NCBI GenBank assembly: GCA_035772405.1
Contig: JAYKKM010000122.1
Coordinates: 1,935,501-1,999,500, forward strand
Source: Chrysogorgia sp. JL179-B06
Taxonomy: Eukaryota; Cnidaria; Anthozoa; Scleralcyonacea; Chrysogorgiidae
Direction: 5' to 3'
DNA: 64,000 bases
In this document: positions 1 to 64,000 of the stretch, in pieces
How positions within the stretch are numbered: position 1 is the stretch's first letter
How the letters are laid out: each line of letters opens with the position of its first letter
Notes under the pieces: model-generated
Told to the model about the DNA's origin: nothing
The model's input: the letters and a program-made list of their open reading frames with translations, nothing else
Database searches by the model: none
Position numbers and translations under genes: made by a program

Positions 1-620
1 ATATAGGGGTTGGCTAACACTTCAGGCTACACCTGTTTGTAAAATCTCGTGTTTATGAAGCCGGTAGGTAGATTACCTTAAGTAGCTTCTCTCCTAGCCT
101 CGATAGTCGTACTAATACAATTGGGGAAAAAACATATTTAGCAAAGCTTGTCCTGATTTTTTTTGGGCCCCCCCCGGTTCCTACGCCTATGAAATGCAAT
201 TTATTTTGGATAAAAAGTATACTTTTGGCAAAATATGAAATGAAGTAGAAATGCGTTATGAACAACAAAAAAGTGTATAGTATATACAACGAAATACGGG
301 CGTTTGATGACGGGCTTCGCTAGAAAGTTAGTATTTCGTTGCTAAACATCTCGGCAGTTCACCTGCCTACACAGCACTCTTATATACTATTATATATACT
401 ACAGCAATCTACGCAGCACTCTACTATTATATATACAATACTATTATATATATAATTCTGCTATTATATATGCAGTTCTGTTCACCACCTTTTCGCTTTA
501 CTATATCCAATATTGCTGTAGTGACAATTTACAGAAGTGACAATTTAGAACAAAGCTAAGCTGGTTTCCTAATACTAACCATAATCCTAACCTAACCCTT
601 ACCCTAACATAAATCTTAAT
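1..620. other. AT-rich flank, no gene seen
   Basis: No convincing coding region. The stretch has a short poly-C run near 168-176, several short TATATA tracts (380-475) and a CTAACC-rich run at about 575-605 that resembles degenerate telomere-type repeat. The short open frames here show no recognisable domain. Confidence 0.4.
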
Positions 621-850
621 ATTGGCCGCCATCTTGAAAACTACCTCTCGTCTAGCTGCCTCGTCCCCCAGCCGCTCGCCTATACTAAACACAGAAAATT
701 ATGAGGGCGCGGAAGGCGCGGCGCGCGAGGTAGGACGGGAAGGGTATTGTTGGCGCTCTATGGTATTGACGCTCGATTTTCCTTCCTTATGCAGATATCG
801 CCCCCGGCTCGCGCCTCGAGGTTGTGCTAGAGCTCTGATAAAACAGAAGA
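606..850. promoter_or_regulatory. GC-rich island with YY1-like motif
   Basis: A local GC- and CpG-rich patch in an AT-rich window. GGCCGCCATCTTG at about 623-635 matches the YY1-type core, and AAGATGGCCGC recurs at about 1107. A GCGC-dense run follows at 709-730. Such patches often mark promoters, but no adjoining first exon was identified, so the regulatory role is only a suggestion. Confidence 0.25.
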
Positions 851-949
851 TGCTGCGCAGTTTTAAGGAAGAATTACAGTACATATTTATATTGCCTGGC
901 TTGCTAAAATCTAACTGGAAACTAAACATGTTTACATAACTTCAAATTC

Positions 950-1285
950 TCCAGTTAGCATTTGTTCTATTTCCATGGATAGGCTTATATAGCATCTATA
1001 GGCTTATATAGTTATAAAGACATATAGACACACCCATATTTGAGGACATGCATACATAGAGAAAGAGCCGAACAAGCGAGGCAGGCAATAAGTAGAGTAT
1101 GTTTCAAGATGGCCGCTTGATTATATAACCTATAGATGCTATAAAACCAATATTGAATGAAACAATATTATGTTGTTGCCTCGTTCTATTTCAAAACCAT
1201 GCACGCAACATATATATAGCATCTATAGGTTCTATACCATCTATAGGTTTTATAGCATCTATAGACTTATATAGTTATAAAGACA
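950..1285. repeat. Degenerate CTATAGG-type short repeats
   Basis: The words ATCTATAGG and CTTATATAG recur many times (966-1010, 1128-1140, 1216-1275). Similar CTATAGG palindromic words cluster again at 4078-4200. No coding potential is seen. Confidence 0.5.
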
Positions 1286-1290
1286 TATAA

Positions 1291-1905
1291 GGCCCTGATT
1301 ACATTGAGGCATGCATACTGGGCGCGGTTGCCGGGATGAGATGTTATAGTGAAATATTTTCAAACGGCATGAATATCGATTTTTAAATTATTAACTTTAG
1401 GGTCCGTATTTACGAAAAACATCGTCTCAATAAGTCAATATATAAGTAGTATATTGGGCATATTCACTCGATTAAACTGCATGTTTAGAAATTCCTTACG
1501 TTGGTTAAATCACAAGTATTCGAGGTAAACGTTGTTGATATTTTTGGGATGTTTTTTGCTAGATAAACTAGCGTCGCAAAAAGTGTTTTTATCTTGAAAG
1601 CCATCTTTCCCTTCGCAATTCGTTGCGTTGACAAATGTTAAACACGTAGCTATCAACTATGTTTTGCTATATTAACAAATACTTAATGATTGAGTCCCTC
1701 GGGAAAAAGAAATTAAAAGGCCCTGATTTTACATGAGGCGTGTAGAACTAACTATTGCCGGGATGAGATGTTTTGTGGAAATATTTTCAACGGCATGTGA
1801 ATATCGATTTAAACTATTAACTTTAGGGCGACTTACGAACCAGACTAAACTAATACAAGTAATATTGGGCATTTCACTCGATTAAACTGCATGTTCTAGA
1901 AAATT
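1291..1905. repeat. Two direct copies of a ~190-bp repeat
   Basis: Copies at about 1291-1495 and 1719-1905 both start with GGCCCTGATT, contain TTGCCGGGATGAGATGTT, and end near CACTCGATTAAACTGCATG. They are diverged by indels. The terminal motif also occurs at about 14918-14946 beside a SINE, so this is a dispersed repeat. Confidence 0.6.
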
Positions 1906-3141
1906 TAAGATTCTTAGAAAATTATTACAGTTTACATCTTCGAAAACCTCCCTACAGTTTCAAAAAGCAACAATTCATTTATGGTAAGGGAAGTGTTCTG
2001 TATACAGTATATATAAAATAATCTTAACAAACAGATCTTGCAGCCAGGAAACGAGCCAAGCTGCGCTTCCATGACCTGGGTTTCCTCGAATATCGATGTT
2101 TGTTATTACTTCGAACAATCGTAAACCTGGTTTTCTGAATATTGATATCAACTCCATAATAGTGTTAGGTGCTCTCTGTGTTCATAATGGTATAGGTGGT
2201 TGAAAAAGGAAAACTTGCAAGAGCTGGTCAGCTGGAGATTATATTTTTAAGATCCAACCCAGGGGCGCAACTAGGGGGGGTTTTTTTTGCAACCCCTGTC
2301 GCCCTTTTCAAAATTTTCTCCACCTTATTACTCTGGCTAATACGGATTTTGTAATTTCTGTAATTCATTAATCGTCGTTGTAGTACGCAACAATTCTCCG
2401 CAAATTACCCCAGACTCAGAGGCTTCGTAATCAAGCTAAGGCTTCTAACACAGATGCATGTGTAGTAATCAATCAAATTTTCTTTAGGAATATATGGTAC
2501 GAGTCAGTCTTCTTATGGCTTTCCAGCGGTTTTTGAAACTTTCTTGCTAATGCTGTCAATATGTTGTGATCCCTAACATGAAGTGGTAACCATTTTCATC
2601 GGAGAGCTGAAGAAGTGGCAGAACAACATTTGTTCTGATATATATATATATAAGGTCGAGTATGTTCTTAACAAAACAAGTCTAGCCAGCTCAAAACCGC
2701 ACTACTCGCTCCTTGTAAAGATAAAGTTGTTGTTGTTGCTGTAATGTTGTTGTTGTGTCCTCGACTCCGTTGGTGTTGTTGAACAATCGCTCTTGAGAGG
2801 GCACTAAGTAGTTAATATTGAATCAATATTTTGTATTTGCTCTCTGTGTTCATAGCCACCCCAATACGTGTTGAAAAAGGCTAAGCATCCCCAAGATGGA
2901 GATTTTAGAGCTAAAACACTGTTTGTTCCCTTGTTTAAGATCCAATGGCTATTCAGCGAAAGGATAAACTAAGTTATTCAAAGGTCTGGTTCGTTTTCCC
3001 TTGAATTTGCGGATTAGAATCGTTTTTACAGTCCTTCTAGGTTTCTTAGACCAGATTTCTAACCGACTGAGCTGCGGAAGCCGTTGCCGTGAGCTTGGTG
3101 ACTACAGTAGTTCAGTATACGATACATGGTTGATAGTCACC
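1906..3141. other. Non-coding 3' flank of RNASEH2A
   Basis: No gene recognised. A diverged direct repeat (about 2160-2265 and 2836-2946, both with CTCTCTGTGTTCATA) and a possible transposon end at 2259-2280 (AGGGGCGCAACTAGGGGGG) are visible. The 3' UTR or a last small exon of RNASEH2A could lie here. Confidence 0.35.
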
Positions 3142-6100
3142 TTACCACTCGACCTGGACACAATTTTTATCCAGTATTTCTTTGCACGTCGACCAACTAA
3201 ATCGCACGAACTGAGGGAATCCAAAAACGTTGTCAACTGTGTTCGCCAACCATTTCTTAGTCGTTGGATCTAAACATAAAATTGAAATAATCTAGAGCTG
3301 TTAACGTGCTTGGGAACAGGACCATATTTTGAAATGGGAGCAATTAATCTTCTTTGATCGCAAACGTTAAATAATTCCTTTTCTGAAGAATCCGAACTGC
3401 GAAATAAAGCTTGATTTTCATTACTTGTGTAATATTGTGAAATAAATGGTTTGGTGTGTTCCATTGAGTTTTGGATATACTTGAGAAGTATGCACAAAGC
3501 TATCGAGTTCTACTGTACATGTAGCTATTTGTAGCTTATCTTCCTGGAAAAGTTGTACGTATAGTGTTTCGTACCTGATGGGTAGCCAGAGCCATATTCT
3601 GAAGGAAAACTTGTATGTTCAATAAACATCCACGACTTAATAATCCGATCCCTAGCAACCTTTAAAAAACAATACCGACAAGATAATAAGCAAAGAGAAA
3701 TTCACAGACTTAATAAAATAAAATAAAAACACGTTATTCACCAGGCAATGTTGGTCTGTGAAGCGAAAAATTGTGTCCTCTGTCTTGAGTACAGTACTTA
3801 ATGCTGGGTAAAGGTTTCCCCAATACGGACCGACATAGACCGGTGAATAACATGCTGCAGCGTTATATTGAATAAATGGATAGATAGCTAAGTCTTGGAA
3901 AATTGCTGGCCTGTCAGTAGCGACTATTCCTGACTGTGCATTCTAGAGTATAGTTTAGAAATTTTTCGGAGTTTACACAAGTAGCACGACGTATAACCCT
4001 AAACATTTCTTATACTGTAGTACTAATTGGGAGAAGTTGTTTTGAAAACATTTTTGCCTTTGGTTATAAGAAGCCTATAGGCACGTATAGGCGTCTATAG
4101 GCTAATAGGTTTCATTGTAGGTCGCCTATAGAAGCCTATAGGATCCTATAGGTTGCCTATAGAATATAGATATGCCTATCTATAGGCAAACCTATAGACT
4201 TTTTTGTTAGGGCATCAAGGATTAATAGTTATTGGAAATTTCTAGAGCATGATTACCTTTGCACAGATACTTGCAGCACTAACAATGGGAAACAAGGCAT
4301 CAGCTTTAGCTTTGACAGTGATTTGAAGTTGAGGAAATTCATGCTCTAATTTCTTCTGGTATTTTCCAGGGTCACCAACTGTGTCGACATACACCTGTTT
4401 TAGATGGTTTTATGAAGGAAGTGTGAATAGAAACATTAGCCAACATTAGGGAAAGATTAAGATTCAGGAAGAAAGAAAGAGACAAAGAATGGAAAGGAAA
4501 GAAAGAGAGGAAGAATGGGAAGGGAAAGAAAGAGAGGAAGAATGGAAAGGGAAAGAAAGAGAGGAAGAATGGGAATGGAAAGAAAGAAAGGGAAAGAAAG
4601 AGGAAAAATAGGAAGAGAAAGAGAGTCAGAATCAGAAGGGAAAAGGGAATGGGAAGGTAGGGGGAAAGGGAGGGAAAGGAAATTGAGAGAGAGAAAGGAG
4701 GGAAGGGAGAGAAAGGAGGGAAAGGAATGAGGAAGGAATGAGGAAGGAAGGAGAGAAGGAAGGAGGATGGAAGGAAGGAGGAGGGAAGGAAGAAAGGAAG
4801 GAGGGAAGGAAGAAATGAAGGAAGAAAGGAAGGAGGAAAGAAGGAGGAGGGAAGGAAGTAGGAGTGAAGGGATCGGGAGCAAAGGGAGGAGCAAAGGGTG
4901 AAGGGAATGGGAGGGGAAAGAGGAGAGAGTGGTGGCAAGGAGAATTAAAGGGAGGAAAGTATGGATGATGGTGTATAGGCAGATGACATAAAGCAACAAA
5001 ATGCTTACCTGTTGGAGATTGACTCCACTTTCTATAACATTTCTAATCAAGCCAATAGCAGTATCATGGGACATCTGATTCAGATTGTACTTTGTCCTTA
5101 ACACACATAAATTGGATATATCAAAATATCAAATAAGATAAAGCCTCAGTATCAATGTACAAATTCTTCATATTAGTCTCCAGATATTTATCATAGTATT
5201 AGTTAGGAGAAGTTATGTGTTGATCACCCCTGTGTCATCAAGTGTTGAAAGTGTCAGAAGTCTTCGATTTTCAATCATTTGAAACAACTTTCTCTATCTA
5301 TACCTTCTTAACATTTCATTTGAAATATAGTTTGGAGAAAGTATTTCTGTTATCCATCCAAGGAAATCATTATTCTTATTGATTAACTTGAAAAGTTCCT
5401 CCCGCTGTTCTTCATTCAATGTCTTAGAATCTGCAAGTAAAAATTGACATACTGTAATGCCATATTGTACGGAGGAATGAGAAACTGCCATCATATTTTT
5501 ATAAATGATTGTCCACACTCCCCTTCAAACTTCTAGCACTGTGAATAGAGTGCCTAAATGAAAGGATAATTGTGCTGTCACGCACAGATTTTGTGTTTTA
5601 CATTTGGAAAACTGAAATTTACAGACTTGGGGTTAAGGTTCATAAATGTTTGGCAAAAAACGTCAATGTAACATGCTTTTTTCATGGAACGATTGAAATT
5701 CAACACAAATAGCTGTGGTAACCTCACATTATGTCAAAGTAAGGAACAAACATGTAATTTTTGGTAAGATTGGTACATGGCAAAGATGGCAAAAATGTCT
5801 AATTTTGTAGGGTAATTTCAAGAGCTAAATTGATGAATCCCCTTTGTTGTTGTTTTTCATCACATTAAAAGCCTGCAACTTAATTTTTGACAACATTGAT
5901 GAAATTTCCTCAAATTATCCAAGGCAGGACACATTCTGATTAATATGATCAGGATCAAACTGACCAGCAAAGCCAAGCTTTTTTAATTCTTCCTCCTTTG
6001 ATAATGGGCAATAACTTGTGCTATATACCATTGGACCTATGACAAAAAGACAAAATTGCAAAAAACTGTGTTGTTAGTGGAACATTGTTTTTAGTTAATT

Positions 6101-8261
6101 TCACACCCTGGGAATTATACAGTAGGCTAAATGTTGGCTCATATGCAAGTTGTCATCAATTTGCAAGTTTCACACAGATTGCATACTAACCATCAGTCAG
6201 CAGCTTAATATTACCAAATTTATTGACCAAAATATTGACCAAAATAATACATGTGTTACTGTCTAAATACTAATTTATTTCTTGCCAAAGTTTGATAAAT
6301 AACCTTATCATAAAGTTATTTTTAAAGAAAGGCAACCACAGACTTGCAGTTACAACCACAGGTTGGTTACATGTACTGTATATATATACTTATTTTTAGG
6401 GTGACACAATTTGGTATAATTCTGGTGTAAAAATATTTAACAATTATTAGACAAGCTAGAGAAAAATATCATGATTTGTCAGGGACGAGCAGATCAATTA
6501 TTTACCGACGCCGAAGGCAGATATTTTGCATCATGATATTTTGCAATAACCGAGTTCAATAATTGTTTCATCATTCAATTTATTTTTTCTAGCAAGATCT
6601 ATATATTTATTTGGTCATCAATAATTTATTTGGTCATCAATAATTTATTTGGTCATCAATAATTTATTTGGTCATCAATAATTTATTTGGTCATCAATAA
6701 TTTATTGGGTCGGCAATAAGGAAGCCACTATACAGAATTCAGTGAACATTTTATTCTGAATGGCAACAGTTTACTGAAAATACATAAATAAGCTGTTTTA
6801 TCAATAAATAGTGTGAATTTTTTGTGTTTTCGACATTTTTTGTTTTAATAAGCACGACAAGTCATTTTCCGACATCTCGGCAAAATGAGTTAAATGTTTA
6901 CAGTTTGCGATAGCATTAACGCGCATGAGCACTGAGCAGAATATTATTTGCAGCAGAGCAACGTTGCTCAGTAATGCGCATCAGTGCAGCTTGTTATTTC
7001 TACACAGTTATTTGCATTTTGCAGCTCAAGTAGCCAATCATAAACAAGAGAAAAATAAATTGAATGATAATAAAAAATATAATACACTGATTCCACTATG
7101 GCTTATAAACAAAAAATATTGTTTTCTTTAATAAAATATTTTTGGCATTTACAGAATTTATTTTTTTGGTGTTGAGGCAGATTTTAGCAATAGAATATAT
7201 ACATTATGTAAAATCTCAGCACAGTTAGGTCACCAAACAAAATACTGAAATATGCTGATTTTTTATTGAGAAATGGTAGGTTTTGGTGGCGACAGCAATT
7301 TACATACATCACACAGTCAAATGGCGTGATATTGCAACTCGCATTCGTCATGTCATTTTGATGGTCTTGATTGGCTAGACTTGTTGATCTTGCAAGGTGA
7401 CTTGCACATGCATGGTTTTGATGAACATTTCTATATTGAGCAACCTTAATGTATTAAAATTTCATTTGAATTTCCCACGTGACAGAGAGGCTGGGCCTAA
7501 GGGTAATAAATATTAAATCAGCCGTCATTTTTTAATGCACCTATCAATGTTAAGCCCGAGGGGGGGGGCGTTGCCATCCCCTGATCCCCACATTCGGGAA
7601 TTTGATAAAAAGTCCGTACATCGGGGTGGGAACATTTGAATTTTTGGTGAGGAGGGCTGAGACCTAGTCTTTGCCCAGAACAAATTGGTGGCCATCTTGG
7701 ATTTTAAAACAAACGTAACACACAAGGAGACCTTGGTGCTCGAGTAAACCGGGCAAAAAAATTAAATCCAGGGGGGAATTACACCCCCTTACTTGCTCGT
7801 GTCAACATCTGGTCGATTCCTCGTTCATAATAACTCAAAAAGTGCTTCAAGTGTGGATTTCACAACAATTAGATCGCAAGATTGCGCAATATTTCACAAA
7901 TTCGGACACCCCTCTCACTCTCTGGATCCACCTCTGGATTTTGACAAAAATTTCTTCTGAAAAATCAAATCTGGCCTCCCCCCCCCTCGGGCTTAACATT
8001 GATAGGTGAATAATTAGATCTATAAAAGCTTGTACTATTATCACCAAAACAAACTGTAATCCCTCAGCCTTTAATAGTACAAATAAGGTTCTTACCGAGA
8101 ACGGGTCCTCTGCCAGCTTCATCAATCCCCATGGAACATGGCTCGGATTTCACCAACTCTGCAACCAAAGATTTCATGCTGCATTTTCCCGAAGAGTCTT
8201 TGTAAAAGTCCTCTAGATTTATATACACTTCATCATTATTATTCGTTTCGTCGTTATCCAT
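3142..8261 (-). CDS. RNASEH2A: Ribonuclease H2 subunit A, seven exons
   Basis: Catalytic subunit of RNase H2, which cuts RNA:DNA hybrids and removes ribonucleotides embedded in genomic DNA in the nucleus. Inferred exons in coding order: 8261-8096, 6036-5965, 5430-5304, 5096-5009, 4394-4257, 3659-3575, 3269-3142. All have GT/AG borders and phases that join into 267 codons plus stop; the human protein has 299. Exon 1 holds the type-2 signature [12 protein letters not shown] with the first catalytic D and E. Exon 2 has [12 protein letters not shown], exon 3 DSKTLNEEQ and LSPNYIS, exon 4 [12 protein letters not shown], exon 5 [10 protein letters not shown] and [18 protein letters not shown], exon 6 [10 protein letters not shown] and GSGYPS, and exon 7 [13 protein letters not shown]. 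The start is the first ATG, 40 codons before the signature. The stop overlaps a good donor (GTAAG at 3145-3141), so a short further exon to the left is possible. Confidence 0.9.
4078..4200. repeat. CTATAGG short-palindrome cluster
   Basis: CTATAGG or CCTATAG occurs about ten times in 120 bp inside the intron between RNASEH2A exons 5 and 6. It is related to the words at 950-1285. Confidence 0.6.
4450..4965. repeat. ~500-bp purine/pyrimidine tract in RNASEH2A
   Basis: Almost uninterrupted A/G on the plus strand, built of GGAAAGAAAGAGAGGAAGAAT-like and GGAAGGAAGGAG units. On the coding (minus) strand it is polypyrimidine and sits inside the intron just before exon 5. The long frames it opens are low-complexity artefacts. 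Confidence 0.9.
6604..6720. repeat. 19-bp tandem repeat, six units
   Basis: TTATTTGGTCATCAATAAT repeats with a 19-bp period five times, then a diverged copy, inside RNASEH2A intron 1. Just to the left (6441-6566) AACAATTATTAG and its reverse complement bracket about 125 bp, which looks like a small MITE. Confidence 0.8.
6721..7537. other. RNASEH2A intron 1, no feature seen
   Basis: AT-rich intron sequence. No conserved coding potential, long repeat or RNA gene was recognised. Confidence 0.4.
7538..8008. mobile_element. MITE with ~30-bp terminal inverted repeats
   Basis: The left end CACCTATCAATGTTAAGCCC is followed by GAG and a G-run. The right end is the exact reverse complement around 7979-8008. 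It is 471 bp with no coding capacity and lies in RNASEH2A intron 1, about 90 bp from the exon 1 donor. No clear target-site duplication is seen, so the superfamily is open. Confidence 0.75.
8096..8261 (-). CDS. RNASEH2A: RNASEH2A exon 1 (active-site signature)
   Basis: ATG at 8261-8259. The 55-codon exon has an acidic N-terminus, then [18 protein letters not shown] and E of this motif are two of the conserved metal-binding carboxylates of type 2 RNase H. It ends at a GTAAG donor (8095-8091). The next exon supplies GPMVY in phase. Confidence 0.9.
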
Positions 8262-8556
8262 GAGGCTACAGCACTTGACCGTCTCTAATCTCTATATATC
8301 TATATGAAATCGGACAACTGTAAATTGTTGTTGTATACTTCATGTTAACAACCATATAGTCTACTGCAACGCCACTGGACAATCAATCTAAAATTCCCGC
8401 GCAAAACAACTTGTTGGGTTTTTGCATTTTTGTGGTCGTCATCAAAAAGTTGTATTAAACGTGCCCTTTATATATATAAATTTTCATATATCTTTCATTC
8501 AACATTCACATCATATTGGAACAAGTGGTTTTCCTTTTACAATTTTAGATATGAAC

Positions 8557-9049
8557 CAGGGGTGGCGCCAGAGGGGGGCTACAGCCCCCCTGTCGGGGAA
8601 CCTTAGCCCCCCTGTCGGGGAAAAATTAACAATTCGTCGGGGAACGAGCTGGAAGAAAAAAAGAAAAAAAGAAAAAAGGTCGTCTTTTGTTTTCTTAGAA
8701 TCGTAAAAGTTTTTTACGCATTAACAAACGTTTCGCTTGGCACAAATCTATCACCTCTGTGTTGTTTTGCGCGCTCACTGTCATCTAGCTTTTGCGTGAA
8801 TATTATTGTTAGTTTCGTATACAGTAAGGAAATACTGACTATAAAATCATGATTTTCACTGTTTTTTATTTTAAATTGTTTTGTTAAACTGTCCTCAAAA
8901 TGCAGGAAATAGCGTTTCAGAGGCTTAGAAAATCAAAAATTCCCCAGGGGAGCATGCCCCCGACCACCCTAGAAGAACTACAACAACCATTTAGCCCCCC
9001 TGTCGGGGACCTTAGCCCCTGCGTCGGGGAATTCCTGGCGCCACCCCTG
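8557..9049. mobile_element. hAT-like non-autonomous element, copy 1
   Basis: The left end CAGGGGTGGCGCCA and right end TGGCGCCACCCCTG are perfect inverted repeats. They are flanked by the 8-bp duplication ATATGAAC (8549-8556 and 9050-9057). The 8-bp duplication and CAGGGG-type ends fit the hAT superfamily. The interior has GTCGGGG-rich ends and no transposase. It inserted about 300 bp upstream of the RNASEH2A start. Confidence 0.9.
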
Positions 9050-9086
9050 ATATGAACATCGTGCATTTACAGATAGATGTACGTTG

Positions 9087-9600
9087 CAGGGGTGGCGCCA
9101 GAGGGGGGCAGGGGGGCTACAGCCCCCCGTCGGGAATCTTAGCCTCCTGTCGGGGCAAAAAATTAACAATTCGTCGGGAACGAGCAGGAAGAAAAAAGAA
9201 GGAAAAAGAAGAAAAACGAAAAAAAGTTCGTCTTTTGTTTTCTTAGAATCGTAAAAGTTTTTACGCATTAACAAACCTTTCGCTAAACAACGTCAAAGGT
9301 AATCAACTTTCATCTCTGGCATCACCTCTCTGTTGTTTCGCGCACTCACTGTCACCTAGTTTTTGCGTGAATATTATTGTTAGAGTTAGTTTCATATACA
9401 GTAAGGAAATACTGACTATAAAATCATGATTTTAACTGTTTTTTATTTTAATTTTTTTGTTAAAACTGTCCCCAAAATGCAGGAAATAGCGTTTCAGAGG
9501 CTTAGAAAATCAAAAATTCCCCGCGGGAGCATTGCAACCCCGGACCCCCCTGTCGGGGATCTTAGCCCCTGTGTCGGGGAATTTCTGGGCACCACCGTTG
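9087..9600. mobile_element. hAT-like non-autonomous element, copy 2
   Basis: Same family and orientation as the copy 30 bp to the left. It shares the left end CAGGGGTGGCGCCAGAGG and the interior (CTGTTTTTTATTTTAA, GCAGGAAATAGCGTTTCAG). The right end is degraded (TTTCTGGGCACCACC) and no matching duplication is left. Confidence 0.8.
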
Positions 9601-10400
9601 GGCAGCTCTGAAATTCCTCTGGACGTTACTCAAGGCTTCAGTTAAAAAAGCAACACATGCTGTGTCCATCGTCTGCCTTGACAAATTCAAACCATTCAGT
9701 TTTCATGAATGGCTGTTCCAACATGGATTCAACACATAGATTAAAGCAAAATATTTGCTGTCGGCTTAAACTAAAACTAGCAAAGATTGATCTGAACATC
9801 TGTTTAAAGGTGAAGAAATATAGATGACAGACAGGTGGACAGCTGAAATCGACAAGCAGACAATCAGTGCAATTTACAGTAATTTGAGCAAACTTTTTCA
9901 TCTAATTCTACAGCGATCATAGTTCAGATGAATCCAAGAGTTGCCTGCTGCCTCTTACCAGGTAACGCCATTTCCAGGGCCGTCGCGAAGGGGATTGAGC
10001 AGGGGGGGGTGAGAATTAATTTTGCCGACAAATGGGCGTGGTCACTGGGTGTGGTCGTTCAAAAACAATAAACCCAGACATGAACGACCAAACTACGAAA
10101 ACGACCAAACTACCAAAAACTACCAAAATTTTCAATGAAGTTACCTAGCTGTCAATTTATTTTCATTAAAATCAACGTACTTCGATCCGAAAAAAGCCTA
10201 ATGTCGTCGCAGCCTATAGGCTGGCAGGACAATACGCTTTTTCCGGACCTCTCAGTAACCAATCAGCGTATACATACCTGTAAACAACGTCAGTCATATA
10301 ATAAAACGAATTTTAAAATTTAATTTCGCGTAAAAATACGCCAGCCCGCATCGGTTACCCGGGATTTTACGGACCGTGCGTCGACCAATCAGAACACAGG
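9601..10400. other. Intergenic, transposon-like end, no gene
   Basis: No supported gene. CAGGGCCGTCGCGAAGGGG near 9977 followed by a G-run resembles a hAT-type terminus, but no partner end was found. An 88-residue open frame at 9638-9901 on the minus strand is Cys/Phe-rich and unrecognised. Confidence 0.3.
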
Positions 10401-10975
10401 AAATAGCACGGCCATTAACTAGCAATACGTATACGCAACAGCCCCCTCGCCCGCTTACTGTTTGAAACTTGTATAGCGTAGTTGCTTACAGTTACAGTAC
10501 TTCTTTTAGTTCTTACTTTTAGTTGTACTTGAATTAGATTTTTCGCCCATTCATTTGCCAAACTGAATAGACTTTCAGTGGACAATATTTCTGAGAGCTT
10601 TGTGTTGTCTGAATTTAATTGTTTCATAGGACATCAAAATAACTAACTAAATACATTAATGGTAATGGTTAGTATAAACAGACACTATTGGTTGTTGAAG
10701 GGAAAGTGCATCTTTATCATAGGGGTGCATATATAGTGCAAATGTATAGGGCCCATTCAAATTGGGATTACTAAGACACATATTAGGGATTCTACCCCGA
10801 TTGTTGGTGTGGATAGATTATATACAGTAATTTGATAATTCTACCCACATTGCACTACTGCGATATGGAGCTGGCAGGGATGTGGATAACCTAATATTGA
10901 TGTCAAGGCAAAGCAGGGAAACTGATCTTTCCTACCTCGGGACTTGAAACTGATTGGTTAGAAACCCTTGGATAG
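10400..10975 (-). repeat. Dispersed repeat, copy A (inverted partner at 22 kb)
   Basis: Matches 21770-22460 in opposite orientation over about 600 bp with many differences. Both contain a short frame beginning MK-LNSDNTKLSEILSTE and a tail with CAGGGAAACTGATCTTT. It may be a dispersed repeat or a duplicated exon-like piece. Confidence 0.65.
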
Positions 10976-11075
10976 GTACCCGTACCTCTTGTAATTAGAA
11001 TAAAGTTACATTGTGTAATGCTACAATCCTGGCAAAAATTATTAGGACAATCAGTAGAAAATTGATCAAAATTCA

Positions 11076-11102
11076 CCCCCCCCCCCCCCCCCCCCCCCCC
11101 CC
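11076..11102. repeat. Poly-C run, 27 nt
   Basis: An unbroken run of 27 C on the plus strand. Similar runs of G or C occur at 31094-31113, 41984-42001 and 46578-46604. Confidence 0.95.
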
Positions 11103-11309
11103 GCGCCCCCAAAACAATGTTGATGATCATTAGCACCAACCCTAGCCTGCGTCGCATCCGGCCTTTTGAAAGCCGGATTATTAATATTTTTCCTGCCAAC
11201 ATTGCACGGGGGGAGAGGGGGTGCAATCTTGTGAATTGTGACGATCGCGTTCTTTTGTACACAAGTTTTCAGCTTTGTCAATAAAATCGGTTAAAACTCC
11301 CGCGGCAAG

Positions 11310-11930
11310 AACATTTTGGACCAGTTTCTCACAAACATGAGTCATTTCTACGGTGAAGCCCAACATTTACCACCGCTGGGTCGCTCTGACCATCAGTGCA
11401 TTGTTTACAAACCATTGAAAGAGAGGCCGGTAACAACAAGATCTGAAAGCTTAAGGCTGATCGATGACAACATCAGATCTCTCGGGCACAAGTTGAACAC
11501 TGAAAATTGGGATTCTGTATTCGAAGCGGGAGATGTCGACGAAAAGGTTAAGGCATCCAATAACATTGTAATTGAAACACTTAACACCTGTGCTCCATTG
11601 AAGCAAGTGAGATTGCATCCCAGCGACAAAGAATGCACGTATCTGGACTTTGATGTAAGGCGTCATGCATGCCAGACAAAGCCGGGCTTTCACCAAGGGA
11701 GACAAGGCTAGATTTCAGCTGCTTTGTGTTAAAGTCGCTGACTTAATTACAAATGCTAAACGCAAATTCTATCAAACAAAGGCCAGTGAGATGCGGTTTA
11801 CAAACCCGAGCAAGTGGTACAAAAGCATCTTCTCGCTTTGTCGGGAGCGCAAAAACAATCAACAACCCCGAAGTAGTATAGAATATGGGGGTACCAGGAC
11901 AGTTTTGCAAAAGTCAGTCCATTTTTCGGA
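11310..11930 (+). pseudogene. LINE fragment: endonuclease end to pre-RT linker
   Basis: A broken piece of a non-LTR retrotransposon ORF2. The first frame (11316-11711) carries LGRSDHQCIVYKP, the SDH motif that closes the AP-type endonuclease domain, then the linker. A second frame (11665-11940) continues it (KRKFYQTKASEM, NPSKWYKSIFSLC). A frameshift lies near 11690. The reverse-transcriptase domain is missing, and the sequence passes directly into viral-like DNA. Confidence 0.7.
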
Positions 11931-12003
11931 ATCTATATGATTTATTTGGAAAAGTGCGTTGGTACCACCATGTTCTTTTTATATGTGTTTCTGTGGTGTG
12001 GAG

Positions 12004-12156
12004 CACTGTGGGTAAGCATGTGTATAACCATAACGCTAAACCCCCCGATCCAAACGAAGAAGGTGGGTATTATATTAGACGGTGTTATACCCACCTTCTT
12101 CGTTTGGATCGGGGGGTTTAGCGTTATGCATGGTTATACACATGCTTACCCACAGT
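12004..12156. repeat. Near-perfect ~67-bp-arm hairpin
   Basis: The arms 12004-12070 and 12087-12156 are reverse complements apart from a 3-base insertion, with a 16-bp spacer. The arms are coding-like (a frame with TVGKHVYNHN) and end at CACTGTGGGTAAG. This appears to be an inverted duplication of the end of the adjacent minus-strand viral-type gene. Confidence 0.9.
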
Positions 12157-12598
12157 GATTCCACCAATGCCGATTAGTGGTAAGTAGGGGCTTGATTACT
12201 TTCTCGACTATACAATATACGTCACGTTTTAAGAGCTCGTCTTTCTTTAGTTCGTTGGTTGAATCTTCAGGGTTTTCGATAGCGTCAAATCCTCCGAGAG
12301 TACTACTAAACTTACTAATAAGTAGGTTAGTCAGAAACTCGTTTGCTTTTTGCGTCCTTTTACGTTCATACTCAACGTACAGTTTGTCTATTACTTTGTT
12401 TGAAGCTTTTTTAATGTAAGCAACCGATTTGTCCAATTCTCCATCCTCCATCCTCAGCGAGTTTAGTCAGTTCGTCTCGTTTTTTGTCGACGTGTTTGTG
12501 TCGTTTACTTCTTCCGCAATAGTGGATTCTGCGTCTTGTATCTCTTCAATGAGTTCGTCAATTGTCTTAAGATTTTTTGTCTTGCGCTTTGGCATGTC
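12146..12598 (-). pseudogene. Viral-cluster gene, Lys/Arg-start protein (broken)
   Basis: Starts MPKRKTKNLK at 12598 and is acidic and coiled-coil-like. It is interrupted after about 45 codons and continues in another frame with KSVAYIKKASNKVIDKLYVEY. A second, differently broken copy is at 31998-32255 on the plus strand. Function unknown. It is placed with the capsid-type genes by strand and adjacency. Confidence 0.5.
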
Positions 12599-12599
12599 C

Positions 12600-13165
12600 T
12601 ATTCTATACAATATGTTTTATTTTGCGGAATAACTATTTCGTAGGAGTATGGGTGTCTTAGAAGTATCTCCAATCTTGCGTACTCGTTGTCTTTTAACTG
12701 TCTTGTCACTTTCGCAATCTCCGCTTTATCTACTCCGTTAAGATAATCGTCTATAATGGTTTTCATATCGTTTCTATTAGGGTTATAGAATGTCACTAAC
12801 TTTGAGATGTTATCACGGTTGTTGTGTTATAACGATCGTGCATGACAAGTTATGTCTAGCGCTAAAAGCTACTTTGACTAGTTCACTGGTTCTATTTTTT
12901 ACGTTCTGTCCACTTACACAATCATCTATTATTATTAATGAGTTGGTACCTTTATAAATCTCGATTACGTGTTTAAGAATTATGTTGACATTGTCCTGTT
13001 CACACTGAATAGCGATAAAGTCTGGATCTTTTATGAATTTCCATTCTCTGTACGTCTTATTCCACTCGAATGTTGCGCATATAAGAATGATGTAATCGAA
13101 GTGATTCATATATTCTTTCTCTATCATATCCAAGAGGTAACGTGTCATACCAACAATCAGCATGT
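12600..13165 (-). pseudogene. A32/FtsK-type packaging ATPase remnant
   Basis: The frame at 13163-12813 has the Walker B-like strand SLIIIDDC (about residues 75-82) followed by VKVAFSARHNLS and IVITQQ. This pattern is known from genome-packaging ATPases of Polintons, Polinton-like viruses and related large DNA viruses. The N-terminal MLIVGMT runs straight into RYLLDMIEKEY, so no P-loop is present. A stop follows ITQQP, and the C-terminal part continues at 12796-12599 (FYNPNRNDMKTIID). The gene is decayed and not expected to be active. Confidence 0.6.
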
Positions 13166-13189
13166 TAAAAGGTGTTTTCCTGATATAGA

Positions 13190-14439
13190 ATACTATATGT
13201 TTTAGTATTGGATTGATAGTAGATCGTTGTTGATGAGGTTTACGAATCCGTCGGAGAGCACGAATATTCTACACATAACGTTCGCTGTTGTGGCTTCTTT
13301 ACTGATTCCATCAATATTCCCGACTGAGTGTTCACGATCTTTTTTCCAGTTGCGACTTTCGCATTATCTTCGATAGATCTAACGTCAACAACCAAAGCGA
13401 AACCGTCTTTGTAAAACTTTTGGTTCGTCATATGCTAGTCATAGTCTAGTTTTTGTCCAAATAATCTATTCGCTTCTCCCCAGATTCTCGATTTCGGTAT
13501 TCCTTGACTGTAGACCATATTTGGCACGCCTTCTATATACTAACTCTATGTTTGGGTATAACGAACGCCTCGCTATCAGTTCTTGTTTTGTTTGTGAAGA
13601 GTAAAACGTACGACGGCTTTCGTTGATTTTCTCGGCAGGTTAATGTTTTCATTTATGAGCGTGCTTCCTTTATCCCACTCGACGGTCTTCATCAGTGTGA
13701 CGTGTTCGTATGATAGAGATCTTCCGGATCATGCGTATATATAGAGACGATACTTCGTCCGTGACTTCTTGGCTCTCGATAGTTTCGTACTCCAACTCAA
13801 GGTTCTCCGTGTAGCCAGCCACAGCTGATCCAGATTGAGCCACCATAATATCAGATGCTTTGGGGAGTGTGATTACATACCTGAGATCATTGTTCATGTT
13901 GTACGGTGCGTATAAACCATGGTCTTCTAGAATTTTGTCAAGTTGAACCTTTTGTTTCGTGCCATGAATAGAGAACATCAGAGCATCGCTTTTTGTGTGT
14001 CTCCACTGGTAGCGCCGCTGTCGTCCTTTGAGATTAATTTTCGAAGGTTCTCGTTTGCTATACCATATTCAACCATCTGATCTCGTTCACTGTTAGATTT
14101 CCAGATCGAGGTCTTTGTATGTGCCGATGACGCTTTCACCACTGTTGTCGTACACGGATTCACCCGCTAATTTTATCGCCAGTCTCTCAAGTAGTAGTCT
14201 CGAAAGGTTGTTAAAAACCATGATTTCGCGTTCGAACTTTTAAAGTCGAATAGAAGATGGAGACTGGAGGGTACCAAACAAGTGTTAGCTTTTATTCTCG
14301 GGATGTCAACGTATAACTCCTCCCCTGGATTGGCTTTGTTGGGGTTCAGCGTTACGACATGACGGGTTCTTGTGCCTTTGATAGTAGATATTTCGCGACG
14401 TCTATACCCAGGAAGCAATTCCTTTTCGTTAGTATTCAT
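13190..14439 (-). pseudogene. Capsid-like (major capsid candidate) gene remnant
   Basis: A run of overlapping minus-strand frames (14439-14173, 14163-13978, 13978-13670, then 13431-13240) reads as one gene broken by several frameshifts. Visible blocks include TIKGTRTRHVVTLNPNKANP, KLISKDDSGATSGDT, DHGLYAPYNMNND, LPKASDIMVAQSG and KKIVNTQSGILME. I recall such blocks from uncharacterised proteins common in cnidarian genomes. Its size, and its position beside a packaging ATPase and a hydrophobic small protein, suggest a double-jelly-roll major capsid protein of a Polinton-like virus. That assignment is inference. Confidence 0.5.
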
Positions 14440-14461
14440 AACGTATATTATAGCATATGTT

Positions 14462-14800
14462 TTATTTCCTCTGTTTGTACTGGTCGTAGACGAACCAAGC
14501 TAGTGCTATTGATAGGATCCATAAATTAGACGCTAACCAAGACACACCTTTAGCTCCCCACTTTAACACAGTCGCCACCATGTTTAGTAGTCCAGCCAGT
14601 AGAGGACCAGCATTTTTAGCTAGATTAGCTATAGCGTTTCCTAATTCTCCAAGTGCTTGGCCACCTTTGACGATAGCACCTGTTATTATCCCAGCTATAG
14701 AGATTGATATAGCGCTTATTCCAACTAAGTTTTCCTTTGCCCATTTTTTGAACCTCTCGAATCTGTTTAGATCGTTACCCTCAACCTCGTCTTTTAACAC
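14462..14800 (-). CDS. Hydrophobic Gly/Ala-rich viral-cluster protein
   Basis: 112 codons remain open. After a charged N-terminus (NRFERFKKWAKEN) come a hydrophobic segment (about residues 27-47, GISAISISIAGIITGAIV), a Gly/Ala/Leu helix (about 50-75) and a C-terminal membrane segment (about 88-106) ending YDQYKQRK. It sits 22 bp upstream of the capsid-like gene on the same strand. Small hydrophobic proteins with this profile accompany capsid genes in Polinton-type elements, possibly as membrane-active virion proteins. The true start may lie upstream. Confidence 0.45.
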   Translation of the reverse strand: MLKDEVEGNDLNRFERFKKWAKENLVGISAISISIAGIITGAIVKGGQALGELGNAIANLAKNAGPLLAGLLNMVATVLKWGAKGVSWLASNLWILSIALAWFVYDQYKQRK

Positions 14801-14908
14801 ACCTATACTGCCTCGTCGTGTTCTGGTCTCATGTTGTTTTCGATACGGATATGCTATCTGCCTTCAAGTAAGCTGTCTCACTATAACGCTCTCATAGAAC
14901 TGTTCTTT

Positions 14909-15076
14909 TAGAGGTAATATTTGGCATTTCACTCGATCAAACTACATGTTGAAAGGATTTATGGTGAAGGAAAATTTCGAGTGTTGGAATACATACATTT
15001 TTAAGACCAAACCGGGACCAGTTGCGAAAAATGCAACTTCAAGGCCTTCCGGCTGGAATTGAACCCGCGACCCTGC
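14909..15076 (-). mobile_element. tRNA-derived SINE (family A), 5'-truncated copy
   Basis: Reverse complement of the SINE at 23903-24060: GGAATTGAACCCGCGACC (B box region, antisense), GACCAAACCGGGACCAGTTG, GAAGGAAAATTTCGAGTG. The A-box half is lost where the LINE fragment begins. The left tail carries the CACTCGATCAAACTACATG motif seen in the 1.3-1.9 kb repeat. Confidence 0.8.
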
Positions 15077-15079
15077 GGC

Positions 15080-16095
15080 GGATAAAATAAAAAGAAAAAT
15101 CAAGCCAACATCATCCCCAACATCAACCACTTGTGCGCACTGCTTTGAGTTTAATGAAACCGACGAACCTCTGGTACACCAGCAACTGAGAAATCTGAAA
15201 ACGAATAAAGCTACTGGACTTGATCAAATTAGTGCACGATTACTAAAAGACGCCGCTTTTACGATTGCACCCACTTTGACAAAAATCTTCAACATATCAT
15301 TATGTTCTGCAACGTTTCCCGATATTTGGAAAAAAGGCAAAGTTGTTCCTCTCTTCAAATCTGGCGATCCAACACTACCTAATAACTACCGACCTATAAC
15401 AATTCTACCAACCTTAAGTAAAATATTGGAACGCATTGTACACCGACAAGTCTACGCATACATGCAAGAACACAATCTCATCGCTGCAGAGCAATTTGGT
15501 TTTCGGTCTAAACTATCTACAGAAGTTGCGCTAGCAAAGTTCACTGATGAAATATTAAATAATCTTGACGAGAAATTAGTTACAGGAGCTATTTTCATCG
15601 ACCTACGAAAAGCATTCGATACATGAGTAGACCATTTATTATTGATTTCAAAATTGAAAAACCTTGGATTTAACATTCACGGTCTGAACTGGTTCGCGTC
15701 ATATCTATCATCACGCACTCAAGTAACAACCGTCAACAACAGCAGCTCAATTTCAAGACCAATCGCCGTCGGTGTTCCACAAGGAAGTATACTGGGTCTT
15801 TTGCTTTTCTTAATATACATAAACGACCTGCCAAAATGCCTTATAGTTACAGCAAATCAGTTTTATACGCCGATGATCCCTATTGTATTATTCTGCCAAA
15901 ACAGCATCATATTACTTCAAAGTAACATGAACACTGATTTACAACTATTATCTAAATGGCTCGACGAAAACCTCCTCACACTTAATTTTGAAAAAACCAA
16001 GTTCCTTATCTTTTCGAACAAAAATCAATTAAAGTCTTACTCCAACTTACAAATCACCATTCATAACCAGAAAATCAAACAAGAACATTCGTTTA
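15080..16095 (+). pseudogene. LINE fragment, reverse-transcriptase domain
   Basis: Reads NKATGLDQISARLLKDA, then WKKGKVVPLFKSGD, NNYRPITILPTLSKILERIV, EQFGFRSKLST, the motif A region IFIDLRKAFDT and motif B GVPQGSILGLLLFLIYINDL. This is a CR1/L2/jockey-group non-LTR reverse transcriptase. A TGA stop interrupts it at 15624-15626. The catalytic YADD region is degraded (near 15860-15880). The frame ends abruptly at about 16095, where tandem repeats start. It lacks the endonuclease, and the 5' side abuts a SINE. Confidence 0.85.
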
Positions 16096-16490
16096 CACAC
16101 ATGTCCGTCACGCAAACATGCATTTTTATGTGTGTTATACACACATATGCGTCACGAAAACCTGCATTTTTATGTGTGTGTTACACACACGTGCGGCACG
16201 CAAACCTGGCATTTCAAGTGTGTGTAACACACATTTGCGTCACGCACACCTGGACTTTTAAGAGTGCATTACACAAATGTACTTGCTTCGTGCACACCTG
16301 GAATTTTAAATGTATGTATGTAAACACACATTTGCGTCGCGTAAACCTGTATTTTAATGGTGTGTTACACACATGTGCGTCATGCACATCTGGACTTTTA
16401 AGCGTCCGTAACACACATATGTGCGTCACGCACAACTGAACTTTTAAGTGTGCGTTACACACATGTGCGTTACACACATGTGCGTCAAGA
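16096..16490. repeat. ~58-bp diverged tandem repeat (GTGCGTCACGCA...)
   Basis: About seven degenerate units containing TTACACACATGTGCGTCACG and AACCTGGACTTTTAAG. The array opens long but meaningless frames on both strands. Confidence 0.8.
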
Positions 16491-16496
16491 TTTTTT

Positions 16497-16600
16497 TGGT
16501 CTGCGCATGCGCAAAATTTATTGATCTGCGCATACGCAAAATGTATTGGTCTGCGCATGCGCAAGATTTTTTGGTCTGCGCATGCGCAAGATTTTTGAAA
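16497..16600. repeat. Four 25-bp repeats with NRF1-type palindromes
   Basis: TGCGCATGCGCA at 16502, 16552 and 16577, and TGCGCATACGCA at 16527, have an exact 25-bp period. The perfect copies equal the NRF1 (nuclear respiratory factor 1) consensus palindrome. There is no adjoining promoter evidence, so function is open. Confidence 0.85.
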
Positions 16601-16829
16601 TTACGGGGTAAATTTATATTCTGTATCATTTGATACAAAATAATAATAGGGGTAGATCTTTTTCATTTCAATGATTTCATACAGATCTGTATCAATTAAA
16701 AGAAAATTGACTAACTTGACAACAAGAACAAAATTTAAGTTTTATTATTAGATTATACTACATACACACGCGTGCAAACTGTTATTACAATTTTACAACC
16801 CAACACATATTAACGCAATTGCTGCAAAG

Positions 16830-18440
16830 CACACTATATCAAGTCACTCTTTAAATTATTATTTCGACTTGAAAATAAAGTTAATGTTACAATTATTAAA
16901 CGTTCCATAAGTTGCAACATTTTCCGCAACAGTACTTTGACTTGAAGTGGGACATGACGGAACACTGGAAGGCAAATGTATACTCGCTAAAATGTCCTCG
17001 CTTATGTCACAATCAAATTCGTCGAAAACATCTTCAAACAAAGCCGTGTCATTCTTAGCTATACTCCTCTCATGTACACTACGTAAGCCTTCTACGCCTG
17101 GGAAATTTCCGTCAAACTTACATGCGTTGCTTCTAACATCAATACTGGGTTTGTAGTGCATACAGGACTAAGAACTTTGCTAGCTAGCACTGTCTGCTCA
17201 TTACTTGGCTTTTGATATTTTAACAAAGCGTTTGAAGTGTGCCCAGTTCTTTCCCTTGCTATTCCTTCTTCGACAGAATTTTGAAAGAGCCTAGTGGCAC
17301 ATGTAATTCGCAAAGAATGCGAAGTCTTATGAGGTAGACCTGCCTTCGCACATAACTGAACAGGCAAAATATTGTTAAACGTGTTTAAGCCAACTGCACT
17401 CTTTTCGTATCCGAAACTTCCATCTCTATTTGGCCTTAGATAGCCCCATCTAACTGCATAGCAACTTCGCAGACCTTCTCAATATACAAGCGGTACAAGA
17501 ATTGTAAGCACAAATCGTGAATTTCAATTGGTTCATGGCATATATGTTTTATATAGCGTGGTTGTTTCTTTAAATCTTTCAAACCGCCATGAAATGTCTT
17601 TGATGAGGTTTCGTCGAAAATAATCAGGTTGTCAACAAGTACGATATTTGTTATCCGCAACAATCTGTGCTCATTTGCACGCAAGCCGAACAGTTTACCG
17701 TTATAAAAGTATAAAGTATGAATTAAAGACTCAGCTGAATGTCCACCAAGTAAATTCTGTCTCCACAACTCCACTCTTCTTGTTCCGTCACCTCACCTCT
17801 CTCCGGCTTCTTTGTTACCTGCGCTATGCCCATCTTGTTGGCTTCCCTCATTTCGGCATCTAATGCCTTACGAAACGTCGAGAATCTGTGTGCAAAATAC
17901 AAAGGGAGTATAATGACTAATAATTCGTATTATTAACTACACTTGCATTAATGTACTCAAAATGCATATAAAAATACTCCTGCTCACACTTCACTAACCT
18001 TTTATCGCCCTTTGCTAAAAGATTGATGCTGAAAACGCCATTAATATTTTGTATATGTCGATTGATACCGCAAATAATCATGTACATGCAGCGTTCACGG
18101 GGATACCTCTTACCATCACGATTCACGACCTCGCCAACAAACTTTGTCAGCCAAATGTTAAGCGATTCAGCTGACATTTCGTGAGACTTTCTTTGGAGAC
18201 TATTCGAACCCAAATGACTCATTTTCTGCTATTTTATTCCGACGATACATGCTTTTGCCATTCTTCGAATATCTTCACAGCCCATTTTGTATTGTACCGT
18301 GTGTTTTTGGGTACTGTTTCTTCTAGCCATGAAGTCTCTTCTTCCACACTTTTAGGCTTTCGAAAACGGGCATGATCTGAAATTTAGAAATCCTGTGTGC
18401 GACTGACGACAACTTTCAATGTCCAAGGCGAGCAATGCAC
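16830..18440 (-). mobile_element. Crypton tyrosine-recombinase element
   Basis: Coding blocks in order on the minus strand: 18378-18240 (HARFRKPKSVEEETSWLEE, NTKWAVKIFEEWQ), 18222-17930 (SLNIWLTKFVGEVV, DGKRYPRERCMYMIICGINR), 17880-17770 (FRKALDAEMREANK), 17774-17436 and 17367-16859. This order matches the KIAA1958/ZMYM-like Crypton recombinases: core-binding domain, then catalytic domain. The catalytic set is visible: Arg in GKLFGLRANEH (about 17680), HSLR (about 17319-17308), GHT, and the Tyr nucleophile in LLKYQK (about 17217). The blocks lie in different frames, and at least one junction (about 18230) needs a frameshift, so the copy is probably dead unless short introns explain the breaks. 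Confidence 0.8.
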
Positions 18441-18515
18441 GAGATTTTGAATAAATTTTCCTAATCATATAGCCACACAAACAATGCATTTTGTCCCTAG
18501 AGCATACTCTCAATA

Positions 18516-18780
18516 CAGTGTGTATAAAAAAAAACTGAACCCTTAGAAAACGGTCTTCCTGGGAAATTAAAAAGACGGTCTTAATACACCTGGGAAATTA
18601 AGATAACTTGTAAACGTACGAAGGAGCATAACTGCAAAGAAACGTTAATATATTTAACATGTTTCTTTGCAGTTATGCTCTTTCATACGATTACAAGTTA
18701 TCTTAATTTAGACCATGTTTTTAATTTCCCAAAAGTATAATATCGTTTTCTAAGGGTTCGGTTTTTTTTTATACACACTG
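18516..18780. mobile_element. Palindromic MITE with TA duplication
   Basis: TA at 18514-18515 and 18781-18782 flank a 265-bp element. Its ends CAGTGTGTATAAAAAAAA pair for about 37 bp with one mismatch. The inner arms (GAGCATAACTGCAAAGAAAC) also pair around a short AT loop. The TA duplication and CAGT ends fit Tc1/mariner. Confidence 0.9.
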
Positions 18781-19044
18781 TACAATACTTAGCTATGCGG
18801 CACAACAACTGAATAAACTACTCGAATATTAATCACTAAACAGCTCCAAAGAATTTTGCGATGCAACAGACATATAAGATTATTCCAGCAACTTTGACAA
18901 AAACTTTAAAACTCTTTCAAAAAGATATATGAAACCGCATAGCTAAATTAAACACTTCGACATGAATTTCACAAGCCATTTACAACATTCGCGTATCCGA
19001 TTCGTATTATATCCGATACAACACGGCCGCTCATGTTGTAAATA

Positions 19045-19270
<226 letters not shown>

Positions 19271-19620
19271 AAGTAAAATAGATAATCAAAATTTATTGCT
19301 TGGCAAACGTTGGAGATGAAATAATAAGTAGATTAACCACTCATTTTTAAAAAAACTTTATTGCACTAACGTTTTCGCTTGTTGCTCTTCAGGTGCAAAG
19401 TGTATACTGAGTGTATACTGAGTGTATACTTGTTGGAATTGTGACAGTTGGAATTAAATCCATGCAGTTCAAAATATATACCTTGATAATTAGCCTATAT
19501 ATACAGTAGTTTATGGTGCAAAAACATGCATACTATAGCTGTGTTTATATGACCTGGGCGTGGCCTACAATTTTGTAGCAATAAACAAGCATTACTGTAT
19601 ACTTATCAGTGTTAATATTA
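19271..19620. other. Intergenic, no feature seen
   Basis: No gene or RNA recognised. One triplicated GTGTATACT word lies near 19397-19430. Confidence 0.4.
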
Positions 19621-19624
19621 TATA

Positions 19625-19805
19625 CACTGCTGTAGTGATCGGAGTAAACAGACGATAAGTACATGCATGATTGTCATGCAAGTTCATATCCTCAGAAAAA
19701 TTATTCCGTGTCCCAGACAGGGATAACTTTCAGAATTCCGGTGAGACGCTCTAACCATTGAGCTACTGAGACTCAGATGGAGAGTGAAGGTTACAATGAT
19801 GTACT
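19625..19805 (-). mobile_element. tRNA-derived SINE (family B) copy
   Basis: Antisense head CCGGTGAGACGCTCTAACCA and ACTGAGACTCAGATGGAGAG, with the same body (TGTAGTGA..GGAGTAAACAGACGAT) as the copy at 59500-59692. The sense-strand form has the tRNA A-box pattern TGGTTAGAGCGTCTCACCGG. Confidence 0.7.
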
Positions 19806-19879
19806 GATTCGATTTATATATGTTTACCTATATACAGCTCGCATTCACGTACAGCAGTGTATATATATTAACACATCCG

Positions 19880-20800
19880 AGCATTACTGCATCATTACTA
19901 CATCAAGTAATGAAGCCGAGTTCGTATTCTTTACGCAGAAATAAGGATATCCTGCTTACGGTTTCCCATACAAAAACCAAAAAGACCTTTGGTGATAGGG
20001 CCTTTGCTGTGGCAGCACCGAAACTTTTTAACGACCTTCCACGAGAAATCAGACATGAGACGAATTTTAATAAATTTAGGGCGTTACTTAAAGTGCACCT
20101 GACATCAAAATTTTTTATTGTCTTATTTGCAAGAACTTTTAAAATGATAAAGTAACTTCTTTTGAAGATTTTCGTTTCTTTGCTTTCTTTTTTAGATATA
20201 TCAGTTTGTTTGATATGCAAATGTACGGAATTTACGTCACACATGCATAATGACTTATTGGAGAAATGTGTGTATCTCTTTCATTCTCGAACGAAATCCT
20301 TTAAAATCAAAAAGTTTGGTGTTGTGGGAGAAACACGCACACGTGTTATTCACACTTTAGTGTTTTTATTTGATGAACGCAAATATATATAACATTCTCT
20401 GATAAGTCATTATGCATGCGTGACGTAAATTCCGGACATTTGCATATCAAACAAACTGATATATCTCAAAAAGAAAGCGAATAAACGAAAATCTTCAAAA
20501 GAAGTTACTTTATCATTTTAAAAGTTCTTCCAAATAAGACAATAAAAAATTTGATGTCAGGTGCACTTTAAGACATTCTTGTTTAGGATCGCTTATGCCT
20601 AATTTTGTCTAGTAACATTGATTTTATTTTATACACTGTACATATTTTTCTTAGTATACTGAATCCGTGTAATTTACTCCTGTAATATAGGTTATATATA
20701 TATTAATTTATATTTATTGTAACGCGCATTTGATCATATTTGAATGTAAATTTGCGCGCTATAAGTATTAAATTATTATTAAATTATTATTACTGATATA
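19880..20800 (+). pseudogene. LINE 3' end split by a foldback element
   Basis: The C-terminal ORF2 piece SYSLRRNKDILLTVSHTKTK, GDRAFAVAAPKLFNDLPREI and NKFRALLK is typical of CR1/L2-type RT C-termini. The coding frame is broken at 20088 by a 476-bp TTAA foldback element. The frame resumes after it with TFLFRIAYA and a stop near 20610. The 3' UTR has a GCGC-stem hairpin (20723-20762) and an (ATT)n tail to about 20800, typical of L2/CR1 3' ends. Confidence 0.75.
20092..20567. mobile_element. Foldback element with TTAA duplication
   Basis: TTAA at 20088-20091 and 20568-20571. The ends AGTGCACCTGACATCAAA pair with TGATGTCAGGTGCACT. The arms are about 170 bp (to about 20260 and from about 20400) around a 140-bp loop. 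TTAA duplications point to piggyBac or Kolobok mobilisation. There is no transposase. Removing the element with one TTAA restores the LINE frame, which confirms both borders. Confidence 0.92.
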
Positions 20801-20845
20801 GTAACTGCTGCATAGGCAGTACATATCTCATTCGAACCAGTACAT

Positions 20846-20945
20846 CATTGTAACCTTCTCTCTCCATCTGAATCTCGATGGCTCAATGGTCAGAGGCCGT
20901 CACTGGCAATAAGAAGGTTATAATTTTTTCAACCACGTCCATGTA
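20846..20945 (+). mobile_element. SINE family B head fragment
   Basis: ATCATTGTAACCTTCTCTCT, then CGATGGCTCAATGGTCAGAG and TCACTGGCAATAAGAAGGTT. This is the sense-strand counterpart of the 19625-19805 copy, diverged. Confidence 0.6.
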
Positions 20946-21309
20946 TTGTATACTGGCATGTATTCCATATATAATATGTGTTTACAGTACTCCATCCATT
21001 ATGGAACATGTTAGGCCTATATAGTAGCTGGCCTAGTGGGCCACAACTATTATGTCTGTCAATGTAAAATACAGCTTATATAAGATTATGTTGACTTTGG
21101 GTATGTTAACATTCACTATGTCAGCAGAAATTGTTAGGGATTGAACAAGTACTGTACATGTCTACTAGATCATTGTCGACAAGCAGACTAGTCATGTCAT
21201 CCTGAATATAGGTTATATATGTGCATGGTGATATAATTTAGATACTATAGTACACAATGCTATTTGCTTTGTTACATGGCAAATATAGTATCTGCAATCT
21301 GCATTAGGC

Positions 21310-21372
21310 ATTATTATTATTAGTGTTATTATTATTAATAATAATAATAATAATTATAATAATAATAATAAT

Positions 21373-21422
<50 letters not shown>

Positions 21423-21423
21423 A
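21310..21423. repeat. (TAA)n microsatellite
   Basis: About 110 bp of ATT/AAT trinucleotides. The flanks 20946-21309 and 21424-21769 show nothing recognisable. Confidence 0.9.
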
Positions 21424-21769
21424 ATATTTATACAGGATAGCCCCTTCAATGCTAACACTCGTATCAATATATGGGGGTCTTGTTTTCTAAAAAATTACAG
21501 TTATTACAAATTTCAACACATATTCATATATGTACAGTAAAATGTTACAAAAACTAATTTTAACTCAAAAGTTGTATATCCTGCACATATTGTCAATTAA
21601 GGCAATATATAATGGTGCTACAACATGTACAGTATGTATGAATAGATTCATTGAGACATGGAATATAGCTCTTTACCGGTAGATATGATGTTAAAATGCC
21701 TTCACAGAATTTCTTAACTAGCATTACACAATGTAACTTGCTTCTAATACAAAGAGGTACCAATCCTAG

Positions 21770-22460
21770 GATTTCTATTAACCAATCAGTTTCAAGTCCC
21801 AACTTATGTCAGGGAAACTGATCTTTGCTACAGTAACCTCTGATCATGACCATCAATATTTAGTTGTCCACATTCCTGCCAGCGATCCACATCACATTAG
21901 TCCAATGTGGGTAGAATTATCAACTTACTGTATATAATCTATCAACAACAACAATTGGGGTAGAATCCCAATACGTCTTAGTAAATCTAATTTTGCACTA
22001 TATGCATCTGTAGACATTTGAACGAATTTGATTATTTTAAAGGGCAACTGTTGTATGATAGAGATGCACTTTTTTCCTTCAACAGCCTTTGGTGTCTATA
22101 TACGAAATACTGCATTGATTATTTCGTGAGTCATCAATATATATTGTGAGAAAAGTAATTTCTTTCTTAGTGATTGATGGTAGAAACAGCAGTAGCCCCC
22201 CACTATTCTGTTGCTGCACCCAAAAATTAAAAAGTTTGGGCTACATGTATTTAGTTTGTCCTATATGAAAAAATTAAATTCAGACAATACAAAGCTCTCA
22301 GAGATATTGTCCACTGAAAATGTATTCAGTTTGGCAAATGAAGTGGGGCTATTATCTAATTCAAGTAATTTAGAACTAAAAGAAGAACTGTAAGCAACTA
22401 CAGTATGCTATAAGTTTCAAACAGCAAGTGGGAGGGGGGTTGTTGCGTATACGTATTTCT
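21770..22460 (+). repeat. Dispersed repeat, copy B (inverted partner at 10.4 kb)
   Basis: Inverted relative to 10400-10975. Shared blocks include CAGTTTCAAGTCCC, CAGGGAAACTGATCTTT, AATTGGGGTAGAATCCC and the short frame MKKLNSDNTKLSEILSTE (from about 22265). Divergence is substantial, so the pair is old. Confidence 0.65.
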
Positions 22461-22706
22461 AGTTATGTCGTTATGGCTTAAATTTACTGAACATTAGTTG
22501 CTAGGCAATTCATTAACTTTCTTACACGACAAAAGATATGTCGAATCGCAACTGAAGATCGCATGTAGCGTGAAACTCAGAGTTGCGACTCCTCATGTAT
22601 TCAAACTAATTATATTTCGCTCTACCTGCAATGGTATTGAGCGCTCTCATATCCAAAGTCATATTTGTAACTCATCTGTTACTTATATTTGTCAATATAT
22701 ATATAT

Positions 22707-23038
22707 ATATGCAATCCTACAATGTGTAGCCGTACATAGTGGGTCCCAAGTCCACAGTTGCCATGAAGCCATATGGTGATAGCCGGTAGGGCACATTTGT
22801 ATACTTCCGTATATTACGCTCACCGCTCGTGTGGTTTGAGCGCTCTCATGGATTGGGTGGAGAGTCTCAGTGAGACGTTTACTGTTCGCATTACGCATCG
22901 CCCACTGCTCGCAGTTTGAGCGCTTTGGTAACTCCACAATGCAATCCTACAATGTGTAGCCGTACATAGTGGGTCCCAAGTCCACAGTTGCCATGAAGCC
23001 ATATGGTGATAGCCGGTAGGGCACATTTGTATACTTCC

Positions 23039-23043
<5 letters not shown>
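22707..23043. repeat. 103-bp direct repeat, 230-bp spacing
   Basis: GCAATCCTACAATGTGTAGC through GGGCACATTTGTATACTTCC occurs identically at about 22710-22813 and 22940-23043. The second copy runs into a (TA)n tract, so this is a recent local duplication. Confidence 0.9.
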
Positions 23044-23360
<317 letters not shown>

Positions 23361-23361
23361 G

Positions 23362-23528
<167 letters not shown>

Positions 23529-23726
23529 AATCTACAGACACGTGTTTCGCTGTTCCACAGCTCATCAAGTGCAGCTTGGTACAATCTAGATATAGGCATG
23601 AGAACTAATTATACCCAAGCGATTGCCCATGCGCACATCGGTCCAGAGAGCGTGAAGCGGTGTAGGCCATGCAGAGTGCTCAAACTACCACAAGGGTAGT
23701 GGGCGTTGCATTATCGCTAAAGGACA

Positions 23727-23879
<153 letters not shown>

Positions 23880-23902
23880 CTCGTGACTAGGCTCTCGGCA
23901 AC

Positions 23903-24060
23903 GGCCTCCCTAGCTCAGTGGTCAGAGCACTGCACTGGCATCGCAGGGTCGTGGGTTCAATTCCAGCCGGAAGGCCTTGAAGTTAAATTTTTCGCAACTG
24001 GTCCCGGTTTGGACTTAAAATGTATATATTCCTACACTCGAAATTTTCCTTCACCGTATA
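23903..24060 (+). mobile_element. tRNA-derived SINE (family A), full head
   Basis: The head 23903-23976 folds like a tRNA: GGCCTCC with GGAAGGCC as acceptor stem, A box TAGCTCAGTGGT (23911-23922), anticodon-like loop CTGGCAT with GGC, and B box GGTTCAATTCC (23954-23964). The head is followed by an unrelated tail (CTGGTCCCGGTTTGGAC, CGAAATTTTCCTTCACC) shared with two other copies, which shows it is a Pol III SINE and not a tRNA gene. Confidence 0.85.
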
Positions 24061-24406
24061 TCCTGGAACATGTACACACTATTTCTACAGTACACCAATC
24101 TTCAAGTGTTTTTGATGTAATGATATCATACACGAGAAGGCGCGCGTTTATTATCTGATTTCCAAACACCGAGACGCGTGTTGCAAAACGAGGCTTCCTC
24201 ACGAATTATTAATGAGTTTTTTTTTTGCGTTTCTATACTGCCTACGCATCGCAAACAACTACTTTCACTTTATTTTCACTTTCACTTCATTTTCCCAGAA
24301 ATCACTTCCGCCCACTTTTGTTTACAAAGAAAAAAACATAAATGATATGGCAACTTCTGTAAAAAGTTTAAAATTTCACAAAATTTCAAATTATTTTCAA
24401 ATTACA

Positions 24407-25029
24407 TTACATTACAGCACAGCAACAACCACTGCTTCTGCTGCTACTGTTGTTGCTACTGTTGTTGGCTCGCGGCGCAGCTTCGATAGCTGGTCGGTTC
24501 ACTTGTGAGTTTCCCACAAGCTGACCGGCTAGGACTAAGATCATGGGCTCTTCGTAGAACAACCTCATCCAGCTTCTTGTATATGTCATGATCTTAGCGA
24601 CTCTTGTGTTCCGCCCGCCAATCACAACGTTTCCCGCAATCAACATGGAACTCTGCACTGAAGACAGCTCCAGGAACTTGTTGATAGACCCTGGACTGTC
24701 GTCTTCAAAGAAGCACTTGTCTTTGAGAACGTCAGGTGAAAACAGCAAACAATGGGCGAGTAATTCGGCGACCTCGTCTTCGTTGAGTTGCATGTAGTTC
24801 ACGTAATTCGTGAGCCTGTTTGAAACTTTGTCTCTGATATCCAACACCTTTATATGCGGAAATAAAATATTAAAAAAGAATAGAAAACGAAAGCGCGCAC
24901 AAAATATGTTTTTCTTACCGACGTAACGCAGTTGAGATAGAACATTAGTTTCGCTTTTGGATTGTTTGGCACAGTGACAGTGGTTCCCAGTTGTCGGACG
25001 CCAATTTCAGTTTTTTCCACAAGAGCCAT
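24407..25029 (-). CDS. Two-exon protein of unknown family with CaaX box
   Basis: Exon 1 is 25029-24919 (37 codons, MALVEKTEIGVRQLGTTVTV, ending NCVTS at a GTAAG donor). Exon 2 is 24847-24407 (146 codons, starting VLDIRDKVSNRL after an AAG acceptor). The intron is 71 bp, phase 0. The protein is 183 residues and soluble-looking, with conserved-feeling blocks (NEDEVAELLAHCLLFSPDVL, MLIAGNVVIGGRNTRV, SWMRLFYEEPMILVLAG). A Ser/Asn-rich linker follows, then the C-terminus GCCCAVM. CAVM fits a farnesylation CaaX box, and the preceding Cys pair could be palmitoylated, so membrane anchoring is inferred. I do not recognise the fold; it is not a small GTPase. The reading frame is intact, unlike the transposon debris around it. 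Confidence 0.7.
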
Positions 25030-25399
25030 TCTACGTGCTGTCGATGGATGTTCAACTAGATATTTTGGTGTAACGTTTCATCATGTGTAGCATTATAAAT
25101 ACGCAATAATCAGTTGAAACAAAGGCTGATCATGCCCCCCACAAATTTGCTAAGAAGTAATAATTGTGACACATGATTTGCTCATTTTTGACAATGAAAT
25201 TCTCAAACGAAAGAAAACATTCTCATGGCAGTATGTTAAAAGTGCCTATCTCATATTTGGGCTTTTTATAATATATAATCTGTGGCACTTTCTGATGAAA
25301 ATTCATGCTCGATTGTTAGCGATGAACGCGTTTATATTATTATTATTATCGAATTTTTAAAGAGGATAAAACATTTCAGTATTTATAATAGTTGGTTGG

Positions 25400-26392
25400 T
25401 TGGTTTTAATTCGTAATTTGTAGCATTAGCTAAATTATATTACGATACAATATTAAAGGAGGAAATATCATAAACTATTTACAGCGTCCTAATTACCTAA
25501 ATTTACAAAGTCAAAAACTCATTACAACGTAAAAATTGTCTTAGCTGTTTAAAAAATAAAATAAGCATTAAAAACTTAATTAAAACAACACACACTTGAA
25601 TTAAATTTAGAAATGGCATAAACGATCGGGCTGTTTCTAAGACGTTCTGTCTTAAATTGATAGTTGTAAATTTGATTATTATCTGATCTTGTATTACATG
25701 AACCATGATGTAAATCTTGTAAACGTGGTGGCAATAGATGGTGCAACTTATGCCCTGGGTCTGACATTTTTTTTATAAGTTTCACACATAAGTCTTCCCT
25801 GCGTTGAGATAAGGTTAGGTTGGCTTTTTCCAGGGCACTGACATAGTCATGTTCATTGTAAATTATTTTCAGTGCACGCTTTTGGATCCTTTCAATGTCG
25901 TTGCTCATCTGGGTTGTAAGATTTCCATGCCATATTACCGATCCGTCTCAAGTTATAGATCTAATTACTGCACATGCAGTAGAAGGCTTTAAGGTCATCT
26001 GGAGTAGCTCCATAACTCTTGAACACTTTCAATAAATATAGTCTCTTCCTCGCTTTTTTAATAATGTAAGTCGTGTTAGTGACCCACTTTAAATCAGCAT
26101 CAATCCAAACGCCCAACAGCTTATAGGTAGTAACCTCGTCAACATCTTTATCCCCAATACAAATAGGAGGTAAAGCAGTTACCTTTTTCCTTAGGTCAAT
26201 TCTCATTTCTTTGCACTTCTTTATATTCAGTTCCATTCTTTCATCTTTTGTGAAATTTAGAGCATTATTTACTCTTGTTTGCATATTTCCGATACTGTTT
26301 AACATACTGTTATCACTATGCGTCCTCTTTCTACATATACCTAGTACATAATATAGTAATAAATAGTAAAAAATGCAACATATATATAACAT
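25400..26392 (-). pseudogene. LINE fragment (family related to the 38.7-42.7 kb copy)
   Basis: Minus-strand ORF2 C-terminal half: ELNIKKCKEMRIDLRKK, YKLLGVWIDADLKW, KKARKRLYLLKVFKSYGA, then after a break IERIQKRALKIIYNEHDYVS and RREDLCVKLIKKM. Frames change near 25930-25960. The endonuclease and the core RT motifs are absent. The YKLLGVWIDADLKW and LKVFKSYGA blocks match the LINE inside the large foldback. Confidence 0.75.
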
Positions 26393-26395
26393 AAT

Positions 26396-27575
26396 AACTG
26401 AAAAATAAATAAATAAACAGTAAATAAAATAAAGAAATAAACTAAATAAATGTTATAACCAGAGCCAAGATCACACAAAATGTGTGTCCAACAGACTCAT
26501 AAAACTTTTAGTATCCTTTTCACTTCTTATGCTAACCGGAAGGTCATTATATATCTTTGCGGCGGCATAATAGAATGACTGTCTGGCATATTCAAGTTTT
26601 ACTTTAGGTAGTTTCACAAGAACAGAATTATTTCTTGTGTGTTGTTGGTGAACATTAATCTCGAAATATCCTTGAAAGTTGCTATATGTCTTCATTATCC
26701 AAGCACTTTCTCACAGTTATACATGCCTTCTTTTCAACAGCTTTTCCAAATGAGGAATATGTATTTCTTTTCGAACAATATCTCTAGCGCGATTTTCGAT
26801 AGAAGTATACTTGGCAAGTTGTGTTCTTGATAATAACAGTTTAATCATTCCACTGTACGTTATTATTGGGAGTATCATCATGATTTGGAATATCTTGAAT
26901 GCAGTTTCAGACGTTACATGTTCACGTAGTTTGGATAACAGTCGTAGACGATTAGTAGCCTTTTTGTAAGCCGCATTGAAATTTTCACTTTGTGTTAGAC
27001 ATGAATCTAGTATATATCCAAGATATTTATATGAATTTGTTAGATTTAGGACCTGTCCTCTGTATTTTACTTCCAAACCACGTGGTTGTGTTGACAGCCT
27101 CTTTCCTGTACCGAACAGCATTATTTCGGTTTTACCCTTCTTAAGATTTATCGCTAACTCGTTTTGATCGAAATACTCTACTATTGATTCTATATCCTGT
27201 GACAGTGCTCTTTCTATGGCTTCTACATATTTTCCAGAAAAATAAATTACAGTGTCGTCAGCATATTTTAAAACACTCGAATTAGTCAGTTGATCTACAA
27301 AATCATTGTAAAATACAACGAATAACAAAGGTCCCAATATAGAGCCTTGAGGCACCCCACCAAAAACCGGTTGAGGGGATGACGTATTTACACCTAGTTG
27401 AACATACTGCTGTCGACCAAACAGGTAATCAGTAAACCAAAGTAACTCATTATCTTTCACACCATACGCTTGTAATTTACTAAGAAGGCCACTATGACTT
27501 ATGGTATCGAAGGCCTTGCTAAGGTCTATAAAAACAGCTCCAACAAGGTCCCCCGATCGACTTCTCTTCTTATAT
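26396..27575 (-). pseudogene. LINE fragment, RT domain to C-terminus
   Basis: 5'-truncated copy starting near 27575 (AVFIDLSKAFDTISH). It then reads YLFGRQQYVQL, motif B GGVPQGSILGPLLFVVFYND, catalytic KYADDTVIYFSG, KTEIMLFGTGKRL, and the C-terminus YAAAKIYNDLPVSIRSEKD to about 26471. A frameshift near 26710 separates the last 75 codons. The (TTTATTTA)-like tail at 26396-26460 suggests the 3' end. The RT catalytic DD is intact. It is a different family from its neighbour on the left. Confidence 0.85.
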
Positions 27576-28143
27576 CAATTATATATATTTCTCTTCTTAT
27601 ATCATTCTCTTCTTATATGTTCTGAACAAATTAGAATAAGAATTCATTAGGAAATCTACATATTCAAAATTTTGTAATAGATAAAATACGAGCAGCCGAT
27701 CTGTATGGGCATTTACATGGGCGAGCCATTGTTAATGCCCATACAGATCGGCAGCGAGTATTTTATCTTACTTGTGAAATTAATAGAATATATAATACAT
27801 ACTTTGTTTGGAAGTTGTAGAAACTGTACAAATAAATCATTTTAACTCCGAGAAAGCTCAATTTGTGCAAGTTAACTTTGATAAAACGCCCAGGTTAAGC
27901 CACTAGTGTATATTAACTTTGATAAAACATTGATCTTTTATTAATCAATGCTTTATCTGTATTTACAAATATTGATTAAATATTAATTTATTTTAAATTT
28001 TCTTCATGAATTGTTGATGAATTTTACAAGAGATATATAGGAGTGTGATTTGAAGAGATATAATTAGTGTTATTGCAAAATAATATAAAAGTATCTTGGC
28101 GACCAAAGTTACGGAGGTTTGTAAGTGTCACATGCAACAATTT
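27576..28143. other. AT-rich stretch with a ~33-bp-arm hairpin
   Basis: AGATAAAATACGAGCAGCCG..TATGGGCAT at 27679-27711 is matched in reverse complement at 27736-27769. TTCTCTTCTTATAT repeats three times at 27560-27620. No gene seen. Confidence 0.6.
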
Positions 28144-28790
28144 TAATTTAGCGACTTTTTTTATTTAGCGACTTTTTTTTCAATTAGCGACTTTTTTTCA
28201 ATTAGCGACTTTTTTTTCAATTAGCGACTTTTTTTTCAATTAGCGACTTTTTTTTCAATTTAGCGTTACCTGGATTTTCTCTTGGGAGGGAGGTGTGGCT
28301 TTGGTTGTGGCACTTTAGTTTACCCAAAAGGTCGAAATGTGGAGAGAGGACTATGACCAACCCCAAAACAACAAAGATCCTAACCATAACCCCTACCTAA
28401 CGAGTTTTCTTAGCCCCGGCTGTGTTCATGAAAAAACTCGTAAGGCGGGGAGTTAGGGTTAGGATCTTTGTTGTTTTGGTGTTGGTTACAATCCTCTCTC
28501 CACATTTCGACCTTTAGGATATACAGTGAACTCTCGCTAAGGGCCTTAGAGAGGTGTCCGCCTTAGAGAGAGTTTTATTATAGTAAATAATGTAGAAGCA
28601 GCCGAGATTATGTGTCCGCCTTAGAGGGGTGTCCGCATAGAGAGAGTTCACTGTACTAAAGAGCCACAACCAAAGCCACACCTCCCTCCCAAGAGAAATT
28701 TCAGATAAAGCTAAAAGTCGCTAATTGAAAAAAAAGTCGCTAATTGAAAAAAAAGTCGCTAATTGAGAAAAAAGTCGCTAAATAAAAAAA
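28144..28790. mobile_element. Foldback element with TTAGCGACTTTT arrays as arms
   Basis: The outer arms are tandem TTAGCGACTTTTTTTTCAA units (28144-28263), mirrored at 28707-28790. The inner arms pair over about 200 bp (GGGAGGGAGGTGTGGCTTTG with CAAAGCCACACCTCCCTCCC; AACAACAAAGATCCTAACC with its complement). There is no coding capacity. A second MITE (28524-28653) is nested inside the right half. Confidence 0.85.
28524..28653. mobile_element. Mariner-type MITE nested in the foldback
   Basis: TA at 28522-28523 and 28654-28655. The ends are CAGTGAACTCTC and GAGAGTTCACTG. The interior repeats GTGTCCGCCTTAGAG. These ends resemble widespread pogo/Tigger-type MITEs. Confidence 0.9.
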
Positions 28791-28799
28791 TAGGTCCGC

Positions 28800-29460
28800 T
28801 CAGGCGTACATGTATCTGCGCTAATATGTACAGGGGCGTGTGTATATAAAACTGTTTTCAGTATTCGCATATGTAATATTTAAGGAATAGAAAACATTTT
28901 CCATGTTTCCATAGAGTTGATAGAGAAACACGAGTGAAAAGTTGCAACGTGAAATTTTTGTGGCTGGGAATACTGGCACAAAGGGTGAGTGTTTTATCGC
29001 TATTTTGAGTTCTTCCAATGTTCCATGAGTGTTTCTATATTAACTTGAAGGAAACACAGATCCGAAACACATATCCATTTCATTCATAAAATAACCCTTT
29101 GAAATTTGATAAATGTGCAATTAATCATTGATTGAGCATGCAGTTATACCAATAACAATGTTATAACTGCAGTCTCAAATAGTACTGTATTTTGTAAGTA
29201 TACATGTAAATAGTATTAAACTATGAAAAATTGAAAAAGAAAAGATTAATCCAACATGGTTCTAAACATGCATGTAAAAGATTACAAAAATATATACTGT
29301 ATGAAATTATAATGTATTAAGTTTTGTATGAAATGGATTAATAGATCTTATAAATGTAAACAAACTGAAGTTAAGTGTTAACTGTTATGAGCGACTTTGT
29401 GTGTGAGCTATATTGTTACTAAATTTCATTACTGAACTTATTTTTTTGCAAGTTGATATT
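28800..29460. other. AT-rich intergenic, no feature seen
   Basis: No coding region, long repeat or RNA gene recognised. Confidence 0.4.
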
Positions 29461-29469
29461 TGTGTCAAT

Positions 29470-30770
29470 AGTCCCCTTCTCTCGCCATTCTAATTGTTGT
29501 TTTTATTTCCACATCACATCTACCATCTTCTATTATCAGAGCTCCTAAATACCTGAATATTTTCACTTGTTCAATATTCTTTCGTGCTATTACAATGTTT
29601 ACAACCGGTCCGTCTCTTCTTGAAATTCTCATCGTTTCTTCCAACTTCCACTAGTTTGTCCATTATCACCTGCAATCCTTTTTTCCGAACCTGCAATCAT
29701 TGCTTGATCGTCAGCATATATATCTTCTATCAGTTTTCCTCCTACTTTCACACCTTCATCTATATCTTCCATTGCTTCTATCATCATTCCTATCACTGCT
29801 ATGGCTTCTCTTGTACCACATCCTTTCCTAAATCCAAATTGCGTTCTACTAATGTAAAAAGTTTCTGCTTTCGATTCAAATCTTTTTGTTAGCACCTTGC
29901 AGGGTGAGGTATTAAGCTCAGAGTGCGATGGTCTGTACATTCTATTGTATTGGGATTTCTTTCCTAATCCTTTCAATAGCTCTGCTGGGATTCGACCAAC
30001 ACCTTCTTCCTTCTTATATTTCATTTGCTTTGTTGCCCCATTTCTATTTCATGTTGTAATATTTCCGGCCCCATACAGTCTTTGTCCACATCTTCTTCTT
30101 CTATCTTCACCACTTCTTCAGTAGGTTACTTTCTTTATCATACAACTCTTCAATGTATTGTATCTTCTTCCGCCGCCTCGCTCAATAACTTCCTTTCTTT
30201 ATTTTTAATTGAACATACAATATATTGCTTTTTGCTTTCTTTACTATTGTTATTTTCTTTATCTGTGCATACATTATATCCGTTCTTCCTTTCTTGTCTA
30301 GCAATTCTAACTCTTCACACTGACTTCTCCACCAGTCTACTCTTGCCTTATCTGTTATTCTTCTCAAATCATTATTCAATCAGCGATAATTCTTTCTTCC
30401 TACCTCACTGTTCACAGCCTTTCACTTTCTCCGTTCATTCATTTTCATCAACATTTCCTTAGTTATCCATTGTTTCTTCGTTCTACTTCCTTCGCTGTAT
30501 GCTAGACTTTCTTTCGCGCTCTCTGCAATACTTTCTTTCAGATGAGTCCATTTTTCTTCTGTTAACTGTTTATACAGCTACCTTCTTAACGTGAATTCTT
30601 TCTTCTACCCCTCTTTGAAATTCATTTTTTACTTCTCCTAGTTTTACAAATTCCATCTTTTTTTCTTGCTCAAACCATGTGTTTATCACCATCAACTTCT
30701 TTTCTTTAGCTTTTCTCCTTTCATTTCTTCTTCTGAATTTAAATGCTGATATCTCAAAAATGGACACAGC
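29470..30770 (-). pseudogene. Decayed LINE, RT domain
   Basis: The minus strand reads, across several frames, RRKAKEKKLMVINTWFEQEK, RITDKARVDWWRSQCEELE, VGRIPAELLKG, RTQFGFRKGCGTREAIAVIG, and GVKVGGKLIEDIYADDQAMI. RTQFGFRKGCGTREA and YADDQ are RT motifs of a non-LTR element different from the other copies here (RTE- or I-like style; clade not certain). Many stops and frameshifts make it non-functional. Confidence 0.75.
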
Positions 30771-31603
30771 TATGAATCTAAAATTTTACGACTTTTCCTA
30801 GTTATGCATTGGTAGTATGGGCTTTTTTTAATATTAGAGTATTCCTGAACACCTACTAAGTACTAACACGAAATTTCGACAAAAATTTTTAATTTTAATA
30901 GAAACAATAAAAATAAGAACAGCGATTAAGATAAATGTATTTATTGATATAATAACTTATGTACGTTAATAGAACAGTAAGAAATAATCTTGAGAAAAAC
31001 CCTAACAAAAATTTAACGTATGTTCAGCGTCCTGTGAAAATTTCATTGGTATACATCTAATAGTTTTGGAGATATTGCCCGCGGGCAGATTTGCCCCCCC
31101 CCCCCCCCCCCCCAAACCCAGGTAAACCAAGTAGTCGTTCCCTTTCTTCGCTTCGATGAGGTCATTTATTTGTTCACAAACTTCATTCACAATTTCATCT
31201 TCACTTGCTGAAGTTGCGCAGTAGCGATATACATGCGCAGTAGCGATATACATGCGCAGTAGCGATATACCGTATGACCACAAGAATCCTGTAGCCGTCC
31301 GATAACATAGCGTCCGCTTGCACGCAAAAATGGAACATCAAAAATGAAAATAAAAAATGCATGAGAAAGACACTTAAAAAAACACTTAAAAAGATAACTA
31401 AAAACTTATTTTTACCATAAAATTTATCATTAATATGAAAATAATTTTGATATTTTTTATGTTTGAGTGTGGATTTTGAGTATGGATTTCATTACTTATC
31501 CCAATTGTAGTATTATGGAGAACCACGGGTTGTACGCTCCTTTTATAGTACATAGTGAGCAGGTCAGGATCACAATCGAGGGCGTGCAAACACTGTCTAT
31601 TCT
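30771..31603. other. Intergenic with poly-C run and short tandem repeat
   Basis: A 20-nt C run at 31094-31113. A 19-bp repeat GCGCAGTAGCGATATACAT occurs three times at 31215-31272. No gene seen. Confidence 0.6.
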
Positions 31604-31805
31604 TAGCCTCCTCCGCAGGCAACTCTGTGGCTTCTTTTAGCAATGTTTTGGCTGGGATTGCAGGGAAGTATAGGGATTGTGAAGGGATTGATTGATTTCG
31701 CCTCGCCCCATTCCCCTCCCTTGGCGCATTTCTCGGCCAAAACAGCCTTGGAAGCTATTTGACTCGCGAAAAAGAAGCCACAGAGTTGCCTGCGGAGGAG
31801 GCTAG
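31604..31805. mobile_element. Foldback MITE, ~33-bp ends
   Basis: TAGCCTCCTCCGCAGGCAAC at the left is matched by GTTGCCTGCGGAGGAGGCTA at the right, continuing inward through TCTGTGGCTTCTTTT. About 200 bp, non-coding. Confidence 0.85.
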
Positions 31806-31997
31806 TCTATTCTCATGGTATCCCAAAGTCAAAGTTCTATGGGTAATTAATTGACTTGAGATGTGTTCAAGAGGTCAAAAATAGAACTAGTCAATCTAGC
31901 TTTAGTTTTAGCGCGCAGTGTTGAGGTCACTGAGGCATATCCATATAACTACAAGATTGTTGTTCCGCAATAAAACATAAGTTATGATATAGTGAAA

Positions 31998-32255
31998 ATG
32001 GTGAAACGCAAGACTGAAGAGGAACCCGCGATCGAAGCGTTAGATAGGATGTGGTAAACCGTGACGAGAGAACTGTGTCTGTTGACGACATCGACGCTAG
32101 GAGAGCTAAGTTAATAAAACTATCTGGCGAAAGTGAAATAGGTCAATCCGAAGAATACATTAAAAAGGCGTCTGCAAAGATCATGAATAGGATCCACTCC
32201 GAATATGAAATGAAAATAATGGAAATGGCGAACCCTAACGCGCTGGGCGATTAGC
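31998..32255 (+). pseudogene. Second copy of the viral Lys/Arg-start gene
   Basis: Begins MVKRKTEEEPAIEALDRM at 31998, then continues in the next frame with SEEYIKKASAKIMNRIHSEY and EMKIMEMAN. This parallels KSVAYIKKASNKVIDKLYVEY of 12598-12146 in order and spacing. It ends at a TAG at about 32254. It is an independent fragment of the same virus-like family, in the opposite orientation, with no capsid or ATPase piece beside it. Confidence 0.5.
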
Positions 32256-32303
32256 CGCGAAAAGAAAAGCTGTTGAAGAGACGTCGAAAGCGTCATTGCG
32301 TTT

Positions 32304-32447
32304 GCCATCCTAAACAATGACCCCAACCCCCCTGAATCCTAATCCTCCGGAATTTTTCGCAACATTGACACAGTTTTCCCGTATATATTAGTAAAAATTT
32401 CCGGGGGGTTAAGATTCAGGGGTATCGGGGTCATTGTTTAGGATGGC
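32304..32447. mobile_element. Small foldback MITE
   Basis: GCCATCCTAAACAATGACCC at the left pairs with GGGTCATTGTTTAGGATGGC at the right, and the pairing extends through AATTCCGG/CCGG-like arms. About 144 bp, non-coding. Confidence 0.85.
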
Positions 32448-32507
32448 ATTCATGGCAAAGACCGTTTACGAAAGGGACGACTGCGGTGACGCCATATGGC
32501 TACCTTT

Positions 32508-32513
32508 ATTCTC

Positions 32514-32548
<35 letters not shown>

Positions 32549-32590
32549 CGATAATATAATAATAATAATAATAATAATAATTACGAATCT
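32508..32590. repeat. (AAT)n microsatellite
   Basis: About 80 bp of AATAAT with one GACG interruption. Confidence 0.9.
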
Positions 32591-33005
32591 GAGGATACGC
32601 AAGCATTCTGGGATGTACCGATATATGCAGAGTACAACCATGTGACAGCGAATAGAGTAGATGCTCGGTTCGTAGATCAAGAAAGTAATGGCTGTAGAGA
32701 ATTAACAACCGTGAAAAGAAAGATGAGGAGAAAACGCTAAAGTACGCCCCCCTGAGATCGATGGGAACTTAAACAACAGTACCCTGGGTACCAAGTGGAT
32801 CACATAATGTGATTATTGATGTCCTGGGAGGATGAATGAATGAATAATAATATTTAATCAGGATTGCCCAACTCACCGAGGTGCTTTTCAGTGGGGACCT
32901 GCATACGAATACAAATAAAATAAATTAAATTAAATTATACCTACCTATAAATACAGTGAAAATTGTACATAGAAAACATTAAATAACATATAAACATAAA
33001 TAACA

Positions 33006-36000
33006 TCACAAATTATTAAAAAACTTAATTTTAAAAAGACTGACATCAGTCGTGTCTTTTCTAATATTAATGTGGAGATTATTCCAATCTTTAGCTGCTT
33101 GGTAAACAACCCGTTGTTTACCCCAGTTCCTGTGTATTGGAGGCAGACGCAAGTCATCCTTTCTACGAGTGTTATGTGAATGAATGTTGGAATTATGAAT
33201 TAAGTTAAAGTTTATATCGACATAGTTATTTAGGCATTTAAAAATTGTGAGGCATCTGTGATAGTGACGTCTTTTTTCCAGACAAATCCAGTTGAGACGA
33301 TCAAGAGCTGCAGTTGCCGAACTCCAAACTGGGAGATCAAGGATCATCTTGGCAGCTTTATTTTGTGTCACCTGTAGACTATTCATCAAATCCGAATTGT
33401 TTTTATCGCCCCAAACGAGATCTCCATAATTAAATAGAGGCAGGATGAGGCTATTGTATAACGTAAGGCGAGACTTTAGTGGTAATAGGTGTTTAACCCG
33501 CCGAATAACACCAATACGTTGGTTTATCTTCTTGATCAGTGTTTCCACATGATCTGTCCAAGTCATATTTTCATGGAAAATTACTCCTAGGTACTTAAAA
33601 GATTCAGTTTTATCCAGGATATAGTTTCCAATTTTTAATGATATAGTCCCATACTGCTTCAATTTCTGAGTGCCACCGAACACAATGAATTTGCACTTGG
33701 ATGTATTTAATGTAAGTAGATTCTCATAATACCATTTTGAGATATTTAGCAAATCCACATTAAGCTTATGTTCCAAGTCATGTTGGTTATCAGCTGTACA
33801 GTAAATGACTGTGTCATCAGCATAGAGGGAAACCCCAGAAAATTCCAAACACGATGGCAGATCGTTGGTGTATAAAAGAAATAACAGTGGTCCCAAAATA
33901 CTGCCCTGCGGAACACCGACATCAACATATAAATCCGAAGAAAATTTGTTATCCACAGCTGTTATTTGCTTTCGGTTGGAAAGATAAGATTCAAACCACT
34001 CAACAGATTCCCCAGACAGACCAACCCCATGTAGCTTTTCCAGTAAAATCTGATGATCTACCGTGTCGAATGCCTTGGAGAGATCGAGAAAGACTGCTCC
34101 AGTTGTAAGGCCATTGTCCATATTCAGCAATACATTATCCGCAAAATGGGCCAATGGAAGATTGGTCGATAATCTTGGCCTAAAACCAAACTGTTTTGGG
34201 TTAAGGATCTTATTTTCATGTAGATAACTATATAGCTGAACGTGGACTCCTCTCTCAAGAATTTTACTGATAGTTGGCAAAACAGTAATAGGTCTATAAT
34301 TGTTTTTATCACTTCTTGAGCCAGATTTAAAAAGAGCTGTAACTTTGCCAAATTTCCATAAAGTTGGATAAATTTTCGACTGTAATGAACGATTGAAAAT
34401 TTTTGTGAGACTAGAACAAATAACGTGATTAGAGTCTTTAAGTAAGCGAGCGCTGATTCTATCGAGGCCGATGGCTTTATTTGATTTTAGCTGTTTCAGT
34501 TGGGTGGACACGAAGGATTCCTCAAAAGGTTTGAAAGTAAAGGGGTTGGTAATCACATTACTTTCATTGGCCACAGGAGCACAAGAAACTAAGTTACCTG
34601 ATGATGATTTGATTTTGTTAGCTAAGAATGTTCCGATTGAAGAAAAATGTTGATTGAGAATCTCAGCAATTGATTTCGCTTCGGTGTATATAGTGCCATT
34701 ATCTTCAATGCAGGAAAGGGAAGATCTTTTGGAGCGCGACGTGATCTCGTTAAGAGATTTCCATAAGTCACAGGGATTTCCTTTGTTCTTTTCGATAAGA
34801 TTTGCATAATAATTAACTTTGCAATCTTTAAACCGTTTATTTACGCATATTTTAAGTTTCTTATACGAAGCCCAATGGAAGGATGAATTGGTTTTTACAG
34901 CCTTCTTATGATGAAAATCGCGCTCTCTCGCGCGGTAAAAAAGTCCCGGTTCTAGCAAGAACATTCTTAAATATCTTAAATATCTTATTCTTTTCGATAA
35001 GATTTGCATAATAATTAACTTTGCAATCTTTAAACCGTTTATTTACGCATATTTTAAGTTTCTTATACGAAGCCCAATGGAAGGATGAATTGGTTTTTAC
35101 AGCCTTCTTATGATGAAAATCGCGCTCTCTCATAATTTTCATGAGCTCAGGTGTCAACCAGGGCAAATGAGTTCCTTTAAGCCGAGTTCTTTTTATTGGT
35201 GCATGTCTATCAGCAACATCGGAGAATAGATTATTCCAGGCCATTATGGCAGTCCGTTTCATTTTCAACCAGATTCCAATCCACTTGTTGTAATTCATTT
35301 ATGAAGGCCTCTTTAGAATAATTCTTATATGATCGGAATTCCATAGTCTTCCCAGGACCTTTGAATACACCAGATTTTAGAATACAAAAAATTAAAGAGT
35401 GGTCACTTAACGATAGATGAACAACGCCAAAATCTACAACACGATAACTATTGTTAACAAATAACAAGTCAATCAGCGTCGAAGACGTTTCCGTTATTCT
35501 TGTAGGAACATCTATAATTTGCTCGAGGTCGTACCGATTTCCAAATTGCATAAGTTTTTGCTTTAAGGTTCGGTTTTTATCCTTTTTGTCCGCGAGAAAA
35601 TTAGCATTAAAATCTCCCAGAAGGACAAGTTCTCGAAGTCCAGCGTCCGCTAAAGACGACATGGATATATTCAAATTATTGGTAAAAAGATCAATTTGCC
35701 AATCAGGAGCTCGATACACGGTCCAAACAATCAACTTCTTACATTTTGGTCGACAAACTTCAATAACACATGATTCAATAGTAGAGTTTTGTAAGTCGGT
35801 TCTTGCATGGTAAGGAATACCATCGCGTACAAACATCATAGTTCCCCCACCCTGTTTACCTTCTCGATCATGGCGAACGAATGAATATCCAGGCAGAGAG
35901 ATTTCACCATCTGTGATAGACGAGTTCAACCATGTTTCAGATACAGCTAGGATATCAAGAGGTTTATCTTTCAAAAGGATTCGGATTTGGTCCATTTTAC

Positions 36001-36403
36001 TAAAGATGCTTCGGACATTGAGGTGAGCAATCTTAAAACCACGAGTACGAAAGGCGTTCTTGAGTTGGTCTTGAGGTGAGACATCACAAGAATCTTGAGA
36101 AGGCCCAGGGTTTGAACTAACGTCTCCAGCCAAAAGTACAAGACAGGAAGCACACAGAGTTGTCTTCAACAATCGAAGACCAACCACAGCTTTCAAATAT
36201 GACGAAATAATCGGCTCACAATGATGAAGCTGACGAAGAGAATTTCTACTTGGAAAATCCTTGTGATTTAATCCATTAACCATAAGTAAGGAAGAAATAT
36301 CATTAGATCCAGATCTGTTTGATGTAACATTGGACAGAAGTAATATCAACAGAAGAATTTTACAAAGATATCGGGAGCTCATAAAAGAGCGTCCACCCGC
36401 CAT
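33006..36403 (-). pseudogene. LINE ORF2: signal-like N-term, 2A-like, EN and RT
   Basis: From the first ATG (36403): a hydrophobic stretch at residues 14-23 (CKILLLILLL) looks like a signal peptide. Residues 93-101 read GDVSSNPGP, a 2A-like ribosome-skipping motif. The AP endonuclease follows: AHLNVRSIFSK, SETWLNSS (catalytic Glu), YRAPDWQ, LLGDFNANF, SDHSLIF. The RT runs NNYRPITVLPTISKILER, EQ-like KQFGFRPRLST, motif A FLDLSKAFDTVDH, motif B GVPQGSILGPLLFLLYTNDL, motif C LYADDTVIY. The C-terminus has RLNWICLEKRRHYHR and DWNNLHINIRKD. The frame shifts near 35245 (two overlapping frames at 35231-35298). It is broken again by a duplicated 143-bp block (34786-34928 and 34988-35130) separated by 59 bp; the 202-bp offset is not a multiple of three. 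Confidence 0.88.
34786..35130. repeat. 143-bp direct duplication inside LINE ORF2
   Basis: TTCTTTTCGATAAGATTTGC at 34786 and 34988 begins two identical 143-bp copies, ending CGCGCTCTCT at 34928 and 35130. The 59-bp linker (34929-34987) is not part of the normal LINE frame. Confidence 0.95.
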
Positions 36404-36769
36404 GACTATGTAACATAGGATGGTCCAGAGATACTACAATGCGAAAGATGGGGCCTCGTGGAAGAGACGTACTATTAAGGATGCAGAGATCAGTGATCTC
36501 CAGTACCCTAAATATCGCACGAACATTTAAAGTCATTACATGAAAGGAAGTCAAATTGGATGAAAGATTTAATATAGCCAGATTATATAAGAAGACAAAC
36601 ATCACTATGAGATAGATAATCCTTTGATAACTTTTACGATATTAGTTGGGTTGTTTCTGTAAGTACCGGAGCACAGTATACGCATCAAAACAATCATTTC
36701 TTAATTTGTTAATACAGAGCCCAATAAATTAAATATCCAATATAATTAAAGGTAAAATTCATGTTTCGC

Positions 36770-38670
36770 AAGCGACTTTGTACCAATTGAAGGCTTCGCA
36801 CAAAATTAATTACATTAAAGTCCACAGGTCCACACTTTCATACAGTACCTCACTCACTGAAGTCCACAGGTCCACAGTCCACACTTTCATACAGTACCTC
36901 ACTTATTGAAGTCCACAGGTCCACACTTTCATACAGTACCTCACTTATTGAAGTCCACAGGTCCACAGTCCACACTTTCATACAGTACCTCACTTATTGA
37001 AGTCCACAGTCCACACTGTCATACAGTACCTCACTTATTGAAGTCCACAGGTCCACAGTCCACACTTTCATACAGTACCTCACTTATTGAAGTCCACAGG
37101 TCCACAGTCCACACTTTCATACAGTACCTCACTTATTGAAGTCCACAGTCCACACTTTCATACAGTACCTCACTCATTGAAGTCCACAGTCCACACTGTC
37201 ATACAGTACCTCACTTATTGAAGTCCACAGTCCACACTTTCATACAGTACCTCACTTATTGAAGTCCACAGGTCCACAGCCCACACTTTCATACAGTACC
37301 TCACTTATTGAAGTCCACAGGTCCACACTTTCATACAGTACCTCACTCATTGAAGTCCACAGGTCCACAGTCCACACTTTCATACAGTACCTCACTTATT
37401 GAAGTCCACAGGTCCACAGTCCACACTTTCATACAGTACCTCACTTATTGAAGTCCACAGGTCCACACTATCATACAGTACCTCACTTATTGAAGTCCAC
37501 AGGTCCACAGTCCACACTTTCATACAGTACCTCACTTATTGAAGTCCACAGGTCCATAGTCCACATTTTCATACAGTACCTCACTCATTGAAGTCCACAG
37601 GTCCACAGTCCACACTGTCATACAGTACCTCACTTATTGAAGTCCACAGGTCCACACTTTCATACAGTACCTCACTTATTGAAGTCCACAGGTCCACACT
37701 TTCATACAGTACCTCACTTATTGAAGTCCACAGGTCCACAGTCCACACTTTCATACAGTACCTCACTTATTGAAGTCCACAGGTCCACACTGTCATACAG
37801 TACATCACTTATTGAAGTCCACAGGTCCACACGTTCATACAGTACCTCACTTATTGAAGTCCACAGGTCCACAGTCCACACTTTCATACAGTACCTCACT
37901 TATTGAAGTCCACAGGTCCACACTTTCATACAGTACCTCACTTATTGAAGTCCACAGGTCCACAGTCCACACTGTCATACAGTACCTCACTTATTGATAG
38001 TCCACACTGTCATACAGTACCTCACTTATTGAAGTCCACAGTCCACAGTCCACACTTTCATACAGAACCTCACTTATTGAAGTCCACAGGTCCACAGTCC
38101 ACACTTTCATACAGTACCTCACTTATTGAAGTCCACAGGTCCACAGCCCACACTTTCATACAGTACCTCACTTATTGAAGTCCACAGGTCCACACTTTCA
38201 TACAGTACCTCACTTATTGAAGTCCACAGGTCCATAGTCCACACTGTCATACAGTACCTCACTTATTGAAGTCCACAGGTCCACAGTCCACACTGTCATA
38301 CAGTACCTCACTTATTGAAGTCCACAGGTCCATAGTCCACACTTTCATACAGTACCTCACTCATTGAAGTCCACAGTCCACACTATCATACAGTACCTCA
38401 CTTATTGAAGTCCACAGGTCCACAGTCCACACTTTCATACAGTACCTCACTTATTGAAGTCCACAGGTCCACAGTCCACACTTTCATACAGTACCTCACT
38501 TATTGAAGTCCACAGGTCCACAGTCCACACTTTCATACAGTACCTCACTTATTGAAGTCCACAGGTCCACAGTCCACACTGTCATACAGTACCTCACTTA
38601 TTGAAGTCCACAGTTCACACTTTCATACAGTACCTCACTCATTGAAGTCCACAGGTCCACACTTAAAAGT
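36770..38670. repeat. Satellite array of 42/49-bp units (left arm)
   Basis: More than forty units of CACTTTCATACAGTACCTCA-CTTATTGAAGTCCACAGGTC, with or without an extra CACAGTC, giving 42- and 49-bp spacings. The MKSTGPHFHTV-type frames on it are artefacts of the repeat. Confidence 0.95.
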
Positions 38671-38679
38671 GCCTCACTT

Positions 38680-39492
38680 AAAGAACAGTGCCTCGCTTAA
38701 AGAAGCCTTCGGCCAAATTGGCAAATGGACATCACCAGGAGGCAACTCCAAGAAGTTTAAAAGCTCTAATTCTGATTTGACTATTACCTGGTATTATAGT
38801 AAACAAAAAAACACTGCTGTTCCAAGGGAAAGACGGTAACTACCTGAAAGAAATTCTGATTAATATCTGTGGAAAGTCGGGTTCATCAGTAAGAACTGAA
38901 CTTGATATGAGCGGAGAGGCGACTCAAGCGGTTGTTCAATATGTTGTTCAAGCGGTTTCCCGATCTGACTCATTAAATTTGGCTGTCGGTAGTCACAAGA
39001 CATTTCCTGAGGATGTAACAACGATTAACCTGGACGAAACTGCATATATGTTTGAGTGTGTGTCTAAATCTGGATTGGAAATACCTTGCGAAATGTCGAA
39101 TAACTATATTCATGATGTTCGGGCGATTATTCAAGATGTCGTTCAACCGGTTTCTCAATCTGTTTAGTTCACCAAATGTGTCTGTCGGTATGCTGTCGTT
39201 TGTTCAATGTCCGTGCAGGTCTCTTGCAGTAGATATTGAGGGAGTTAAGTTGGATGTTGTTATAACGCAAAAGCAAATGGAATCTATAGTTGCTAATATT
39301 CCGAAACCTACGAGCATCAAGATAATCGATAAAGAAAACTCTCTTGAACGTGAATTGGTGCAGGAGAGAGAAAGATGTAAACAACTGGAAAAAGAAATTT
39401 CCATAATGACAAACGAAAAGAATAAAGATATTAATGATTATAACCAACGCATTAGTTCCCTAGAGGATAGAATGGTCAATGCAGAAAAGTAA
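38680..39492 (+). pseudogene. ORF1-like protein of the internal LINE (broken)
   Basis: Frames 38680-38839, 38907-39167 and 39052-39492 chain together. Visible blocks: ASLKEAFGQIGKWTSPGGNS, SNSDLTITWYYSKQK, MSGEATQAVVQYVVQAVSRS, ECVSKSGLEIPCEMS, and a C-terminal coiled coil (ENSLERELVQERERCKQLEK). Position ahead of an endonuclease/RT frame and the coiled coil fit a LINE ORF1 product. Frameshifts near 38815 and 39160 break it. Function is inferred from context only. Confidence 0.5.
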
Positions 39493-39699
39493 AGAGACTC
39501 CCTAAGGCTAGCAATTGCATTAATCATCCAAGATAATACTATTAATTTAAGTCAAAGTACACCAGTTGTAGAAATCCGTAAGAATTATGAATACCAACGA
39601 GTAGAAAAGCCAGGGGGAACGAAAAATCGGATATGGAGCCAAAGACACAAGAGATGCCACTGAAATTACCATGCCTTTCGAAGGGAAAGAATAAAAGCA

Positions 39700-42600
39700 G
39701 TGGTCCTCAAGATAGTCATCCTTTTGAAGAACAAATGTGTGACTATATCGAGAAACACAATCGATAATAAGAAGGACGAGTTAGCTGTGTTAATTGATCA
39801 ACATAATTCTGACCTTGTAATGGTTACAGAAACTTGGCTAACGGAAAATATTCCAAGTGAGACAGTGCAAATTCCTGGTTTAAGATAGCGGTAGAGGGGT
39901 GGTGTGGAAGTATATGTACGCGATCATATTCCAGTTAAAGTTCGTAATGATCTGATACAAACGACTTTCGAATGTTTCGAATGTTTATGGATAACCATAT
40001 ACGACCAAAATGGCTTCCTAGATTGATTTCCAAAATTGCTGTGGCATGCATTTATTTCTCTCCATCATTGTCATCAAGTGACCTTCAAAGTTTTTATGAT
40101 TACTTTTGTTATTGTTGCGATATTCTAACATCTGAAAGTCAAAGTACCGCAATCATCGTAGCTGGAGATTTTAATCCTGTAAGTAATGGCTTTCAAACTA
40201 ATCTTATTTCCAAACACTGCCAGCTTAAGCAACTAGTCAAAGTACCAACCAGAGGAACAGCTATTCTCGATTTAATACTAACAAATGTGGTCACCTGGTA
40301 TGACGATCCTATTGTTTTGGCTCCGATAGCTACATCTGACCATTGTGTTATTAAATGGCAATCTAAAGTACAGGTTGCTAGCAAGGAAAAGAATATAATA
40401 AGAAAGATCAAAGTAAGGCCACTCAGACAATACAGTTTACAAGCTTTTAATGAATACTTAAAACGCTATGATTGGTCACCTGTTTGCAATGCTACATGTA
40501 CGAATAGTAAAGCTGATTTGTTTCTAGAATTGACCAACAAGATGATTGATGCTTTTTTTCGCAGAGAAAATCGTAAAACTACATGGGAACGATAAGCCTT
40601 TTATAACTGGTAGAATCAAGCGTCTTTTAGCCAAACGAGATAAGGCATACAAGCAGGGTAGAATTGGATGTTTTAAAGCTCTACGTCGATTAATTTCATC
40701 TGAGATTTGTAAGGAGAAGAAATCGTTTTATGACGACAAAATTCTACCAACCCGTTGTTCTAACCCAAAAGCGTGGTGGAAGAACATCAATAAACTTGTG
40801 GGGAAAAAGAATAACATGCAGGGTGAAATTATTAGATCCAGAAACCAACACCCCTATGAATGATAAACAAACCGCTAATCATATAAACTCATTCTTTGCG
40901 AGTCTTACAAATAATTTTCCACAGATTCGAAGTGAATGGATGTTATCTGGAACATCTGATCCACTTCCTGTGATTGAATGTGCGAGCGTTGAAAATAAGC
41001 TTAAACATCTTAATGAGAGCAAATCACCTGGTCCGTATGATCCAGCTATTAAATTAATTAAAATGTTCGCAAAATCATTTGCCATACCGTTGACTAACAT
41101 ATTTAATGAATCGTTCGGATCTAGGACATTTCCGGATATATGGAAGAAGTACAGTTTATGTGCGGTTCCTAAAGTTATGCCTTGTTCCGGTGTGGATGAG
41201 TTAAGACCTATCGCACTAACAAGTGTGTTATCTAAGGTACAAGAATCCTATGCTGTCGAGTGGATCCATGAAGATGTACGAGATCAGTTATTAAATCCTT
41301 TTCAATTCGGTGGCCTTCCTGGTGGATCAGCAGTTCTGGCTCTTGTCAACCTCTTGCACAAATGGTATAAGGCCATGGAGGTCCGGGGTAAGATTGTGCG
41401 AATAATATTCCTAGATTTCCGTAAGGCGTTTGACTTAATTGAACATAATGCTCTGTTGGAGAACTTCTCGAAAATTGGTCTCCGCCCGGCTCTGATTGCG
41501 TGGTTGGGATCTTACTTATGTAATCGATCGCAAACTACCAAATATGGAAACGAATGTTCTGATGCTGAGAACGTAAGTGGAGGAGTTCCCCAGGGAAGCA
41601 AAATTGGCCATATAGCCTTTATCGTTCATATTAATCAACTACCGTTAACAATAATACGTCGATATAGGACTACCCCTGATATATCTGAAGAGGATACTAC
41701 AATGTTTATGGACGATACTACCTTATCAGAAGTAATCGATGTTTCCAATCAATTTCAGGCCGTCCTATTGGTAACTCTCAAACCAATGTAGAGAGTGTTT
41801 TGCACGAGAACAACATATGGAACTTAACGCCAAAAAATGTAAGGAAATGCAGATTGATTTTCATACGAATAAAACAGATATCCATCCTATCTACATCGCA
41901 GAGCAAGCCATGGATAAGGTCAGTTCATATAAGCTCTTGGCGCTATGGGTTGACGACGGCGGGACGTAGCCAGAACCTTCAAAGGGGGGGGGGGGGGGGG
42001 GCCCTGTGGAGAATGGAAGAAGTCGTGGCTATATGTTCGACACAAAGCCGCGATTGTGTCTGGGGGGTGGGGTACGGTACATGGTCTCACAGGAAAATTT
42101 TGAAAAGCCCAGAAGTGCTTTTGAAGCAATTTCTAACATGATTTTTTGCGAAATTAGGCCACCAGACGATGGCTAGAAATTTCATTTTTAGCTGTTACAT
42201 CGTGCTAATATAATTAGTTATATTTTATCCAGCCTTTCATTATTTATTCTGACAGTAAAACAAAAAACACAATTGTTTGCTTATTTTAAAAAAGGCGTAG
42301 GTTTATTAAAAAGAAAACTGAACACGGAAACATATTTAAATTCTGCGACTAATGTAAACAGTTTGACTTTTTCCGTAGAACAAGCACTTTGTTTTGTGAT
42401 GAATTTATGAAGAATAAGCTATCTGTAAACAAATTAATCATGTACTATAAAATATTTAGTTGAATGTTTTGTTTTAGTTCAAGCGGCTCCCACGGCTCCC
42501 CCCCCCTGGCTACGTCCCTGTGATGACCTAAAATGGAACACCAACACTGCCTATATAACAAAAAAGGCAGCTAAGCGCCTATACTTTTTAAAGGTCCTGA

Positions 42601-42715
42601 AAAGCTATGGTGCTTCTACGAATGATTTGAAAACATTTTTTATTGCAGTAATAAGATCAACCCTCGAATATGCATGCCACGTTTGGAATTGGAACTTTGT
42701 AACGAGATATCACTT
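39700..42715 (+). pseudogene. Internal LINE ORF2, endonuclease and RT (broken)
   Basis: Endonuclease: LAVLIDQHNSDLVMVTETWL (catalytic Glu) at about 39778, VAGDFNPVSNGF at 40160, ATSDHCVIKW at 40331. RT: SPGPYDPAIKLIKMF, ELRPIALTSVLSKVQES, FQFGGLPGGSAVLALVNLLH, motif A FLDFRKAFDLIEH, motif B GGVPQGSKIGHIAFIVHINQ, motif C FMDDTTLSEV at about 41704. It is fragmented by several frameshifts (near 39885, 40590, 40850, 41790) and by a hAT-like insertion (41959-42520). The frame ends at LEYACHVWNW near 42696; the remaining C-terminus is on the other strand. Confidence 0.8.
41959..42520. mobile_element. hAT-like non-autonomous insertion in LINE
   Basis: Ends GGGACGTAGCCAG and CTGGCTACGTCCC, with near-matching 8-bp flanks TGACGACG (41951-41958) and TGATGACC (42521-42528). 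The LINE blocks YKLLALWVDD and DLKWNTNTAYITKK lie on either side. It contains an 18-G run. Confidence 0.75.
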
Positions 42716-42724
42716 ACATCCATG

Positions 42725-42966
42725 ACAGTTTAGTAGCTTTGTTCATTTGTTCTGGTATCTCTTTCTCTCATGTGTCCGATTTTTTTTGGAAGAAGACTTG
42801 ATTTGGACATATTTTTAATTAGGTCAACACACAAATCATCCCGGCGTTCTCTAAGGGACTTTAGGCCGGCCTTTTGTAATAATTTCTCGTAATCATACTC
42901 AGCGTAGATTATCCTAAGGGCACGCTTTTGAATTCTCTGAATATCCCCACTTTGTTCTTTCGTCAA
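42725..42966 (-). pseudogene. LINE C-terminal piece, inverted
   Basis: The minus strand reads DIQRIQKRALRIIYAEYDYE and LRERRDDLCVDLIKNMSKSS. This is the segment that should follow LEYACHVWNW of the plus-strand copy, judged by the same order in the 25.5-26.4 kb fragment (IERIQKRALKIIYNEHDY). An inversion breakpoint therefore lies near 42700-42725. Confidence 0.75.
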
Positions 42967-43149
42967 GTTTGTAACAATAAGACTCGGACAACGGTTGAAT
43001 ATCGTTGTTTATTTGATTTGTCTCTGATCATTCGTAGCTATAAGCTCTATAACTACAAGCGTCTATCTTATTGTGTGTAATCTCCGTTAACCACTCAAGG
43101 GGCATCAAGTTATTATAATTATATGTATAAAACTGAAAGATTTAAACAT

Positions 43150-43790
43150 AGTCCAATACTGATATTTAGTCCACAGGTCCACACTTCCATTGAACATACA
43201 GTTCTGTATGATTTCTAACTGTGGACATTGATGACTGACTTACTGTGAGGAGTGAGGTTATAAAAGTGTGGACTAAGTGTGGACTTCAATGAGTGAATTA
43301 AGGTATGGAAGTGTGAACTTCATCAACAAGTGATGTATGAAAGTGTGGACCTGTGGACTTCAATGAGTGAGGTACTGTATGAAAGTGTGGACTGTGGACC
43401 TGTGGACTTCAATAAGTGAGGTACTGTATGAAAGTGTGGACTGTGGACCTCAATAAGTGAGGTATTGTATGACAGTGTGGACTGTGGACCTGTGGACTTC
43501 AATAAGTGAGGTACTGTATGACAGTGTGGACTGTGGACCTGTGGACTTCAATGAGTGAGGTACTGTATGAAAGTGTGGACTGTGGACCTGTGGACTTCAA
43601 TAAGTGAGGTACTGTATGACAGTGTGGACTGTGGGCCTGTGGACTTCAATAAGTGAGGTACTGTATGACAGTGTGGACCTGTGGACTTCAATAAGTGAGG
43701 TACTGTATGACAGTGTGGACTGTGGACCTGTGGACTTCAGTGAGTGAGGTACTGTATGAAAGTGTGGACCTGTGGACTTTAATGTAATTA
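43150..43790. repeat. Satellite array, right arm (inverted)
   Basis: Same units in reverse orientation (GGACTTCAATAAGTGAGGTA, CTGTATGAAAGTGTGGAC), about thirteen copies, running into the right terminal repeat. Confidence 0.95.
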
Positions 43791-43957
43791 ATTTTGTGCG
43801 AAGCCTTCAATTGGTACAAAGTCGCTTGCGAAACATGAATTTTACCTTTAATTATATTGGATATTTAATTTATTGGGCTCTGTATTAACAAATTAAGAAA
43901 TGATTGTTTTGATGACGTATACTGTGCTCCGGTACTTACAGAAACAACCATTAGTTG

Positions 43958-44340
43958 TTAGATAATTTTAATAACTTTTAAATATTTAGACTTATTAAGT
44001 TTTAGTAGATATTCTGTTACAACAATTTGTTTTATATTAATCCTTGACAGCAACATAGGTTACGTACTTGCGCCCTATGTTACTTTTTATGTAATTAGCA
44101 TTCATACGTGTCATACTGCTATAATAATAATTTATTCCACACAATTTTGTTACATCAAGAATAAGGTAAAACCGAAGCCAGAGGCTTATTTGGCAAATGT
44201 TTAGAGCAGCGTCAATATTAATGATTGGATAAAAGATGTAGCAGGTTTATTATGGAATAATTTTTAAAGTACACATATATAGTTAGTTTGAAAGCACAAG
44301 AAAAAAACAACATTTAAAGAAAATAAATTAATACTGTATT
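43958..44340. other. AT-rich intergenic, no feature seen
   Basis: No gene, repeat array or RNA recognised between the foldback element and the next LINE fragment. Confidence 0.4.
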
Positions 44341-44342
44341 AT

Positions 44343-44936
44343 TCAAGCCCAAATTAACCCCCGAGACACTAAACCACTATCGAGATTAAAATAATTCTTT
44401 AAGGTACTTTTATAATTTTGAAATGTTAACGAGTGTCGAATTAAGAAGGGGGAGAGGATTCCAATAATTTGACTCACAAATGATTGCAAATGAGCTATAT
44501 ATGGGTAAATGCGTAAAAACATGGGTACTGACGTCATCTCGACAGGTGGAAGCTATTTCAGATACGGAAGGGTACCTAGTCACCAGGAGTTTGGTGAATG
44601 TTTATATAACATATATGCTTCGTTCTTTAAAAAACCCCGCTTTAAATTTCTGTTTCGATTCAGAAAAGCAGGGTGTTAAAAGCAGGGTTATTTCCGAATC
44701 GAAACAGTAAGTTCAAGCGGGGTTTTTAAAGAACGAAGCATATCTCGACGAAGTGTTATTCTTTGGTCCTTGTATACGGATAGAGAATGAATATTTATAT
44801 GAAGTAATATTTTGAGATCAAATCTGTCTGGTAAAATGTTCATGAATGTCAAAATTAAAGTTAAATAATGAAGATATTGGTACACGTAACGAATTATTGA
44901 TATGTCTAAAAATGAAACAAGAGATTTGGTATTCAT
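44343..44936 (-). pseudogene. LINE C-terminal fragment with hairpin insertion
   Basis: Blocks LHYLTLILTFMNILPDRFDL, then after an interruption IGILSPFLIRHSLTFQNYKS and TLKNYFNLD, look like the C-terminus of a CR1/L2-type ORF2. The break at about 44613-44742 is an inverted repeat (CTTCGTTCTTTAAAAA.CCCCGCTT with its complement, arms about 50 bp), probably a small foldback insertion. Confidence 0.55.
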
Positions 44937-45029
44937 GAATTTAGAAAACAGTTAAAAATTTTAATTCTTTAAGGAGAGGTTCAGATGGTGTAAGTGGTGG
45001 AGTGTGCAATAATACGGTGCAATAATACA

Positions 45030-45330
45030 TCGGAGCGATGGTGAAAGCGTGTTTGCGGTTGTTCCGTATATTCAAGAGATTACGGAACCAATTAAAAGAA
45101 TCTTAGGTAGTTTCAACGTAAAAGTTGCTCAAAAACCTTTCTTGACGTTGACTCATATTTTTGCAAACCAACCATGAGTTGCGTATAGGAAAATTCCAAA
45201 ATTATTGGAGGCTTGGCATATCAATAGCGCCCACGCCCCATTGAATCGCGATGACGGTGGTTTATTACCCGAAGCTTATTTGCATCTTGCTAATAGATAA
45301 CGACATCATCGGTTCTACGAGAGTATAAAT
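45030..45330 (+). pseudogene. Penelope-like element C-terminal fragment
   Basis: The plus strand reads VFAVVPYIQEITEPIKRILG and VKVAQKPFLTLTHIFANQP. After a stop it continues KLLEAWHINSAHAPLNRDDG and LLPEAYLHLANR. The first block resembles the linker after the RT, and the second the end of the GIY-YIG region, of Penelope-like retroelements, with the middle of the endonuclease deleted. This rests on remembered patterns only. Confidence 0.45.
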
Positions 45331-47530
45331 AGGGATCCTAACTTTACAACGATCACCCCTGATACTACAACTTAGTTACGTTCAAAAAACTTTTTAAAGC
45401 CAGAGTAGCGTCAAACTATGTCAGATTTATCACATGGTTGCGAAATTATTTGTGTGTTAAATAAGATGATCCCCAAATAATTGTACAGTACTGTAAATAA
45501 GGTAAGAAAAGAGAATTATATAGAGCTTTTTAGTGAGGGTGTCAAAAATGTACTTTATGATGGAATTGGTGAAATGCAATGTTTTGAGAACGGTTTTCTT
45601 GAATTGTGTTTTCCTTGAGAACCAATCCGACTAACGTTGCCTGGCTGCTGTCAGTTGGGTCTGGAGTTGATGTTGAAAAGTTCGAAGCACCTTCCGCCGT
45701 GGATGTAAAACGCCCTGGGAATGAGGTTGAATAGCGCAACATGCTATTTTTGTGATATCTTGAGACATATTTGACATTTAGTCATAACATTTTCAGTGTG
45801 AATTACAGGTTTATCTGTGCAATGACCTATTATTTTTATGTTAGATCACTCCAAACACTAACTAGAGTCTTTTCAGTTAATGAAGTTGGAGATTTATTTT
45901 TCATTTTATTTTGAAAGAACGCATCGACGTACCTGCTTGAAGACAGATCTTGAAGATAGTAATATATTCCATGTACAACGTTCAATATTTTAGACTCGTA
46001 GCATTTGCCAGTTGTTGGTGTAATCTACAGTTTGTTGTCTTTAAAAATATATGGTCATGAAAAAGGGTGTGTCTGCAGCTTAGATTTGAGTAGTATAGGA
46101 CCATGGAGTACCGGCGCAGTTGTGTATTTCACACGACGTTTCAACATCGACTTCACCAGACACAGCTGACATCAATAATGCGATATCTTTAAAAGTGCAC
46201 TTTTCAAAAAGACACGATTCAGGAAAGTCATTCAAACAGTGGATTCAGAACACTGGATTTTACCACAAACGTCGATTTCGCCAAAAAGTGCACTTTTAGG
46301 TGTTCCTCAAAAAGAACCCTGGGATCGGGCCGATCACATAACACCCAGAACATTTTTGATATGATAATTTGTGTAGTCTTTGTTCCTTTGTTTATTTTGT
46401 TGACTGGAGATATATGCGATGTATTCAACGCGTGGCAGATTTTCGATATAGGGATTTCCCGTACGTATTCCATATATGGAAGGTTCCATATGAAGAGCAT
46501 ATACGTTGCCCTGACGAGCAAATACATTGCCCTCGTACCAGCCTCCTAGTTTAGAAGCAATAAATTATTGGATTGTACCCCCCCCCCCCCCCCCCCCCCC
46601 CCCCGCCTAACGAGTTTCCTAACTATAATAATCCCCCGCCTAGCGAGTTTTCTAACACTAACCCCCACCCTGTAAAGCTTCTGAATCTTGATGTGACTAT
46701 GACGTAATCTGTGTCCAATGTGTGTGCGGTCACTGATCTCGAAAGAAGACTGGATCGAGAAACTATTGTTCAGAAAATGAACCCAGAAGTTCGCTATTAC
46801 TAAGGGACCAACTGAAGATCCTATGAGGTTTTTTGTTGGATTATGTGCTCATACCATCGACAAAATAAAATAATTTTACTATAAAGAGGACAGAAGACAT
46901 TTTTCATGGTAGACCTACAGATTTACTGCGACTTTGGTCCCTTAGCAATGGCCGCCGTTGGCTCTAATTACCTAATATGAGACGTCAAATTAGTTTCAAA
47001 ATTTTATGCATTTAAATTTAATGCTAACAAAGAAACTATATTGGCCAGACACTAAACCTATTTCGCGAGCGTCACAGTTTGATTTGCTTGCAAACTCGGA
47101 GCTTCTAATGATCTCTCGTCAATTCACATTATGCAAATATGCAAGCTAATATGCAAGCTTCAAAATCAGCTCATCGGATACAATAGAAAGCTCAATCTAG
47201 TCCTATTTTTGAGATCAGTGGTGTGCGTTACACGAAGATGATGCCGGAACACGAGATAGATTTTCACTAATGTGAATATTCATGAAAAATGTATCATCAA
47301 GTTACCCTGAGGACAATTCTGACATTATTAAACTGGAGACAGTAACGTAAACCTACAACATTATTTGTCTTACTCGGACAATCGTACAAGGTGGGGTAAA
47401 TTGTTCATTTGTAAAACGGCTTATCGGAAATTTTAAAATGTATTTTATCGTTAATCCTGTTTGGAAAACAGTTTAAACTGAAACAAAAGGCATGAAAAGT
47501 TCGAAGTTTGGCCCAGTCCTTAGCGTCCTT
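45331..47530. other. Intergenic, poly-C run, no gene supported
   Basis: No frame with recognisable domains. A 27-nt C run lies at 46578-46604, followed by two GCCTA(A/G)CGAGTTT(C/T)CTAAC words related to sequence at 28390. A short frame at 45542-45742 (Ser/Thr-rich) is not convincing. Confidence 0.4.
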
Positions 47531-48211
47531 TCGTAATCTCACTTGGGGAAATTTTTAAAGAAAAAAATAATAAATAAAAATAAAATAAATACACAAAACA
47601 CGGTAATATAGAAATCGTAAATTTTATTAATTTCTTTTAATCTCAAAAAACTAACTTTTAACATTCTTAACTTAAGAAAATGAACTACACTTAGGCATCC
47701 ATCTCGCAACTTAAATAAACTCGCTCTCGACAATCTCAGTGTCAGTCAAGTAATATTCCAGGTACTTTACATTTCCGACAATATTGGTCACCAATTACTT
47801 AATTTCATCTGTTCACCCAATTTCCAGAAACTCGCCAGCCAGGAGTTTCAAGAAAATAGACGCCAGATTCTTACTTAATTTACAAGATGGTCGAGTTTTC
47901 TATGCCATATTATCTTTCAAAACTGTGCGTATTGTGTGTTTATTGTCACAACTTTCTATGTGACATTTAAAGTACGAAACCACTTCCAAAATTGAAAAAT
48001 CCTAAAACAGAACACAATATATAATAATAACAAAACACGAACGGATATCACTAATCAATAACTTGAATAGTGAAATAATGAAAAATATGCCAGGTATTAT
48101 TTAAAAAATAATGCCATGGTTTCTATGATTGCAATACGTCCATAATCGTTGTTTATTCTCCGTAATCCATAATCGTTGTTTATCCACATATCTCCAATTT
48201 CGCTTTCCATT
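47530..48211 (-). other. Probable 3' UTR/downstream flank of spectraplakin
   Basis: Begins right after the stop codon of the spectraplakin last exon on the minus strand. AT-rich, no coding blocks. A poly(A) site cannot be fixed by eye. Confidence 0.35.
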
Positions 48212-48855
48212 TTACTTCTTGGTCGTTTTGCTGCTTTTTGTGGACCCTCCTCGGGTTGTTGTCGACGAACTGTTAGTTGTCTTCGTGGTCGTTGTATGTC
48301 CTCGGGATCCATCGCTCGTCGCTCGTGTCGTTGTCGTTGTCGTTCGTGATGTGCCACCCGTAGTCGTCAACGGGCTTGGTATTCGCGAAGTAGCTGTTCT
48401 TGAGGTTACTGCGGACTTGGTTGCGCCAGGAGACGCTCGCGAGGCACTCGTTTTTCCGGTCGTCGGTCGACTTGTAGTCGTCGTTGTTCGTTTAGTGACG
48501 GTAGCACGACTGCTATGTGTCGTATGTCCGCAGGTTTCCGACTTGCCGTCGTCACTGTGAACCGAAGTATGACTGGTGGATCTTTTGATTCGACTGGTTG
48601 GCGTCGTCGACCGAGGTGACGCCAAGCCTTCTTTGCTGCTCGCTTTCTTTAGCTCTGCAGCTTTCTCGCTCTTCAAGTTCGTCCCAGACTTCTTACCGGC
48701 TCCGAGGGTCGGAGAGGCGGTACCGTTCTTGAGATCGGTACCAGACCCCTCGCGTGATAATCCTGGACGTTTGGAGCGGAATGTTTGCATGGTGTGAGCG
48801 GACACATCTGGAGATGGGCCCAACCGACGGATATCAAAGTTCGTACGACCCTCAA
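48212..48855 (-). CDS. MACF1/DST-like: Spectraplakin last exon: Ser/Thr/Arg tail
   Basis: 214 codons from [20 protein letters not shown] to the stop. Very rich in Ser, Thr, Arg and Lys and predicted disordered. ATSRIPSP (about 48391-48368) is an SxIP motif in a basic Ser/Pro context, the EB1-binding signature used by family tails for plus-end tracking. GRTN after the GAS2 domain matches the conserved GRTNxELR of vertebrate proteins. Confidence 0.92.
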
Positions 48856-51800
48856 CTAAAACAAAACAAAACAAAACAATAGAATAGATTAAGAATATGA
48901 CAATAAACGAGTTAAACGTGCACCCCCCGGGCATAAATAATGAATGGTCCCTAAATGGGTGGCCTGGCAAGATTCATCAATAACTTGAACAAAACCTTCT
49001 GAACCCCTTTAATACAAAAAGAAAATTCCATGACCCCCTTGCACATAAGATTTAAAAATACAACCCCCTTCTACCGTTTACACAAATACAAAAAATAATA
49101 ACGAAAATAAAAAAAATAAATTTCTCGCTGGTTTTTACAACTTAAGGTGGCTCCCTACTGTTTCTTGAAAGGTGGCAAAAATGCAAATTTCAATCTCGAA
49201 AAGTTGCCATGGATATTTCGGAAAAGATTGAAACTAAAGCTATGCATAGAATAACTTTCAGGGCATCAAATACTATTAATGGCTAAAGTGTTTCATCTGT
49301 TGCTATGACAACAGTGACGTTTCAAAATGGCCGAAAATGAACATTTAATCTAATTTATTTCGCAAACGACTCGGTGACCCCCGATTTTTTTTGCATTTAA
49401 ACATTTCTTTTAGTTTAATTAATGAATAGGCAAATTTAAAAAAATTCTGTAGATCCAATTATTTTACACAAACAAAATCATGTTTTTTTATTAATTGCCT
49501 ATTCATTAATTAAACTAAAGGAAATGTTTAAATGCGGAAAAAATCGGGGGTCACCGAGTCGTTTGCGAAATAAATTAGATTAAATGTTCATTTTCGGCCA
49601 TTTTGAAACGTCACTGTTGTCATAGCAACAGATGAAACACTTTAGCCATTAATAGTATTTGATGCCCTGAAAGTTATTCTATGCATAGCTTTAGTTTCAA
49701 TCTTTTCCGAAATATCCATGGGCACTTTTCGAGATTGAAATTTGCATTTTTGCCACCTTTCAAGAAACAGTAGGGAGCCACCTTAAAAACTCTTAATTCT
49801 CACCTTTACATGGATCGTTCTTGTTCAGGAACTCTGCAAGGGTTTCCCAGCCTCCACCAACACGAACCATGACGACACTGCGCAGAATTCGCAGAAGCCG
49901 AAGTTTCTGGGAATCTCCGAACTTGAAAATTGAGAGAAAATATAACCAAGTTAACATATTGTGCATGGGAAATATTTACTACAATGTGACCAGGTCCGGT
50001 TGTTTGAAGAACGGATAACTCGCAATCCGATTATAGTTTAGATAGCGAATTTATCCGTTGAATATGACTTATTCATCGAATAATAACTCCAGGCTTTGAA
50101 CAACCGTACCCTGGCGTGGGAATTGATTGGAAATAGAAGTGCGTCTCTACACTTACTCGGTACTTTCCTTCGCCAACTTTAGTTACTTCAAATTTATTCG
50201 AGCATTCGCATTCGCCCACTTGATTTTCAATTTCATCATGAATTTGCTCGGATTCGGTCAGTGGCTTAGTTGTTTTTTTCTGCAAAGAGAGCAAAATAAA
50301 TTAATAAATAGTTCAAATCATATATTCCTATATTCGAAACGTTACTCGTGTCGTACACTAGAGACATTTGAAACCAATCCAAAAGCTCAAGACCACACAA
50401 ATTATGCAGTCTAATTGCCACCTTAAACATGGTGATACCTTAATACTGGGTTCAGTTGAAAAGTTCAATACGTTCCCAAACGCAGCTTAATTGTTACCTT
50501 AAACATGATTACTTTAATATAGCGAATTTAACACTGGGTTCAGTTGAATCCAAAAGTTCAAGACGTTCCCAAACTCAGGTTAATTGTTACCTTAAACATG
50601 GTGACTTTGTGGCGATAAAAAGAGTACAGCGAATTTAACACCGGGTTCAGTTGAATCCAAGAATACGTGTGAATAACGAATGAACTTGGCACCGTGTACG
50701 AACGTTTCTTGTAGCCGAAATCATCATTTTCAATGATCAAGTCTTCATTTTCAACGCTCAAGTCTTTATTTTCAATGCTCAACTGAGCCGACGATGAACT
50801 ACCAACGGTTTCAATTTCTCCGGTCTCGCCTCCTTTACAAGCTGCCATCCTAACCATGTTGTTTGATACCACTAAGATCTTTCTTGAGCTCAACCGAGAG
50901 ACCCGACTTTCCCTGCTCTTAACGACGAGTGCGGTCGACAAACTACATCCTTCCCAACAACTCTAATTTATATCATGTTCGCCTGACATTGGCCGGACAT
51001 GGAAACATATCGCATCAATTGTGTTGTAAAACCGGTCAAATATTGACGTGGAGAACGACCTATATTCACCGTCTCACGCAAGAGGTGTATATTTCAATAC
51101 AATGATAAGCAGGAACCTCGTGAAAGGAAAATCAACTTTATATTCCTGTTCAACAAAGGGTTTGAGAGAAAACCTTCTGGAAAACGCCAACGAGGTTTAC
51201 TAATCAAATTAACGCACGGGATTCGTGGGCAATAAATCAATCAATCAATATCAATCAATCAATACTTTATTTAAACATGTTGCGCTAAAGAGCTCGTTCA
51301 AAATACGAACGTCCAATAGAAACAATACGAGTGGCCGAACTGTATGAGAAATCTTACTTAAGCCCATGTTTTACCGACTATTTTTGGTGATTCAAGCCAT
51401 TTCAACTGAGGAAATCAAAGGAAACCTATATATGTAAATCAGAACGAGGCTGTATACGATTTACAACTACTAATAGGAAGCCATTTCTTGTTTTTCTTCG
51501 TGAATTATATTAATGAATAGTTTAATATCAGATACTAAAAAAGACTTATTAAGGCAGTGTAATGCAGACACAGATGGCGTTAATCGACTTCAATATAAAT
51601 ATATATTTTATATTTTTATGATTACCAAGAAGCATTTCAACGTTATAATATATGACATTCATGCTTTATCTCACTGAATAACGACGCAGTGAAATTGAAC
51701 GTTCAATTTTGATTAATTTTTACTCAACACAACGGAACAACTCACGAGGTTTCTGCCTGCGTGGAAACGTTGGAAAAAAGGACCTTCCCATTTCCAAGAA

Positions 51801-54800
51801 CTTGTCAAATCCTAATCCCAATCCTAACCTCGATCCTAACCTTAAACCTAACCCTAACCGTTAGGGTTAGGTTTAAGGTTAGGATCAGACAAAAACAGAA
51901 TGGTCAATTTGAGTCCTCCCTTTTAACCATTCTAAGTCATAACATAGAAAGCAACCTTAAAGGTGTACTCCCATCAAAATAAAAGTGGAGTTCATATAAA
52001 AGATCTTACCGACCTTAGTTTATTTCCAAAGTTTCAGCATTCAAATCAAGTAAGTTAACGAGATATGGCTAGTTGAAGTTGTCCAATTTCGGCACCATAT
52101 TTTTCTCTCAAACATGACGTCACCAAGTATCAACATTCAAATTCTCCTTACTGGTCTCCAAACATTACTTATAGTACTAGTTGGGAGAAGTTGTTTTATA
52201 AACAGATCATTTTATCTTGATCATTCCTTTATTCTCATTACTTGTTTGGTTAACGATTGATTGCAGTACAATGGATTAAGGTCTACCAGGCCGCTATGGT
52301 ACACGTGATTCTGTCGACGATTATTTCATGTTTATTGTGGTCATCCGTTGGATGTCGAAACACTCAACTTCACATCGCATAGATCTTAAAAAGGACATGG
52401 AATCGATCCCCCTTTTGTTCAACTATTGTTTGATTCATTAAAGTGAAGTGCCTAGTTCCGAAAGAATATCAACATTAGCAATGGCACTTACAGATTTCAG
52501 AGCACTGTGGAACTCTTTGTACGAGATTAAACCACGACGTTCAAACTTGCGGGCCACCAACTGTAGCTCCCATCTCTCGGTGGAGAATGCTACAACAATG
52601 AAACCAAACTCAGAATTAGTTTTACAAACCAATGTTTACCAACACAAGTATATCCATATTTATATATCGAAAAACCACATGCATGCATAGAAAAGTTAAA
52701 TCGCCCCTAACTCCACATGTTTTTCATTAAATAAATTGTTGTCTTCTTTTTGTATCGCTGCGCAAAAATATTTTAATTTGGTTCATTCCTCGATTTTCTG
52801 GATACGTGGACCAACGTCCGCGTAAAGGAGATCTGGGGAGAGAGGGTTGTGACGTAATTCCAGAACGAAACCCAAGCGCGGCTTATAGTTTCTCCGTTGA
52901 TATAACACCTTCGCGAGAGTTATTTTGATTTCTTCGTAATTCTTTACTCGCACAACAACTTCGCTCAATGAAATAAGTGAAGAAACATTGTAGAACTAAT
53001 AACATGAGTTCTCGAGTTGCGTCACAGTAATTAGTAGACCCATTCCCTTTGAACTCGGCCATGGTCCAAAATGGCGACGCTTTTATCTCGATTTTCCGTA
53101 TTTCAACCACTGACCTCTCTATATAACTGGACAAGTGTTGAAGGCTTTTTGAAAAGTTTTCTGGTCATAAAGAACATCCTTTTTACGACACTTGCTGTGG
53201 TGAGTTATTGGTAATGGCACCACGCGCAGTTCAGTTATATATCGAGAGGTAAGCGATCTCAAGAGGACAGTTCTCAGAACATTGCGAGTTCTCGTTTTAT
53301 TAAGGTCCTTAATACAGAGGGGTCAATGCAGAACAACGTCTACGATAACTTACTCGTTCCCAGGAATCCTGTGATGAACTGTTCGCGGGTCAATCTACCA
53401 TCGGGATCTTGACCGTTTTGTCGGAAGATGTCCAAAACGCGTGACTTGCTTTCACGCAGCCACTGGTTGAACTAAAAATGACGAGAAAACAAACATGAGA
53501 CTATTTAGGAAATGTTGGAATATATTAGTCGACCAACAGTTACGGCACATACAGTTGGGTGTAATATTTATGTAATATTTACAAACTGCGCAGGAGGTCT
53601 ATATCAGATTTAAAACCCGAGGCGATAGCCGAGTGTTTTAGTAAGAGATAAAGTCCGAGAAGGAGGGCTTTATATAGCATAAATCCCGACGTTCGAGGGC
53701 TTTATCTAACTTATTTCATGAGTGAAAAGATTTTCCAACAAAGTTTTGTCCATTTTATCCACCTTGGACAAAGATTTCCCTTAGTTTTTCCTTCATTTCT
53801 TATCTAATTAGTATTCATGGTCTTTATGCTAGATAAAGCCCGCGTACATCAAAGAAAACCGAGTCAATCGTGTAATAAGAGCTAATATAGACCGTGCTGC
53901 AAGGTTTGTAAATGTCTTCTAAACAGAATCATTTCATGCGTTCGTTGGCGTAGTAATTTTGAAAATTAACGTTATCTCCACCGTTAAAAACCAGGGAGAA
54001 ATTTAAAGCGGGTCTATATCAGATATATACCTGTAGATCCGATACGGGCACAGTGATTTTCCTTTGTATTTTGCTTATGAATTATTAATTAGTAAGGTTT
54101 AGAAATATATATATACATATATACACACACGCATACATATTACATACATACATACACACATAATTATGTAACCTTCACTCATAATTTTAGTTCATATATA
54201 TAGCTAAATGGTTAGAGCATATCACTGGTCATCAGAAGGTTGTATCCATATGTAACCTTCACTCACCATCTTAATCCATGTAGCTAAATGATTGGAGCAT
54301 CTCACTGGTCACAACTGGAAGTTTTTATAATGTTCAAACAAGGCCTCGCACTACAGCCGCATACTCTAATCATGTGGTACTGGTAATAGTAAATAAAACA
54401 GGTGGAGAAGAAACTTACCAACTTCTTCCACTCTTCAAAGCTGAAGTTAGCCGCCAGATTCTTTTGGGTGATGTGATCGAGTTTCTCTTGGATACGACGC
54501 ATGCGTTCCAGGGACAACAGCCATAGGTGCTGCCAGTGCTTGGCCAAATGCGCGCGGGCAGGACTTTTATCGCGCGTGAACGAGTGGCCTCGGGTGAACG
54601 AGGGTTGTTTCTGCGTCGTGCCGACCGCTGTTCGTGCAGGGATGCGTGTTTTCCACGAAGGTCGTACCTTGCTGGGCGTCTCGAGACGCTTTGCCGATGG
54701 TTCGACGGCAAGTTGGCGACGTTTCGACGATCTCATGATTTGATCGTAATCAGGCTGTCTGGTCGTTAGACCATCTTGGAATTCCTGCAGAATACACAAT

Positions 54801-57800
54801 ACGAGATTACATTATAGTGTGAAAAGGAAAAATTTCCAACCAACCAAGATTATTGCAACCTTCGAACCGATCGACCAACTTCTATATAAAAAGCCCCAAC
54901 AAATAACCATACATTGTATATTTTTCATACCTTATGCTCTTCGAGTAGTGCCTGCAACTCTTCAATATTCTCCTCAGGCAGTTTCACAGATTCTTTCTCT
55001 ACCAAAACTGCCTCCTTCTCCTTCACCCAAGCCGCGAGATTTTCAATCAATGCCTTCTCGTTCTCCAAAGCCTTTTGATGTTCGTCTAGCCTTGCTTTCC
55101 TTTGCATCGCCCACTCACTGACCTCCTGCCAACGCTTCTTCAGCCTCACGAGTAACGTCTGCACCGTGTGAGTGCCGCTCGGATGACAGAAACGCAGGAT
55201 CATTTCGCCTTTTTTCAGAACAGATTTCAAGTTCACCTCTTCCTTCTGTAAGTCATCAAGCACGGTCTGTGGAGAGGATAAACGCAGATAAATTAAGAAA
55301 TAGTTCATGCCTTGGCGTGCTCTATCGAATTACGGACGTACATGGGAAGTTGGAGAGCACGAAGAATGTGACGTCACTGAGTGCTTCTATCTCTTATTAT
55401 GCCTAAGAAGCTCCTATATTTTCCCGCATCAGGAACTAAATAGTTTATTTCGACAAATTTTCATCCAAAGAGCCTCACAACAGCTAACCACTATGTGATC
55501 TCCACCAAAACAACTCCAATGCCGATAAATAATCACTCAATGACGTCACATTTTCAACACAAATATGGCGTCAAAATCCTCAATTTTTCAAGTTCAACTA
55601 GCCATATCTTCTTAACTAGATTGATAGGAATACTGAAACTTTGGGAATAAACTAAAGTTAGTAATATCTTTCATATGAACTTGATTTGTATTTTTGCTAC
55701 AGTACCCCTTTAATAGGTAATATGTTATCTAATACCTTCATTTCCTCGATCTGTTTGTTAACGCCATCAACATTCTCAGCCACGGGACCAAAAGACCTTA
55801 ACTTTGCGTCGATATTCTTCAAGTTCTTCAGTTGTTCCTTCACACCAGTCTCGAACTCTTCAGCCAACGTCAGAGCGTTCTCCAAACGTTCTTGTTTAGA
55901 GTTGGACATCATAGCCAAGGCGTCCCAGCGGATGATCAGCTCTTCCAGGGTCTCCTCCAAGGCAGTGGGATCTTCCACCTTCTGTTCTACGATGCATTGC
56001 TTGCCCGACCTTATCACGGAGTTGTACGTCTTTTTCCGACTGCCGAGGTCACGTTGGAAGGCCTGCAAATGAACAATTGAGGACGTTAAGGGCCCGCATT
56101 CATATGAACCCGCCTTAGCTCGGTTTCACATGGGTAAAAACAGCCGAATTAGCCCGGTTACTTTTTACTTTATCTTATTTCAGAATCATCCTCAGAGTGA
56201 TATAAAAATTTATTGACATGATTAACCTACACTACTGAGTAGACGGAAAATTGTCAACTCCAGCGGGATTTGAACTACTGTAGCACCTTCGGGATTCCGG
56301 TCCGCTGCTCTACCAGTTGAGCTACCGCGCCAACTGGGAACTAAAGTTGCGCGGTATACCGGTATTTTTAGTTATTCACTTTATTTAGTTGATACCGGTA
56401 TGGCGGTATTGGTTCTGACGGTATACCGTCAGATAAACCGGTATCATGACTATCATCACTTTATCTTTTTATTTAAACTGCAAGAAAAGTTCACAAATGA
56501 GAAACAAACACAATGTGTGTGTGCGCGAAATAATATATATAGATTAGATAATTATTAACTTTTAAACGATCGCTAAGATGGATAATGTTCTGTCTCGGCG
56601 ATCGCGACAATTGCGATTGTGGTTTCTGTTTGATCGCTTCGATCGCCGAGTTCATTTTTGACTTTTGAGCAATCGTGGCGATCGCACTCATTATAGCGAT
56701 CATATATGAAAACCAGGCTTTTTGAATACGGAGTTAAATATTTATTAAAAGTAAAACACTGATTTATCCATCTAATTTTAGATCATTAGTAACGAAACAA
56801 ACTCCCGATAACTCGAACTTTTTTCCATTTTTGTGGGTACCGCGGTCAGCGGTACCCACAAAATACATAGACTCATATAGTCACGGTGAGGTAAGTAGGT
56901 AGGTAGGTAGGTAGGTAGGGGGTTCAACATCGAAATTACGACTGCGCAACTCAGATGCTAATTCGGAATTCGTCGGAAAATGTCGTCTCCATTGTTAGAG
57001 CATAAATATCGATCTATAGAAAATCTCGAAAAACCTTAACTTGTCGACAAGTACAACGTACAAAGGTCGGGTCGTGTAAGTCGGGAATGCTCATGATCTT
57101 CGTGGTGTCGTCTGATCGAGTGCGTTATGGTTTTTGGCTTAATAATTCCCGGCGTGTCTTCTGTCAGTTCTAATCGAGACTGTGCGTTTTTGGCTTTTCG
57201 GAGAAGTTTTCGACAATCCTCAAAACGTCTTGTCTTTCGTGAACTTGTGTTGTTTACATTAAAGGTAAGTTGTATCTTTCTCGTTTTCAGGTATTTCTGT
57301 AGGTATTTCTTTGATCATAAATCGATGTGCTTAGCTTCGCTCCTCTGAGTAGCTACATGTATGTTTATACTGTCTGTGGCTGTTTTTGTTTTATATTTAT
57401 TCGTCAAATTCAAATGTTGTACAGTATATCCATCTGTTTCAGGTGAGGAAGTCAGTCTAAGTTAGGCGACAATGCTGGTAAACAGTGTATAGCAAATGTC
57501 AGACAATTATTATGTCAGAACATTTCAGTGTTCACAATGTCAGACAATTATTTAAGATGGTCAAAAGCTCCCAAGTAATAATTTGTGCCAAGATTATGAA
57601 CATCATTAAGATGATTTCAGCATTATAGAATGGTTCTTCTCTGCAGTAATTGTATTCTCTGCAGTAATTGTTGACAGATGTTCCTTAAATTGTATTATAA
57701 ATGAGAAAACTTGTGTCTTAACCTACAGTGAATCATTAACCGATGAATTATCCATGACATGTAATAATGGAACCTATGTTTGTATTAAAAATGGATTTTA

Positions 57801-60800
57801 CAAATGTATTAATTCTCTGCTGATTTAGTTAAATCTGCTGTTAGCTTACCAACAATAATGAAAAATAGCTTTTACACAACTATCGTATCTTATGCCATTC
57901 TCGAGTTATTATACATTTCATGTAACTTGAGCTGTGACGTCACAAGATGGACACAGCATTACATCAAAACTCAAAATCAGGCATATCTTCCGATTGGTTT
58001 GACTAAACTGGCTCAAACCAAATACCAAACCAAATAAAATAAAATAATACCAAACCAAATAAACCAAAATAAACCAAACCATGCATACTTACTGAGTCAA
58101 CAAGACTCTGCATTGAGATTGTTGTTATTAGGTTCCCATGGTAACAGATTCGTTTCCAGGCCAATAAATTGTATAGAAACAAAGTTTCTACTTTTTGTCG
58201 TTGCAGTTACTATTTTATTGTTTTAAACAGTATTGTTACATTGGAAATCATGAGAAAAGGATGTCAACTTCCTAAAACTAAATAAGTTGCTGTAAATGTG
58301 GTTGAAAACAAAGAATTGTTATAAAGGAAGAGAGTAATCTGGAAACTAATCCGTTACCATAGCAACCACATTAGAACCATGACAATGTTTAGTTTTCTTG
58401 ACTGAGTAAGTCAGCAAGGTTTGAATCTATTTAGTCGAACCAGTCTGAAGATATGCCTGATTTTCAGTGTTGTTTTTATAATGCTGTGTCCATATTGTGA
58501 CGTCACAGATCAAATTATATAAAGCGTAATAATTAAACATAAAAAGCCATTTTTCATTATTTTAAGTGTTCTTTCAAATACAATAAAAAACAAAACTGGA
58601 GCGAATTTTCATTTCATAGACACTTTAAAGGCACCACATCAATTATAATGATATAGAGCCTCCACGACAGTGATTACATAGTGGAGATAAATGCCCCAGT
58701 GTAAACGAATAATACTAATATTTCAGTTAATATTACAGATTTGGATATTTCAGTTTTGGTCACACCCCAATCCCATGCTCATTGACAAGGCTGACCATTA
58801 ATGTTCCATGCGGTACCCACATGTTCGCATTGCGGACCTATTTTTCCTTGAATGTTTGGGTTATTGGGTGTCAACTGCACTTACTGTAGATCACACATTC
58901 GTTAAACAATTGTAACGGCATACCGCGGTATTTTTCGAATATCGGTATCGAAATTCCCATACCGCCCAACTCTACTGGGAACAGTGTGCTAATTACCCTG
59001 AGGATCATTCTAAAATAGAAGTGAAACACTACTCACTCGTGAGAGATATTATCAACACTCGAAGATAAAGCGGAACACGAACGAGTTTCGAAATTAACAT
59101 TTGAGTCATTCCTTCAAACGTTGTGGTAAAAATCTTAGGCATATGTTAACTATATTTAGTATCCCACTCGCAACTGTTGAAAGAGAGAATATACTTAAAT
59201 ATCGTGCAGGATAACATCCATTTACCTTGTGGTTGTCCATCAGTATATGAACAGTCTGGGTGTCTCCCATGATCGCTGTCTCACTCGAAAGCTTGGGTTC
59301 CACAGCTTCGAGCCAATCGAACAACGATTGCAAAGCATCTTTGAACATTCCCGTGAAAAGCAAAGCTTCTTCCAGTTTTTGTTGTCTATATATAACCGTG
59401 AGATAAAATATCGTGAGCACTTCACTTGCATTGCGGGTTCGAGCTCTGACTGCGGCTCAGAAATGGTCGGAGTTTATACAAGAACTTGAGTAGTATTGGT
59501 GTTGTATATATACACTGATGTAGTGAGGGAGTTTGGAGTAGACAGACGATATATAGACGATCGTCAAGCTCAGGCAGGGATCAAACCTGTAACATTCTGA
59601 TTGCCGGTGAGACGCTCTAACCATTGATCCACCGAGACTCAGATGGAGAGCGAAGGTTACAATGATGTACTGGTTCGATTGATACTGCAATACTGCTCAG
59701 AAATAACCTAACCAAAAACGCGTTCCGAACGCGTTCCGAACGCGTTCCAGAACGCGTTCCGGATGCGTTCCAGAACGCGTTCCGAACGCGTTCCAGAACG
59801 CGTTCCGAACGAATTCGGAACGCGTTCCGGTTTTCAGGCTATACATATCGTGATCAGTTCGGCCATATCCGGAAATTGTCGTCACTTTCCGATTCGTAGC
59901 GTCATCTTGTTTCATATCGTCGCTCCGCCATATTTACTGAATAATGAATATAAGAGATATTTTACGATGAGAAAGCTTTCATTATATGCAAGAAAAAGAG
60001 TAATTTCTTTGAGATCAGCTGGAGTAAAGATTCCAAAAATAAAAGATACTCTAATCGAGGAAGGAATTAAAATCTCAAGATCAGCAATCTGTCTTTTTCT
60101 TTTGCGATATCGAATGAGTGGTCAATTGAACGATGCTCCTCGCAGTGGTCGAAGGCCAAAAGTGACAGAAGAACATATCAAATTTATAGACGAATATGAC
60201 TCGCCGGTTATATATAGATATTATAATATAGATCGCCGGTTATCCAGGCGAAACAAATTATGGACAAAACGTCTTGGTTCACGAGCTCTTGCGCATTGCT
60301 GACCGCCACAGCTTGTGATACGAGTAGTTTAGTTCGCTACAACCTTAAGTCGTTTCGCTACACTATCGTATACGCGAGTCTAATATGAATTTATATCTAC
60401 GGATTATGTTTTGCTTCGTCCGAACATAAGCATGTAAACATGTCAATCAAAAACGACCTTCGAACATGAAATACCCGGCCGACGATATCACGATAGTATA
60501 AAGTTAAAAAGTAGAGTGCGCGTAGACAGGGTTTTGGATATATAGCAAGTCAGTATTTCGTTACTAAAAATCATGGCAGTTGAGTGAAAACAATAAGTGA
60601 TGATTCATAAAGATGTTGCCGCGTGCCCATTATAAACTTCACCCCGCGCTTGCCAATAGTCTATTCACTCTCAATTTCTATGAGATGATAGATGACTCTG
60701 CCTTCGCCATCGTCATTTATCACATCATGATAGAAATCTCGAGCTCATAATCTTTAAATATAAATTCGCCATCGACAATCATAAAGGAACGCAGGCTCTG

Positions 60801-61624
60801 GGTACGAGATTGATTACATATTTATCAGAGCATATTCAGAATAATTTCCAACTGACATGAAACCAAAACGAAACAAACGTATAGATGTAGGAAACGACTT
60901 ACCAATAAACCATTAAAACGAAATCGTTTGTTGGTAAGTCGACATATACAGTTGTTACGCTGGAAGCGAAACGACTTTGTGTTACATACTGCAGCAAAAC
61001 GACTTCTGGTTGTAGCGAAACGACTTGTAGCGAAACGACATGTCATTGCACACATTACAATGTGCATGCATGCGAAGCATGGCAGTCACGAATTTTTATA
61101 GCGGTCGTTTTAATTCACAGATGAATAAAATAAAGATTTGATGAGTGTTTTTTTAATAAACACAAGCGTTCATATAAAAAGGTACCAACCATCCGTCCAC
61201 AACCCTGATGTTTTTAAAAAATATATGGCGCCGCGTGATAATCAAACACGGAGTAAAATTTATATTAAGCCTGTGTCTGAACTACTGACTCAGTTATTAC
61301 TTATGCGCAACTCTCATTCACTCTCATCATTGATTGATCCAAGCCACAAGTCTCAAGTTCATACATTCTTCGTATAAATGTGATTTGTTACATTGGTTAA
61401 TCACTCGGAGTTTTCCGAACTCGGTAATAGCTTCCGACAAAATTTCCATCTCAATCGAACGCGTTCAGGAACGCGTTCCGGAACGGCTCCGGAACGCGTT
61501 CCGGTACGCGTTCGGAACGCATTCTGGAACGCGTTCGGAACGCGTTCTGGAACGCGAAGGGAACGCGTTCTGGACGAGAACGCAGCGTTAGGTTACTTCT
61601 GAGCAGTACTGTATAGTATATATA

Positions 61625-61674
<50 letters not shown>

Positions 61675-62565
61675 CAATGCTTGGATGCAAGTCTAAGTAA
61701 GTCCCGGACAGAAATCGAACCTGTAATCTTGTTGTAAATGTCGTGGTAGCTCAATTTCTGAGAATTTGAGGTTGAAGATCGTCTATGTATCGTCAGTTAA
61801 TATTGCGATTTGCGCTAATTCTGGGTTAAAATTTAACAGGCTGTCGAGATTCTTGAGAATGAAATCTATTGGTTCCCATTGAGTGTTTAATAACCTTAAC
61901 TACATTGATTTAGACTTCTATATGTTTAAATCAATAAACCTTTGTATATATAAGGCTTATTAACCGAGTGCGAGGTCTGTATGCATGGCAAGGTATTTTC
62001 CGGAGGTTTTTGAGAGGTATTGTATTTGCTTAGAAATAAATCAGGCATGTTGACTCATCGTGCCTTGGTGGGAACGATAGAGATACAGTATATACAGTAT
62101 TAACAGAAAAATAATAAATCTAAAACGCGAACACGTTTTTATTATTTGATCATTTAAGATAAGAAATATGTTGTTTTTGGAGTTCCTGAATGAAAGGAGA
62201 ACTACCAAATTCTAGCAAATACAGTTTTAAAGGTGTTGATTTTTTGTTAAATTATTAGCTTCTACAGTTAGTTATTATTGTACATGCAAAAATTCGAGAG
62301 TTGTAACTCGAGAACCGAGTGCGCGGTGAGAATTTTGCCGAAATAAGCATACACTGTATATCATAAGACGTAACAATTAATGTATATATTTTAGTTACCT
62401 TTCAACAGACAGAGCGCAAAGACCATCCCATCGTTCTTTAAGTTCTGCGACTTTCTCTTCTACCACAACAGCATCGTCTACCTCGCCGCGGTCCATCAGA
62501 ACTTTGCCAGATTTAATCGTGACGTCCATTTTGGCTTGCTGTGGTCCCAGTGTACTTTGGAATGC
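48212..62565 (-). CDS. MACF1/DST-like: Spectraplakin (MACF1/dystonin/shot), 3' part
   Basis: Giant cytoskeletal linker between actin and microtubules; this window holds its C-terminal ~820 residues. Inferred exons in coding order: 62565-62399, 59385-59226, 56062-55736, 55266-54931, 54784-54419, 53471-53354, 52589-52492, 50279-50157, 49921-49804, 48855-48212. All have GT/AG borders, and the phases join without error. Domain order: spectrin repeats ([15 protein letters not shown] to LLEEHK), basic linker, last helix before the EF-hands ([27 protein letters not shown]), EF-hand pair, GAS2 domain ([39 protein letters not shown]), and a Ser/Thr/Arg-rich tail starting GRTNFDIRR. This order is diagnostic of the family. 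The actin-binding and plakin parts lie beyond 64000. Introns carry a TTAA foldback, a hAT-like element, a Tc1-like element and SINEs. Confidence 0.93.
49146..49782. mobile_element. Foldback element with TTAA duplication
   Basis: TTAA at 49142-49145 and 49783-49786. The ends GGTGGCTCCCTACTGTTTCT and its complement start arms of about 270 bp that pair almost perfectly (for example CATCTGTTGCTATGACAACA, GGTGACCCCCGATTTTTT) around a 90-bp AT-rich loop. 637 bp, no coding capacity, in the intron between the last two spectraplakin exons. Confidence 0.93.
49804..49921 (-). CDS. MACF1/DST-like: Spectraplakin exon: GAS2 domain, second half
   Basis: [20 protein letters not shown], then [28 protein letters not shown] is the most conserved GAS2 block, which binds the microtubule lattice. 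It ends in phase 1 at GTGAG. Confidence 0.95.
50157..50279 (-). CDS. MACF1/DST-like: Spectraplakin exon: GAS2 domain, first half
   Basis: [20 protein letters not shown], then [21 protein letters not shown]. The CxC pair and GEGKYR are GAS2 hallmarks. Phase 0 at both ends, CTCTTTGCAG acceptor and GTAAGT donor. Confidence 0.93.
50407..50660. repeat. ~95-110-bp tandem repeat, about 2.5 units
   Basis: CTTAAACATG, ACACTGGGTTCAGTTGAA and CAAGACGTTCCCAAAC recur in order within the spectraplakin intron next to the possible alternative exon. Confidence 0.75.
50693..50857 (-). CDS. Possible alternative first exon before GAS2
   Basis: An ATG at 50857 opens [20 protein letters not shown], then an acidic repeat [20 protein letters not shown] and [12 protein letters not shown] after codon 55 (50692) would splice in phase 0 to the GAS2 exon at 50279. 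It could start a short GAS2-only isoform. The donor (ACG|GTGCCA) is weak, and an independent small gene or chance frame are alternatives. Confidence 0.3.
51230..52491. other. Spectraplakin intron with telomere-like inverted repeat
   Basis: 51826-51886 has CCTAACC-type repeats that meet their reverse complement head to head (CCCTAACCGTTAGGG). TCAATCAA repeats lie at 51233-51262. No coding blocks seen. Confidence 0.5.
52492..52589 (-). CDS. MACF1/DST-like: Spectraplakin exon: EF-hand 2 (degenerate)
   Basis: [20 protein letters not shown], then [12 protein letters not shown]. The loop is shortened and lacks the Asp ligands (ERRG-L instead of D-x-D-x-D-G), keeping the hydrophobic frame and the exiting helix. 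Confidence 0.85.
53354..53471 (-). CDS. MACF1/DST-like: Spectraplakin exon: EF-hand 1
   Basis: [20 protein letters not shown], then [19 protein letters not shown]. The loop has Asp at positions 3 and 5 and Gly at 6, but Gly at 1 and Gln at 12 where family members have Asp and Glu. Ca2+ binding is probably weakened. Confidence 0.9.
53520..54310. other. Spectraplakin intron with SINE scraps
   Basis: 54190-54310 holds two tandem partial SINE heads (GCTAAATGGTTAGAGCAT and GCTAAATGATTGGAGCAT, each followed by CACTGGTCA). A TACA/CACA-rich microsatellite lies at 54108-54165. No coding blocks. Confidence 0.5.
54419..54784 (-). CDS. MACF1/DST-like: Spectraplakin exon: basic linker and last helix
   Basis: 122 codons. 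[20 protein letters not shown], then a basic Pro/Arg/Ser linker with KTRIPAR (a TxIP-type motif, about 54649-54638), then [20 protein letters not shown] and [11 protein letters not shown]. The last block precedes the EF-hands in all spectraplakins. Confidence 0.92.
54931..55266 (-). CDS. MACF1/DST-like: Spectraplakin exon: one spectrin repeat
   Basis: 112 codons, phase 0 at both ends, [20 protein letters not shown], then [34 protein letters not shown], and LQALLEEHK at the end. CHP-SGTHTV matches the conserved CHPD-I-TI/HTV region of family members. Confidence 0.93.
55736..56062 (-). CDS. MACF1/DST-like: Spectraplakin exon: one spectrin repeat
   Basis: 109 codons, phase 0 at both ends, [20 protein letters not shown] to NKQIEEMK. 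Contains the [20 protein letters not shown] helix typical of spectrin repeats. Confidence 0.92.
56225..56341 (-). mobile_element. tRNA-derived SINE (family C), left part
   Basis: Antisense head: GCGGGATTTGAACTACTGTA (B box), CCGCTGCTCTACCAGTTGAG and CTACCGCGCC (A box). In sense this reads GCGCGGTAGCTCAACTGGTAGAGC. It is cut at CTGGGAAC by the hAT-like element; the rest resumes at 58975. Confidence 0.75.
56832..58821. mobile_element. Possible nested element with TGTGGGTACCGC ends
   Basis: TGTGGGTACCGC at 56832 and its complement GCGGTACCCACA at 58810-58821 bracket about 2 kb inside the hAT-like element. The left end is itself a 12-bp-arm palindrome. A GTAG(GTAG)n run lies at 56893-56919. No duplication was identified. 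Confidence 0.4.
57853..58563. repeat. Diverged foldback, ~200-300-bp arms
   Basis: AATGAAAAATAGC, TGTGACGTCACAAGATGGAC and CAGGCATATCTTCCGATTGG at 57855-58000 match, in reverse complement, CCAGTCTGAAGATATGCCTG, GTCCATATTGTGACGTCACA and GCCATTTTTCATT at 58450-58560. It contains TGACGTCA (CRE-like) words in both arms. Confidence 0.75.
59226..59385 (-). CDS. MACF1/DST-like: Spectraplakin exon: spectrin repeat piece
   Basis: Encodes [20 protein letters not shown] to MDNHK, matching the LDDALLLSGRFQDALQALMDWL and LIDNHK positions of vertebrate spectraplakins. Phase 2 in, phase 0 out. Confidence 0.9.
59500..59692 (-). mobile_element. tRNA-derived SINE (family B)
   Basis: Antisense head CAGGGATCAAACCTGTAACA (B box), GAGACGCTCTAACCATTGAT and CACCGAGACTCAGATGGAGA, plus the body TGTAGTGAGGGAGTTTGGAG. 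The Tc1-like element inserts at its end. Confidence 0.75.
59967..60302 (+). pseudogene. Tc1-like transposase N-terminus (truncated)
   Basis: The ATG at 59967 gives [20 protein letters not shown], an HTH region ([20 protein letters not shown]) and the GRPR-like [14 protein letters not shown], typical of the paired-like DNA-binding domain of Tc1 transposases. After about residue 80 the frame leaves the family ([15 protein letters not shown]), so the DDE catalytic domain is absent. Transposition would need an external transposase. Confidence 0.85.
60303..61130. other. Tc1-like element interior, GTAGCGAAACGACTT repeats
   Basis: GTAGCGAAACGACTT-type words recur at 60330-60360 (inverted) and 60965-61045. 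A short hairpin CGACTTACCAA/TTGGTAAGTCG lies at 60895-60945. No catalytic-domain blocks found. Confidence 0.5.
61617..61673. repeat. (TA)n tract
   Basis: About 55 bp of TA dinucleotides just outside the right end of the Tc1-like element. Confidence 0.9.
61680..62398. other. Spectraplakin intron, no feature seen
   Basis: AT-rich. No coding blocks, arrays or RNA genes recognised. Confidence 0.4.
62399..62565 (-). CDS. MACF1/DST-like: Spectraplakin exon: spectrin repeat piece
   Basis: Starts [20 protein letters not shown] after a TTTAG acceptor and ends [13 protein letters not shown] at a GTAAC donor (phase 2). The next exon begins [12 protein letters not shown], which completes the helix heptads. 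Confidence 0.85.
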
Positions 62566-62689
62566 CTAAATACAGGGATATAAAAATTAGGAAAATTAAA
62601 AAGGATTCGGAAAGCCATCAAGCCAGTGAGTACAGGGTAAGTGGATGGACAATTGAGTATGTGAGTGTAACCGTGGACATGTGTGAGCA

Positions 62690-62915
62690 CAGTTAGGTTT
62701 GAGTGAGCGAACGAATGTTAGTGAATGACGAATGTGTGTATGCGTGAGTTAGGGATCGAGTGTGGATGAGTGAGATTAGTGAGTGTGTGGGTAAGTGCGC
62801 GCACTGCGCGTGTGTGGATAAGTGCGCGTGTGGATAAGTGCGCGTGTGGATAAGTGCGCGTGCGTGGTAAGTGCGTGAGTGTGTGGATAAGTGCGTGAGT
62901 GTGTGGATTAGAGAT
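62690..62915. repeat. GTGAGTG/GTGTGGATAAGTGCGC minisatellite
   Basis: GTGGATAAGTGCGCGTGT-type units repeat with irregular spacing, preceded by GTGAG-rich sequence. Intronic. Confidence 0.8.
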
Positions 62916-63683
62916 GTGCAAATCCGGTCCGAAACCGATCCGAAACCGATCGGATTCGGAGCGATAAATAGAAATTTCAGATCGGATTAGAAAAGTTGTT
63001 CGGCAATCGGATTACGATTCACGAATTTGAAACAATAAAACCTTACTGCTGAGAGATTAATGTATGCTATTTGTTAACATAATTGACACGTGCTTCTGCT
63101 GTGTTTAACTGTTTACGGTTTCATATTACCACGTATTATAGTTTTTTTTTGATGAGTGATGACATATTAACCATTTGCTTCGGTAACAAGATACACTTTA
63201 AAGTGGTACTACGATCAAATTTTTACCTATCGATATTTTTACGTATTTATAAAGCAGAGCTTCTAAATATTGCTCGGTCGAAACCGTTTTGCGATTCGAC
63301 GATGGCAAGTATTATTTTTCTGACTCCGAATCTGGAGTTGTTATGTCCGCCATTAATCGTTCATGTTCCTGACCAGCGTAACGAAATGACGTCAGATTCT
63401 CAACGCGAAGACTCCACATGGCTAATTCTTCAAGTAAATCAAGGTCGTGTCTGAAAGGCTGAACATTTCATCTACTTCTCGAAGAAAACAAGAAAACAAG
63501 TAACCTCGACTGAAATTCAGGCGTAGCATTGAGAATCTGACGTCACAAACAATATTACCTTTTGAAATTGCGGGCTCACTTGGAACACGTTTTTAGTAAT
63601 GGTGGCCTAAATAATAGTGATTTCAGAGCTCAAAATACTTACTTAAAAATACCATTTTTTAGTGTTTTTTTTTACATCGATGA
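62916..63683. other. Intronic, short GATCGGA-type repeats, no exon seen
   Basis: CCGAAACCGATCCGAAACCG near 62930-62955 is a small repeat. A 123-codon plus-strand frame (63083-63454) has no recognisable domain. Confidence 0.35.
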
Positions 63684-63965
63684 TCACTTTCGACCCTGAA
63701 ATACTATTCTATGCAAAAGAAAATCTAAAAGACGAGGGTGCATTTCATCTGACGGGGGTGCATCTTGGGCGCTTGTCACATTTAAATTCAGAAGGCCGTT
63801 AGACCGCCCCTTCGTGGTCGTCTCGCGATTTTCGGTAGACGAAGGGGGCGGGGCAACCACAGTCAACGGGCCTTCCGAATTGATGTAAACACCGACTCGT
63901 TGCCTTTCTGGTCTGGTTGCCTGTAATTTGTCCTCATTGTCGACAAAATTAACAATTAAGAACAT
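63684..63965 (-). other. Open frame, unassigned; possible exon
   Basis: 93 codons, with blocks TRPERQRVGVYINSEGPLTV, APPPSSTENRETTTKGRSNG and NLNVTSAQDAPPSDEMHPRL. AAATTACAG at about 63922-63930 on the minus strand could be an acceptor. It does not look like a spectrin repeat, and no clear in-phase donor leads to the exon at 62565. It may be an exon of the spectraplakin, of another gene, or chance. Confidence 0.25.
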
Positions 63966-64000
63966 TTTAATAACGATTTAATACAATTATTTTGTAAAAA

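Follow-up and report, generated by a model that had tools for sequence, protein, structure and literature searches.

A satellite-armed foldback element in Chrysogorgia sp. JL179-B06, very probably a non-autonomous member of a Mutator/IS256-type transposon family

Described foldback systems and the Chrysogorgia locus

Tetris of Drosophila virilis, placed in Mutator by its authors, is described as a foldback element in which each arm combines an outer domain with a tandem-repeat array, with 8-10 bp target duplications and a variable middle (PMC4079207). Muta1, a Mutator-like element (MULE) of Aedes aegypti, is reported to have 8-9 bp duplications, a 145-bp terminal inverted repeat (TIR), subterminal tandem repeats, and non-autonomous copies with foreign interiors, and is termed a type-2 foldback (PMC5225508). 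Likewise, Tm1 of root-knot nematodes is presented as a Mutator/Foldback element with variable arrays in its TIRs and varied interiors (PMC3169594). Long and internally repetitive TIRs are also reported for Galileo of Drosophila (PMC3688188, PMC3573991), whose repeats contain extra transposase binding sites (PMC4079207). For MULEs, the target duplication is given as 8-11 bp, and the MuDR-6_HM group of cnidarian MULEs, listed with 'Ovarian Tumour Gene', is the nearest listed match for an OTU-bearing transposase, as compared by description only (PMC6446971).

Here, a 7.3-kb foldback with satellite-filled arms is analysed within the window, i.e., the whole 64-kb stretch of DNA under study. The element is a DNA transposon of a known cut-and-paste kind, carrying a dead retrotransposon. 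It is built like Tetris, Muta1, and Tm1, so that the kind is known, while no description of the family was seen among the open-licence papers listed by the literature searches (Repbase lay outside that scope). Several details set it apart from these systems. The repeat unit is 220 bp in Tetris (PMC4079207) and ~14 bp in Tm1, for which mostly 9-bp duplications are reported (PMC3169594), in contrast to 41, 42, or 49 bp here, while the 12-bp repeats of Muta1 lie inside its short TIRs (PMC5225508). The Tetris repeats share 37 bp with their own outer domain, and its authors were unable to find its transposase (PMC4079207), whereas the satellite unit of the present element has no similarity to the outer TIR (1493 of 2000 shuffles scored equally high) and a transposase is encoded between equal ends. 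The Muta1 transposase is described as a 504-aa protein active in yeast, in an account that does not mention OTU (PMC5225508); Galileo belongs to the P superfamily and has a THAP transposase (PMC3688188, PMC3573991); and for the MuDR-6_HM group the source's table does not indicate a target site duplication (TSD) and gives the TIR as none (PMC6446971).

Limits and copies of the element

The insertion limits, the family of copies, their shared interior, and the linkage to a transposase can be read from sequence comparisons. Both flanks carry the same 8-bp sequence, ATTAGTTG, exactly where the original prediction had placed it (Table 1). The TIRs had been described as ~170 bp long and differing by about one indel; in agreement, the ends read inward from 36649 and 43949 align over ~237 bp before the first mismatch, with one 1-bp gap, a span covering the terminal repeat of ~170 bp plus the initial satellite units. 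Within the window, the outermost 21 bp match at these two places only (≤3 mismatches), and 100 shuffles gave 0. The 42/49-bp satellite reported in opposite orientation on each side was recovered as a left tract with 39 copies of a 49-bp unit (36820-38661) and an inverted right tract with nine copies (43344-43777), with unit lengths of mainly 49, 41, and 42 bp and with decay at the inner edge of the right arm and in a short stretch left of the LINE. Two scans of viral contigs with 21- and 32-mers from the TIR and satellite gave no match, and Rfam gave none within the element (one tRNA-like match in the window lies at 23911-23967).

The limits were examined at paralogous empty sites, for the 36649-43949 insertion only. 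When the flanks were joined through one ATTAGTTG, 40 of the 41 genome matches listed crossed the joint, with identities of 91-97%; scoring covered 40 of 119 candidates, which makes these counts lower bounds. All six empty sites fetched hold a single ATTAGTTG in an unbroken target, free of gaps for 40 bp to the left and to the right. Since the flanks match many places in the genome and the targets with a single ATTAGTTG are unbroken, the element entered a dispersed repeat, and its limits at 36649 and 43949 are proven.

The target is thus itself a repeat, with 40 others across the site among the matches listed. A LINE lies at 33009-36433 of the window (minus strand), nearly open and with endonuclease and reverse transcriptase (RT) in two frames; the upstream side of this LINE borders the foldback insertion. 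Two further structures were observed in the window. At 28141-28793 lies a small foldback-like element. Its arms are built from oppositely oriented copies of a 19-bp minisatellite, TTAGCGACTTTTTTTTCAA, and enclose another inverted repeat of 76 nt. Between 59542 and 61797, a near-palindromic unit of 11/12 bp, GAACGCGTTCCG, forms two arrays 1.7 kb apart; a 31-nt inverted repeat (87%), located at 59542 and 61767, encloses them, and the whole may represent a third minisatellite-armed element.

Table 1. Parts of the foldback insertion, in window coordinates
Feature	Position	Strand	Basis or remark
Left TSD (8 bp), ATTAGTTG	36641..36648	.	Identical to right flank; single in 6/6 fetched empty sites
Left TIR, begins GGTTGTTTCTGTAAGTACCGG..., reaches first satellite unit	36649..36817	+	End alignment and family comparison
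Left satellite arm, ~40 units of 41/42/49 bp	36818..38664	+	Repeat analysis
Satellite piece AAGTCCACAGGTCCACACTT left of LINE, candidate LINE target duplication, partner ~43168-43186	38645..38664	.	Piece not unique
LINE, 5'-truncated, broken, with endonuclease and RVT_1 regions, lacking 3' tail	38697..43168	+	Sequence comparison
LINE open stretch with RVT_1, E 3.2e-16	40694..41791	+	Domain match
~0.55-kb insertion nested in LINE, limits approximate	41969..42523	.	Comparison with other copies
Inverted segment, opposite to 6 other element copies retaining all or part	42731..43115	-	Copy comparison
Decayed inner satellite, resembles DNA downstream of C35 transposase	43169..43343	-	Sequence likeness
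Right satellite arm, ~9 units, inverted	43344..43779	-	Repeat analysis
Right TIR	43780..43949	-	End alignment
Right TSD (8 bp), ATTAGTTG	43950..43957	.	Identical to left flank; single in 6/6 fetched empty sites

The terminal repeats do occur elsewhere in the 781-Mb host genome: a search with the 170-bp end gave at least 24 matches at no fewer than 15 loci (match counts are lower bounds), and the DNA at all 15 was examined. Both ends are present at nine loci, spaced 1.34 to 17.1 kb apart, and all nine paired copies have the long inverted arms containing tandem repeats that define a foldback, the repeats being the satellite. Among the six single-ended copies, five have satellite on the TIR side; the exception, C265, retains just 99 bp of the end. 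As the flanks are common to C522, C266, and C156, the nine paired copies count as seven independent insertions. Of these seven, three have TSDs agreeing at 8/8 positions and three at 7/8, and in the remaining one an end is eroded. The interior consists of a LINE at eight loci, transposase genes at two, and arms alone at two, the other three loci being single-ended. The large mobile foldback with satellite subterminal arms that had been proposed is therefore upheld by both the empty sites and the family. In contrast, the recent movement read from its near-identical ends is not proven: terminal repeats are nearly identical between copies and not just within one copy, so that homogenisation is possible, and a private inversion is present.

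One copy, C249, has an extra insert of ~7.9 kb. It holds a Tc1/mariner-like DDE_3 frame, a fragment of a DEAD helicase, and weak replication-protein and helicase matches; its parts lie at 2742-3881, 4614-6153, and 8836-9366 of the fetched C249 sequence.

Transposase linkage and class assignment

In copies C35 and C75, genes take the place of the LINE, among them one for a DDE transposase that has OTU- and CXC-like regions. A search for a longer copy with a transposase frame had been suggested, and such a frame accompanies equal ends at these two of the 15 loci, one of which retains both ends. The predicted fold of a coral homologue of this transposase resembles the IS256-family transposase ISCth4 in a structure search, so that a DDE transposase with a predicted IS256/Mutator fold is encoded between equal ends. 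Close copies of the enzyme were found only in C35 and C75 (≥89%), the next by score being at 44%. The C35 coding region comprises three overlapping frames, while C75 contains stops and has no right arm within the 18 kb examined; an intact autonomous copy was observed at none of the 15 loci. A comparison of the two for selection counted few changes (dS 0.034, dN 0.023, dN/dS ~0.7). Against a Mutator/IS256 placement, the C35 pieces match OTU and CXC below Pfam cut-offs, and few of the 45 transposase homologues match the curated Mutator models, all weakly (MULE in 1/45, Transposase_mut in 2/45); another transposase model, DDE_Tnp_ISL3, is matched in 3/45, also weakly. Two genes of the host genome have their nearest named relatives in stony corals, which provides a lead.

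A Mutator/IS256-type foldback family is the likeliest assignment given this predicted fold, and the 8-bp duplication is within the MULE range of 8-11 bp. The original prediction had instead named hAT, P, and Merlin transposases. These also produce ~8-bp duplications, and the duplication alone would fit them; however, the linked transposase matches an IS256-family fold by prediction, and no hAT, P (THAP), or Merlin (IS1016-type) domain appears among the 25 families listed of 33 that match the 45 homologues, so that a hAT, P, or Merlin element is improbable. No such transposase appears among the best 50 rows in each of two structure searches, a listing that leaves room for families beyond those rows. 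Another explanation would deny that the structure is a single mobile unit and have its arms arise by local amplification about inverted repeats of unrelated origin; it could draw on the variation of array length between arms and between copies, but is in the main refuted by the clean empty sites and by the equal order of parts at many loci.

Diverged OTU-type transposases number in the dozens in this genome. Most are 30-45% identical, several lie in open frames of >1000 aa, and some (C56, C405, and C222) lie near 9-bp minisatellites. Two other families with related OTU transposases were checked for satellite arms. C56 and C405 share at least 8.4 kb at 99%, obscuring their ends, and the 5.5 kb fetched for C222 has tandem arrays on one side only, where no inverted match exceeds 32 bp. 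Within its right satellite arm, C35 contains a nested element at ~3531-6909 of the fetched C35 sequence, with apparently inverted ends GCTAAACCACGAAACAGCG.

The LINE interior and the proposed history

The identity and tail of the LINE, the deletion junction, and the collapsed form described below are likewise apparent from alignments of the copies. That the element carries a LINE as passenger was correctly foreseen, but the LINE is not private to this copy: it occupies the same place at eight of the 15 loci and is 96.8-99.7% identical among these eight element copies. A stop in the endonuclease frame is common to seven of the eight (C156 has other sequence there), and the LINE looks to have been already broken before the composite spread. 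The RVT_1 region was matched in the window copy, and evidence for the endonuclease region comes solely from a weak C32 match and from likeness to the neighbouring LINE. Few changes underlie the dN/dS ratio of 0.65 among the LINE copies. The nested insertion is present at least partly in C475a, C249, C469, C156, and C32, and absent from C475b and from all four free LINE copies fetched, while the inversion is private to the element at 36641-43957.

The interior has the features of an ordinary retrotransposon insertion, which it looks like: endonuclease and RT, a natural 3' end with a tail, and 5' truncation. The constant position of the LINE at 8/15 loci could also suggest that its RT is an integral, working part of a TIR-bounded retroelement. 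This is highly improbable, given that free LINE copies of the subfamily exist at five or more loci with no terminal-repeat match (101 scored of 18248 candidates), that none of the four fetched from five loci has satellite or terminal repeat, that all four reach further 3' than most element versions do, with an AAACC(ATT)n tail in two, that the endonuclease stop is so widely shared, and that C35 and C75 bear equal ends without this LINE. Capture of the LINE by gap repair or template switch, in Pack-MULE fashion, rather than by its own retrotransposition, is less remote and still unlikely. The agreement flanking the LINE is 20 bp in C156, 19 bp here, and 12 bp in C475b, and it fits a target duplication, though the piece AAGTCCACAGGTCCACACTT occurs eight times in the window and belongs to the repeated satellite unit. 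This non-uniqueness, the mere 12 bp after the LINE in C475b, and the 32-bp filler at the left LINE junction here would favour capture, whereas retrotransposition is favoured by the (ATT)n tail that closes the natural LINE 3' end in C156 and C475b, by the truncated 5' end, and by the 20 bp matching on both sides in C156. In C156 and C475b, satellite directly follows the LINE tail, and to the right lies sequence resembling DNA just downstream of the C35 transposase; retrotransposition into a satellite unit of a copy that had already lost its core, with which the LINE then travelled, is therefore most likely, the order of deletion before LINE entry being inferred.

The arms also appear to have changed in place. 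One insertion exists in two forms, of 9.5 kb and as a collapsed 1.34-kb palindrome: C522 and C266 are the same insertion as C156, with the same target, and the flanks agree at 97.8-99.9% along 1.2-1.5 kb; the exception is a 108-bp stretch next to the element, at 86% between C522 and C156. C522 and C266 contain only the outer portions of the two arms, which meet directly with no loop between them. Since the LINE interior of C156 is shared with other loci, the short form is regarded as derived. Some marker units retain their order between the long and short forms, and repeated unit blocks inside the arms of C319 and C469 point to unequal exchange.

Taken together, the 7.3-kb element is very probably a non-autonomous member of a Mutator/IS256-type foldback family, with a proposed transposase source and pedigree. 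The DDE transposase with OTU- and CXC-like regions, supplied by full-length relatives of the C35 type with equal ends, would mobilise the element in trans, and the excised element would have been pasted at ATTAGTTG with duplication of 8 bp. The history may have begun with a full-length element consisting of a terminal repeat, a satellite arm, a gene core of ~11.7 kb, a second satellite arm, and a terminal repeat. An internal deletion would have fused the left satellite to DNA just downstream of the transposase, and a 5'-truncated LINE would have retrotransposed into the innermost left satellite unit, these two steps being placed in their presumed order. The composite, with its LINE already dead, would then have spread to at least eight loci. 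Unequal exchange would have lengthened and shortened the arms, and one insertion would have been reduced at its site to nothing but a palindrome.

A tentative and rather doubtful extension is that the satellite arms are a tunable landing platform, in which the CXC region of the transposase would bind the 41/49-bp units, array length would set the frequency of movement, and the OTU domain would shield the transposase from degradation. If so, the arms would be selected to expand, and the transposon would supply satellite DNA to scattered sites and carry LINE sequence along with it.

The element provides an example of a DNA transposon multiplying an already broken LINE. Its sister copies reveal its history and the likely source of its transposase, giving an unusually complete pedigree. 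Non-autonomous satellite-armed copies and gene-bearing relatives with equal ends coexist in one genome; therefore, the link from arms to satellite, and the change from foldback to palindrome at one site, can be traced stepwise.
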